Shown: positions 1 to 46,127 of the stretch, piece by piece
Layout: each line of letters begins with the position of its first letter
How positions within the stretch are numbered: the first letter of the stretch is position 1
DNA from: an uncultured Prevotellaceae bacterium
Lineage (GTDB): Bacteria; Bacteroidota; Bacteroidia; Bacteroidales; Bacteroidaceae
Reading direction: 5' to 3'
Assembly (NCBI GenBank): GCA_900318915.1
Contig: ONMI01000022.1
Span: forward strand, 1-46,127
DNA: 46,127 nucleotides
The notes under the pieces: generated by a model
Told to the model about the DNA's origin: nothing
What the model saw: only the letters and a program-made list of their open reading frames with translations
Database searches by the model: none
Translations under genes and position numbers: made by a program

Positions 1-2288
1 ACCATGCCTATGACAAGCAGCACGATGACGGCGTCGAGAACGAAGACATACCACAACAATGGTGCCTTTTCCGCAAACTGCTCCATCAGCAGCGTGCTGA
101 AGTACCAGCCCAAGGCCACGCCTATGATGACCGACGGCAACGCAATGAAAGCTATGCTGCGCAGAAAAAGAGCCTGTAGTTGGCCCGCCGTGGACCCCAT
201 CACCTTGCGGATAGCCAGTTCGCGGGAGCGGCGCTGCACCTCGTCGCGCACATAGCCGATGAGGCCGATGAGCGTAATGAGCAACGACGCCAGGCAACCT
301 ATCATGATGAGGTCGCGGGTGTGCTTCGTCTCACGATAGCTGTCGGCCAGCTCGTCGGAATAGCGTTTCACCTGGAGTTCGGCATCAGGGAAGCGACGGT
401 CACAAAGCCGCTGCACCTGGGCCAGACTCTCGGGTGTGAGATGATGCAACCGGACAAGGATATACTTGGCGTGGATGTTGCCGCAGAACATCATGGCCGG
501 GCGGTCGTCGATGTCGGTGAGCGTGCCAAGGGTGAAATTGCTGACTACAGCAGCGATGGTGAAGACTATTTCATCGCCCCATTCTGTGCTGACGATGCGC
601 TGCCCTACTACGCTCTCCCAACCAGTATGGGCCTTCAGCCGCTCGGCGAACCGCTCATCCACGATTACTTCCGTGGTCCATCCTGGATGTTCCAAACGTT
701 CGGGCAACTTGCCCTGCACCACCTTAAGGCCCATGGTCTCTACGATACTTGGTTCCATAAAGTAGAGACAACCAAAATTGAACAACATCTCCGGTTTGCC
801 CGGCAGCATCACATTGTTGCCGCTTTGGTGCTGCAGGAAAAGCGAATAAGCGGTGGTGGCCGACTTCACACAGGGCAATTTCTCTATCTCACGGGCCAGT
901 GTGAAAGTGGTGTCCGTCTGCTGAGGCATCTCTATATAGGCCACGTCCTTGTACGGATAGCCCAGATCGCGGTTGAGCATATAGTCGTACTGGCGGTAGA
1001 TAGTGCTGAGGAGACAAAGCAACATGGTGCTCAACACGAACTGGAAAGCGAGCAGCGACAGTTTCCAGACACGTTTGTTCTCAGAAAACAAGCGGTAAGC
1101 ATAGACCATCGGTATGCGCGAATAGATATAGCCGGGCAACAGGCCGCAACAGACGAACACGATGAGACAGACGGCAGCCAGCACAAGACAGGTCTGGGCC
1201 GAGAAGAGCGTAGTGACGCTGACGCCTATCAAATCGCCGAACCAGTCTTGACCAGCCACAAGCAACAGGCCCATGATAAGCAGCGCAAGCACCAGAAGGG
1301 AAGCGGCCTCTTTCATCGTGGTCTGGTAGAACTCGTGCCTGGGTGCTCCCAGCACCTTGCGGATGGCCACCAAACGGGCCCGTCCCACCATCGTGCTGAC
1401 AACGACGAGGATATAGTTCATCACTGCCGTGAAGAGCATCACAAAAGCCACTATCGAGAGGATGATGCAGGTGGTGCGGACCGTCTCGTCCTTCATACGG
1501 CTCCCGCTCACTGGGTTGAACTTGAACCGGTAATCCTCAACGCCCGCAGCATGGAGGTCATCCCACGGAATCAGTTCCTTCAGCATTTTGTCCATCTTCT
1601 CCTCCACCATATTCAGGTCTGTACCGGGGCGCAGCCTGACGTAGGATCGATAGCGGTCGTTGCCCACCAGTTGACTGGTGCCGTCGAAGGCATACAGGCC
1701 GATGCTGGAGAGCGACATAACGATGTCGAGTTGATAGAATGTGGAGTTCTCTTCGTAGTCGTCGAACACGCCGGCCACTGTCATGGGATGGTTGGGATAG
1801 GCCAGATAACAGAACGATTTTCCCACCATGTTGCCTCCCAACCGCTCATTGAGCCTTCGGCTGATGAAGCACTGTCCCTTTGTAGCAAGGATGGCCTTCG
1901 CATCGCCCTGCTGGATGTGTGTGGAAAAGATGTCGAAAAAGCAGGAGTCGGCCAGTATGGCGGTGCCAAAAGTCCAACGGCTGCCGTCCTCGAGCAAGAG
2001 TTTGTCGTCTTCAAACTGGTAGGTCCATCGTGTGCCCACTTCTATCTCGGGTATGTAGCGGCACAGCGCCGGGATGGCACCGCCTGGGGTCTTTGAAAAC
2101 TCGTTGGCGTCTTCGCCTTTCTTCTTAAACTGCTCCGAAAGATTGTATACCCGTTCCTTGTCCGAGATGCAACGGTCGTAATTCATTTCCAGATGCACCT
2201 TGGCTATGAGCACCAGGCCGACAGTCAGGCCGATGGCCAGCGAGACGACTTTGATAAAGGTTCCTTGCCCTTTCAGATGTTTTTTCAT
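1..2288 (-). CDS. FtsX/MacB-type ABC transporter permease, 3' end outside the window
   Basis: Inner-membrane permease subunit of an ABC exporter. Translation from the ATG at 2288 runs open to the left edge, about 763 codons, so the C-terminal end is missing. The N-terminus (MKKHLKGQGTF) leads straight into a hydrophobic segment (residues ~13-30), followed by a large extracytoplasmic region. Near 180-260 the conserved FtsX signature ELAIRKVMGST is readable. The last visible residues (VFVLDAVIVLLVIGM) belong to a closing membrane helix. It lies 7 bases downstream of the next permease (stop at 2296), so the two are cotranscribed and probably act as a pair with an ATPase subunit not seen here. 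Related to MacB/FtsX permeases that work with HlyD-like adaptors and TolC-like channels; the substrate is unknown. Confidence 0.88.
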   Translation of the reverse strand, partial: MKKHLKGQGTFIKVVSLAIGLTVGLVLIAKVHLEMNYDRCISDKERVYNLSEQFKKKGEDANEFSKTPGGAIPALCRYIPEIEVGTRWTYQFEDDKLLLEDGSRWTFGTAILADSCFFDIFSTHIQQGDAKAILATKGQCFISRRLNERLGGNMVGKSFCYLAYPNHPMTVAGVFDDYEENSTFYQLDIVMSLSSIGLYAFDGTSQLVGNDRYRSYVRLRPGTDLNMVEEKMDKMLKELIPWDDLHAAGVEDYRFKFNPVSGSRMKDETVRTTCIILSIVAFVMLFTAVMNYILVVVSTMVGRARLVAIRKVLGAPRHEFYQTTMKEAASLLVLALLIMGLLLVAGQDWFGDLIGVSVTTLFSAQTCLVLAAVCLIVFVCCGLLPGYIYSRIPMVYAYRLFSENKRVWKLSLLAFQFVLSTMLLCLLSTIYRQYDYMLNRDLGYPYKDVAYIEMPQQTDTTFTLAREIEKLPCVKSATTAYSLFLQHQSGNNVMLPGKPEMLFNFGCLYFMEPSIVETMGLKVVQGKLPERLEHPGWTTEVIVDERFAERLKAHTGWESVVGQRIVSTEWGDEIVFTIAAVVSNFTLGTLTDIDDRPAMMFCGNIHAKYILVRLHHLTPESLAQVQRLCDRRFPDAELQVKRYSDELADSYRETKHTRDLIMIGCLASLLITLIGLIGYVRDEVQRRSRELAIRKVMGSTAGQLQALFLRSIAFIALPSVIIGVALGWYFSTLLMEQFAEKAPLLWYVFVLDAVIVLLVIGM

Positions 2289-2295
2289 ATTTTGA

Positions 2296-4581
2296 CTATT
2301 CGGTTTTGATATTCTTTACCGGATTCTCAGAAGCAGCGCGCCAGCTCTGGACGATAACGGTGAGCAGGGACAAGATGAAGCAGGTAAGCCCGGCGGCAAC
2401 GAATATCCATGGGCTGAGCGCGATGCGGTAACTGAAATTGCTGAGCCAGTCGCTCATGATGTGCCATGAGAGAGGCACGGCAATGACAAACGAGACAAGC
2501 ATAGGGATAGAGAAAGTGCGGAGCATCAACAGCAGCACTTCGCCCGATGTGGAGCCCATCACCTTGCGGATGGCTATCTCCTTCTTGCGCTGGCGGATGA
2601 AGAAGAGCGAGAGGCCCATATAGCCCATGACGGAGATGACGATGGCGATGAGGGTGAAGAGCGTCACGATGTGAAGCGTATTCTGATGCTCCTCAAAGGT
2701 CTCGGCGATATTCTCCTCCATACTGAGGGCATAATACTGCAGGACTTTTTCCGGAACACCTTGTTCATGGAGCATAGACCTGAAAGCATTCTGGGCTTGA
2801 CGGTCGCCATTCGTCTTCACCAGGTAATTGGGATTTTCCACTGTTTCCAATTTCCGTATTGCCATAGGCCGCACATCCTCCAGCACATTGATGATGCGGA
2901 AATCCTGCAGTATCCCGGCAATGAGTTCTTTGTCACCATCACCCCAGTCAAACTCCATTTTCAATCCCAAGAGGTCGAAGGCTTCTTTGTCCAAATCGGT
3001 TGACATCAGCATTTCGTAGTCGCCCTCGCTGTTCTTCACACCCCTTCCAGTGAAGTTATAGCCGGTGAAGGTGCTGCCCTGATAACAGCCGATACGCTCT
3101 ACGAAGGGCATCTTCTCCAACATATTTCTCACCGTCTGGCTCTTTCCTGCCGGACTTTCCACATAGAAAAGGTTCTCGGTATTGAAACCCAGCGGCGCAT
3201 GGATGAGGTGGTTGAGCTGCAGCCAGATAACGAGGGCCGCAGTGAGCATGGTGATGGTGACCACATTCTGCACAATAATAAACAGACGGCCCAGCACCAT
3301 CTTGGAATGGAAGCGGAACGAGCCCTTCACGATGTCGATGGGCTGATAGCTGGAGATATGCCATGAGGGCAGGATGCCCGAAACGAAGCCCAGAAACAGG
3401 ATAAAACCGAGGCAGAGGCTGACGCTGCCCACGTTGACATCGTTCTTCAGGCTGATTTTACCTCTGAACAGTTCAGAGGCGGCATCTTGGAAGTAGAATG
3501 CCAGAGCCAGCCCGACGGCAAAGCAGAATGCCACAATCAACGTTGACTCGACAATCAATTTCAGCGAAATCTCCGTCTGGCTGCTACCGAAGAGCCGCCG
3601 TGTGGCCATCTCTTTGGCACGGAAGCCGGTATTGGCTACAGTCAGGTTGATGTAGTTGCTGATGGCAAAGAAGAGGATGGCGAGCACGGCGGCCAACAGG
3701 ATGCGCAGCCGGGTCTTGTCGCCCTTCTGCATGCCGGCGCCGGTGTTCTGCGGCGCAAAAATGATGTCGGTGAGCGGTGTCATCACAGGTTTGCTGTCGC
3801 GCCAAACGCCATGGTGGTGCTCGTCGATGTATTTGGAGGCTATTTCCCTTGTGCCATCGACATGGGTGCCTGGCTTCATCAAGAAGAACGCCTTGGCTCC
3901 ACCCGTGCCTCCGCTGGCAAAGGATGTGTCATCCAGTTTATAACCCATCACTTGCGGATAGCGCTGCATGCTGACGATGATTTGTGTCTCATTGGGCAGC
4001 ACCGTGCGGTCCATATCCTTCATCACACCGCTGACGGTGTAGACCAGCGTGGTGTCGTAGGGGTCGGTATGGTTGATGTACACATGACGCTCGCCCACAA
4101 TCTGCAGCGGCTCACCGACAGCGTTTTTGCCGCCAAAGAGGCGATGGGCCAACCGCTCTGTGATGACGCACTTGTCGGGTGCGTCGAGGGCCGACCGGCG
4201 GTCACCCTCCACCAATGGGAAATCAAAGAGCTGGAAGAACGTCGAGTCGGCCAGCATGATGATGCCGTTCTCATCGTCGGCATCCTTCACCTCTTTGTCA
4301 CCATACTTGATACGGCCCCGCTGACTCATCACGCAGCAGGTCTGCTCCACGTCGGGGCACAGCCGCTTGATGCCCTCGGCCGCCTGTGGCCAAAGGAAGA
4401 AATTATTCTCCTCACCCATCAGGTAGATGCGGTCGGCATGCTTGTGCCACGAGTCTATGCTGTACTGCCGCCAGGTGTAGTCGCCTATGAGGATGATGAA
4501 CATGAACGACACCACCAGTCCGGCTATATTGACCAATGTATACAGCTTGTTGCGCGACAGGAATCTGAAAAAACTCTTCAT
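2296..4581 (-). CDS. FtsX/MacB-type ABC transporter permease (761 aa)
   Basis: Full-length permease with two FtsX cores. A membrane helix lies at residues ~15-35 (LVNIAGLVVSFMFIILIG), then a large extracytoplasmic domain to about 285. The first FtsX block has helices near SNYINLTVANTGFRAKEMATRRLFG. A further helix (MLTAALVIW) and a second soluble domain follow. The second FtsX block contains KKEIAIRKVMGSTSGE and three closing helices. The C-terminus reads WRAASENPVKNIKTE, a tail typical of this Bacteroidota family. It is the first gene after the operator-promoter at 4606-4701 and is followed within 7 bases by another permease. It probably forms an export or lipid/peptide-handling complex with the TolC- and HlyD-like proteins at 6.1-8.7 kb; no ABC ATPase gene is visible. 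Confidence 0.92.
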   Translation of the reverse strand: MKSFFRFLSRNKLYTLVNIAGLVVSFMFIILIGDYTWRQYSIDSWHKHADRIYLMGEENNFFLWPQAAEGIKRLCPDVEQTCCVMSQRGRIKYGDKEVKDADDENGIIMLADSTFFQLFDFPLVEGDRRSALDAPDKCVITERLAHRLFGGKNAVGEPLQIVGERHVYINHTDPYDTTLVYTVSGVMKDMDRTVLPNETQIIVSMQRYPQVMGYKLDDTSFASGGTGGAKAFFLMKPGTHVDGTREIASKYIDEHHHGVWRDSKPVMTPLTDIIFAPQNTGAGMQKGDKTRLRILLAAVLAILFFAISNYINLTVANTGFRAKEMATRRLFGSSQTEISLKLIVESTLIVAFCFAVGLALAFYFQDAASELFRGKISLKNDVNVGSVSLCLGFILFLGFVSGILPSWHISSYQPIDIVKGSFRFHSKMVLGRLFIIVQNVVTITMLTAALVIWLQLNHLIHAPLGFNTENLFYVESPAGKSQTVRNMLEKMPFVERIGCYQGSTFTGYNFTGRGVKNSEGDYEMLMSTDLDKEAFDLLGLKMEFDWGDGDKELIAGILQDFRIINVLEDVRPMAIRKLETVENPNYLVKTNGDRQAQNAFRSMLHEQGVPEKVLQYYALSMEENIAETFEEHQNTLHIVTLFTLIAIVISVMGYMGLSLFFIRQRKKEIAIRKVMGSTSGEVLLLMLRTFSIPMLVSFVIAVPLSWHIMSDWLSNFSYRIALSPWIFVAAGLTCFILSLLTVIVQSWRAASENPVKNIKTE

Positions 4582-4605
4582 TTACCTATTATTGTTTTGA
4601 CAGCA

Positions 4606-4613
4606 CAAAGATA
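4606..4613 (-). promoter_or_regulatory. -7 promoter box of the permease operon
   Basis: Read on the minus strand this is TATCTTTG, matching the Bacteroidota -7 consensus TAnnTTTG, with a short leader before the ATG at 4581. No TTTG is found 19-21 bases upstream (GCTG there), so the promoter lacks a -33 element. That fits dependence on an activator bound at 4664-4701. Confidence 0.7.
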
Positions 4614-4663
4614 CGCCATAAAAACATATCCGCCAGCGTTTTTAATGCCGGCGGATATGGATT

Positions 4664-4701
4664 GTCTAATAATTAGACTGCGGAGTGTATGATTCTTTGA
4701 C
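4664..4701 (-). promoter_or_regulatory. Double 15-bp operator upstream of the permease operon (site B)
   Basis: Two 15-bp sites lie here. At 4664-4678, GTCTAATAATTAGAC is a perfect 7-bp inverted repeat around one base. At 4687-4701, GTATGATTCTTTGAC is a weaker relative. Centres are 4671 and 4694, 23 bp apart. The same arrangement occurs at 8746-8783 in front of the TolC-like gene: 33 of 42 bases identical over 4660-4701, no gaps, second site identical. The inner centre is 58 bases from the -7 box here and 59 there. A 15-bp core beginning with G and ending with C with an AT-rich middle is the geometry bound by Fis-type HTH dimers, and the response regulator at 8807 ends in such an HTH. Binding by that regulator is inference. 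Confidence 0.72.
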
Positions 4702-4706
4702 AGATG

Positions 4707-5846
4707 TCATACCTGTTGTTTCAACCAGAGGGCAAAGAATCGGTCATAGACAAAATAGCCATCGGAATCACGATAAACAAGGTACTTTTCTGTAAGTACG
4801 GTTAGAGCAGTCTTTATGCTGCTGGCACTTGGAAGTTCATACTTTCTTATGAACTCACCTGCTTGCGGACTCTTCACGCGACCAGCCTTGGCAATGGCTT
4901 TCAACAAAGAAAATTGGTTGTCGGTCAAAAATAGCACGAGACCCTCGTATTGCATACTGTTTCTGTAAATAATATGCTGTATGGCATCCCTTACCTGACA
5001 CTCTTCACTTATGCTCTTGTCCTGTTCATACAATCTATTCAGTATCTGCTGGATGCTGGCTGTTATACCATCAAACTGCTTATAGATGACATGGAAGATT
5101 TCTTTTGACAGGTTTCCCTTCCTTGCCTCGAAAAAGTGGTTGGCAAAGTCGTAATATATTTCTTCGTGTAATGGACAAAGCCACATACCGACAGTACTTT
5201 GATAGAAAGGGCGGTCAGGTGAGTTGAATATTTGCGCCATCAGATGTTGCTTACTTCCGGAGAAGATGAAATGGACATTTGGAGCAAACTGTATGTATGA
5301 GCGCAATAAAGCCTCTGTTCCTCTTTCCGTATAATAAGTGATTTGTTGGAACTCATCGATGGCAATATATACTTGATGGCGACTTTGTTTAAGATAATCG
5401 AACAGGGCCTTTAGGGTCACCTCTGTCTGGGAAGCTTGAATACTGACCGACACAGTGGGCATTCCCGTTATCGGATCAATACTGAACAAGGGACGCCATG
5501 AACCGAAAAAATGAAGCAACTTGCGAAGAGCCTGCTTTTCGTAGGAAAAGACATATTGGGCCAAAGCCGTTGCAAACAACTGCACAAAGTCGTGTTGGTT
5601 TTTGGTGGGAAAAATGTCGATGTAGATGCAAATCACATCTTTCTCAGTCTTGCGAATGCGATAAAAGGCATTCTTGATGAGTCCAGTTTTGCCAATCCTA
5701 CGAGGTGATATGAGTGTCGTGTTACGCCCATTCCGGAGGTTGGAGATTAATTCTTCCGTTTCTTCTGTTCTATCGCAGAAATAGTCTGGTCCTGCATATT
5801 CTGCCAACACGAAGGGATTCTGAGGTTTCAATCTTTTTTTTGCCAT
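4707..5846 (-). CDS. AAA-family ATP-binding protein, lone and low GC (379 aa)
   Basis: P-loop ATPase of the archaeal-ATPase/STAND-like group (COG1672-like) frequent in Bacteroidota. Walker A is SPRRIGKTGLI (G52-K53-T54) and Walker B is VYIAIDEFQQI (D164-E165). A sensor-like FIFSGSKQHLM follows, and the C-terminal part resembles a winged helix (TDNQFSLLKAIAKAG to VLTEKYLVY). The biological role of such proteins is largely unknown. The gene separates the adaptor gene from the permease operon. Its stop codon lies 6 bases from the permease operator, its base composition is about 40% GC in sampled lines against about 60% in the adaptor gene, and it has its own promoter. These points suggest later insertion. 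It is not the ATPase subunit of the exporter: it lacks the LSGGQ signature and ABC architecture. Confidence 0.85.
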   Translation of the reverse strand: MAKKRLKPQNPFVLAEYAGPDYFCDRTEETEELISNLRNGRNTTLISPRRIGKTGLIKNAFYRIRKTEKDVICIYIDIFPTKNQHDFVQLFATALAQYVFSYEKQALRKLLHFFGSWRPLFSIDPITGMPTVSVSIQASQTEVTLKALFDYLKQSRHQVYIAIDEFQQITYYTERGTEALLRSYIQFAPNVHFIFSGSKQHLMAQIFNSPDRPFYQSTVGMWLCPLHEEIYYDFANHFFEARKGNLSKEIFHVIYKQFDGITASIQQILNRLYEQDKSISEECQVRDAIQHIIYRNSMQYEGLVLFLTDNQFSLLKAIAKAGRVKSPQAGEFIRKYELPSASSIKTALTVLTEKYLVYRDSDGYFVYDRFFALWLKQQV

Positions 5847-5875
5847 AACATCTACTTCATTGCATTATATTCTAC

Positions 5876-5931
5876 GGATTTTACGTCACGGGATTTACGT
5901 GACGGGATTTACGTGACGGGATTTACGTGAT
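5876..5931 (-). repeat. Four tandem copies of a 14-bp repeat in the ATPase leader
   Basis: On the plus strand the unit is GGGATTTACGTGAC at 5890-5903 and 5904-5917, with a one-mismatch copy at 5918-5931 (ends GAT) and a degenerate copy at 5876-5889 (GGATTTTACGTCAC). The array begins directly downstream of the minus-strand -7 box at 5933-5940, so it covers the probable transcription start and the 5' leader of the ATPase gene. Possible roles are an operator array for autoregulation or a slippage-prone region; neither is shown. Confidence 0.9.
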
Positions 5932-5932
5932 G

Positions 5933-5964
5933 CAAAGATACGATAAAATGTTGGTCATTACAAA
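5933..5964 (-). promoter_or_regulatory. Promoter of the AAA ATPase gene
   Basis: On the minus strand TTTG (5964-5961), 20 bases, then TATCTTTG (5940-5933), a full match to the Bacteroidota TTTG-N19-21-TAnnTTTG promoter. It gives the ATPase a promoter independent of the adaptor gene upstream. Confidence 0.8.
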
Positions 5965-6010
5965 CAATTTGGGCGGAATCTGCATTTTTTGGACAGATTT
6001 CGGCCTTATT

Positions 6011-6058
6011 CTATTCTGTCTTGATATTCTTTACCGGATTCTCAGAAGCAGCGCGCCA
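6011..6058 (-). pseudogene. Remnant of a permease 3' end (16 codons)
   Basis: The minus strand reads WRAASENPVKNIKTE and a TAG stop, the same 15-residue C-terminus as the permease ending at 2296. Over 48 bases only two positions differ, and similarity stops abruptly at the Trp codon on one side and just past the stop on the other. No other permease sequence surrounds it. It most likely records a third, paralogous permease that stood behind the adaptor gene and was lost, perhaps when the ATPase gene came in. Confidence 0.8.
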
Positions 6059-6079
6059 ACTTTTCATTAAAAATATTGC

Positions 6080-7333
6080 CTACTTAATCACCAATACCTC
6101 ATTGTCCTTAAATGCCTCGTAACCGCTGGTGACGACCCGCTCGCCGGGTTCCAGACCCTCGAGCACTTCATAATACTGCGGATTCTGGCGGCCTATGCGG
6201 ATGTTGCGGCGGTAGGCCTTGCCGCCGTTTTTGTCGAGCACGAAAATCCACTGGCCGCCCGTGGTCTGAAAGAAGGTGCCGCGGGGGATGAGGACGGCCT
6301 GCTCGGGCTGGCCCAGCTCGAGGTCGATATAGTAGGTCTGGCCGGTTCGTATGTTCTCCGGCCGCTCACCGCGGAAGACGAAATCGCAGCGGAACTTACC
6401 CTCGCGCACTTCCGGATAGACTTTGCGCACCTGCAGCCGGTATTGTTTGTCGCCTCGCGAAAAGGTGGCCGTCAGTCCCTGGCGCACGCGGTCGATATAG
6501 TGCTCGTCGATCTGTGCCTGCACCTTGTAGTCAGAGAGGTCATTGATTTGCCCTATCATCTGTCCGGGCTGTATGCTCTGCCCCAGTTCCACGTCGAGCA
6601 GTCCGAGTTCGCCTGTGGCGGTGGCCCTCACCTCGAGCTTGCTCTTGCGCTGCCTCACCAGCATCACGTTCCGCCGCATGTTCTGCAGATTGTCCTCCAT
6701 CTGATTCATCTGTACAGTCCGGTAGAGGCTGTCCTGTATCAACCGGCGGCCCACCAGCGTGCACTTTTTGGCCGACAGCTGATAGTCCTCCTGCGACTGC
6801 ACGTAATCTTCACGGTTGATCAGTTTTGCCTCATAGAGACGTTTGTTCTGATCGAAGGTGCGTTGTTTGCGGTGGGTGTCCATTTCCAGTTGCGCCTGCT
6901 CGGTCAGGTTGTTGAGCCGGTCTTGCTGCATGGCCACCTGCGTATTGCGCAGCAGGTTCTGCTTCTCCGCCAGTTCCGACTCTGCATTCAGAATTTGCAA
7001 GTCGAGGTTGGAGTTGTTCAGGCGCACGATGACATCGCCCTGACGCACCATTGTGCCCTCCTCTACGACCTTCTCCACCACGATGCCGCCCTCCTCGGGC
7101 GATATCTGCACCACTTGGATGGGCAGCACCTGACCATTGGTGCGCACATAGTCTTTGAACTCCGCTTTTGTAACCTCGCTCACCGTCAGTTCGTCGGCAC
7201 TGACTTTCAGCGTGGCGGCGTGATTGCCCAGCACGAGCCAGCCGATGAACAGCATCAGCAAGCCACCACCCGCCATGTATGGCCAATATTTCGCCACCCG
7301 CTGGGCCTTGGTTTTCTCTATTACTCTGTCCAT
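6080..7333 (-). CDS. HlyD/MacA-like periplasmic adaptor subunit
   Basis: Membrane fusion protein linking an inner-membrane transporter to a TolC-like channel. The start is taken at the ATG at 7333 (MDRVIEKTKAQR); an upstream ATG at 7393 lies deep inside the TolC-like gene. This gives 417 aa. One N-terminal membrane helix (YMAGGGLLMLFIGWLVL) is followed by a lipoyl/biotinyl half-motif (SPEEGGIVVEKVVEEGTMVRQGD), a long coiled-coil hairpin (~residues 100-220, Gln/Leu-rich), a second lipoyl half (ELGLLDVELGQSIQPGQMIGQI) and a beta-barrel domain ending EVLEGLEPGERVVTSGYEAF. It overlaps the 3' end of the TolC-like gene by 13 bases, so the two are translationally linked. Confidence 0.92.
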   Translation of the reverse strand: MDRVIEKTKAQRVAKYWPYMAGGGLLMLFIGWLVLGNHAATLKVSADELTVSEVTKAEFKDYVRTNGQVLPIQVVQISPEEGGIVVEKVVEEGTMVRQGDVIVRLNNSNLDLQILNAESELAEKQNLLRNTQVAMQQDRLNNLTEQAQLEMDTHRKQRTFDQNKRLYEAKLINREDYVQSQEDYQLSAKKCTLVGRRLIQDSLYRTVQMNQMEDNLQNMRRNVMLVRQRKSKLEVRATATGELGLLDVELGQSIQPGQMIGQINDLSDYKVQAQIDEHYIDRVRQGLTATFSRGDKQYRLQVRKVYPEVREGKFRCDFVFRGERPENIRTGQTYYIDLELGQPEQAVLIPRGTFFQTTGGQWIFVLDKNGGKAYRRNIRIGRQNPQYYEVLEGLEPGERVVTSGYEAFKDNEVLVIK

Positions 7334-8661
7334 ATCGCTATTCCCTGATAATATCTCACCAATTGCTCCTTGACCATGGCCATAAGGCGGCACTGCAGCA
7401 GCAAAGCCTTCGAATGCAGCAGTTGTGCCGAAGTGGTGCGCAGGTCGATAGCGGTGCTCAGACCTTCCTCATACTGATGGGCAGTCAGACGGTAGGCCAG
7501 GCTGTCGGCCTCCACTTTCTTTTCCATCTGCGCCGCCTGCTTCAGATACCCCTGCCAGTCGAGCCATGCCTCGCGGCTGAGTTTTTCCAGTTCGGTCTGT
7601 TTCTGCTCATATGCCTCGCAGGCCATCCGGTAATTGTTCTTCGCCCTACGTATGTTTCCCAATGTCTGCAGGCGGTTGAAGAGGGGTATGCTTAGCGTGA
7701 CTCCCACATACTCTCCCATGTTGCCGCTGAACTGTTTTCCAAAGGAAGGGACCATTTGTGTGTGTAAGGTTTTGTAGTAAGTGGTGCTCAGGCCCGCACT
7801 AAGTGAGAGTATAGGGAAAAGGGAGGCACGGGCCTGGCCCCACTCATGTTTGGAGGTTTCTACCTGATATTGCGCCTGCTGCAAGGCTGGATGTAAAGGA
7901 GAGCACAAGGGCTGCATGGCAAGCTGTCGGTGAGGATCTGAAATCTCCATCTGACAAGATGCGGGCTTGACACCATCCGCCGGCACAACGACAGCGAGGC
8001 TGTCGGCCAACGGATATGCCATCTCCTTTTTAAGTTCCAACAAGGCGGTGGCAAGGAGATTTTGCTGGCGGGTCAGCTCATAGTCGGCCTCTGCCTGTTG
8101 CGACTCCACCAATGCCACGTCGGCGGTGCTCTTGCGCCCCACTTCTTCCAGCAGACGGGTTTGCCGCAGCAGCAGTACTGTTTCCTGCAGTTTTTCCCGG
8201 GCCATACGGACCATGCCCACACCATACGCCACATCGACGTAGGCCTGCAGCACACTGAGCGCCGTCTGGTCCTGCTGCAGCCTCAGTGCCTGGTGCCCCA
8301 TCAGCACACTGGCCTTGGCGGCCTTCAGGGCATGCAGGCGGCTGAAACCGTCGAACAGCGGAAACGATGCCTGGATGGAATAGCCATTGTAGAAGGTGCT
8401 TACATCGGTATAGCCATTGGTCTCGGGGTCAATCGCCCTTCCGAAGTTGTACTGCGCTCCGACATTGGCGTCTACGGCAGGGAGGAAGCGTCCGGCGGCA
8501 CTGGTTCTGCCCGCCTTATAGTTGTCGAGTTCCAATTTCGCCAGCTTCACCTCGTGGTTGTGCTCCACGGCATACTGCATGCACTGCATGAGCGTCCAGC
8601 CCGGTTGGGCCTCCGTCTGCGCAGCAGAAAATGCCAAGATGACACAGATGATTGTTCTCAT
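7321..8661 (-). CDS. TolC-like outer-membrane efflux protein
   Basis: Outer-membrane channel of the exporter. The start is set at the ATG at 8661, giving 446 aa with a signal peptide (MRTIICVILAFSAAQTEAQ). The ATG at 8706 would place the -7 box inside the coding region and is rejected. Mature sequence starts WTLMQCMQYAVEHNHEVKLA, the usual first helix of the OEP family. Two OEP repeats follow, the first around residues 20-210 and the second around 240-440, with long Ala/Gln/Leu-rich helices. VDANVGAQYNFG and LSLSAGLSTTYY are the strand-forming parts typical of the family. It is first in the operon TolC-HlyD, under the shared operator at 8746-8783. Confidence 0.93.
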   Translation of the reverse strand: MRTIICVILAFSAAQTEAQPGWTLMQCMQYAVEHNHEVKLAKLELDNYKAGRTSAAGRFLPAVDANVGAQYNFGRAIDPETNGYTDVSTFYNGYSIQASFPLFDGFSRLHALKAAKASVLMGHQALRLQQDQTALSVLQAYVDVAYGVGMVRMAREKLQETVLLLRQTRLLEEVGRKSTADVALVESQQAEADYELTRQQNLLATALLELKKEMAYPLADSLAVVVPADGVKPASCQMEISDPHRQLAMQPLCSPLHPALQQAQYQVETSKHEWGQARASLFPILSLSAGLSTTYYKTLHTQMVPSFGKQFSGNMGEYVGVTLSIPLFNRLQTLGNIRRAKNNYRMACEAYEQKQTELEKLSREAWLDWQGYLKQAAQMEKKVEADSLAYRLTAHQYEEGLSTAIDLRTTSAQLLHSKALLLQCRLMAMVKEQLVRYYQGIAIWTE

Positions 8662-8686
8662 ACCCTTTTCCTTTTTTTGCACACTG

Positions 8687-8694
8687 CAAAGGTA
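8687..8694 (-). promoter_or_regulatory. -7 promoter box of the TolC-HlyD operon
   Basis: TACCTTTG on the minus strand, matching TAnnTTTG, 25 bases before the ATG at 8661. As at the permease promoter there is no TTTG at the -33 distance, in keeping with activation from the operator upstream. Confidence 0.72.
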
Positions 8695-8745
8695 CGGCAC
8701 TTCCATGGTGTAAGCACGCTTTTCCGGTCGGGCAGAGAGCTGATT

Positions 8746-8783
8746 GTCTAAAAATTATACACCCCGACGTATGATTCTTTGAC
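8746..8783 (-). promoter_or_regulatory. Double 15-bp operator between tolC-like and response-regulator genes (site A)
   Basis: Two 15-bp sites: GTCTAAAAATTATAC at 8746-8760 (five of seven arm pairs match) and GTATGATTCTTTGAC at 8769-8783, centres 23 bp apart. The outer site is identical to the one at 4687-4701. Orientation and distance to the -7 box of the leftward operon are the same in both places. Because the response-regulator gene begins at 8807 on the other strand, the regulator could also control itself from here. Confidence 0.72.
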
Positions 8784-8806
8784 GGTTTATTCGTACCTTA
8801 GCCGCC

Positions 8807-9334
8807 ATGAAAAAGTATGGAACCATATTGATAGCCGATGACAACAGTGCTGTGCTCACGGCTATGCGCTATCTGCTCGACTCCACATTTGATCAGATCT
8901 TGACCACACCACAGCCCGACGACATACTGAAGATGATGACCCAGCAGCCCGTCGACATGGTATTGCTCGACATGAACTTCACACTCGGTGTGAACAATGG
9001 CAACGAGGGACTGTTCTGGCTGCGCACCATCCACAAGCACCATCCCCAGACTCCCGTGGTGCTGCTGACCGCCTACGCAGACGTCGGTCTGGCCGTGAAA
9101 GGACTGAAAAGCGGTGCTTCCGACTTCATCACCAAGCCGTGGAACAATGATGAGCTGGTGCGCAAACTGAAAGACGTGCTCGACATGCAGAGCGAGATTG
9201 TCACCCTCGATGAGATGGAAGCGCAGCATATACGCCGTGCCATCGACCAATGCCACGGCAACTTGAGCCGAACCGCAGAGATGCTAGGCATCACCAGGCA
9301 GACGCTCTACAACAAGATGAAACGGTTGGATTAG
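8807..9334 (+). CDS. Response regulator, REC plus Fis-type HTH (175 aa)
   Basis: Receiver domain at residues 4-120 with the acidic pair D11-D12, phosphoacceptor D55 (VLLDM), T88 and K110 (ITKPW). The C-terminal ~40 residues (AIDQCHGNLSRTAEMLGITRQTLYNKMKRL) are a Fis-family helix-turn-helix as in NtrC. The central sigma54-activating AAA+ domain of NtrC is absent, so it should work with ordinary promoters, as PrrA/RegA/ActR-type regulators do. It is followed after 24 bases by its histidine kinase and divergently adjoins the TolC-HlyD operon. A TACCTTAG at 8794-8801, only 5 bases before the ATG, might be its -7 box; transcripts would then have almost no leader. Confidence 0.93.
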   Translation: MKKYGTILIADDNSAVLTAMRYLLDSTFDQILTTPQPDDILKMMTQQPVDMVLLDMNFTLGVNNGNEGLFWLRTIHKHHPQTPVVLLTAYADVGLAVKGLKSGASDFITKPWNNDELVRKLKDVLDMQSEIVTLDEMEAQHIRRAIDQCHGNLSRTAEMLGITRQTLYNKMKRLD

Positions 9335-9358
9335 TAATTCCATAAAGAAGTGAGAGAA

Positions 9359-10240
9359 ATGATCTGGTTATTGGTTTTTGTCGTTATAGGCATCTTATTT
9401 GTATTTTGGGAAGTGCGCAGGCAACGTTCGCTCAAACTTCGTGCACATCTGATGCAAGAGGCCATCCGCAATCACGATTTCACATTCCGCCTTCCTGTAG
9501 ACGGTCTCCTGCCCGGGGAACGGGCCATGCAGCAAGCACTGAACAAGCTGGGAGAAACCATCCACCAACAAATGAGCCTGAATGAGGTGGAGTCATGGGA
9601 ACGACTCACGCGGGTGCTGACCCATGAGATGATGAACGCCACGGCCCCCATCACCAGCATCAGTCAGTCACTGCTCGGCCGTGACGATGTGAAAGGCACA
9701 CCTCTCGAATCCGGCATTCAGGCTATCTTCGACACCAGCCGCCATCTGAACAACTTCGTGGTGAACTACCGCAAAATGTCGGAGCTGGAGAAACCTGTGC
9801 TGGCCGACGTACCACTCCGCCCCTTGCTCAATGATGTCTGTAGCGCCTATCCTGGACTTCATTGGGAGGTCAATGTCTCCGCGGGCATGAAGGTGCGTGC
9901 CGATGCCGGCATGTTGCGGCAAGTGCTGATGAACCTGGCAAAGAATGCGGTGGAGGCTCAGGCCAAGAGAATGGTGATACGACAGACAGAGGAGCCGGCA
10001 AACAATCAGCAGTTGAAGCTCTACATAGGCAATGACGGCCTGCCCATCCCCGCAGAGAACCGCCAGTCGCTCTTTGTTCCATTCTTCACCACAAAGCGGG
10101 GTGGAAGCGGCATCGGCCTTTCTCTAAGCCGCCGTATGATGATACAGCAAGGCGGCATGCTCGAACTGGCCGAAAAACAACAGCCTGCATGCCGGGCTGG
10201 TTTCAACCTCACCATCCTGATTCCACGACAAAAACAATAG
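9359..10240 (+). CDS. Sensor histidine kinase, membrane-anchored
   Basis: Partner kinase of the preceding regulator. ATG at 9359 is preferred over the in-frame GTG at 9350, because AAAGAAGTGAGAGAA precedes it. The protein has 293 aa. One N-terminal membrane helix (MIWLLVFVVIGILFVFW) and no periplasmic sensor domain are seen. A HAMP-like linker follows. The phosphoacceptor is H89 (LTHEMMNATAPI). The ATPase domain has an N-box (QVLMNLAKNAVEA), GNDGLPI as G1 region, FVPFFTTK (F-box) and GGSGIGLSLSRRMM (G2). With no large sensing domain, the signal may be sensed in the membrane or through another protein. Confidence 0.92.
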   Translation: MIWLLVFVVIGILFVFWEVRRQRSLKLRAHLMQEAIRNHDFTFRLPVDGLLPGERAMQQALNKLGETIHQQMSLNEVESWERLTRVLTHEMMNATAPITSISQSLLGRDDVKGTPLESGIQAIFDTSRHLNNFVVNYRKMSELEKPVLADVPLRPLLNDVCSAYPGLHWEVNVSAGMKVRADAGMLRQVLMNLAKNAVEAQAKRMVIRQTEEPANNQQLKLYIGNDGLPIPAENRQSLFVPFFTTKRGGSGIGLSLSRRMMIQQGGMLELAEKQQPACRAGFNLTILIPRQKQ

Positions 10241-10303
10241 AGCAAAGAAACGAAAACTCAGCCATTGACAAGGGCTGTAAGCGTCAGCTCAGCTTTCGTC
10301 CTG

Positions 10304-11224
10304 TCATTTTTGGGCCTTTGACAATAAGCCACTGATTGTGGCAGACAAATTGCGTAGCTTCTTTCTATAATACCTACATAGGTCTTGAAACCTCGAAATA
10401 TTGGCTTTTTCCAGACACTGCTTGTATTTTCTGTCCAGCTCCTCTTTCTGAAAGCCTGCTGAGAAGTGCGGATGGTACACCAGCTCATAAAAAGAAGGCA
10501 AAGGTTTGTAACCCACCTTCTTATATAGTTCCAATGTCCTTACGCGCACATCAAGAAGGCCGTCAAGCATCAGATGATTTCTCTTTTTGTCGGTCTGGCT
10601 TCCCTTTGTAGGCTTGAAATACATATAGAGCACATCACTCTCTACAGCAATGGTGCGAGCATGGTAACTACAATACAGACAGAACATCTTGTCGTTGGTG
10701 GCCGGCAACTCGTCGAAAGTGATATGGTTGGCATCAACCATTTCCCTCTTTACCATGCGTGTCCAAGGAGTCCATACACTATAGCGCAGACGCAATTCAG
10801 CATTGGGAAGATTATTCCTGCAGCCTTCTATCAGTTTAGATACGCTATGAGGCGCTGATTCCCCTATCTCATTAAAAACACTTGCATTCAGATACACAAT
10901 ATCCGTTGTATCATCATCGGCATATTTATCAAGAAACTTTGACAAATTGTCGGTATAATAATCATCAGCATCGGCAAACAACAACCATTTGCCCTTGGCA
11001 TGCTTCAAACCGACGTTTCTTGCACGGCCAGCCCCTTTCGACGACGACGCATCGAGCAGCACCACTTCCATCCCTTTACGCTCAAGCGACGGCTTCTTGT
11101 CCTCATCACTGTTGTCATCCACAACGATAATCTGCACATCGTCGCGCACCGGAATGCTGTCCACACAACGCTTCAACAAGTCGGGACAGTTTTTGTGGGG
11201 GATAATTATTGTGTAGCTAAACAT
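10304..11224 (-). CDS. Glycosyltransferase family 2 (GT-A) protein (306 aa)
   Basis: Cytoplasmic glycosyltransferase with the GT2 start SYTIIIPHKNCPDLLKRCVDSI, nucleotide-binding VVDDNSDED, the acceptor-side GAGRARNVGLKHAKGKW and the metal-binding FADADDYY (DxD type). The C-terminal third has basic helical segments and no clear membrane helix. It is the last gene of a leftward set flippase-acyltransferase-glycosyltransferase, overlapping the preceding gene by 19 bases. Donor and acceptor sugars cannot be told. The gene is AT-richer than its surroundings, as surface-glycan genes in this group often are. Confidence 0.9.
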   Translation of the reverse strand: MFSYTIIIPHKNCPDLLKRCVDSIPVRDDVQIIVVDDNSDEDKKPSLERKGMEVVLLDASSSKGAGRARNVGLKHAKGKWLLFADADDYYTDNLSKFLDKYADDDTTDIVYLNASVFNEIGESAPHSVSKLIEGCRNNLPNAELRLRYSVWTPWTRMVKREMVDANHITFDELPATNDKMFCLYCSYHARTIAVESDVLYMYFKPTKGSQTDKKRNHLMLDGLLDVRVRTLELYKKVGYKPLPSFYELVYHPHFSAGFQKEELDRKYKQCLEKANISRFQDLCRYYRKKLRNLSATISGLLSKAQK

Positions 11225-11871
11225 TTTATCAAATATTCGTTGTTGGTTATAGTATGCAAATCGTACGAAAACTTTATGTGAGACAAATGCTTCTCATAGT
11301 AAGACGGGAACTTGTCTTCCCTGATATAGCCATAATATTCTACACTCGGGCGTTTACATACAAACTTTTCTTTATCCAATTTCTTGACAACTCTTGCCGG
11401 ATTTCCTGCAATAACGCAATATCCTTCCGGAAAGCTCTTTGTCACCACACTGCCGGCGCCCACAATGGTCCTTGGCCCAAGAACGACTCCCGCAAGGATG
11501 ATGGCAGAACTGGCCAACCAACAATAGTCACCTATTACGGTCTCCTTTCTCACGACCTCATCTTGATTGTACACATCGTGGTTTCCACTGACAATTATGC
11601 AGTTAGGGCCAATCCCAACATAATCTCCAATAAATACTTTACCGCGTCCTTGTATCACACAGCCAGGCCGATGCCCTACACGGGCACCTTTGCCGACAAT
11701 TATCCTCCCCCGCACTTCCGACCTTTCATGAACAGGCCAATATACGTTTTTCCGGAACTTCTGAAACCACCTTTTTTTCAAGAACCTATAAAAGGAACTG
11801 CACTCATGATAGACGGAAAAGAAACAAAGATAATCTCTTATGACAGGTATTTTTTTTAATCTCTCCTTCAT
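11206..11871 (-). CDS. Hexapeptide-repeat acyltransferase (LbH family, 221 aa)
   Basis: Left-handed beta-helix acyltransferase. Hexapeptide turns run from about residue 55 to 165 (GRIIVGKGARVGHRPGCVIQ, KVFIGDYVGIGPNCII, TVIGDYCWLASSAIIL, TIVGAGSVVTKSFPEG), ending in the usual AGNPARVVKKL. The likely catalytic histidine lies in SGNHDVY. The first ~50 residues are basic and aromatic and may form a membrane-associated hairpin. Probably an O-acetyltransferase acting on a sugar of the glycan made by the neighbouring genes; substrate not determinable. It overlaps the flippase gene by 4 bases (ATGA) and the glycosyltransferase by 19. Confidence 0.9.
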   Translation of the reverse strand: MKERLKKIPVIRDYLCFFSVYHECSSFYRFLKKRWFQKFRKNVYWPVHERSEVRGRIIVGKGARVGHRPGCVIQGRGKVFIGDYVGIGPNCIIVSGNHDVYNQDEVVRKETVIGDYCWLASSAIILAGVVLGPRTIVGAGSVVTKSFPEGYCVIAGNPARVVKKLDKEKFVCKRPSVEYYGYIREDKFPSYYEKHLSHIKFSYDLHTITNNEYLIKCLATQ

Positions 11872-13400
11872 CTCTTCTTCAACTTTTTTGATATGACAGA
11901 CCGTGCTTGGTTCTGGATAAACGATTGCTCCTTCTTATCCAGCCCCACAAGCCATATTGTCGCAACAGTGATAATAAAACTGATAATTACAGCTATAAAC
12001 ATGTTGCTTGAAATATACCTGTACGACAGGTAGGAAAGAAGAAGCGCACAGACAAATGTAAGCCAACAGGGCAATTCAGCCTTAAATATGTTCCTCCATA
12101 CATTATATCGTAAAAGCTTATGGGTAAAATACAGCTCAACGCCACGGCAGCAGAAATCCAAAGCAATATTAACCCATATTCCTGTTAAAGGACTGCCTCC
12201 CAACCTCAAGACCAGATAAGCTATGGGCAACGCCAATAATTTCGTTCCACCGGCGAAAATCTGAAAGTTCCTTATGCTTCCCTGTGCCAATATGCTGTTT
12301 ATCAACAATCTCGACAAGGTGTTGCTCTGTAAATAAACCAACGTCACAGTTACCATGTCTACTGTAAACGGCGGAACCTTGACCAACCATAATTTCAAGA
12401 CATCTTCGGCCACATTCATCAACGGCACCGTGAATATCATCATCATAAAGAAATACAAACGACTGCCATGTAACATCAGGCTGTGTGTTCGGTTTATGTC
12501 TTTTTGGGCGACCGACTTGGTAAGCTGTGGCTGAATAGATACTGAAAAGTTGCCGGCAAACTGGGTTATTGCATGTTGGACCTGATTACAGATACCCTTG
12601 GCGGCATTGACAGACACACCAAAAAAGATATTGAGGAGGATGTCGATACCCTGGTTGCGAAGCACCATCGAACCCTGCCCCAACAGGTTCCAGCCTGCAA
12701 AGCCAAACATCTGCTTGAAAAGATCTCTGTCTATATGGAGCGTGACATTCCTTCCCTCGGGGAAATTCTTCCTGCCATACAAATAATAGATGAGCCACAG
12801 AAAGGCTGTCACAGCCATCTGCAAAACAGCATACACCACCAGTCTGTCACTTCCACATATAAGTAGATACAAGGCAAACAGCAACTTCAGGACCCCTCCC
12901 AAGATGCTGATGAGTGCAAAGGCAGACATACGCTCATGGGCAATTATCAAAGCATTGTACGGAACGATTATCATGCCGAAGAACAACGTGATTATGCTGC
13001 TCTGCAACACGATACCCGCCACGCCCATACGGCCCTCTGGAATATTCAGCTGATTATACAGCATATATATTCCCACAATCTCCAATAGGGCAATAATAAT
13101 GACACCCAGAACAATATGAAGCGTCAGACTGTTGGAAAAGACCTTTTTCAGCCACGCTGCATCCCTTTTACCAAGTGCGAACGTAATAAATCTTTGTGAT
13201 GCCGACGCAAGCGTTCCGCTCAACATGCCGAAAAGCCCCACAACGCCACCAACAACATTATAAATGCCATAGTCGTCCACTCCCAATGCATCCAGAACCA
13301 CTCTTGATGTGTACAGATTGATGAACAGCAAAAGTACCGAACGGATGTATAGGAACAACGTATTCTTTGCTATACGCTTATTATTTTGGCTGTCGGACAT
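11868..13400 (-). CDS. Polysaccharide flippase, Wzx/MOP superfamily (510 aa)
   Basis: Multi-spanning membrane protein with roughly 12-14 helices, starting KRIAKNTLFLYIRSVLLLFINLYTSRVVLDALG, the typical beginning of Bacteroidota O-antigen/teichoic-acid exporters. The conserved GVDDYGIYNVVGGVVG and SASQRFITFALG follow. It would flip lipid-linked sugar units across the inner membrane. It heads the leftward operon with the acyltransferase and glycosyltransferase. No polymerase, ligase or initiating sugar-phosphate transferase is seen, so this is either a small accessory glycan locus or the rest lies elsewhere. Confidence 0.93.
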   Translation of the reverse strand: MSDSQNNKRIAKNTLFLYIRSVLLLFINLYTSRVVLDALGVDDYGIYNVVGGVVGLFGMLSGTLASASQRFITFALGKRDAAWLKKVFSNSLTLHIVLGVIIIALLEIVGIYMLYNQLNIPEGRMGVAGIVLQSSIITLFFGMIIVPYNALIIAHERMSAFALISILGGVLKLLFALYLLICGSDRLVVYAVLQMAVTAFLWLIYYLYGRKNFPEGRNVTLHIDRDLFKQMFGFAGWNLLGQGSMVLRNQGIDILLNIFFGVSVNAAKGICNQVQHAITQFAGNFSVSIQPQLTKSVAQKDINRTHSLMLHGSRLYFFMMMIFTVPLMNVAEDVLKLWLVKVPPFTVDMVTVTLVYLQSNTLSRLLINSILAQGSIRNFQIFAGGTKLLALPIAYLVLRLGGSPLTGIWVNIALDFCCRGVELYFTHKLLRYNVWRNIFKAELPCWLTFVCALLLSYLSYRYISSNMFIAVIISFIITVATIWLVGLDKKEQSFIQNQARSVISKKLKKR

Positions 13401-13458
13401 AACTAAAGTTGCTTGTTAAATAGTGTATATGAAGACCGTTGATTATTTCTTGAAGGTG

Positions 13459-13466
13459 CAAAGTTA
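13459..13466 (-). promoter_or_regulatory. -7 box of the flippase operon
   Basis: TAACTTTG on the minus strand, 58 bases before the ATG at 13400; the -33 element is not clear. Confidence 0.55.
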
Positions 13467-13550
13467 GTGATTTATTTTAAATTACACTCATAATCGGGTG
13501 CCTTTTTGCAATTCTGCATGATAAGGCAAGATTGGGGCGTCATTATAAAC

Positions 13551-13596
13551 GAAAAGGTGTGGTACCAACTGATTTAGTTCGGTGCCACACCTTTTC
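13551..13596 (-). terminator. Hairpin terminator after the CotH-like gene
   Basis: GAAAAGGTGTGGTACC (13551-13566) pairs with GGTGCCACACCTTTTC (13581-13596), 16-bp arms with one G-T pair and a 14-base loop. It sits 21 bases beyond the stop codon at 13617 and is A/T-flanked, so it can end transcription of the CotH-like gene before the flippase promoter. Confidence 0.75.
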
Positions 13597-13616
13597 AGAA
13601 TGGTTTAACAGTATGC

Positions 13617-16352
13617 TTAGTACTTCACCACCTTCTTTCCCGACTGGATATAGATGCCTCTCTGAGGCTTCGTCGTCTTGACGCCGGTAACCGTATAGTA
13701 GGTGTCAGACTGCTGTTCACTCTCAGCAACCGTTTCTATGCCGTCAACGCCCTCGTCCTCAAAACTAATCTTGAACGTGTTGGTGCCTGCGCTGAACAGA
13801 CTGGACGGCAGCTGCAGATAGGCTTTATTGGCAGCAAAGGGTCCATCCTTCGAGAGTCTTGAGAAATTGGGCTGCCCACCCGACGAAGTCAGGATAAGAT
13901 TGGTCATGTCACCCTCCGTCATGGTCAGGAATATCTCCTCAGTGGTACCGACAAGCATATTCACCAAGAAATTGGAGGAGACGGTGGTGGGAATCTGATA
14001 AGAACCGGGATTGCCCATGATGAACAGGCCGGTTTCTGACGGGGCATCTTCCACCCTAACGGCTTTTATCTTACCTGTAGAATTGTTGTAGCCGCAGATG
14101 ATGAAGGCCTTGAATCCCTCTACATCCTCAAAGTTGAGGTCGAAATTGGAGCAGTAGGTAGCGAAGCCGGCAGAAGAGATATTGACCGTCACATAGTCGG
14201 GCACGGTGTCGTCGGTGCTGAGATAGACAACCTCCGGTGCCGTAAGCGTGGTGTTGAGCACAAGATAGGCGGTATTGGGAACTATCGTGGTCTGCAGATT
14301 GCCTTCAGATGTATAGAATCCCGATTCCGACTGGTGTGTCTGCAGCAGATACTTCTCGTTGGAGGTGCTGAGAGCGGCATAGGTGCCGTGGAGCAGACCA
14401 TTGACAAGATAGTCGGGAGCGGTGGCATCTCCCTCCACTTTCTCGCCGATGAGCAGATACCTGCCGGGGGTGCCCTTTACAAGATAGGGCTTGTTGGGCT
14501 CGACAGTTGTCACGGTCTCCAACTTAGCCCGGCTGTTCTCTGCCACAAAACCCGTGACATTGAACAGTTCTATTCCCTCAGGTATCTCAAACTGGAAGGG
14601 CACACACAACGTGGTCCACCCCGACTCGGGAACCTGCAGGCTGAACGACGCCATCTCGGCAGCGGGGGTATATTTCATCCACATGTCAAGATACTTCAGA
14701 TGCTCGGGCACCCAGGTGTGTATACGGTCTATGCCGTCGGGGCAGCCGTATTGCACAAAAGGATACACACCGGTTGTAGTGCCGGTAGCCTCCCATATTC
14801 TGAAGGCTGCCCTGCAGAGGTCGCCGGCTTCATAGGTGGTATTGGCATTGTAGTCCTGCGCCTTCGAGTAGACAACGTTGTCCCATTCGTGCGGCTGCCA
14901 GTTGGGATTGCACACGGTCTCTTGCGTGAAGGGGGTGCCGGACCACTTCTCAAACTCCCTGTCATAGTTGTCCTCGCCCACACTGTAATACCAGTTGTCG
15001 AAAAGCGATACCACACCTTCGGCTGTAAGCAGGCCCCGGTTGCGGATATCGGCATAATAGGCATAGATGTCTTCCAGGAAGTAGTTGTTTACAAACGACA
15101 AGGGATCCTTGGTAGTTTTCCAGTTCTTTTTCGACAGATAGCCAAGAGCGTAGTTCTCTGGAGGGAACTGCGTGAAATAATTGGTATGATAACCGAAGGT
15201 GGCATCCAGGTCGTAGGGGGCGACGAACCATTTGTAGCCGTCGTAGGTGAACCACTGCCAGTTGCGCTTGAGGCCGTCAAGATTGTTGATGAGCAGGTTG
15301 TGGATAATGTAGTCGATAATGCTCGGTACATCGAAGCGCTTGGCGAACTCCGCCCTGATGGTTTCCTTGCTCGCACCCGATTCGACCAGAGCCCTCAGGT
15401 CGAACCAGTGGTCGCGGAGCTGCTCTATGCCGTGCTTCGTTGCGGCGGTTATAAGCTTGGCCTCCTTCACACTCTCATCGTCAGTATCAAGATCGTAGTA
15501 GGGCGAAGTCTCGTCCATCAGCTCTTTGGGAGCATCACCATTGTACTCGGATCCGTCCATGTTGTAGAGCGTCTTGGGCGACCTCACTTCGAAGGCCGTC
15601 CAATGGATGTCGGTGGTGGCAAACAAGTACGTGCTATTGATATTGCCGTCAATATGTATATGCTGTGGATTGTTCTTGTCGAGATTATAGTTTTTACGGT
15701 GTTTCTTCAGCTGCCAGGAATACACACCGTAGAAATCGCCGTTCACATACACAATAGCGGGGAATCCGTCGGGGGTGCAGCGGGCCTCTGCATCGGGTTT
15801 GGCTATCTCGGCTCTGTTCCAGGGTCTCTCACCGCGGCCAGCGATAATCATATCGTATACCTTGTAGCCGATGGCGCCTGTTCCGCGGAATTTATCCAAA
15901 TAGTAAGCTTTAATGTGGAAGGCATCCTGTTTCACCCAGTCACCAATTTTGATGTCAGGGGTCTTGTCACCTATCCACTCATCCTCGCAGAAATCAAGTG
16001 CATAGTTTTTCTTGGGCCAGGTTGTGGAACTTTTGCCCTGCAGATTAATCAAGACACGCTTCTTGAAGTAATTGCCCTGACCGTCGTAGAACTCCACCCA
16101 CGCATGATAGTTGGAGGTCTTCCTTGGAGGGAGGTTGTTGATGCCGCTGATATTGACATAGGCACAAGCAGGCATTCCGATATTGATTTTTTTCTGGTCG
16201 CTCAGGTCGGTGAGGTCGTCCGAGTCAAATCCCAGCCGTGCAATGTCCTGCTCAAACTGGCTCGGACTTTCATCCTGGGCTACCGCAGTATTGCAGAATG
16301 CCAATAAAAGAGCAATAAAACTCAAAAGTTTGAAAGTGGATACTATTTTCAT
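13617..16352 (-). CDS. Secreted CotH-kinase-family protein with C-terminal sorting-like tail (911 aa)
   Basis: Signal peptide (MKIVSTFKLLSFIALLLAFCNTAVA) followed by a CotH-like domain from about residue 60 to 440. INLQGKSST resembles the glycine-rich stretch. YGVYSWQLKKHRKNY, NLDGLKRNWQWF and VAPYDLDATFG (with the DxD metal motif) match conserved parts of the CotH atypical protein kinase family. Residues ~590-880 contain three repeats of about 90 residues with similar openings (GWTTLCVPFQFEIP, GFATYCSNFDLNF). The end YYTVTGVKTTKPQRGIYIQSGKKVVKY matches tails on secreted Prevotella proteins. Substrate and whether it is an active kinase are unknown; it is probably surface-exposed or secreted. 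The gene is monocistronic and ends in the hairpin at 13551-13596. Confidence 0.85.
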   Translation of the reverse strand: MKIVSTFKLLSFIALLLAFCNTAVAQDESPSQFEQDIARLGFDSDDLTDLSDQKKINIGMPACAYVNISGINNLPPRKTSNYHAWVEFYDGQGNYFKKRVLINLQGKSSTTWPKKNYALDFCEDEWIGDKTPDIKIGDWVKQDAFHIKAYYLDKFRGTGAIGYKVYDMIIAGRGERPWNRAEIAKPDAEARCTPDGFPAIVYVNGDFYGVYSWQLKKHRKNYNLDKNNPQHIHIDGNINSTYLFATTDIHWTAFEVRSPKTLYNMDGSEYNGDAPKELMDETSPYYDLDTDDESVKEAKLITAATKHGIEQLRDHWFDLRALVESGASKETIRAEFAKRFDVPSIIDYIIHNLLINNLDGLKRNWQWFTYDGYKWFVAPYDLDATFGYHTNYFTQFPPENYALGYLSKKNWKTTKDPLSFVNNYFLEDIYAYYADIRNRGLLTAEGVVSLFDNWYYSVGEDNYDREFEKWSGTPFTQETVCNPNWQPHEWDNVVYSKAQDYNANTTYEAGDLCRAAFRIWEATGTTTGVYPFVQYGCPDGIDRIHTWVPEHLKYLDMWMKYTPAAEMASFSLQVPESGWTTLCVPFQFEIPEGIELFNVTGFVAENSRAKLETVTTVEPNKPYLVKGTPGRYLLIGEKVEGDATAPDYLVNGLLHGTYAALSTSNEKYLLQTHQSESGFYTSEGNLQTTIVPNTAYLVLNTTLTAPEVVYLSTDDTVPDYVTVNISSAGFATYCSNFDLNFEDVEGFKAFIICGYNNSTGKIKAVRVEDAPSETGLFIMGNPGSYQIPTTVSSNFLVNMLVGTTEEIFLTMTEGDMTNLILTSSGGQPNFSRLSKDGPFAANKAYLQLPSSLFSAGTNTFKISFEDEGVDGIETVAESEQQSDTYYTVTGVKTTKPQRGIYIQSGKKVVKY

Positions 16353-16791
16353 AATTCTTATTTAGTTTTTTGGCTTGATTTTATCGATTTTTACGATTCA
16401 AAAGACAGTCAATGTTACAATCATTTTACAAAAATACTACATTATTATTATTAACAATGTCGCACTGCACAATAATCGCTGAATATTCCACAAAAAGTAT
16501 ACGTTTTTTACATACTTTAACAGTTTAAAATCAAGATTGGAGCTTTTCGCTTCCGCAATTGTAAATGATTAATAATCAGTTTTAGCCTATCTCGAAAAGT
16601 TATATGAATCTAATGCAAAATTAGGGCTATCCAACGAAACACATTTGTATAAATCAAGCATATAATTGTCTATATAAAGCATATAAATAAAATCGGAGAC
16701 AAAGCAGCTACACTGTCATGATATGCCGGCCCATATTTCAGAAAGAGCAATGAAAGGAGGGGGAGATGGAAAAGAAATAAGGAAGGAGAGG
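16353..16791. other. AT-rich gap between CotH-like gene and tRNA-Arg
   Basis: About 440 bases, strongly AT-rich, with no convincing coding sequence on either strand. It must contain the promoter of the CotH-like gene, but no clear TTTG/TAnnTTTG pair was found. A short direct repeat AAGCATATAA occurs at about 16658 and 16677. Confidence 0.6.
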
Positions 16792-16863
16792 TAGTCCCAC
16801 CGAGAATCGAACTCGGATCTAATCTTTAGGAGAGACTTGTTCTATCCATTGAACTATGGGACC
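16792..16863 (-). tRNA. tRNA-Arg, anticodon CCU
   Basis: The minus strand folds into a full cloverleaf of 72 bases. The acceptor GGTCCCA pairs with TGGGACT (first pair G-U). The D-arm is GTTC/GAAC. The anticodon stem AGTCT/AGATT holds the loop CTCCTAA, anticodon CCT. The T-arm is CCGAG-TTCGATT-CTCGG and the discriminator is A. CCA is not encoded. It reads AGG (Arg) codons. Confidence 0.93.
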
Positions 16864-16883
16864 GCACTTTAAATTTTGCGATG

Positions 16884-16915
16884 CAAAGGTAGTCAATAGC
16901 CAGTGAAAAACCAAA
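16884..16915 (-). promoter_or_regulatory. Promoter of tRNA-Arg
   Basis: Minus strand TTTG (16915-16912), 20 bases, TACCTTTG (16891-16884): complete Bacteroidota promoter, 20 bases before the tRNA 5' end. Confidence 0.78.
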
Positions 16916-16953
16916 TTATCGGCTGATTATTTCTAAATTAAGGACAAAACGAT

Positions 16954-16961
16954 TATTTTTG
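16954..16961 (+). promoter_or_regulatory. -7 box upstream of the phosphatase gene
   Basis: TATTTTTG, 22 bases before the ATG at 16984; a TTTC rather than TTTG lies 20 bases further up. Confidence 0.6.
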
Positions 16962-16983
16962 CAAAACGATTCCATCAAACGGT

Positions 16984-17463
16984 ATGAAAACAAAAATACT
17001 TTTCGTGTGCCTCGGCAATATATGCCGCTCTCCGGCTGCTGAAGGCATCATGCGCCACCTCACAGAACTGAGAGGCGTGGAGCAGCTCTTCCATGTCGAC
17101 TCTGCCGGCATAGGCAACTGGCATGTGGGCCAACTGCCCGACAGCAGAATGCGGCGCCATGGTTTGCGCCACGGCTACCACTTCGACCACCACGCCCGCC
17201 AGATATGCCGCGACGACTTCGCCCGCTTCGACCTGCTCGTGGGCATGGACGGAGAAAACCTGCACGATATGGCCCTGCTTGCTCCCGACAAGGCCTCGCG
17301 CAAAAAAATAACCGACATAGCACAGTTTCTGCGCCACCATCCCCACTTCCGCACCGTGCCCGACCCCTACTACGGCGGCGAGCAAGACTTCGAGACGGTG
17401 ATAGAACTGCTCGAGGATGCCTGCGAGGGACTCCTCGACCACCTGATGAACCCTAACCATTAG
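16984..17463 (+). CDS. Low-molecular-weight protein tyrosine phosphatase (159 aa)
   Basis: Cytoplasmic phosphotyrosine phosphatase. The P-loop is C9-LGNIC-R15-S (CX5RS) right after the first strand, as in all LMW-PTPs. The general acid is in DPYYGG (D127). DSAGIGNWHVGQLPDSRM is the usual substrate-loop region. Length matches the family (150-160). In bacteria these enzymes often dephosphorylate tyrosine kinases of capsule synthesis or act in stress responses, but no BY-kinase is visible here. A secreted SGNH esterase follows after 19 bases and a pseudouridine synthase after that, apparently one operon. Confidence 0.95.
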   Translation: MKTKILFVCLGNICRSPAAEGIMRHLTELRGVEQLFHVDSAGIGNWHVGQLPDSRMRRHGLRHGYHFDHHARQICRDDFARFDLLVGMDGENLHDMALLAPDKASRKKITDIAQFLRHHPHFRTVPDPYYGGEQDFETVIELLEDACEGLLDHLMNPNH

Positions 17464-17482
17464 ACCCATCAAAAAAAGAATC

Positions 17483-18577
17483 ATGAAAAAGACCCTCTCC
17501 ACACTGCTGTGGCTCATGCTGGCCATGGGCATACAGGCAGCCAACACCAAAACCCTCCCCGCCTGCGACAAGGGCGTGACTTATATAGGTCGCACCGCCG
17601 TCAACAACGACCAGAGCGTGAGCTATGACTGGGTAGGCACCTATCTGGAAACCGACTTCACCGGCGGATGGATAGCCGCTGACATCTCCGAGGCCGGCAC
17701 CAGCTACCACAATGTGTTCATCGACGGACAACTGAAGGAGAAAATCTGCATCACCGGCACCGCGCCGCAACGCATCGTGCTGGCTCAGAACCTGAGCAAG
17801 GGCACCCACCGCCTGCGCCTGCAGAAATGCACCGAGGGCGAGAACGGCTGCACCACCATCCATGCCTTCGCCGTAAAACCGAACGGCACCCTCTCGCCGG
17901 TGGCACGCCCTGAGCGGATGATAGAGGTCTACGGCGACTCCTACACCTGCGGCTACGGCACGGAGAGCGAGAAAGCTACCGACCACTTCCTGCTGGAGAC
18001 AGAAAACTGCAACAAAGCCTACGGCTGCATCATAGCCCGCTATTTCGGTGCCGACTATGCCCTTGTGGCCCACTCGGGGCAGGGCATGGTGCGCGATTAC
18101 GGCGACAAAGATCAACTCTCCAAAGTGAACATGTCGACCCGCTACACGCAGGTGTTCGACGCCCACGGCACCCAGCCCTACTCCTTCAGAGCCTACACCC
18201 CACAGCTCGTCATCATCAATCTGGGCACCAACGACTTCTCGCCCACCGCCATCCCTACCGACGAGCAGTATGTGGGGGCCTACCAACGCATGATACAGCA
18301 CATCAAGGAGATGTACAAGGGGGTGAAAATACTATGTGTGACGCCACACTCGGCCAACCGCTATCTCTCGGCCTGCATTGACCTGCTGGCCAAGCGCGTC
18401 TACGGCGACCCTGATGTGTTCATGGCCAATCCGCTCACCGACATCGTGACCGAAGCACGCGACATGGGAGCCGACTGGCACCCCAACTACCAGGGTCAGA
18501 AAAAGATAGCCATGTGCCTCATTCCGCAAATCTCGGCCATCATGGGATGGAACCTCACCGATAAGCCTGTGGAATGA
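17483..18577 (+). CDS. Secreted SGNH/GDSL esterase, CE2-like (364 aa)
   Basis: Signal peptide MKKTLSTLLWLMLAMGIQAA. An N-terminal jelly-roll-like domain (residues ~25-135, GRTAVNNDQSVSYDWVGTYL) is followed by the SGNH hydrolase domain from ~140. Block I is VYGDSYTCGYG (nucleophile Ser), block III is NLGTNDF, and the catalytic Asp/His are in DWHPNYQGQ. This two-domain order is that of carbohydrate esterase family 2 acetyl-xylan/acetyl-mannan esterases. It probably removes acetyl groups from plant polysaccharides in the periplasm or outside. Its stop overlaps the next start (ATGA at 18574), so its synthesis is coupled to that of an RNA-modifying enzyme with no obvious link. Confidence 0.87.
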   Translation: MKKTLSTLLWLMLAMGIQAANTKTLPACDKGVTYIGRTAVNNDQSVSYDWVGTYLETDFTGGWIAADISEAGTSYHNVFIDGQLKEKICITGTAPQRIVLAQNLSKGTHRLRLQKCTEGENGCTTIHAFAVKPNGTLSPVARPERMIEVYGDSYTCGYGTESEKATDHFLLETENCNKAYGCIIARYFGADYALVAHSGQGMVRDYGDKDQLSKVNMSTRYTQVFDAHGTQPYSFRAYTPQLVIINLGTNDFSPTAIPTDEQYVGAYQRMIQHIKEMYKGVKILCVTPHSANRYLSACIDLLAKRVYGDPDVFMANPLTDIVTEARDMGADWHPNYQGQKKIAMCLIPQISAIMGWNLTDKPVE

Positions 18578-20211
18578 ACATCAACATCCATCCGCTCCCC
18601 ACATCCACACGCCCTCCTGAGAGGCTGAACAATCCGTTCGGCTATGTGCCCCATCCGCTCTGCCTGCAGGCTGCCCGACTGACGGAGGACTACCTGCAGA
18701 CACAGACAGCATGGCACGACGAACTGGAACGGGGCAAGATGTTCGGGGTGCTGGTGGTGGAACAGAAAGACGGAACGACCGGTTTCCTGGCCGCCTACTC
18801 CGGACTGCTGGCCAACCGAAACGACTGGCCCTTTTTCGTGCCGCCCGTGTTCGACTTCCTGCAGCCCGAGGGCTACTTCAAACAGGAGGAGGCCCGCATC
18901 ACGGACATCAACCGGCAGATGAAAGTCATCAAGGAAAGCCGCCTGGTGGAAGAGAGCGAGGCACGGCTCCAGGCACTGCAAAAGGAAAAAGCGGCGGCCG
19001 TGGAAGCCTACCGCCTGCAGATGGAGGCCGCCAAGAAGGAGCGTGACCGCATACGGACCGACATACAACGGGGCATCCTGCCCGAAAGCGAGGAGCAGAG
19101 ACTCATCGCCGAGAGCCAGTTTATGAAAGCCCAACTGCACCGCATCAAAAAAAGTTTCGCCCCCCTGCTGCAGCAGGAAGAGGAGGCGCTGCTCCGCACC
19201 CGAAATTTGTTGCAAGGTTTGCAACAGGAACGTCACAAGCGGTCGGATGCCCTGCAGCGGTGGCTCTTCGACCGCTTCGTGGTGCTCAACGCAAGAGGCG
19301 ATCACGCCACACTCACCCAACTTTTTGCCGACACACCGCAAGGCACGCCTCCGGCTGGGGCGGGAGAGTGCTGTGCGCCCAAGCTGCTGCAGGCCGCTTA
19401 CCTGCTGCAGGTGCGCCCGCGCTGCATGGCCGAGTTCTGGTGGGGAGCCTCACCCGTGGGCGAGATTCGGCACCACCGGCAGTTCTATCCTGCCTGCACC
19501 GGCAAGTGCCGCCCCATTCTCCACTTCATGCTGCAGGGACTGGATGTGGAACCGCTTTCCACACCTGAAGACCAAGGCTCGCTGCAGCCCACCGTGCTTT
19601 TTGAAGACGACAGCATCGTGGTGGTAGACAAGCCGGCCGGTCTGCTCTCCGTGCCCGGCAAGACCACCAACCACTCCGTACAGCAGTATCTGGCTCGGAG
19701 ATATCCGCAGGCCGAAGGTCCGCTCATCGTGCACCGGCTCGACATGGACACCTCGGGCATCATGGTGGCCGCCCTCACCCTACCGGCCTATCACCACTTG
19801 CAGCGGCAGTTTGCCGCCCACAGCATTAAGAAGAGGTATGTGGCTCTGCTCGACGGGACGCTGCCGCCCGACAGGCTGCGTGAAGGTGTAATAAGTCTGC
19901 CCCTTGCGCCCGACCTGACCGACCGTCCCCGCCAGCGGGTTGACTTCGACCATGGCAAGGCGGCCGAAACACGCTATCAGGTGGTGGAGGAACGCGGCCA
20001 CGAAACCCGCATCCTGCTATGGCCGCTGACGGGCAGGACGCATCAGCTGCGGGTACACTGTGCCCACAGCCAAGGCCTGGGCACGCCCATCATGGGCGAC
20101 CCGCTCTACGGCCGGCATGCAGAACGCTTGTTCCTGCATGCGCAGTGGATAAAGTTGGTGCATCCGGCCACAGGCCGGGAAGTGGAATTTTCGGCAGAAC
20201 CGGCATTCTAA
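18574..20211 (+). CDS. RluA-family pseudouridine synthase with long N-terminal extension (545 aa)
   Basis: The C-terminal ~200 residues are an RluA catalytic domain: IVVVDKPAGLLSVPG, the HRLDMDTSG motif with the catalytic Asp at about residue 390, KRYVALLDG, and LTGRTHQLRVHC. The N-terminal ~345 residues are unusual for classic RluA (about 220-330 aa in total). They comprise a leading globular part (FGVLVVEQKDGTTGFLAAYSG), a long charged coiled coil (~115-230), and a Cys/Trp-rich segment at ~264-330 (GECCAPKLL, MAEFWWG, FYPACTGKC) that could bind a metal or RNA. It converts uridine to pseudouridine in a structured RNA; which site is not known. Larger RluA relatives with this extension exist in other bacteria, so it is a conserved arrangement rather than a fresh fusion. 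Confidence 0.88.
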   Translation: MNINIHPLPTSTRPPERLNNPFGYVPHPLCLQAARLTEDYLQTQTAWHDELERGKMFGVLVVEQKDGTTGFLAAYSGLLANRNDWPFFVPPVFDFLQPEGYFKQEEARITDINRQMKVIKESRLVEESEARLQALQKEKAAAVEAYRLQMEAAKKERDRIRTDIQRGILPESEEQRLIAESQFMKAQLHRIKKSFAPLLQQEEEALLRTRNLLQGLQQERHKRSDALQRWLFDRFVVLNARGDHATLTQLFADTPQGTPPAGAGECCAPKLLQAAYLLQVRPRCMAEFWWGASPVGEIRHHRQFYPACTGKCRPILHFMLQGLDVEPLSTPEDQGSLQPTVLFEDDSIVVVDKPAGLLSVPGKTTNHSVQQYLARRYPQAEGPLIVHRLDMDTSGIMVAALTLPAYHHLQRQFAAHSIKKRYVALLDGTLPPDRLREGVISLPLAPDLTDRPRQRVDFDHGKAAETRYQVVEERGHETRILLWPLTGRTHQLRVHCAHSQGLGTPIMGDPLYGRHAERLFLHAQWIKLVHPATGREVEFSAEPAF

Positions 20212-20229
20212 TCAGAATGCGGCGGGCGG

Positions 20230-21051
20230 CTATCCCCCTATCACACTCAGATAATTCTCCAGCGGAATGCCACGGTTCTTGTCGGCATTGTCCTTGTTCT
20301 TCTCAATGAGCTGGGCCACGGCATCCATGGCGCGGCGGGTGGCCGGCTGCAGCTGCACGCCGTTGAGCAGATGGCCGATGAGCACCGCCGAGAAGATGTC
20401 GCCGGTGCCGGGGAAATGTACTGGTATCTCCTCGTAGGGCAGTGCGAAGTAGGCATCCTCATCGGCATGGTAGCCCACCACCGAGGTCTGTCCGTCGACA
20501 CGGATGCTGGTGATGAGCACCGAGCGGGCACCGATGCGGCGCAGCTGGTCGATGAGCGTGCGGGCCCCCGCAGCGTCCACGCCGTCTGCACAGTAGGGGG
20601 TGTCGGTGAGATAGCAGGCTTCTGTATAGTTGGGATAAGTGAGATGGGCCACGGCCACCATCTCGCGCATGCTGTTGATGGTGGCGGGGGTCACGCCATT
20701 GTACAGGTGTCCTTCATCACCCATGATGGGGTCTACAAACACCGTGGTGCCTTGCGAGGCCTGCTCCAGGCAGTAGTCGGCCACGATACGCGCCTGCCGC
20801 TCCGACACGATGAATCCCGTGGCGATGGCGTCGAAACGGAAACCCAGCTCCTTCCACACAGGAAAAACGCCCGTGATATAGTCGGTGGTGTCCAAAATGT
20901 TGAATTTCCCATAGTCGAGTGTGTTCGACACAAGGGCTGTGGGCAGGTTGTAGACGGGCAGTCCCATATACGAGAGGATGGGCAGCATGGCAGCCGTGGC
21001 CACCTTGCCATAACCCGCCATATCATTGATAAGAAGTATCTGTTTGGACAT
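20230..21051 (-). CDS. pdxY: Pyridoxamine/pyridoxal kinase (PdxY-like, 273 aa)
   Basis: Ribokinase-fold kinase of the COG2240 group that phosphorylates pyridoxal/pyridoxamine for PLP salvage. Features are the opening QILLINDMAGYGKVA, substrate-loop SNTLDYG, VDPIMGDEGHLYNG, NYTEACYLT and the catalytic PGTGDIFSAVLIGHLL with the conserved Asp. Length is normal for PdxY (about 285). The symbol rests on family resemblance; PdxK cannot be fully excluded. It faces the RluA gene tail to tail with only 18 bases between and is divergent from the glycosidase gene. Confidence 0.85.
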   Translation of the reverse strand: MSKQILLINDMAGYGKVATAAMLPILSYMGLPVYNLPTALVSNTLDYGKFNILDTTDYITGVFPVWKELGFRFDAIATGFIVSERQARIVADYCLEQASQGTTVFVDPIMGDEGHLYNGVTPATINSMREMVAVAHLTYPNYTEACYLTDTPYCADGVDAAGARTLIDQLRRIGARSVLITSIRVDGQTSVVGYHADEDAYFALPYEEIPVHFPGTGDIFSAVLIGHLLNGVQLQPATRRAMDAVAQLIEKNKDNADKNRGIPLENYLSVIGG

Positions 21052-21070
21052 ACACGATAATTTTTGGCCG

Positions 21071-21078
21071 CAAAATTA
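21071..21078 (-). promoter_or_regulatory. -7 box of the pyridoxamine kinase gene
   Basis: TAATTTTG on the minus strand, 19 bases before the ATG at 21051. Confidence 0.55.
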
Positions 21079-21121
21079 GACAAAAAAAGGCAGAAAAGGC
21101 CCGTTTTCCGTTTTTTTTCGT

Positions 21122-21129
21122 TAAGTTTG
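21122..21129 (+). promoter_or_regulatory. -7 box of the glycosidase-like gene
   Basis: TAAGTTTG, 22 bases before the ATG at 21152; about 42 bases separate it from the divergent kinase -7 box. Confidence 0.6.
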
Positions 21130-21151
21130 CCACACATAGTCAACTACCATC

Positions 21152-23290
21152 ATGAAAAGAACCTGTCTGCTACTCCTTTTATGCCTCACCACGGCACTTT
21201 CACAGGCACAGCCCATCGACCGCAAGGCGGTGGTGATGCGGAACAACCCGTTTGTCAAAAGCATGGACCCGCTCTCCTCGCTCACCGTGGGCAACGGAGG
21301 CTTCGCCTTCACCGTCGACGCCACCGGGCTGCAGACCTTTCCCACTGCCTATGCCAAGGGGGTGCCCCTGGGCACCATGAGCGACTGGGGATGGCACTCT
21401 TTCGACAATCCGGAGCAGTACCGCCCCGAGGAGGCGCTGAAGGCTTACGACTTCGGCCACGGCCATCAGGAGCTCTACGCCACACAGTTCAAGGAGGAGG
21501 GACGCGCCAAGGGAGCCTCCGAATGGTACCGCCAGAACCCGCACCGCCTGCACTTGGGATGCCTGGGGCTCGGACTTCCCGACCCCGCACGGGTGACCGG
21601 CATCGAGCAGGTGCTCAACCTGTGGACGGGCATCATAGACAGCCGCTTCACCTATGAGGGTGTGGCCTACCACGTGCAGACCGTGTGCCATCCCACCCGC
21701 GACATGGTGGCCGTGCGCATAGAGGCCGACGGTCCAAAGACCATCCGCCTGCAGTTTCCCTACCCCACCGGGCAGCACAGCGACGATGCTTGCAACTGGG
21801 AGGAATGGGAGAAGAACATGAGCAGCTTCGAGGGGCGGAGCAGCGCCGACTGCGACACGCTGAAGCGGGTGCTCGACGGCAAGTCGCGCTTCGACGAGGC
21901 CGACTACTATGTGGCGCTCCACTGGGAGGGCAGCCACCATTATGTGAACCTGTGCGGCGAGCATCCGCTGTGGAACATGCAGGAGTGGACCTGCACCGAC
22001 CGGAGCGTGGCACTGACTTGCGAGTTCCTACCCGACAAGGGACACGGCGACAAGCTGCTCACCTTCGACGAGGTGGCAGAAGCCTCGGCCGAGCACTGGC
22101 GCGACTACTGGCTGCAGGGCGGCATCATCGACTTTGGCCACTGCACCGACCCGAGAGCGCCCGAGCTGGAGCGGCGCGTCGTGCTGAGCCAGTATCTCAT
22201 GGCCGTGAACGACGCCGGCGACACCCCGCCGCAGGAGACCGGACTCACCTACAACTCATGGTTCGGAAAATTTCACCTCGAGATGATATGGTGGCACCAG
22301 GCGCAGTTTGCCCTCTGGGGACATCCCGAACTGCTGGAGCATACCCTCGACTGGTACTTCCAGGCGGCTCCCAAAGCACGCGAGATAGCGCGCCGTCAGG
22401 GCTTCAAGGGCCTGCGCTGGATGAAGATGACCGACCCCAGCGCCACGGAGGCACCCTCCAAGGTGGGCAGTTTCCTCATCTGGCAGCAGCCGCACCTCAT
22501 CTATCTGGCCGAACTGCTCTACCGCGCCGCCGGCGAGGGCGACCGTCAGCGCCTCGTCGACAAGTTCGGCTCACTGGTGGACGAGACCGCCGCCTTCATG
22601 TACTCCTTCGCCACCTACGACAGTGCGCGCGACCGCTATGTGCTGAAAGGGTGCATACCCGCCCAGGAGACCCTGCGCGCCGACGAGACCGTGAACCCGC
22701 CCTTCGAACTGTCCTACTGGCGCTACGCCATGCTCACCGCCCAGCAGTGGCGCGAGCGCGGCGGCAAGGCTCGGTGGACAGAGTGGGACCGCCTCATTGA
22801 CCGCCTCTCGCCCCTCGCCGCCAAAGACAGCCTCTACCTGGCGGCCGAGTCGGCACCGCAGACCTACTCCGATATCCGCTTCACCAGCGACCACATGGCC
22901 GTGCTGGGCAGCGTGGGCATACTACCCATGACACCGCAGGCCGACAGCTGCATCATGCGCAACACGCTGGCATGGATATGGGACAACTGGAACTGGAACA
23001 AGACCTGGGGATGGGACTATCCCATGACGGCCATGAACGCCGCACGCATGGGAGAACCGGAAAAGGCCGTCGACGCCCTGCTCATGGACAAACGTACCAA
23101 CACCTATCTGGTGAACGGACACAACTACCAGGACGACCGCCTGCGCATCTACCTGCCCGGCAATGGTGGCCTGCTCACCGCCGTGGCCATGATGTGCGCC
23201 GGATGGGACGGCACCACCACAGGAAATCCGGGATTCCCAAAAAACGGACAGTGGGATGTGAGATGGGAAAATCTGCTTCCACTACCCTGA
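21152..23290 (+). CDS. Secreted six-hairpin glycosidase-like protein (712 aa)
   Basis: Signal peptide MKRTCLLLLLCLTTALSQAQ. The N-terminal ~300 residues look like a beta-sandwich (SSLTVGNGGFAFTVDATG; later YHVQTVCHPTRDMVAVRIEA, as in GH65/GH95-type enzymes). The remainder is an alpha/alpha toroid with WFGKFHLEMIWWHQAQFALWG, GLRWMKMTDP, CIPAQETLRADET and WDNWNWNKTWGWDYPM. Acidic residues in HLEM, AQET and WGWDYP are candidates for catalysis, but I cannot assign the GH family or substrate with certainty. It should act on an oligosaccharide in the periplasm. It starts a rightward gene run and is followed 13 bases later by a YiiX-like hydrolase. Confidence 0.78.
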   Translation: MKRTCLLLLLCLTTALSQAQPIDRKAVVMRNNPFVKSMDPLSSLTVGNGGFAFTVDATGLQTFPTAYAKGVPLGTMSDWGWHSFDNPEQYRPEEALKAYDFGHGHQELYATQFKEEGRAKGASEWYRQNPHRLHLGCLGLGLPDPARVTGIEQVLNLWTGIIDSRFTYEGVAYHVQTVCHPTRDMVAVRIEADGPKTIRLQFPYPTGQHSDDACNWEEWEKNMSSFEGRSSADCDTLKRVLDGKSRFDEADYYVALHWEGSHHYVNLCGEHPLWNMQEWTCTDRSVALTCEFLPDKGHGDKLLTFDEVAEASAEHWRDYWLQGGIIDFGHCTDPRAPELERRVVLSQYLMAVNDAGDTPPQETGLTYNSWFGKFHLEMIWWHQAQFALWGHPELLEHTLDWYFQAAPKAREIARRQGFKGLRWMKMTDPSATEAPSKVGSFLIWQQPHLIYLAELLYRAAGEGDRQRLVDKFGSLVDETAAFMYSFATYDSARDRYVLKGCIPAQETLRADETVNPPFELSYWRYAMLTAQQWRERGGKARWTEWDRLIDRLSPLAAKDSLYLAAESAPQTYSDIRFTSDHMAVLGSVGILPMTPQADSCIMRNTLAWIWDNWNWNKTWGWDYPMTAMNAARMGEPEKAVDALLMDKRTNTYLVNGHNYQDDRLRIYLPGNGGLLTAVAMMCAGWDGTTTGNPGFPKNGQWDVRWENLLPLP

Positions 23291-23303
23291 CACGTCTGGC
23301 CGT

Positions 23304-23942
23304 ATGATGAGAAAACGTACCTGCCTCGCGTGTCTGGCCGCCGTGCTGCTCTTGGGCGCCGCCGTGCTGCTCTACCGCACATGCCGGAAGAGCGGCAGCA
23401 CCGTCCACTCTATCCTGCCCCCCACCGTGCAACTGCATGAGGGCGATGTGGTGTTCCGCCGCGGCGGGGGCATGACCAGCCAGGCCGTGCTCCTGGCCGA
23501 CAAGAACGGCTACTACTCGCACTGCGGCATCGTGGTCGACTCGGCAGGCAGTATGCTCATCGTGCACGCCGTGCCAGGAGAGCCTGATTACGAGGGCGAC
23601 CCCGACCGGGTGAAGGCCGACCGGCCGGCCACCTTCTTCAGCAGTGTCTATGCCAATGCCGGCGAGGTGTGCCGCGCCGACAACGATTCCACAGCCCGCA
23701 CGGCGGCGCGCAGGGCATGGGAGATTTACCGCAGGCGAGTGCTCTTCGACCACGACTACAACAGCAACGACACCACCCTGCTCTACTGCACCGAACTGGT
23801 GCACCTGGTCTACAGCGAGGCGGGCTGCACACTCTGCGGCGCCCCCACCCACCGGTTCGACCTGCCGGGACTGCACTGCGTGTGCTGGCTGCCCTCCGAC
23901 CTGCATGCCTCGGCGCACCTGCGCTCCATCGCAAAGTTCTGA
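23304..23942 (+). CDS. YiiX-like permuted papain-fold hydrolase (212 aa)
   Basis: An N-terminal membrane anchor or uncleaved signal (CLACLAAVLLLGAAVLLY) is followed by a YiiX/YebB-type (NlpC/P60 superfamily, circularly permuted) domain. It has LHEGDVVFRRG, the histidine in YYSHCGIVVD, an acidic stretch near DHDYN, and the cysteine in LLYCTELVHLVY. Such proteins act as peptidases or amidases on peptides or lipids; the real substrate is unknown. A second in-frame ATG at 23307 is equally possible. The gene sits 13 bases behind the glycosidase-like gene, so a shared transcript is likely. Confidence 0.82.
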   Translation: MMRKRTCLACLAAVLLLGAAVLLYRTCRKSGSTVHSILPPTVQLHEGDVVFRRGGGMTSQAVLLADKNGYYSHCGIVVDSAGSMLIVHAVPGEPDYEGDPDRVKADRPATFFSSVYANAGEVCRADNDSTARTAARRAWEIYRRRVLFDHDYNSNDTTLLYCTELVHLVYSEAGCTLCGAPTHRFDLPGLHCVCWLPSDLHASAHLRSIAKF

Positions 23943-23994
23943 ATATCACCCTTTTATAAAAACAACAGATTATCCATTAAAAACGGTTACAACT

Positions 23995-24396
23995 ATGAGA
24001 AAGTATGTATCAATAACCCTTCTCTGCCTGATGGCCCTCATCATGGCCTCATGCAGCAAGAACACCCCCTCGGGTGCCGTAGAGAAAGCGCTCACTGCCC
24101 TGCAGAAGGAAGACTTCAAAGGTTATGTAGACCAGCTCTATGAGCGGAAGTCGAACAAGACTCCGGAGGCCATAGCGCAGGAGAAAGAGCAGTTTGCCCA
24201 ACTGCTCAAGGAGAAATACGCCCAGAACCCCAACGGCAAGATGTCTGACTTCAAGGTGCTGAGCGAGGAAATCATCAACGACTCCACCGCCAAGGTGCAG
24301 GTGGAGCTGAGCTTCGAGAAAGGCAAGAAGGAGACGGAGAACTTCACCTGCCGCACCGATGAAAGCGGCAAATGGAGGCTGCAGCAGAACAAGTGA
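23995..24396 (+). CDS. Small lipoprotein with DUF4878-like domain (133 aa)
   Basis: Start at the ATG at 23995 (MRKYVSITLLCLMALIMASC); sequence upstream in the same frame is only a shadow of the preceding gene. The signal peptide ends in the lipobox MASC, so the protein should be lipid-anchored. The body (SGAVEKALTALQKEDFKGYVDQLY to WRLQQNK) has the helix-strand pattern of the DUF4878/NTF2-like family, of which many small Bacteroidota lipoproteins are members. Function unknown. Its last 25 bases overlap the start of the helicase gene. Confidence 0.85.
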   Translation: MRKYVSITLLCLMALIMASCSKNTPSGAVEKALTALQKEDFKGYVDQLYERKSNKTPEAIAQEKEQFAQLLKEKYAQNPNGKMSDFKVLSEEIINDSTAKVQVELSFEKGKKETENFTCRTDESGKWRLQQNK

Positions 24397-26291
24397 GCAC
24401 ACCAGGAGCCATACTGTCACTCCAGCAGCAACGCATGCTGCTGGAGTTTGAATACCAACACGAAAGGGAGGCTTTCCGCCAGCAGACGGAGAGCATGGGC
24501 GTGGAGCGCAAGGTGAAACGGGGCGATGCCTGGTATCCCGTGCGCACCGGTCGCTCTTACTACAACTCGCTCAACCAGCTGGTCATGGAGCTTTACCGCA
24601 CCGGCGACGAGGAGATAGAACACAACTTCGAGTACGGACGGCCCGTGTGCTTCTTCCAGATGCGCGACGACGGGCACGGACGACTGGTGCCCAAATACCT
24701 CAACTTCAACGCTACCGTGAGCTACGTCGACGGCGACCGCATGGTGGTGATGCTCGACAATGGTGACCAGGCCGTCACCCTGCAGAATGCCGAGCGGCTG
24801 GGCGTGCAGCTTTTCTTCGACGAGACCACCTACCGCCTCATGTTCGACGCGCTCGACCGCACCATGCGGGCCAAGAACAACCGGCTGGCCACCCTACGCG
24901 ACCTCTTCTACTCGCACACGCCATGCGCCTGCTTCACCTTTCCGCCCATCCGCTTCCCGTGGCTCAACAGCACACAGGAGAAAGCGGTGAACGAGGTGCT
25001 CCGGGCCAAAGACGTGATGGTGGTGCACGGCCCTCCCGGCACCGGCAAGACCACCACGCTGGTGGAGGCCATCTGCGAGACACTGCGCCGGGAGAACCAG
25101 GTGCTGGTGTGCGCACAGAGCAACATGGCTGTAGACTGGATTTCGGAACAGTTGGTGGACCGCGGCGTCAACGTGCTGCGCATCGGCAACCCCACCCGCG
25201 TGAATGACAAGATGCTCTCCTTCACCTACGAACGGCGGTTCGAGGCGCATCCCGACTATCCTCAACTGTGGAGCATACGCAAGGCCATACGCCAACTGCG
25301 GTCGCAACGCAAGCGCGGCGAGTCGTACCACCAGCAGCTCGACCGCCTGCAGGGCCGCGCCGCCGAACTGGAGATACGTATCAACAGCCAGCTCTTCGAC
25401 GAGGCGCGCGTCATCGCCTCCACCCTCACCGGGTCGGCCAACCGGCTACTCGACGGGCAGAAATATGCCACCCTTTTCATCGACGAGGCGGCACAGGCCC
25501 TGGAGGCAGCCTGCTGGATAGCGGTGCGGAAGGCATCGAGGGTGGTGCTGGCCGGCGACCACTGCCAACTGCCGCCCACCGTGAAGAGCATGGCGGCGCT
25601 GAAGGGCGGCCTGGGCACCACACTGATGGAGCGCATCGTGGGCAACCATCCCGAGGCCGTGGTGCTGCTACGCACACAGTACAGGATGAACGACCGCATC
25701 ATGCGCTTCTCGTCCGACTGGTTCTACGGCGGCCTGCTGGAGAGCGCGCCGCAGATCAGGCACCGCGGCATACTCGACTACGACAATCCTATGGTGTGGA
25801 TAGACACCTCGCAGATAGAGGGCGACGAGGTGTACCAAGAGCAGTTTGTGGGCGAATCGTTCGGCCGCGTGAACAAGGCGGAGGCCGACCTCACCCTGCA
25901 GACACTCGAGGACTACTTCCGGAAAATAGGCCGCCAGCGCATTCTCGACGAGCGCATCGACGTGGGGGTCATCTCTCCCTACCGCGCCCAGGTGCAGTAT
26001 CTGAGGAGCCAACTGCGCAAGAAAGAGTTTTTCAAGCCTTACCGCCACTGCATCACAGTGAACACCGTCGACGGGTTCCAGGGGCAGGAGCGCGACATCA
26101 TCCTCATCTCGCTCGTACGTGCCAACAGCGAGGGGCAGATAGGGTTCCTGCGCGATCTGCGCCGCATGAATGTGGCCATCACCCGGGCCCGCATGAAGCT
26201 CTTCATTCTGGGCGACGTCCCCACCCTGACCCGACACCCCTTCTACCGCAAGCTCTACGAGTTTGTCTGCGAGGGGGAGAACGATTTCTAA
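24372..26291 (+). CDS. Superfamily 1 DNA/RNA helicase, IGHMBP2/Upf1-like (639 aa)
   Basis: SF1B helicase with an N-terminal beta-barrel-like domain (residues ~50-170) and two RecA domains. Motif I is GPPGTGKTTTLVEA, Ia is AQSNMAVDWISEQL, motif II is LFIDEAAQALE (DEAA), motif III is VLAGDHCQLPPTVKS, motif IV is RTQYRMNDRIM, motif V is VNTVDGFQGQERDIILISLVR and motif VI is RRMNVAITRARMKLFILGD. It unwinds nucleic acid 5' to 3' if it behaves like relatives. Length (about 620-640) is usual for the compact bacterial form. The ATG at 24372 lies inside the lipoprotein gene; a later start is possible. Confidence 0.93.
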   Translation: MEAAAEQVSTPGAILSLQQQRMLLEFEYQHEREAFRQQTESMGVERKVKRGDAWYPVRTGRSYYNSLNQLVMELYRTGDEEIEHNFEYGRPVCFFQMRDDGHGRLVPKYLNFNATVSYVDGDRMVVMLDNGDQAVTLQNAERLGVQLFFDETTYRLMFDALDRTMRAKNNRLATLRDLFYSHTPCACFTFPPIRFPWLNSTQEKAVNEVLRAKDVMVVHGPPGTGKTTTLVEAICETLRRENQVLVCAQSNMAVDWISEQLVDRGVNVLRIGNPTRVNDKMLSFTYERRFEAHPDYPQLWSIRKAIRQLRSQRKRGESYHQQLDRLQGRAAELEIRINSQLFDEARVIASTLTGSANRLLDGQKYATLFIDEAAQALEAACWIAVRKASRVVLAGDHCQLPPTVKSMAALKGGLGTTLMERIVGNHPEAVVLLRTQYRMNDRIMRFSSDWFYGGLLESAPQIRHRGILDYDNPMVWIDTSQIEGDEVYQEQFVGESFGRVNKAEADLTLQTLEDYFRKIGRQRILDERIDVGVISPYRAQVQYLRSQLRKKEFFKPYRHCITVNTVDGFQGQERDIILISLVRANSEGQIGFLRDLRRMNVAITRARMKLFILGDVPTLTRHPFYRKLYEFVCEGENDF

Positions 26292-26332
26292 TCCGCCAGC
26301 TATCAACAAGAACATATCATCCGACAGAAAAA

Positions 26333-26737
26333 ATGTTGCAACGAGACTATATCATGCGGCTCATAGCCGAGTTTTTCAAGACACTGGAGCGCCTGCTGCA
26401 TAAACGGGAGCCGGAGAAGCGGCGCGAGGCGCTCGAAGACATGTACCGGCAGTATGTGGGCGACTACTCCTTCTTCCACACCGCCGACATCGACTCCATC
26501 ATGCATGAGATGGAGCGCTTTGCGGCCGACGAGCGCATCTACCGCCTGGAGATGCTGGCCGAACTGCTGTATGTTGACGCCGACCTCTCGCCTTACCCCT
26601 TCAACCAGGACCTACTGCAGAAAGCGCTCATCCTGTTCCGCTATATCGACGCCAACGGACGCACCTACTCGCTGCAGCGCATCCAAAAAATAGCCGACAT
26701 AGAGAAAAGGCTCTCTGCCGCCGAACGGCCCTCATGA
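26333..26737 (+). CDS. Conserved small cytoplasmic protein of unknown function (134 aa)
   Basis: Start at the ATG at 26333 (MLQRDYIMRLIAEFFKTLERLL), preceded by GACAGAAAAA. The longer frame upstream is a shadow of the helicase gene. The protein is almost all helical and charged, has no signal or membrane helix, and shows two degenerate helical halves resembling TPR-like hairpins (EMLAELLYVDADLSPYPFNQDLLQKAL). The opening Q-DYIMRLI recalls a small family also found in Firmicutes (possibly DUF6483), but this is only a resemblance. It lies 41 bases after the helicase gene and overlaps the MATE start by 4 bases (ATGA). Confidence 0.75.
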   Translation: MLQRDYIMRLIAEFFKTLERLLHKREPEKRREALEDMYRQYVGDYSFFHTADIDSIMHEMERFAADERIYRLEMLAELLYVDADLSPYPFNQDLLQKALILFRYIDANGRTYSLQRIQKIADIEKRLSAAERPS

Positions 26738-28071
26738 CCGCCACCCACGACATGACCACGGGGAGGCCCTCACGCAGCATTCTGCGCTTTGCCCTCCCCT
26801 TGACGGCAGGCTACCTGCTGCAACAGCTATACACCGTGGCCGACGCGGCCATCGTGGGGCAGCAGCTCGGCGTGCAGGCGCTGGCGGCCATCGGCGCATC
26901 ATGGTCGGTCATCTTCCTCATCATGGGATTCTGCAACGGGGCCTGCGCGGGATTCGCCATACCCGTGGCACAGGCTTTCGGAGCCGGCGACAGCAGGCTG
27001 ATGCGGCGCTATGCGGCCACGGCGATGCGCATGGCGGCCTATGTGGCAGCAGTGCTCACCCTGGTCACCTCGCTCGCCTGCGCCCCCATTCTCAGGATGG
27101 TGAGCACCCCGCACGACATCTTCCATGATGCCTATGTGTTTCTGCTGCTCCAACTGCTGGCCATCCCCTTCACCATGGCCTACAACCTGCTGGCCAGTCT
27201 GATCAGGGCACTGGGCAACGCCCAGCAGCCTTTCTACTACCTCATCGCGGCCTCGCTGCTCAACATAGCACTCGACCTGCTCCTCATCGTGGGCATGGGC
27301 ATGGGGGTGGCGGGCGCCGGCATTGCCACCCTGCTCTCGCAGGCCGTGGCAGCGGTGCTCTGCCTGCGGTTCATACACCGCAGCATGCGCCAGCTGGTAC
27401 CGCAGAGGGGGGAGTGGAAGGCCGAGCGGCGGCTCACCGCTCACCTGTTGGCCAACGGCATCCCCATGGGGCTGCAGTTTTCCATCACCGGGGTGGGCAT
27501 CATCATGCTGCAGCGGGCCAACAACGCCCTGGGCACGGTGTGCGTGGCGGCCTTCACCGTCTCCATGCGGGTGAAATATCTCTTCACCTGCGTGTTCGAG
27601 AACATCGGGGCCACCATGGCGGTCTACTGCGGGCAGAACATCGGGGCACGCCGGCTGGACCGCATCACCGCCGGTCTGCGCGATGCCCTGCTCATCTCAA
27701 TGGCCTACTTCCTCATTACGGCCCTCATCATCCAGCCGCTGGCTCCCCGCCTCATGCTCCTCTTCGTAAAACCCGGCGAGACGGAAATCATCGCCCAGGC
27801 GGCCCTCCTCATCCGCATCAACTGCTGGTTCTACCCCGCACTGGGGGTGCTCACCGTGCTGCGCTACAGTCTGCAGGGACTGGGATATGCCCGCCTGTCG
27901 GTATTCTCGGGGGTGATGGAGATGCTGGCACGCGGCGGGGTGAGTCTGCTGCTGGTGCCGGCGCTTCACTTCCTGGGCGTGTGCTACGGCGACCCGGTGG
28001 CATGGCTCGCTGCCGACGCTTTCCTGCTGCCAGCTCTGCTCATCGCCCTGCAACGGGAGCGAAAGCGATAA
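26734..28071 (+). CDS. MATE-family efflux transporter (445 aa)
   Basis: Inner-membrane antiporter with 12 predicted helices in two similar halves. It opens SRSILRFALPLTAGYLLQQLYTVADAAIVGQQLG, the classic MATE start. NGACAGFAIPVAQAFGAGD closes the first conserved loop, and the second half begins at NGIPMGLQFSITGVGIIMLQRANN. Exports drugs or metabolites with a Na+ or H+ gradient; substrate unknown. It ends the rightward gene run. The translation start overlaps the stop of the small upstream gene; a second Met at residue 7 is possible. Confidence 0.92.
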   Translation: MTATHDMTTGRPSRSILRFALPLTAGYLLQQLYTVADAAIVGQQLGVQALAAIGASWSVIFLIMGFCNGACAGFAIPVAQAFGAGDSRLMRRYAATAMRMAAYVAAVLTLVTSLACAPILRMVSTPHDIFHDAYVFLLLQLLAIPFTMAYNLLASLIRALGNAQQPFYYLIAASLLNIALDLLLIVGMGMGVAGAGIATLLSQAVAAVLCLRFIHRSMRQLVPQRGEWKAERRLTAHLLANGIPMGLQFSITGVGIIMLQRANNALGTVCVAAFTVSMRVKYLFTCVFENIGATMAVYCGQNIGARRLDRITAGLRDALLISMAYFLITALIIQPLAPRLMLLFVKPGETEIIAQAALLIRINCWFYPALGVLTVLRYSLQGLGYARLSVFSGVMEMLARGGVSLLLVPALHFLGVCYGDPVAWLAADAFLLPALLIALQRERKR

Positions 28072-28109
28072 AAGCACTGTCAATCGACAGAGGTTTCATT
28101 TTTTATCCC

Positions 28110-28117
28110 TACTTTTG
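28110..28117 (+). promoter_or_regulatory. -7 box before the secreted hypothetical gene
   Basis: TACTTTTG, 29 bases before the ATG at 28147; no clear -33 element. Confidence 0.55.
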
Positions 28118-28146
28118 CATATCGAAACATCAACACCGGCACAACC

Positions 28147-29136
28147 ATGAAGAAGCTGTTCCCCCTCCTCTGGATGCTCTGCACCCTGACCGCCCATGCA
28201 CAGACGCCCGACTCGCTGGTGAGCGTCAGGGCCCGCTGGTGCAAGGGCGACACCATGCGCTACCAGTATGAGCAGGCGCAATTCCAGGTCAGCCACCGCG
28301 ACACGCTCTGCACCGACTATTCCTGCCAGACGATGACCTTCGTGGTGTGCGACTCCACCGACAGGGGGTATCTGCTGGAATATGTGCCCGAACTGACAGC
28401 TTCGAAGTCGCCTGCCGATACTGCAAGGCAGGCGCTCCGCAGCCAGTTCGTCGGCGAGCTCAACCGCCTGCACGTGCGTTTCAGGACCGACCGCAACGGC
28501 ACTGTGGAGCACATAGACAACTGGCGCCAGCTGCGCGACTCGCTGCAGGCCTGCCTGGGCAGGACGCTCGACCAGACCTATGACGCAGGAGCCGGCGCCC
28601 TGATGCCCCGCAACCGGCTGGAGGCACTGCTGCGCATGGAGTTCGCCACCGAGGAGAACCTGCGCAACAGTCTGGAGGAACTCGACCTGCTGTTCGGACT
28701 GCACGGCATAGCGGCCCCCGTGGGACAGCAGGCCCTGCATCCTACCGCCGACTACCCCACCGAAGGCACCATCACAGCCTCCTACGGCCCCTACGGACGG
28801 CAGGGCTACACCCGCGACTACAGCCTGCTCATACAGTCGCGCACGCAGGTGCCGGCCACCGAGGCCAAGGGCATGGCCGACCAGATGATGGATATCGTGA
28901 TGGCTGACGACCTGATAGGCCGTGTGAACCACCTGCTGGGCGGGGCCGACGACGACCTGCTGCTCAACAACACCGAGGAGTATCACTATTTCTTCAACGG
29001 GTGGCCCTGCATGGTGATGCGCCAGCAAAACATCACATACGGGGCGGCCAAAACCATCAAGATGAAACGGGTGGAATGGACCCGACGCTCCTGGACCGAA
29101 CAGCCCGCCGCCCCACTGCAGGAGAAAAACATGTAG
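28147..29136 (+). CDS. Secreted protein of unknown function (329 aa)
   Basis: Signal peptide MKKLFPLLWMLCTLTAHAQ. The rest is soluble, with strand-rich N-terminal third (RYQYEQAQFQVSHRDTLC, MTFVVCDSTDRGYLLEYVPE) and a more helical middle (LRMEFATEENLRNSLEELDLLFG). No catalytic motif is recognised. The build of an N-terminal beta region with a later repeat of strands (EYHYFFNGWPCMVMRQQN) suggests a binding or scaffolding role in the periplasm, but that is a guess. It has its own promoter and argS follows with another. Confidence 0.75.
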   Translation: MKKLFPLLWMLCTLTAHAQTPDSLVSVRARWCKGDTMRYQYEQAQFQVSHRDTLCTDYSCQTMTFVVCDSTDRGYLLEYVPELTASKSPADTARQALRSQFVGELNRLHVRFRTDRNGTVEHIDNWRQLRDSLQACLGRTLDQTYDAGAGALMPRNRLEALLRMEFATEENLRNSLEELDLLFGLHGIAAPVGQQALHPTADYPTEGTITASYGPYGRQGYTRDYSLLIQSRTQVPATEAKGMADQMMDIVMADDLIGRVNHLLGGADDDLLLNNTEEYHYFFNGWPCMVMRQQNITYGAAKTIKMKRVEWTRRSWTEQPAAPLQEKNM

Positions 29137-29166
29137 GCCGAAAGGGCTGAAACAGAAAAAATTGTG

Positions 29167-29174
29167 TACCTTTG
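29167..29174 (+). promoter_or_regulatory. -7 box of argS
   Basis: TACCTTTG, 33 bases before the ATG at 29208. It excludes the ATG at 29172 as translation start. Confidence 0.7.
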
Positions 29175-29207
29175 CAGCCAAATTGCAAAAAATCAATCAC
29201 AACGGTT

Positions 29208-31028
29208 ATGAATATCGAGACAGGACTACGCAACTCGGCCATCAAGGCCATTGAGCAACTATACGGACAGACCGTAACGGAACAGACGGTACAGTTTCAG
29301 AAAACACGCGCCGGCTTTGAGGGTCACCTCACACTGGTGGTCTTCCCCTTCCTCAAAATCTCACGCAAGCGCCCCGACGAGACGGCCCGCGAGATAGGCG
29401 ATTGGATGAAGGCCAACGACGATGCTGTGGCCGACTACAATGCCGTGGGCGGTTTCCTCAATCTCATCCTGGGCCCGGCAGTATGGACCGGACTGCTCAA
29501 CAGCATACACACCGCCCCCCACTATGGCGAGCGCCAGGCCGACAGCCAGTCGCCCCTCGTCATGATAGAATATTCCTCGCCCAACACCAACAAGCCGCTG
29601 CACCTGGGCCATGTGCGCAACAACCTGCTGGGCTGGTCGCTGGCACAGATCATGGCCGCCAACGGCAACAAGGTGGTGAAGACCAACATCGTGAACGACC
29701 GCGGCATTCACATCTGCAAGTCGATGCTGGCATGGCTGAAATGGGGCAACGGCGAGACCCCTGAGAGCAGCGGCAAGAAAGGCGACCACCTGATAGGCGA
29801 CTACTATGTGGCCTTCGACAAGCACTACCGCGAGGAGGTGCGCCAGCTCACCGAGCAGTTCACCGCCCAGGGCATGGATGCCGAGCAGGCGGAGAAAAAA
29901 GCCAAGGACGAGGCACCCCTCATACGCGAGGCCCACGACATGCTGGTGAAATGGGAGCAGGGCGATGCCGAGGTGCGTGCCCTCTGGGAGAAGATGAACA
30001 GCTGGGTGTATGCCGGTTTCGACCAGACCTACAAGGCCCTCGGCGTATCGTTCGACAAAATCTACTATGAGAGCGAGACCTATCTCGAGGGCAAGGCCAA
30101 GGTGGAGGAAGGACTGGCCAAGGGCCTCTTCTTCCGCAAGGACGACAACAGCGTGTGGGCCGACCTGACCGATGCCGGACTGGACCAGAAACTGCTGCTC
30201 CGCTCCGACGGCACCTCTGTATATATGACCCAGGACATCGGCACCGCCGACATGCGGTTCAAAGACTTCCCCATCGACAAGATGATTTATGTGGTGGGCA
30301 ACGAGCAGAACTACCACTTCCAGGTGCTCTCGCTGCTGCTCGACCGCCTCGGATTCAAATGGGGCAAGGAACTGGTACACTTCTCCTACGGCATGGTGGA
30401 GCTGCCCAACGGCAAGATGAAGAGCCGAGAGGGCACCGTGGTGGATGCCGACGACCTGATAGCCACCATGATAGCCGACGCACGCCGGCTGAGCGAGGAC
30501 AAGGTGAACAAGCTGGAGAACATCAGTGAGGAGGAGAAAGAAGAGATAGCACGCATCGTGGGAATGGGTGCCCTGAAATACTTCATCCTGAAAGTGGACG
30601 CCCGCAAGAACATGCTCTTCAACCCGGAGGAAAGCATCGACTTCAACGGCAACACCGGACCCTTCATACAGTACACCCACGCACGCATTCGCAGCATCCT
30701 GCGCAAAGCGGCTGCCGAAGGCATCACGCTGCCCGCCGAGGTGCCCGCCGGCACTCCCGTGGATGCCAAGGAGATAGAGCTGATACAGAAGTTGAGCGAC
30801 TACGGCAACGCCGTGAGCCAGGCCGGCAAGGACTACTCGCCCAGCGGCATCGCCAACTACTGCTACGAGCTCACCAAAGCCTTCAACCAGTTCTACCACG
30901 ACTTCAGCATCCTGAAGGCCGAGAGCGAGGAGAAAAAGGTGCTCCGACTGGTGCTGGCCGCCAATGTGGCCAAGGTAATCAAGAACGGCATGGCCCTGCT
31001 GGGCATCGAAGTGCCTGAACGCATGTAA
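29208..31028 (+). CDS. argS: Arginyl-tRNA synthetase
   Basis: Class I synthetase charging tRNA-Arg, 606 aa from the ATG at 29208. The N-terminal additional domain (residues ~1-100) is followed by YSSPNTNKPLHLGHVRNN (HIGH as HLGH). The second signature is the variant NGKMKSREGTVV usual for ArgRS. The C-terminal anticodon-binding DALR domain contains TGPFIQYTHARIRSILRK and ends in NGMALLGIEVPERM. The likely partner tRNA-Arg(CCU) is also in this window. rnhA follows after 11 bases. Confidence 0.97.
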   Translation: MNIETGLRNSAIKAIEQLYGQTVTEQTVQFQKTRAGFEGHLTLVVFPFLKISRKRPDETAREIGDWMKANDDAVADYNAVGGFLNLILGPAVWTGLLNSIHTAPHYGERQADSQSPLVMIEYSSPNTNKPLHLGHVRNNLLGWSLAQIMAANGNKVVKTNIVNDRGIHICKSMLAWLKWGNGETPESSGKKGDHLIGDYYVAFDKHYREEVRQLTEQFTAQGMDAEQAEKKAKDEAPLIREAHDMLVKWEQGDAEVRALWEKMNSWVYAGFDQTYKALGVSFDKIYYESETYLEGKAKVEEGLAKGLFFRKDDNSVWADLTDAGLDQKLLLRSDGTSVYMTQDIGTADMRFKDFPIDKMIYVVGNEQNYHFQVLSLLLDRLGFKWGKELVHFSYGMVELPNGKMKSREGTVVDADDLIATMIADARRLSEDKVNKLENISEEEKEEIARIVGMGALKYFILKVDARKNMLFNPEESIDFNGNTGPFIQYTHARIRSILRKAAAEGITLPAEVPAGTPVDAKEIELIQKLSDYGNAVSQAGKDYSPSGIANYCYELTKAFNQFYHDFSILKAESEEKKVLRLVLAANVAKVIKNGMALLGIEVPERM

Positions 31029-31039
31029 ACCTGACCATT

Positions 31040-31516
31040 ATGGCCAAACGACAGACGCTGACCAATCCGCCCGACTACCGCCACGACACCGTACTTCCGC
31101 TGCCTGCGGAGGTACGGGCCGACGCGTGGGCGGTGGACGCCGCCTGCTCGGGCAATCCCGGGATAATGGAATACCAGGCCATCGACCTGGCCACAGGGGC
31201 CCGGGTGTTTCACTTCGGCCCTGTCTTCGGCACGAACAACATCGGTGAGTTTCTGGCCATCGTCCATGCCCTTGCCTTGATGGAGCGCCAGGGAATACAG
31301 AAAGTCATCTACTCCGACAGCTACAACGCCATCACCTGGGTGAACAAGAAAAAATGCAAAACCACCCTGGAACGCTCGCCCCGCACCGAACAGCTCTACC
31401 AAATCATAGCGCGGGCCGAGAACTGGCTCCGCACCCATGGGGTGCGCACCCCCATCATCAAATGGGAGACGCAGCAGTGGGGAGAGATTCCGGCCGATTT
31501 CGGCCGGAAAAAATAA
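31040..31516 (+). CDS. rnhA: Ribonuclease HI, Bacteroidota type (158 aa)
   Basis: Cleaves RNA in RNA-DNA hybrids. Acidic residues are placed as in RNase HI: Asp in WAVDAACSGNPG, Glu in TNNIGEFLAIVHAL, Asp in VIYSDSYNAITWV and a last Asp near the C-terminus (IPADFGRKK). There is no N-terminal hybrid-binding (HBD) domain; a short ~25-residue leader precedes the fold. Probably cotranscribed with argS. Confidence 0.9.
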   Translation: MAKRQTLTNPPDYRHDTVLPLPAEVRADAWAVDAACSGNPGIMEYQAIDLATGARVFHFGPVFGTNNIGEFLAIVHALALMERQGIQKVIYSDSYNAITWVNKKKCKTTLERSPRTEQLYQIIARAENWLRTHGVRTPIIKWETQQWGEIPADFGRKK

Positions 31517-31529
31517 ATTAGTTGAAAAA

Positions 31530-31558
31530 AGCGTTTCCCTAACGACGGGCGAAACGCG
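31530..31558 (-). terminator. Terminator hairpin overlapping the ribD stop
   Basis: GCGTTTC (31531-31537) pairs with GAAACGC (31551-31557). On the minus strand the stem is followed by TTTTTTC. The upstream arm lies within the last codons of ribD, and the stop codon (31539-31541) lies in the loop. It may also serve rnhA from the other side, though a T-run is lacking there. Confidence 0.65.
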
Positions 31559-32468
31559 CTATCCTATTGCCGTCGACCACTTCTTCCGACAAAAGCACCG
31601 CCGCTGAGGGAATTTCCGGAGCAGGCGTTCCGCCACCGACACGGCAGCTGCCCGTCTCCACCCTAATCTCATCCCAAAGGCCCGCCTCGATAAACGAGCG
31701 CAGGGTGATGCCTCCACCTTCCACCATCAACGACTGCAGCCCCTGCTCCCGGCAGGCAGCTATCACCTGCTCCATGCCGAAGGAGCGGGAGAGCACCATC
31801 TTCACCGGATTGGGACCGCTCCAATAGCGCACATTGAGCTGCGGGTGCTCGCGTTCTTCTGTCACACGGCCCACCACAATGGCCTCATACTCCGCCCGCA
31901 ACTGATGCACCAGCATGCGCGTGAGCGGTGTCGAGACAGCAGCAGCATGGCCGTGGTCGTCTAAAAAACCGTCGGCCGTCTGTGCCCACTTCAGCAGAAT
32001 ATACGGACGCTGGTGCTGATGGAACGTGAAGAAACGGCGGTTGAGCCAACGGCATTCCGCTTCCAGCACACCTACCGTCACCTCTATACCGGCATCGCGC
32101 AGCATCTGTATGCCCCTGCCCTGCACTTTGGCAAAGGGATCCACACACCCTACCACCACACGGGCCACCCCTTTCTTGATAATCAGTTCGGCACAAGGCG
32201 GTGTCTTACCGTAATGGGCACATGGCTCCAGACTCACATACATGGTGGCTGCGGGCAAGAGCGCCTCATCTTGCTCACTTACCGACGCAAAGGCATTTAC
32301 CTCAGCATGCCCCTCGCCACACCGCACGTGATAGCCTTCGCCTATGATACGGCCACCGACCACAATCACCGCACCCACCATCGGGTTGGGGCGGGCTCCG
32401 TAAAAGCCGCAACGTGCCAGCTGCAGACACCGCCGCATATACCATTCATCTTTCTCTCGCTGTTGCAT
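31539..32468 (-). CDS. ribD: Riboflavin biosynthesis protein RibD
   Basis: Bifunctional diaminohydroxyphosphoribosylaminopyrimidine deaminase and 5-amino-6-(5-phosphoribosylamino)uracil reductase. Start at the ATG at 32468 (MQQREKDEWYMRRCLQLA), 309 aa; upstream Met codons lie in or before the promoter. The deaminase zinc site is HAEVNAF and EPCAHYGKTPPCAELI. The reductase part from ~150 includes RPYILLKWAQTADG, the VGRVT stretch and LMVEGGG. The C-terminal domain is a little shorter than in E. coli RibD (367 aa in total). Other rib genes are not adjacent. Transcription is tail to tail with rnhA. Confidence 0.95.
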   Translation of the reverse strand: MQQREKDEWYMRRCLQLARCGFYGARPNPMVGAVIVVGGRIIGEGYHVRCGEGHAEVNAFASVSEQDEALLPAATMYVSLEPCAHYGKTPPCAELIIKKGVARVVVGCVDPFAKVQGRGIQMLRDAGIEVTVGVLEAECRWLNRRFFTFHQHQRPYILLKWAQTADGFLDDHGHAAAVSTPLTRMLVHQLRAEYEAIVVGRVTEEREHPQLNVRYWSGPNPVKMVLSRSFGMEQVIAACREQGLQSLMVEGGGITLRSFIEAGLWDEIRVETGSCRVGGGTPAPEIPSAAVLLSEEVVDGNRIARFARR

Positions 32469-32483
32469 ACCGCATTTTTTTTG

Positions 32484-32514
32484 CAAATTTAAGGCAAAAA
32501 ACATGATTTCCAAA
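32484..32514 (-). promoter_or_regulatory. Promoter of ribD
   Basis: Minus strand TTTG (32514-32511), 19 bases, TAAATTTG (32491-32484): a complete match. It sets the translation start at 32468. No FMN riboswitch is recognisable in the 15-base leader. Confidence 0.75.
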
Positions 32515-32692
32515 CCACTACAACTAAGAAATTCCTGCCTCAAAAATTGAGGCAAAAATACATTTTTACATTATTCCGCATATTTCACATTTTTCACACC
32601 ATCTAAAGTGCTGATAAACAACACTTAAGCAATGTGTAAAAAGTGAAATGAAAGTTTTCCATTTTCTTTACATTATTTATTTAGTTTTTCTT

Positions 32693-32700
32693 TATATTTG
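32693..32700 (+). promoter_or_regulatory. Orphan -7 box before a gene fragment
   Basis: TATATTTG with no intact gene after it; the next frame (32715-32879) has no start codon. The AT-rich stretch 32515-32692 holds nothing else that I can identify. Confidence 0.45.
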
Positions 32701-32714
32701 CAATCAGAATATAA

Positions 32715-32879
32715 AAATCTAAGAACACTTTAGAAATAGGAAACGATGTTACGACGAGCAAACCCAATGGAGACGTAGTATTACAACCTGGAGCCAATAT
32801 CTTCATTTCAAAGGGAAATGGTATTACAATAAAGAATGGCTTTGAATGTAAGATAGGGGCATCTTTCACTGTTGAGTAA
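32715..32879 (+). pseudogene. 3' fragment of a secreted-protein gene
   Basis: An open frame of 54 codons plus stop, with no start codon. It encodes TSKPNGDVVLQPGANIFISK followed by GNGITIKNGFECKIGASF. This is the repeating strand pattern found at the C-terminus of many secreted Bacteroidota proteins (such as those ending in KNGFHVKAGASF). The 5' part is missing: a stop codon precedes it at 32712 and a promoter box stands 15 bases upstream. It is best read as the remnant of a gene truncated by deletion. Confidence 0.7.
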
Positions 32880-32923
32880 CCATTACTTCTATTTGAAATT
32901 CTTTAACAAAACATTCTTCACTA

Positions 32924-33537
32924 ATGAAAACACTGACATCATTGATATTTAGCTTGCTCCTCATTTCCATAACTGCTGAAAAAGCTGTCGCCTCAGAGAC
33001 ACTGCTGCAGGAAGGGAAGGTGTGGAACTATGTGCTGCACCATTATAGATGGAAGGCCCTGTTACAGAGTCTGCACCACCGACTGTTATGAAAGTGGTGC
33101 GGAGCGGTCTGTGCGTTACATGTACGAGGAGGAAGGAAGGGTGTACCAAATGGCCAGCCATAGCACCATCATTCTTTACGACTTCTCACTGGACGAAGCC
33201 ACCGGTCTCACGGATGATATACTTCACTCAGGCTGGTGTCCGGAAGACTGCCAGGTGAGTAAGACCGACACCGTTTTCGTGAAGGGGCATTACCGCAAGC
33301 GCATCGAACCCCGTCAGTGACGGAAAACGCTATGAGTTTGTCTCCTGCTATATGGACGGCGAGTGCCTTTTTGAGAAAGACGATTTCTATGCTCCTGGAG
33401 TGACGGATGGCATTCAAAAATATGAACGGGCTGTTCATCAAGAAGGTGAAATCTACGACCTTCAGGGCCGTAGGCTGAGCAAAGTACCCGCCGAAGGGCT
33501 CTACATCCGCGGTGGAAAGAAATATCTCGTGAGGTAA
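32924..33537 (+). pseudogene. Frameshifted gene for a secreted protein with GKK-type tail
   Basis: Three frames each hold a part of one protein. From the ATG at 32924 a signal peptide (MKTLTSLIFSLLLISIT...A) leads to LLQEGKVWNYVLHHY. The frame then changes before TIIDGRPCYRV and continues RYMYEEEGRVYQM to VKGHYRKRIEP, where it stops at 33318. The last part is VSDGKRYEFVSCYMDGE and ends DLQGRRLSKVPAEGLYIRGGKKYLVR. The second break is cured by removing one C from the CCCC run at about 33309-33312 (IEPVSDGKRYE). The first may be a deletion. The tail is of the type seen in the CotH-like protein at 13.6 kb. Confidence 0.82.
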
Positions 33538-33572
33538 GGCCTTACAACTTTCTACACGACATATCCCACGGT

Positions 33573-33608
33573 CCCGGCGGGCGGCAAAGGCTGCACCGCC
33601 GGGGCTTT
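33573..33608 (+). terminator. GC-rich hairpin terminator after the pseudogene
   Basis: CCCGGCGG (33573-33580) pairs with CCGCCGGG (33596-33603), followed by GGCTTTTCC. It lies 36 bases after the former stop codon and ahead of the next promoter. Confidence 0.7.
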
Positions 33609-33661
33609 TCCTGTCTGACGCACCGCATACTTTGCGGGGGAAGTGCAAATCGGCGGGAAAG

Positions 33662-33693
33662 TTTGGTTATTCGGTCGGAATCCATTATTTTTG
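33662..33693 (+). promoter_or_regulatory. Promoter of the TPR regulator gene
   Basis: TTTG (33662-33665), 20 bases, TATTTTTG (33686-33693), then 25 bases to the ATG at 33719. It excludes the in-frame ATG at 33632. Confidence 0.78.
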
Positions 33694-33718
33694 CAGTCAG
33701 GTTCACGATAAAAACAAC

Positions 33719-35443
33719 ATGAAGAGAATACTCCCACTCCTGCTCCTATTCCTGGCCTTTGCGGCCTGCACGGAGACCGTGCACCATGCCAAAGCCCTCG
33801 AGGAGGCCGAGGCACTGCTCGGCAGCCGCCCGGAGGAGGCTCTGCGCATGCTCGACTCGATAGGACGGCTGGATGGCAGCATGGGAAAGAAGGAGCGCAT
33901 GCGCCGGCAGCTGCTGAGACTCACGGCGCAAAACAAATGCTACGTTCCCTTCAAAAGCGACAGCGCGGCACTCGAGGTGGCCGATTACTACGACCGCCAC
34001 GGAACAGCCAACGAGCGCATGGCGGCCCATTACCTGCAGGGGTGCGCCTACAGGGACATGGGAGAGGCGCCAATGGCGCTGCAGTGCTTCCAAGAGGCCG
34101 TGGAATGCGCCGACACCACAGCTGCCGACTGCGACAAAAAGCTATTGGCTGTTATAAACATCCAGATTGGACACCTCTTCTATACTCAATATCTGCCCCA
34201 GCAGGCCCTGGCCAACCTCAACAAAGCCGTCAATCTCTGCAAGGAAACAGGCGACACGCTGCTGCAATTAAACGCCATTACCTATTGCATGCTGTCATAT
34301 TATGAATTGGGAAATTACAACATAGTTGACAGCCTCACAGACTTGCTGCAAAGAGAATATTTGCTGGCCAAAGACACCATAAAAGCAGTGGCAAGCACCA
34401 ATGCGGCACTGATACATGCCCTCCAGACCAACAACACCGCAAAAGCGCACAAACTATTCGACTTTATTCTGAAAGGTATCGGAGAAAAAAGCCTGCTCAA
34501 CGACCCTCAATGGGAATATCTCAAGACACAATGGGGTTACTACGCCCTTAAGGAGGGGAATACCCTGAAAGCAGAAGATATCCTCAGACCCATCTGTGAA
34601 AGTAGCAGTGAAAACAACCGTATCATTGCCTGCAAAGGCTTAATGGAACTGTACCAACTGCGACACAACGCCGACTCTGTGTCTAAATATGCCACCGAAT
34701 ACTGCATGCTCAATGACTCAACTAACGTATCCCGACAGGCCCAGATAGTCGGTAGGATGAACGCTCTCTACAACTATCAGCGCATCGCAACCTTGGCTAA
34801 AAAGAGAAAAGAAGAAGCCGAAAAAAAAGGCATTATTATAACAGCATTACTCCTTATTGGCATAGCCACAACATCGGCCATCTATCTTTACAGGAGAAGA
34901 GAGAGAGAACGCACCACACAACAACTCGCTCTACAAAACGCCAAATATAACCATATCTTAAGTCTCTACCGCCAGACAAACGATGACCTGGCAAAACTAA
35001 AGAGCAATGAACTGCAAAAGAATGACCTGCTCGATGAAAAAGAGTCACTGCTTAAAGCACTTATGCAAAAAATGGAAGCCATGGAGGCAGGAGCAGAGGC
35101 GAGAGAACAGGCAGGCACCGAGAACAGCCTGCTGACCATTCTCCATAAAAAAGCCTTAACGGGAACAAAAGCCGAAATTCAAGAACTAAAAGGACTCAAA
35201 CGCGACATACTCAACAACGACCCAGCCTTTATGGTGCGCCTGATGGAATGGGAAAAGAAAATAACAGTCACCGACTCCTACATCTGTCTCCTAATCCGAC
35301 AAGGCTTCACCGCATCGGAAACAGCCATACTGCTCGGCATGAAGCCGCAAGCTCTGTCGAACAGGAAAAAAAGAATTTTGATAAAAATCACAGGAAAAGA
35401 CGGCAATGCCACTCATCTGAACCGATTGATATTAGAAACATAA
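33719..35443 (+). CDS. TPR lipoprotein with membrane helix and C-terminal HTH-like domain (574 aa)
   Basis: The start MKRILPLLLLFLAFAAC carries a lipobox-like end (FAAC). Residues ~25-380 form TPR-like helical repeats (EEAEALLGSRPEEALRMLDS, MAAHYLQGCAYRDMGEAPMA, QQALANLNKAVNLCKETGDT). A membrane helix follows (GIIITALLLIGIATTSAIYLY), then a coiled coil (~430-490). A C-terminal segment (ICLLIRQGFTASETAILLGM to NRKKRILIK) looks like a LuxR/sigma-type helix-turn-helix. Such membrane-spanning TPR-HTH proteins are common in Bacteroidota and are thought to carry signals from the periplasm to DNA; that is family knowledge, not shown here. The 3' two thirds are visibly more AT-rich than the start. 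kduI lies 128 bases downstream. Confidence 0.85.
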   Translation: MKRILPLLLLFLAFAACTETVHHAKALEEAEALLGSRPEEALRMLDSIGRLDGSMGKKERMRRQLLRLTAQNKCYVPFKSDSAALEVADYYDRHGTANERMAAHYLQGCAYRDMGEAPMALQCFQEAVECADTTAADCDKKLLAVINIQIGHLFYTQYLPQQALANLNKAVNLCKETGDTLLQLNAITYCMLSYYELGNYNIVDSLTDLLQREYLLAKDTIKAVASTNAALIHALQTNNTAKAHKLFDFILKGIGEKSLLNDPQWEYLKTQWGYYALKEGNTLKAEDILRPICESSSENNRIIACKGLMELYQLRHNADSVSKYATEYCMLNDSTNVSRQAQIVGRMNALYNYQRIATLAKKRKEEAEKKGIIITALLLIGIATTSAIYLYRRRERERTTQQLALQNAKYNHILSLYRQTNDDLAKLKSNELQKNDLLDEKESLLKALMQKMEAMEAGAEAREQAGTENSLLTILHKKALTGTKAEIQELKGLKRDILNNDPAFMVRLMEWEKKITVTDSYICLLIRQGFTASETAILLGMKPQALSNRKKRILIKITGKDGNATHLNRLILET

Positions 35444-35509
35444 CACGCAGGAGAAGGGTTGAAAATGGAAAAAAAAGGCCAGACATACCTTTTTATAAAA
35501 AAAAATGTG

Positions 35510-35517
35510 TAAGTTTG
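35510..35517 (+). promoter_or_regulatory. -7 box of the kduI-kduD operon
   Basis: TAAGTTTG, 54 bases before the ATG at 35572. The -33 region is an A/T run without TTTG, so control by a regulator is possible. Confidence 0.6.
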
Positions 35518-35571
35518 CATTCCGAATGTATGTATCATACGGATTTTTCGCAAACTACATAAAATAAAGCA

Positions 35572-36414
35572 ATGAAAACAAACTATGAAATCCGCTATGC
35601 GGCCCATCCTGAGGACGCAAAGCAGTATGACACCACACGCATCCGCCGCGACTTCCTCATCGAGCGCGTCTTCGCAGCCGACGAGGTGAACATGGTCTAC
35701 TCCATGTACGACCGTATGGTGGTGGGCGGCGCCATGCCCGTGGGAGAGGCCCTCAAACTGGAGGCTATCGACCCGCTGAAGGCACCTTTCTTCACCACTC
35801 GCCGCGAGGTGGGCATCTTCAATGTGGGAGGCGCCGGCACCGTGACCGTAGGCGACGAGACCTTTGAACTCGACTTTAAAGAGGCTCTTTACATCGGACG
35901 CGGTGACCGCGACGTGACCTTCGCCAGCAAAGACGCCAAGTGCCCCGCTAAGTTCTACTTCAACAGCACCACTGCCCACAAAGAGTATCCATGCCGCAAA
36001 ATCACCAAGGCCGATGCCGTGGTGGCCCACATGGGCAGCCTCGAGATGAGCAACGAACGCAACATCAACAAGATGATTGTAAACCAGGTGCTGCCTACCT
36101 GCCAGCTGCAGATGGGCATGACCGAACTGGCCACCGGCAGCGTGTGGAACACCATGCCCGCCCATGTGCACAGCCGCCGCATGGAGGCTTACTTCTATTT
36201 CGAACTGCCCGAAGACCAGGCTGTGTGCCACTTCATGGGTGAGGTCAACGAGACCCGCCACATCTGGATGAAAGGCGACCAGGCTGTGCTCTCGCCCGAA
36301 TGGAGCATCCACAGCGCCGCCGCCACACACAACTACACCTTCATCTGGGGCATGGGAGGCGAAAACCTCGACTATGGCGACCAGGATTTCTCACTCATTA
36401 CGGACCTCAAATAA
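35572..36414 (+). CDS. kduI: 5-keto-4-deoxyuronate isomerase
   Basis: Converts 5-keto-4-deoxyuronate (DKI), made from unsaturated uronates of pectin or glycosaminoglycans, to 2,5-diketo-3-deoxygluconate. Length 280 aa equals that of the E. coli enzyme (278). Bicupin with conserved YEIRYAAHPEDAKQYDT, REVGIFNVGGAG and the zinc-site region PAHVHSRRMEAYFYFELPE, with later His in HSAAATHNYTFIWGMGGEN. kduD follows after 13 bases. Confidence 0.97.
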   Translation: MKTNYEIRYAAHPEDAKQYDTTRIRRDFLIERVFAADEVNMVYSMYDRMVVGGAMPVGEALKLEAIDPLKAPFFTTRREVGIFNVGGAGTVTVGDETFELDFKEALYIGRGDRDVTFASKDAKCPAKFYFNSTTAHKEYPCRKITKADAVVAHMGSLEMSNERNINKMIVNQVLPTCQLQMGMTELATGSVWNTMPAHVHSRRMEAYFYFELPEDQAVCHFMGEVNETRHIWMKGDQAVLSPEWSIHSAAATHNYTFIWGMGGENLDYGDQDFSLITDLK

Positions 36415-36427
36415 ATAAACAACAACA

Positions 36428-37231
36428 ATGACCAACAATCCATTTTCACTGGAAGGCAAAAATGCCTGGATAACCGGAGCCAGCTACGGCATCGGTTTCA
36501 ACATAGCCAAGGCTTTCGTGGCCGCCGGCATTAAAAACATCATCTTCAACGACATCAACGAAGCTGCTCTCGAGCGCGGTCTGAACAACTACAAAGAGGC
36601 CGGTATAGAGAACGTGAAAGGCTATGTCTGCGATGTAACCAAAGAAGACGACGTAAAAGCACTCGTGGAGAAAATCCACGCCGAGGTAGGACAAATCGAC
36701 ATCCTCGTGAACAACGCCGGCATCATCAAGCGCATCCCCATGCACGAGATGAAACGCGCCGAGTTCCAGCAGGTAATCGACATCGACCTCGTGGGACCGT
36801 TCATCGTCAGCTCGGCCGTGCTGCCCGAGATGATGGAGCGCCGCGAAGGAAAAATCATCAATATCTGCTCCATGATGAGCGAACTGGGACGCGAGACCGT
36901 GTCGGCCTACGCTGCCGCCAAGGGCGGACTGAAGATGCTCACCCGCAACATCTGCTCTGAGTATGGCGGGTACAACATACAGTGCAACGGCATCGGCCCG
37001 GGCTACATCGCCACCCCGCAGACAGCACCGCTCCGCGAGCGCCAGCCCGACGGCAGCCGCCACCCCTTCGACTCGTTCATCTGCGCCAAGACACCCGCCG
37101 GACGCTGGCTGGAGCCCGAGGAACTGGGCGGACCCGCCGTGTTCCTGGCCTCACACGCCTCCGACGCCGTCAACGGCCATATCCTGTATGTAGACGGCGG
37201 TATCCTGGCCTACATCGGCAAGCAGCCCTGA
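36428..37231 (+). CDS. kduD: 2-deoxy-D-gluconate 3-dehydrogenase (2-keto-3-deoxygluconate-forming)
   Basis: Short-chain dehydrogenase (267 aa) that reduces 2,5-diketo-3-deoxygluconate to 2-keto-3-deoxygluconate, the step after KduI. Cofactor loop TGASYGIGFNIA, NNAGIIKR, catalytic Ser in INICSMMSELG, and YAAAKGG (Tyr and Lys). The end DAVNGHILYVDGGILAYIG is typical. Membership in the KduD group rests on the adjacent kduI; alone it could be called gluconate 5-dehydrogenase. No lyase or KDG kinase gene is near. Confidence 0.93.
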   Translation: MTNNPFSLEGKNAWITGASYGIGFNIAKAFVAAGIKNIIFNDINEAALERGLNNYKEAGIENVKGYVCDVTKEDDVKALVEKIHAEVGQIDILVNNAGIIKRIPMHEMKRAEFQQVIDIDLVGPFIVSSAVLPEMMERREGKIINICSMMSELGRETVSAYAAAKGGLKMLTRNICSEYGGYNIQCNGIGPGYIATPQTAPLRERQPDGSRHPFDSFICAKTPAGRWLEPEELGGPAVFLASHASDAVNGHILYVDGGILAYIGKQP

Positions 37232-37265
37232 TGCACTGACATCGGCAACGCCATAACACGCAAGC

Positions 37266-37294
37266 GGGCGCCTCTCCATACGGATGAGGCGCCC
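37266..37294 (+). terminator. Hairpin between kduD and HU genes
   Basis: GGGCGCCTC (37266-37274) and GAGGCGCCC (37286-37294), perfect 9-bp arms with an 11-base loop, followed by GACTATTT. It stands between convergent genes and may serve both. Confidence 0.75.
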
Positions 37295-37327
37295 GACTAT
37301 TTAGAATAATAATTGGAGAGAGGCAAA

Positions 37328-37600
37328 TTATTTCAAGCCATCGTTCAGCTCAGAACCAGCCTTGAACTTCACAACCTTCTTCTCGGCAATCTCAATCTTC
37401 TCGCCAGTACGGGGATTCTTACCCTCGTGAGCGGGACGGACAGCCACGCTGAATGTTCCAAAACCGATCAGAGCCACTTTGTCGTCGGCTGCCAATGCTT
37501 CCTTCACTGCTGCAATAGCTGCGTCAACAGCTTTTTTTGCATCGTCTTTCTTCAGGCCGGCACCTGCTGCCACCTTGTCGATTAATTCTGTCTTGTTCAT
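37328..37600 (-). CDS. hup: HU-family DNA-binding protein (90 aa)
   Basis: Nucleoid-associated histone-like protein. Conserved opening MNKTELIDKVA, helical body AAIAAVKEALAADDKVALIGFGTFSV, and DNA-arm motif RPAHEGKNPRTGEKIEIA. Length is exactly that of HU. Monocistronic, with a strong promoter and terminator hairpin, as expected for an abundant protein. Confidence 0.96.
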   Translation of the reverse strand: MNKTELIDKVAAGAGLKKDDAKKAVDAAIAAVKEALAADDKVALIGFGTFSVAVRPAHEGKNPRTGEKIEIAEKKVVKFKAGSELNDGLK

Positions 37601-37652
37601 AAAAAAATGCTATATAAGTGATTAATATGAAAAATTTTGTTGATTTTTGTGG

Positions 37653-37683
37653 CAAATATAGGTTAATCATTTCATAAAACAAA
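37653..37683 (-). promoter_or_regulatory. Promoter of the HU gene
   Basis: Minus strand TTTG (37683-37680), 19 bases, TATATTTG (37660-37653); a 50-base AT-rich leader follows. Confidence 0.76.
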
Positions 37684-37765
37684 CAAAAAACAAAAAAAAG
37701 TGGCATTTTTCGCTAAAAATCGTGCGTATACCGCTGATTTTATGCGGTATAACGGATTTTTTTCC

Positions 37766-37773
37766 TATTTTTG
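37766..37773 (+). promoter_or_regulatory. -7 box of the rhomboid gene
   Basis: TATTTTTG, 32 bases before the ATG at 37806; the ATG at 37722 lies upstream of it and is rejected. Confidence 0.62.
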
Positions 37774-37805
37774 CACACGTTTTCAAAAATTTAGACACTT
37801 ACATC

Positions 37806-38726
37806 ATGCGCAACATACCCACTATAACAAAAAACCTGCTCATCATCAATATCCTGGCCTTTTTGGCCTACTATGTGCTCAAGATGAGGGGAGTGGACCT
37901 GAACGATATTTGCGGCCTGCATTTCTTCCTGGCCTCCGACTTCCAAGTGTGGCAGCTGATCACCTACATGTTCATGCATGCCAACTTTGAGCATATCTTT
38001 TTCAACATGTTCGGTCTGTGGATGTTCGGCTGCGTGATTGAAAATGTTTGGGGACCCAAGCGCTTCCTGCTCTACTATTTGGTGTGCGGCGTGGGAGCCG
38101 GACTGCTCCAGGAGGTGTCGCAGTTCGTGCAGCTCTACATCACCTTGTCGCCCCAGATACAACTGTCGGAACTTTTCTCACTCGACCCCTCAGTGCGCAT
38201 GGCCCTCAACTCATGGACCACTGTGGGAGCCTCCGGCGCCATCTACGCCATCCTGCTGGCCTTCGGCATGACCTTCCCCGAAGAGCGTATCTTCATCTTC
38301 CCGCTGCCCATACCCATCAAGGCAAAATGGTTTGTCATGATCTACGTGGCGATAGAACTGGCATCGGCACTCGGCAGCTCAGGCGACGGCGTGGCGCATA
38401 TCGCCCACCTCGGCGGCATGCTCTTCGGCTTCCTGCTCATACGCTACTGGCAGCGGCACCCCTACAGCGGCAGCCACTACGGACGCAGCAACGGACAGCA
38501 ATTCTTCGACAACCTGCGCAACAGCTGGGAACGCCGCAAGAACCGCGGTGGCAACAACAGCAGCAACAGCACCCACACCCACAACGCCGACTGGGACTAC
38601 AACACCCGCAAGAAGCGTGAGGAGGAAGAGATAGACCGCATACTCGACAAGATACGCAAGAACGGCTACGCCAGTCTCACGCAGGAGGAGAAAAAACGGC
38701 TGTTCGACCACAGCAACAAGAAATGA
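37806..38726 (+). CDS. Rhomboid-family intramembrane serine protease (306 aa)
   Basis: Six-helix membrane protease. First helix TKNLLIINILAFLAYYVL; the conserved loop FMHANFEHIFFNMFGLWMFG; catalytic serine S143 in GASGAIYA and histidine H201 in HIAHLGGMLFG. The ~90-residue C-terminal tail is cytoplasmic, rich in Asn/Ser/Arg with a charged helix at the end (KKREEEEIDRILDKI). It is followed after 25 bases by an EEP-family gene that may share its transcript. Substrate not known. Confidence 0.94.
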   Translation: MRNIPTITKNLLIINILAFLAYYVLKMRGVDLNDICGLHFFLASDFQVWQLITYMFMHANFEHIFFNMFGLWMFGCVIENVWGPKRFLLYYLVCGVGAGLLQEVSQFVQLYITLSPQIQLSELFSLDPSVRMALNSWTTVGASGAIYAILLAFGMTFPEERIFIFPLPIPIKAKWFVMIYVAIELASALGSSGDGVAHIAHLGGMLFGFLLIRYWQRHPYSGSHYGRSNGQQFFDNLRNSWERRKNRGGNNSSNSTHTHNADWDYNTRKKREEEEIDRILDKIRKNGYASLTQEEKKRLFDHSNKK

Positions 38727-38751
38727 CAGGCCCGTCTGTCAGTAGAAAAAG

Positions 38752-39831
38752 ATGCTTAAAAAGGTAAGAAAATTATTGGGCCGCATCGTGGCCGCCATCA
38801 ATGTGCTGGCTGTCATCGCCATGGCCGTCTCAGGCTATTCAGGACATCTTTCGCCCACCGACCATCCGCTGCTCTCCGTCACCGGACTGATATTTCCGGT
38901 GCTGCTGGGCATCAACTTGGCTTTTCTCGTGTTCTGGATCTTCTTTCATTGGCGCACGGCCATCATACCCGTGGCCGGACTGCTTCTCTGCTACACCCCC
39001 ATACGGCAGTTCTGCCCCCTGAACAGAGAGAAAGACACATCGGGCGACTGCATCAAGGTGCTGTCGTACAACGTGCACTCCTACAACACCTTCAACCCCA
39101 CACGAGCTTTCGACACAGTCATCGTCGACTATATAAAAAACAGCGGCGCCGACATCGTGTGCATACAGGAGTCGGTCTATTCAAAATATGGTGGGGTAGA
39201 CGTGAAAGAGGTATTCAAAGACGAATATCCCTACCAGCAATCCATGTTCCGAACCCCCTACCAAAGTTCCCACTTCGTCTACAGCAAATATCCCATCCTG
39301 AGCGCAGAACTCATACCCATCGAGTCAGACGGCAACATGAGCGAGGCCTACCTGCTCGACATCGACGGCGACACCACACTGCTGGTGAACAACCACCTCG
39401 AGACCTACGGACTGAGCAAGGAAGACAAGCAAAACTATGAGGACATGGTGGAGGGGAATACCAACGAGCGCAACGAGAAAGACCTGATCAAGAAAATCAT
39501 CAAGTCGACACAGATACGCGCCCGGCAGGCAGAGACCATCGCCGCCTACATCAAGAAGCATGGCGACATGCCCGTCATCGTATGCGGCGACTTCAACGAC
39601 ACCCCTCTCTCCTATGTCCACCACACCATCTGCGAAGGACTCACCGACACCTACGTGGCTGCCGGCCACGGACCGGGCTTTTCCTATGTCAACAACAGCA
39701 TGTACGAGCGGATAGACCACATCTTCTGCTCCAGCCATTTCGAGCCCGTACTCTCCGTCGTTGACTCGAAAAACAAACAATCAGACCACTACCCTATCTA
39801 CTCTGTTCTGAAAAAACGGCCAAAACATTAA
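38752..39831 (+). CDS. Membrane-anchored endonuclease/exonuclease/phosphatase-family protein (359 aa)
   Basis: Three N-terminal membrane helices (to about residue 90) are followed by an EEP domain. The metal-binding Asn is in VLSYNVHSYN, the Glu in IVCIQESVY, and the catalytic residues in NNHLETYG, VCGDFNDTP and the closing SDHYPIYSVL. Such proteins hydrolyse phosphodiesters (nucleic acid, phospholipid or inositol phosphate); the helix anchor puts the active site outside the cytoplasm or at the membrane. Located directly after the rhomboid gene. Confidence 0.9.
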   Translation: MLKKVRKLLGRIVAAINVLAVIAMAVSGYSGHLSPTDHPLLSVTGLIFPVLLGINLAFLVFWIFFHWRTAIIPVAGLLLCYTPIRQFCPLNREKDTSGDCIKVLSYNVHSYNTFNPTRAFDTVIVDYIKNSGADIVCIQESVYSKYGGVDVKEVFKDEYPYQQSMFRTPYQSSHFVYSKYPILSAELIPIESDGNMSEAYLLDIDGDTTLLVNNHLETYGLSKEDKQNYEDMVEGNTNERNEKDLIKKIIKSTQIRARQAETIAAYIKKHGDMPVIVCGDFNDTPLSYVHHTICEGLTDTYVAAGHGPGFSYVNNSMYERIDHIFCSSHFEPVLSVVDSKNKQSDHYPIYSVLKKRPKH

Positions 39832-39856
39832 AAAATCAACATTTAGCCGAAATAAA

Positions 39857-39888
39857 TTTTCCTTAATTTGAAAAAATAACTAACTTTG
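39857..39888 (+). promoter_or_regulatory. Promoter of secDF
   Basis: TTTT (39857-39860), 20 bases, TAACTTTG (39881-39888), 53 bases before the ATG at 39942; -33 deviates at one position. Confidence 0.65.
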
Positions 39889-39941
39889 CACCCTACTATG
39901 CGGTTTTAGGCAAAAACGTATTAAAAATATAAACAAAAAAA

Positions 39942-42900
39942 ATGCAAAACAAAGGACTCGTAATTGTCACAGCGGTCTTACTGACCCTGGCAAGTATCTT
40001 CTATTTGTCATTTTCTCTGGGTTCAAGATTAATCCAGAAAAAAGCTACAGCGATTGAAGATCCCATCAAGCAGCAAGACTTCTTGGATTCAGCCAAATGG
40101 CTGGGGGTGTATTCATATCAGAAGTGTCAGGAGACACAAATCGGTCTCGGACTTGACCTGAAAGGCGGTATGAACGTAATCCTGGAGGTCTCCGTTCCTG
40201 ACCTTATCGAAAATCTTGCTGGCTACAAGAAAGACGCCGCCTTCGTGAAATCCATGAAGGAAGCCCGCGCTGAAGAGGAGCAGACTCAAGGCGATTTCAT
40301 CGACCTCTTCGTGAAGTACTACAGGCAGAACGCCCCCGGACACAACCTGGCTGAAATCTTTGCCACCAGCCAGCTGCCCGAGGTGAAGACCAACAACAAT
40401 GACAATGAAGTGCTGAGCATCCTGCGCACCAAAGTGCAGGAGACTGTAGATGATGCCAAAAACGTCATCACCAACCGTATCGACCAGTTTGGCGTGGTGC
40501 AGCCCAACATCCAGAAGCTCGACGGACAGGAAGGCCGCATCATGGTGGAAATGCCTGGTGTGAAGAACCCCGAGCGTATGCGTAAGCTCCTGCAGGGTAG
40601 CGCCAACCTGGAGTTCTGGGAGACCTACACCAGCAAGGAGATTGCTCCCTATATGCAGCAGCTCAATGCCCGTCTGGCCAGCAATGCCGGTGCCGACAAC
40701 AAAGCCGAAGCCGACACCACCAAGGCTGAGACCGCTAAGGCTCAGACCGCTCCCGACACCACCAAGGCTGTGGCCGAGGCCGGTAAGAAGGAGATTAAAC
40801 TGGGCGATGCTACTGCCAAGGCCGACGAAAAGGTCGACGACGAACTGCTGGCCAAGCAGAACCCGCTCTTCTCGAAACTCAACGTGATGGCCGACAACTA
40901 CTGCGTGGTGGGTATGGCTCATGCCAACGACACCGCCGCCGTGAACGCCATGCTCCGCTCCGAGGAGGCCAAGCAGGTGCTGCCCTCCGACGTGAAACTG
41001 GTGTGGAGTGCCAAGCCCGACGACCGCATCGCCGGCAACAAGCACATCTTCGACCTCTACTGCCTGCGCATGACCGGCACCAACGGCCGCGCTCCCCTCG
41101 AGGGCGACGTGATTGAGTCGGCCAAGGACGACTTCGACAACTTCAACGGCCGTCCCGTGGTGACCATGCAGATGAACGAGACCGGCGCACGCGAGTGGGC
41201 CAACCTGACTAAGAAGAATATCGGCAAACCCGTGGCCATCGTGCTCGACGACCTGGTGTACAGCGCCCCTAACGTGAATGATGAGATTACCGGCGGAAAC
41301 TCGCAGATCAGCGGTTCCTTCACCGTGGAGGACACCAAAGACCTCGCCAACACCCTGAAGTCGGGACGTATGAAAGCTCCCGTACGCATCGTACAGGAAG
41401 AGGTGGTAGGTCCGTCGCTCGGTGCCCAGTCCATCCGCCAGGGTATCTGGTCGTTTGTGGTGGCCTTCATCGTGCTGATGCTCTATATGATTGCCATGTA
41501 CGGCTTCATCCCCGGTATGGTGGCCAACAGCGCCCTGCTGCTCAACCTCTTCTTCACCATGGGTATCATGGCCTCCTTCCAGGCCGCACTCTCCATGCCG
41601 GGTATCGCCGGTATCGTGCTCACCCTGGGTATGGCTGTGGATGCCAACGTGCTTATCTATGAACGTACCAAGGAAGAGCTGCGCAGCGGCAAGAACGTGC
41701 GCCAGGCACTCGCCGCTGGTTACAGCAACGCTTTCTCGGCCATCTTCGACTCCAACCTCACCTCTATCATCACCGGTATCATTCTGGCCGTCATCGGTAT
41801 GGGTCCTGTGAAGGGCTTCGCCATCACCCTTATCATCGGTATCTGCTGCTCGTTCTTCACCGCTGTGTTCCTTACCCGTCTGGTGTACGAGAACCGCATG
41901 AAGAAAGATAAGTGGCTCAACCTGACCTTCACCACCGGTCTGTCGAAGAACCTGCTGCAGAACATGAATGTCAACTTCATGGGCATGTACCGCAAGTCGT
42001 TCACCCTCTGGGGTATCGTAGCACTCATCTTCATCGGCTTCTTCGCCATCCGCGGACTGAGCAAGAGCATCGACTTCACCGGTGGCCGCTACTATGTGGT
42101 GCAGTTCGACAACGCCACTGAGCCTGAAGATGTGGAGAGCGCGCTGCGCAATGAGTTCCAGGGCTACACTATCGGTGCCCTGACCCTCGGTACCGACAAC
42201 AAGACCATCCGTATCTCGACCAACTACAAGATTGAGTCGAACAGCGCCACTGTTGACGACGAGGCTGAGAACAAGCTCTTCAACGCCCTGACCAAGAGCG
42301 GTCTGGTGACCCAGAAGAACATCGACGACTTCAAGAACCCCGACGTGCGTGAGGGTGGCTCCATCATCAGCTCGCAGAAGGTGGGTCCGTCTATCGCCCG
42401 CAACGTGACCAACAAGGCCATCATCAGTGTGATTATCGCTCTGATTGCCATCTTCCTCTACATCCTTATCCGATTCAACAATGTGGCCTTCTCCGTGGGC
42501 TCTATCGTGGCCCTGGCACTCGATACGCTGATTGTGGTGGGATTCTTCTCGGCACTGTGGGGCATCGTTCCCTTCTCGCTCGAGATTGACCAGACCTTCA
42601 TCGGTGCTATCCTGACGGTGATTGGTTACTCTATTAATGATAAGGTGGTGGTCTTCGACCGTGTGCGTGAGAATCTGCGCCTCTACAAGAAACGTGACCT
42701 GCAGACCCTCTTCAACAGCTCGCTGAACCAGACACTGGCCCGTACGGTGAACACCTCCGTGTCTACCTTGATTGTGTTGCTCTGTATCTTCTTCCTCGGT
42801 GGAGACAGCATACGCAGCTTCTCATTCGCCATGATTCTGGGTGTGGTGTTCGGTACCCTCTCCTCCATCTTCATCGCCGCTCCTGTGGCTTACCTCACAC

Positions 42901-42959
42901 TGGGCCGCAAAATCAAGGGTGAAGAAGAGACTGCAGTAGCAGAGGAGCCCGCCAAATAA
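39942..42959 (+). CDS. secDF: Fused protein translocase subunits SecD-SecF (1005 aa)
   Basis: Membrane protein that helps pull secreted proteins across the membrane using the proton gradient. SecD half: N-terminal helix, GLGLDLKGGMNVILEV, the periplasmic P1 domain, then six helices with SLGAQSIRQG and MAVDANVLIYER. SecF half from ~residue 690: DFTGGRYYVV, QKVGPSIA and INDKVVVFDRVRENL. Residues ~250-305 of SecD hold an Ala/Thr/Lys-rich insertion with a near-repeat (ADTTKAETAKA and PDTTKAVAEA). The frame uses GGT, CGT and other favoured codons more than its neighbours, suggesting high expression. Single gene with own promoter and terminator. Confidence 0.96.
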   Translation: MQNKGLVIVTAVLLTLASIFYLSFSLGSRLIQKKATAIEDPIKQQDFLDSAKWLGVYSYQKCQETQIGLGLDLKGGMNVILEVSVPDLIENLAGYKKDAAFVKSMKEARAEEEQTQGDFIDLFVKYYRQNAPGHNLAEIFATSQLPEVKTNNNDNEVLSILRTKVQETVDDAKNVITNRIDQFGVVQPNIQKLDGQEGRIMVEMPGVKNPERMRKLLQGSANLEFWETYTSKEIAPYMQQLNARLASNAGADNKAEADTTKAETAKAQTAPDTTKAVAEAGKKEIKLGDATAKADEKVDDELLAKQNPLFSKLNVMADNYCVVGMAHANDTAAVNAMLRSEEAKQVLPSDVKLVWSAKPDDRIAGNKHIFDLYCLRMTGTNGRAPLEGDVIESAKDDFDNFNGRPVVTMQMNETGAREWANLTKKNIGKPVAIVLDDLVYSAPNVNDEITGGNSQISGSFTVEDTKDLANTLKSGRMKAPVRIVQEEVVGPSLGAQSIRQGIWSFVVAFIVLMLYMIAMYGFIPGMVANSALLLNLFFTMGIMASFQAALSMPGIAGIVLTLGMAVDANVLIYERTKEELRSGKNVRQALAAGYSNAFSAIFDSNLTSIITGIILAVIGMGPVKGFAITLIIGICCSFFTAVFLTRLVYENRMKKDKWLNLTFTTGLSKNLLQNMNVNFMGMYRKSFTLWGIVALIFIGFFAIRGLSKSIDFTGGRYYVVQFDNATEPEDVESALRNEFQGYTIGALTLGTDNKTIRISTNYKIESNSATVDDEAENKLFNALTKSGLVTQKNIDDFKNPDVREGGSIISSQKVGPSIARNVTNKAIISVIIALIAIFLYILIRFNNVAFSVGSIVALALDTLIVVGFFSALWGIVPFSLEIDQTFIGAILTVIGYSINDKVVVFDRVRENLRLYKKRDLQTLFNSSLNQTLARTVNTSVSTLIVLLCIFFLGGDSIRSFSFAMILGVVFGTLSSIFIAAPVAYLTLGRKIKGEEETAVAEEPAK

Positions 42960-42983
42960 GCAAGCAAACTTAATCTACATAAA

Positions 42984-43019
42984 GAAACCGGCCGTCACGC
43001 TGTTGTGACGGCCGGTTTC
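42984..43019 (+). terminator. Terminator of secDF
   Basis: GAAACCGGCCGTCAC and GTGACGGCCGGTTTC, perfect 15-bp arms with a 6-base loop, followed by TTTAT, 24 bases after the stop. Confidence 0.9.
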
Positions 43020-43073
43020 TTTATGCGGTTTCTAAGTTGGAATCTTGATGCCTCTACACTATGCTGTGGACTA

Positions 43074-43865
43074 TTACCCGATATTATCCTTCACCTGGCG
43101 CAGAAACTGCTGCAGCACATCAAGCATCTCAGCGGGCAGATAGGCAAAGGCATGTTCGAGCAGTTCGGTGGGTATCTCGTAGTAGGCCTCGGCGATAGAG
43201 CCGGCTATAGCAGCCTTGGTGTCGGTATCGCCGTCGCAAAGCACGGCCAGGCGTATGGTCTCCTCAAAGCTCTCGGCATCGAGGAAGCAGCGTATGGCCA
43301 TGGGCACGGTCTCCTGGCAGGTACCGTCGAAATGGCCGTGGCTGCCTATACGCAGGATATCGCGCATGGGCGGTATCTCATAGCCGAACGAGCGTTTCAC
43401 CGATGCGGCCACCTGCTCTTTGGTGACACGGCAGGTACGCAGCCAGTAGATGAGCGAGGCCACGCACTGGGCACCCTTAATGCCCTCCGGATGGCTGTGG
43501 CTCACCTCAGCCGAGCGTCTTGACTGCTCCTTCACACTATCGTAGTCGTCGAAGAGCCAGCCAATACTGCTCACGCGCATGGCCGAGCCGTTGCCGAAGC
43601 TGTCGGTCGAGGGGGTTCCTTCGTCGAAGAGCCAGTGGTAGAAACGGTTGCCGTAGCCGCCCATGGGATTGGGATAGCGTCGGCACCACTCCTTCAGACT
43701 CTGCTCATAGTCGATACCGCGCAACACGGCATCGGCCACGGCGACGGTACAGATGGTATCATCGGTATAGTTACATTCTTGGGTGAAGAGTTCAAAGCCC
43801 TTCTGGGGAGGGTCGCCAAACTCGAAGCGCGACCCTACGATATCACCGATAATAGCTCCTATCAT
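43074..43865 (-). CDS. ADP-ribosylglycohydrolase family protein (263 aa)
   Basis: DraG-fold hydrolase that removes ADP-ribose from proteins or other acceptors using two metal ions. Metal-binding motifs are visible: GAIIGDIVGSRFE, NYTDDTICT, and GDTDTKAAIAGSIAEAYY near the C-terminus. Complete domain, no signal peptide, so cytoplasmic. The target and any matching ADP-ribosyltransferase are not visible here. metG lies just upstream (its stop is 23 bases away), so it probably shares the metG transcript. Confidence 0.9.
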   Translation of the reverse strand: MIGAIIGDIVGSRFEFGDPPQKGFELFTQECNYTDDTICTVAVADAVLRGIDYEQSLKEWCRRYPNPMGGYGNRFYHWLFDEGTPSTDSFGNGSAMRVSSIGWLFDDYDSVKEQSRRSAEVSHSHPEGIKGAQCVASLIYWLRTCRVTKEQVAASVKRSFGYEIPPMRDILRIGSHGHFDGTCQETVPMAIRCFLDAESFEETIRLAVLCDGDTDTKAAIAGSIAEAYYEIPTELLEHAFAYLPAEMLDVLQQFLRQVKDNIG

Positions 43866-43888
43866 AACAGATACTTTTTAATAGTCTA

Positions 43889-45952
43889 TCATCCCACCTG
43901 CGAGCCGGGCTTCACCTCCCGCAGCAGCGAGGTGACACTGAGGCTGCCGTCGAAATTCTCGGCGGAAAGAATCATGCCATGGCTCTCAATGCCCATCAGC
44001 TTGCGCGGAGCAAGGTTGGCGATGAAGAGCACATCCTTGCCTATCAGCTCTTCGGGCTCGTAGAATGCGGCTATTCCGCTCACGATGGTGCGGTCGTTGC
44101 CGCTGCCGTCGTCGAGGGTGAACTTGAGCAGTTTCTTCGACTTCTTCACCTTCTCGCAGTGTTTCACGTGTCCCACACGGATGTCGAGCTTCTCAAAATC
44201 GGCAAAGTCGACGGTATCCTTCACAGGCTGTGCCTTGTAGGCGGCTGCCTCATTGGCCTTGCGGATGTTCTCCAGACGGTCGAGCTGGGCCTGTATGGTG
44301 GCGTCCTCAATCTTCTCGAAGAGCAGTGAGGGCTCGCCAAGCTGGTGGCCGGGCTTGAGCAGGTCGGTACTGCCCAGCTGCTCCCAGTCGAAGCTCTCCA
44401 GACAGAGCATCTCGCGCAGTTTCTTCGACGAGAAGGGCAGGAAGGGCTCAAAGGCGATGGCCAGGTTGGCCGTGAGCTGCAGGCAGATGTTCAGGATGGT
44501 CTCGCAGCGCTTCGGGTCGGTCTTCCACACCTTCCACGGCTCGCACTCGGTGATGTAGCGGTTGCCGATGCGTGCCAGGTTCATGGCCTCAAACTGGGCC
44601 TCGCGGAACTTGAACTGGTCGAGCAGGGCTTCCACCTTCTGTTTCACGTCCTTGAACTCCTCCAGTGCGGCCTTGTCCACCTCCTGCAGTTCACCGCAGG
44701 CGGGCACCACGCCGTTCCAGTATTTCTTGGTGAGCTGCAGCGCGCGGTTCACGAAGTTGCCGTACACAGCCACCAGCTCATTGTTGTTGCGGTCCTGGAA
44801 GTCTTTCCAGGTGAAGTTGTTGTCCTTGGTCTCAGGGGCGTTGGCTGTGAGCACATAGCGCAGCACATCCTGCTTGCCGGGGAAGTCGACCAGATACTCA
44901 TGCAGCCAGATGGCCCAGTTTTTCGAGGTCGATATTTTGTTGTTCTCCAAGTTCAGGAACTCGTTGGCCGGCACGTTGTCGGGCAGGATATAGCCGCCGT
45001 GCGCCTTCATCATCACCGGGAAGATGATGCAGTGGAACACGATGTTGTCCTTGCCGATGAAGTGCACCAGCCGGGTGTCCTCATCCTGCCACCATTTCTG
45101 CCAGGAGCCCCATTTCTCGGGCTCACGGTCGCAGAGTTCCTTGGTGTTCGACACATAGCCGATGGGAGCGTCGAACCATACATAGAGCACCTTGCCGTCG
45201 GCACCCTCCACGGGCACGGGAATACCCCAGTCGAGGTCGCGCGTCATGGCGCGGGGCTGGAGGTCCATGTCGAGCCACGACTTGCACTGTCCGTACACAT
45301 TGGGGCGCCACTCCTTGTGCTCTTCCAGTATCCATTGCTTGAGCCAGTCCTGGTAGTCGTTCAGGGGCAGGTACCAGTTTTTGGTCTCCTTCAGCACCGG
45401 TGTGGAGCCGCTGATGGTCGACTTAGGGTTGATGAGCTCCATGGGCGAGAGGTCGCGTCCGCATTTCTCGCACTGGTCGCCATAGGCACCCTCGTTGTGG
45501 CAGTGGGGGCACTCGCCCGTCACATAGCGGTCGGCCAGAAACTGGTGGGCCTCCTCGTCGTAGAGTTGTGTGGTGGTCTCCTCGGTCAACTTACCCTCGT
45601 CGTAGAGTTTGCGAAACCACTCAGAGGCGAACTTATGATGGGTTTCCGAGGTGGTGCGGCTGTACACGTCGAAGCTGATGCCGAACTCCTCGAACGAGTC
45701 TTTGATCATCTTGTGGTAACGGTCCACCACATCCTGCGGAGTGATGCCCTCTTTGCGGGCCCGTATGGTGATAGGCACACCGTGCTCGTCGCTACCGCCT
45801 ATGAACAGCACCTCCTCTTTCTTCAGCCGGAGGTATCTCACATAAATATCTGCCGGCACATAGACACCGGCCAAGTGACCGATGTGCACGCCGCCGTTGG
45901 CATAGGGCAGTGCCGAGGTCACTGTTGTTCTCTTGAATGAATGGTTGCTCAT
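43889..45952 (-). CDS. metG: Methionyl-tRNA synthetase
   Basis: Class I synthetase, 687 aa. HIGH motif in [12 protein letters not shown], zinc-binding [18 protein letters not shown], and second signature [11 protein letters not shown] (variant of KMSKS). After the anticodon domain a C-terminal tRNA-binding EMAP-II-like domain (~residues 580-687) starts [18 protein letters not shown], as in dimeric bacterial MetRS. The start [21 protein letters not shown] agrees with the family. Followed by the ADP-ribosylglycohydrolase gene. Confidence 0.97.
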
Positions 45953-45980
45953 TATTTCGCTTAATGTATTATTTTGGTTG

Positions 45981-46011
45981 CAAAGTTACGAAAAGTCGAG
46001 GGGAGAACAAA
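45981..46011 (-). promoter_or_regulatory. Promoter of metG
   Basis: Minus strand TTTG (46011-46008), 19 bases, TAACTTTG (45988-45981), 29 bases before the ATG at 45952. Confidence 0.76.
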
Positions 46012-46035
46012 ATAAGCGTGCTTATTTTTTGGCGT

Positions 46036-46095
46036 ATAGCTCATTTTGCAGGATATTTTTGAGTAGTTGGTACTCAATAGCTCAAATTGCAGGAT
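46036..46095. repeat. Direct repeat of 19 bp at the right edge
   Basis: ATAGCTCATTTTGCAGGAT (46036-46054) and ATAGCTCAAATTGCAGGAT (46077-46095), 17 of 19 bases identical, starts 41 bp apart. Between them is a small inverted repeat GAGTA...TACTC. No gene is visible from 45953 to the end, so this is probably the upstream region of a gene outside the window. Confidence 0.7.
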
Positions 46096-46127
46096 GAATT
46101 TAGTTGTTTTATTTTTGGCAGTCTGTA

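Follow-up and report, generated by a model that had tools for sequence, protein, structure and literature searches.

We describe here a paired DNA site with which a small two-component regulator of rumen bacteria very probably turns on genes of the drug-exporter type. The window, i.e., the whole stretch of 46,127 nucleotides analysed (contig ONMI01000022.1 of an uncultured Prevotellaceae bacterium), carries two copies of this operator. Judging from sequence, we consider it probable that dimers of a REC-Fis response regulator, bound to the pairs, activate the exporter genes via the primary sigma factor, and that this regulator has sigma54-type ancestry. The likeliest history would be one in which the AAA+ domain was lost and the exporter promoters exchanged sigma54 for the primary sigma factor, with the operator kept. 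We recognised no published description of this operator or switch in open-access papers.

Ungapped, the segments 4660-4701 and 8742-8783 are identical at 33 of 42 bases, as an earlier note on this DNA had reported; such identity is reached on only three diagonals of the whole window and on none in two first-order Markov shuffles of it. Each segment indeed holds, as claimed there, two 15-bp G...C sites with centres 23 bp apart. The first pair consists of a promoter-proximal site at 4664-4678 (centre 4671) and a distal Fis-type site at 4687-4701 (centre 4694; GTATGATTCTTTGAC on the plus strand), and the second of an export-proximal site at 8746-8760 (centre 8753; GTCTAAAAATTATAC on the plus strand) and a regulator-proximal site at 8769-8783 (centre 8776; likewise GTATGATTCTTTGAC on the plus strand). 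The core previously described as a perfect 7-bp inverted repeat is the promoter-proximal site of the first pair, GTCTAATAATTAGAC, which is indeed a perfect palindrome around a central A. The assignment of both pairs to divergent promoters holds for 8746-8783, which occupies a divergent intergenic region, but not for 4664-4701, whose flanking genes are both on the minus strand. When a profile made from 55 pairs (both window copies included) was run against the organism's own 3.38 Mb assembly, these two were the only complete pairs matched (E 6.6e-9 and 1.8e-6, the latter for 4664-4701), the next-best match being a half site (E 5.5).

The first pair stands in front of a gene for a MacB-type permease (2296-4581, minus strand; MacB_PCD and FtsX domains, Pfam PF12704 and PF02687). 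On the export side of the second pair, also on the minus strand, are genes for a TolC-type outer membrane factor (7321-8706; PF02321) and a periplasmic adaptor of the HlyD/RND-MFP type (6080-7333; PF13437, PF16576, TIGR01730; ATG start, with an alternative GTG at 7393). On the plus strand, a 175-aa response regulator (8807-9334), with REC (PF00072) and Fis-type HTH (PF02954) domains, is accompanied by a histidine kinase (9350-10240, ATG at 9359) with a HATPase_c domain match and a short N-terminal stretch. PF00158, the AAA+ sigma54-interaction domain, has no match in the 175-aa regulator, in agreement with the earlier description of a Fis-type HTH protein devoid of AAA+. The receiver residues D11, D12, D55, T88, and K110 are invariant across 12 aligned regulators, and phosphorylation may control the protein. 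We propose that the pairs are the operators of this neighbouring regulator, two dimers of which would sit side by side, one per 15-bp site. The putative targets are the TolC/HlyD/MacB-type exporter genes, comprising two transcription units here, with up to at least six operators in relatives.

According to PMC7366714, the promoter consensus of sigma-ABfr consists of a -7 element, TAnnTTTG, and a -33 element, TTTG. Both target promoters have the former: on the minus strand, TATCTTTG of the permease gene (4606-4613) and TACCTTTG of the tolC-type operon (8687-8694) lie 58 and 59 bases, respectively, from the proximal site centre, the very distances noted before. The accompanying claim that the -33 TTTG is lacking stands for both window promoters, where the element is degenerate (GCTGG at 4633-4637, minus strand, in the permease promoter, the relatives having mostly CTTGG or CATTG), but not for the promoter family, because 55 aligned promoters of the loci compared keep a degenerate -33, mostly (C/A)TTG, about 23 bases ahead of the TA. 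Given this conserved weak element, basal transcription without the activator is possible in relatives. The alignment keeps only pairs with a -7 box at 57-59 and drops three duplicates of 58; within these 58 promoters, the box stands at exactly 58 in 55. By analogy with class I activators, the fixed placement of the proximal centre 58 bp before TAnnTTTG may reflect activation of the sigma-ABfr polymerase at promoters with a weak -33; the constant distance and a helical phasing of 10.5-11 bp are both seen, and contact with the polymerase is putative.

On its regulator side, the second pair also adjoins the regulator's own promoter, where 18 bases separate the -7-like box TACCTTAG (8794-8801, plus strand) from the closest site centre. 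An offset of 17/18 bp is the commonest on this side, seen in 61 of the 99 regions that have a pair nearby (identical regions merged, TAnnTTAG accepted as a box, and six loci without a nearby pair left out), and in most species the bound regulator would compete with the polymerase, resulting in autorepression. Where the regulator-side distance exceeds 40 bp, it follows a period of 10.5-11 bp, in phase with 58 (R 0.80, n = 29), which would fit autoactivation in other species. The 17/18-bp offset, which should block the polymerase, is also what a different reading invokes, namely, that REC-Fis binds the pairs but represses the exporters, with phosphorylation relieving or strengthening the repression. 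However, on the export side the pair is placed upstream of the -33 element with a rigid distance of 58 bp, and the other distances keep the phase of 58, none of which a repressor needs, and the full-length relatives with the same sites belong to the sigma54 activator kind; repression of the exporters therefore appears unlikely, and activation remains our preferred reading.

The sites follow the rules for E. coli Fis given in PMC4784862 (G at +/-7, T at -8, a Y-R step at +/-(3-4) or +/-(4-5), and an A/T centre), except that here two sites stand in fixed tandem and are tied to a two-component regulator. In 55 aligned pairs, G at -7 and C at +7 are invariant in both sites, T at -8 precedes 91% and 93% of them, the centre is A/T rich, and T-R at -4/-3 is common; the regulator would thus read each site as E. 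coli Fis does. The T at -8 is less strict on the far sides, where an A follows 60% of the distal and 84% of the proximal sites.

The earlier proposal that the neighbouring REC-Fis protein is the binder gains from the distribution of the two partners: among 398 genomes of the same genus, the operator is matched in 96 of the 102 with the regulator and in 12 of the 296 without it (Fisher p 2e-70). Even of the 62 regulator genomes that supplied no sequence to the profile, 59 match the operator. Six genomes have the regulator and no operator match; the 12 with the reverse pattern comprise four weak matches (E 3e-4 to 6e-3) and eight in genomes that are 63-85% complete. Changes in the recognition helix and in the operator also go together. 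Three regulators (L095, L240, and L241) carry the helix SRQRLYKK, and all three operators are altered at the same base, with GTATT half-sites; these regulators form one clade, and their covariation may be a single event. When the residue after Tyr in the helix is not Asn, G occupies position 5 in 41 of 44 half-sites, compared with 141 of 560 for TRQTLYNK, in a count that omits L207 (no unique helix) and pairs scoring below 14. Asn helices do so as well in the second clade of short regulators, where G stands in 14 of 24 half-sites. The regulator has an Arg at what we take to be the position of Fis Arg85. Together, the co-occurrence and the matched changes of helix and operator point to the REC-Fis protein as the binder.

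Might another protein bind the pairs, such as a full-length REC-AAA+-Fis regulator encoded elsewhere, with the short one a bystander? Full-length relatives do use nearly the same 15-bp site, and both kinds of regulator occur within one locus in some genomes (L087, L089-L091). Nevertheless, the pairs in full-length loci are associated with sigma54-like -24 boxes and are spaced 21-22 bp apart in 12 of 13 cases, whereas short-regulator loci have -7 boxes and a spacing of 23; in the organism's own genome, the short regulator alone reached E 1e-25; and the operator changes follow the helix of the short regulator. Such a bystander role is, in our estimate, improbable, even more so than repression. 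The two classes cannot be told apart by spacing alone, given that one full-length locus (L034) has a weak pair at 23.

That the paired sites might not be conserved upstream of orthologous operons, one outcome named in advance as fatal to the proposal, is not what we found. All our counts, here and above, stem from related genomes and are not independent. The 23-bp pair is present upstream of the gene for the short REC-Fis orthologue in 80 of 80 named loci, with the export-side TAnnTTTG exactly 58 bp away in 73 (five have no box at 57-59), and near the REC-Fis gene in all 15 loci taken from a further ten genera of this family (13 detected by the scan and two in a variant form), every locus also showing a -7 box 58 or 59 bases away to one side. 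In 41 loci, pairs scoring at least 15 number 46 at spacing 23 and none at any of the other spacings in the range 16-33, and Markov shuffles yield none. The idea that the repeat merely reflects common ancestry of recently duplicated promoters, with functionless sites, draws on the clear duplication of MacB-type genes and their promoters in relatives, but it can be practically dismissed because the site columns of the aligned promoters are near-invariant while many columns between operator and -7 box are unconserved, and because the spacing of 23 is kept in ten further genera.

A further 15 operators, in ten stretches distant from the regulator, have the box at 58 ahead of MacB-type, ABC ATPase, or DUF3836 genes, in a list restricted to operators whose box falls at 57-59. 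Close to the regulator, a pair is absent from six loci (L068, L071, L072, L094, L098, and L101); five of these have pairs elsewhere in the stretch and L094 has none. The pair of genome G024 (L075) is missed by the profile even in a smaller search and is detected by the consensus scan. A regulon scattered across the genome was rejected, as, of seven matching genomes, the six assembled in at most 20 contigs hold all their operators (1-3 places each) on one contig within 15 kb. We read the operators as a cluster, and contig breaks can explain the remaining cases; in the profile counts, some places are counted on both strands, so that the 12 matches of genome G246 correspond to six places on two contigs.

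With regard to known systems, the regulator most resembles the NtrC/AtoC family, whose REC-AAA+-Fis members adjoin TolC/HlyD/MacB clusters in Bacteroidota and share the REC and Fis-type HTH domains, the kinase and exporter neighbours, and tandem 15-bp sites. It differs in lacking the AAA+ domain (PF00158), in a spacing of 23 rather than mostly 21-22, and in target promoters with TAnnTTTG at 58/59 instead of -24/-12. ActR/PrrA/RegA of Proteobacteria, REC-Fis proteins also without AAA+, have the same two-domain layout and similar length, but here the neighbours are exporter genes; membership in that group was rejected, with a score of 64.6 against the cut-off of 250 bits of NCBIfam NF033791, and our tree contained no RegA-type sequence. 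Caulobacter NtrC keeps its AAA+ domain, which is gone from the regulator described here. It is an enhancer-binding protein without GAFTGA (PMC10274813). Like the short regulator in the history proposed here, it is of the sigma54 type but has abandoned activation through sigma54.

Beyond the earlier note, then, are the degenerate -33 element and an operator code common to the short regulators and their full-length sigma54-type relatives, in which PF00158 is present (L218, L266). We suggest that the short regulator descends from sigma54-dependent REC-AAA+-Fis proteins with the same kind of sites. A first tree had no outgroup and left loss and gain of the domain undecidable; once three E. coli K-12 regulators had been added and the tree rooted, the short regulators came to lie among full-length ones. 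The short forms make up two separate lineages, and one member retains a piece of the AAA+ lid. We favour, with fair though not high confidence, a scenario in which AAA+ was lost, once or twice, the regulators became two-domain proteins that activate via the primary sigma factor, and the promoters of a multi-operon exporter cluster changed in concert from -24/-12 to -7 type, the operator code being kept while the spacing moved from mostly 21-22 to 23 and the offset shortened from 62-65 bp to 58. A missing sigma54 was rejected as the cause: Sigma54_DBD is matched in 380 of the 398 same-genus genomes, including 174 of the 175 better ones.

For the study of regulatory evolution, an open question is how a sigma54 regulator can keep its targets while becoming an activator that works with the primary sigma factor. 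In the present case, close relatives still have the two forms, the operator code is readable, and promoter geometry is fixed to the base, which makes the switch accessible to tests in which domains, spacing, or promoter boxes are exchanged. Furthermore, the operator is a searchable mark of TolC/HlyD/MacB-type exporter genes in rumen and gut Bacteroidota, and its placement offers a position rule for activators acting with sigma-ABfr. A divergent short lineage (L247-L265) shows no pair at the threshold used in any of its 19 loci; by eye, single sites can be discerned upstream of the regulator in L247, L257, L258, L259, L262, and L263.

The two segments singled out by the earlier note are as it described them: they are identical at 33 of 42 bases, the centres of their 15-bp sites lie 23 bp apart in each, and a TAnnTTTG -7 box stands 58 or 59 bases from the inner site centre. 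One pair (4664-4701) precedes a MacB-type permease gene (2296-4581, minus strand) by 82 bp, and the other (8746-8783) is intergenic, between a tolC-type gene (7321-8706, minus strand) and the gene for a 175-aa REC-Fis response regulator (8807-9334, plus strand), which is followed by a histidine kinase gene whose product has HATPase_c as its sole Pfam domain and a short N-terminal stretch. Only three diagonals in the window reach 33/42, and none does in two shuffles; a profile of the pair recovers these two as the only complete copies in the organism's own assembly of 3,378,486 bases, the third match being a half site (E 5.5). The cluster genes scanned in the window include no ABC ATPase, the assembly being 85% complete. 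An ATPase_2/AAA_14-type gene (4707-5846) separates the adaptor and permease genes, likewise in L064 and L099, two loci of relatives. Downstream of the adaptor gene, where L064 has a further MacB-type gene, the window carries a copy of the MacB-type gene's 3' end (5998-6040 versus 2283-2325, 40/42 bases identical), which resembles what would be left of a deleted permease gene.

All our results derive from sequence comparison of related genomes. Of 398 same-genus genomes, 102 encode an orthologue of the regulator (E <= 1e-45); two orthologues (G375:C111 and G438:C78) have one stop reported inside the match. The search of relatives for paired sites that the earlier note had called for did not refute it: the pair lies upstream of the regulator gene in 80/80 of the best named loci. 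These loci come from genomes of GTDB species (chiefly MAGs, many of ruminant origin, plus isolates including Xylanibacter ruminicola and Prevotella ruminicola), some of them genomes of the first set. On the export side, 73 of the loci place the -7 box at 58 and 2 at 59; no box was found in the other 5. A family-wide search placed the close lineage of short regulators in ten further genera; among 15 loci fetched from them, at least one from each (L232-L246), the standard scan detects the pair in 13 (weakly in L243), the other 2 have a variant form, and a box stands at 58 or 59 to one side in all 15. Across 41 loci (709,528 bases) and spacings of 16 to 33, all 46 pairs with 15 or 16 of 16 consensus letters have spacing 23, and no other spacing yields one; with at least 13 letters, there are 61 at spacing 23, against 2.8 per shuffled set, and 1 to 26 at the others, the top value of 26 being at spacing 25.

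Several observations point to the REC-Fis protein as the putative binder of the pairs: co-occurrence, Fis-like site rules and covariation of helix and operator. Regulator and operator occur together in 96 of the 398 genomes, the regulator alone in 6, the operator alone in 12 and neither in 284; the operator profile was built partly from these same genomes, and among the regulator genomes contributing nothing to it, 59/62 match. The REC-Fis helix keeps an Arg at what we take to be the position of Fis Arg85. The sites have an invariant G/C at +/-7, T at -8, a Y-R step near +/-3-4 and an A/T centre, that is, the same 15-bp rules as described for E. coli Fis, whose Arg85 contacts the guanine at +/-7 (PMC4784862). 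In L095, the helix reads SRQRLYKK (TRQTLYNK and similar in others) and the half-sites start with GTATT instead of GTCTA/GTATG. L240 and L241, in which the pair seemed absent by the standard scan, have the same helix, and a search for the variant operator recovers it from each (scoring 18 and 20 out of 20; spacing 23, box at 58), one of the two L240 sites being only half of the variant form; 51 other loci gave 1 match of score >=17. Given that these three regulators form one clade in the tree, this covariation may represent a single event. At half-site position 5, G is found in 41/44 where a non-Asn residue follows Tyr in the helix (SRQR excluded), compared with 141/560 for TRQTLYNK and 4/16 for SRQTLYNK helices, counts that come from related genomes and loci of shared ancestry; for TRQTLYNK helices within the second clade of short regulators, G is present in 14/24 half-sites.

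Alignment on the proximal centre of 55 promoters with the box at 58 (a further two have it at 57 and one at 59) reveals the two sites followed by an A-rich +28 to +31, a -33-like (C/A)TTG(G) at about +34 to +38 and TAnnTTTGCA at 58. An AATC-GC-T stretch adjoining the proximal site is conserved at +8 to +16. Judged by the published sigma-ABfr consensus (PMC7366714), the export promoters are, in sequence, of the sigma-ABfr type with a weak -33. That the sites lie at a rigid distance ahead of the -33 element is consistent with activation through polymerase contact, whereby the paired regulator would touch the polymerase from a fixed position. On the regulator side, the box is 17/18 bp from the nearest site centre in 61 of 99 regions with a nearby pair and missing in 9; in the remaining 29, it is at 46-51, 58, 69-70, 78-80 or 89-91, distances phased at 10.5-11 bp (R 0.80 and 0.79) and in phase with 58. 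We infer that the regulator gene would be autorepressed by overlap at 17/18 bp and autoactivated at the larger distances. Between operator and -7 box in the window, spanning the -33 position, is a perfect 10-bp inverted repeat (4625-4659; CATATCCGCC...GGCGGATATG), possibly the site of a second regulator; GGCGGA occurs at this position in 10/58 aligned promoters, 7 of those 10 with a TCCGCC left arm.

Away from the regulator gene, ten stretches picked from profile matches (nine on other contigs, one, in G297, >25 kb away on the regulator's contig), carry 15 operators with the box at 58, ahead of MacB-type permeases, ABC ATPases or DUF3836 genes. The other contigs may be mere neighbours of the regulator's. 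In few-contig genomes (G163, G312, G392, G264, G384 and G055), operators occupy 1 to 3 places within 15 kb, so that the set as a whole is a cluster of several operons; G246 has operators at 6 places on 2 contigs, and none was detected by profile in G024. In L087, L089, L090 and L091, the exporter genes behind the short regulator's operator are followed by a co-directional full-length REC-AAA+-Fis gene, a possible regulatory cascade.

Full-length REC-AAA+-Fis relatives adjoin the same exporter genes in other genomes and, where they have a pair, share the site code, but mostly with a spacing of 21-22 and with a -24-like box, as opposed to 23 and a -7 box for the short regulator. We inspected 23 such genomes, 19 with wide flanks (L103, L217-L228, L266-L271) and four with 1.5-kb flanks only (L028, L032, L033, L034). 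Same-code pairs at spacing 21 or 22 are present in 12, of which the scan picked up 10 and visual inspection two (L217 and L228), L219 and L220 being near-duplicates. In L034 the pair is weak and its spacing is 23, and the remaining 10 have none at the scan threshold. Each of the 13 pair-bearing genomes also has, to one side, a TGGCA-, TGGTA- or TAGCA-type box at 62-65 bp from the proximal centre, and in most of them a -24/-12 element can be recognised, e.g. TGGCACGGTCTTGGCA; such a -24-type word occurs there at 113 of 9500 random positions. Sigma54 control of FtsX-type ABC permeases in Bacteroidia has been predicted (PMC12316311). The promoter classes are not pure, since the full-length regulator's pair in L269 (4350-4386) faces a -24-like box on the tolC side (at 62) and TAnnTTTG on the regulator side (at 57), one operator thus being flanked by both classes.

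Loss of sigma54 itself does not account for the change of promoter class: of the 398 same-genus genomes, 380 have a Sigma54_DBD match, as do 174 of the 175 better ones. When the regulator tree is rooted on E. coli AtoC, NtrC and ZraR, the two short lineages, close (28 tips) and second (19 tips), are each monophyletic with support of 100 and nested among 27 full-length proteins (backbone supports 28 to 100). One member of the second lineage, a 262-aa REC-Fis protein (L261:4444-5232) without an AAA+ domain by Pfam, retains between its domains a segment that aligns with the final part of the AAA+ lid region (identity about 28-36%, HTH included; best E 1.5e-18). The family-wide search also yielded further open frames of 258-310 aa, several from the same genus. 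Given this nesting and the lid remnant, the best reading of the sequences is that the AAA+ domain was lost, perhaps twice. Regulators of the second lineage (L247-L265; 185-262 aa) lack the pair at the scan threshold, six having single Fis-type sites upstream by eye, and many are next to MacB/ABC genes.
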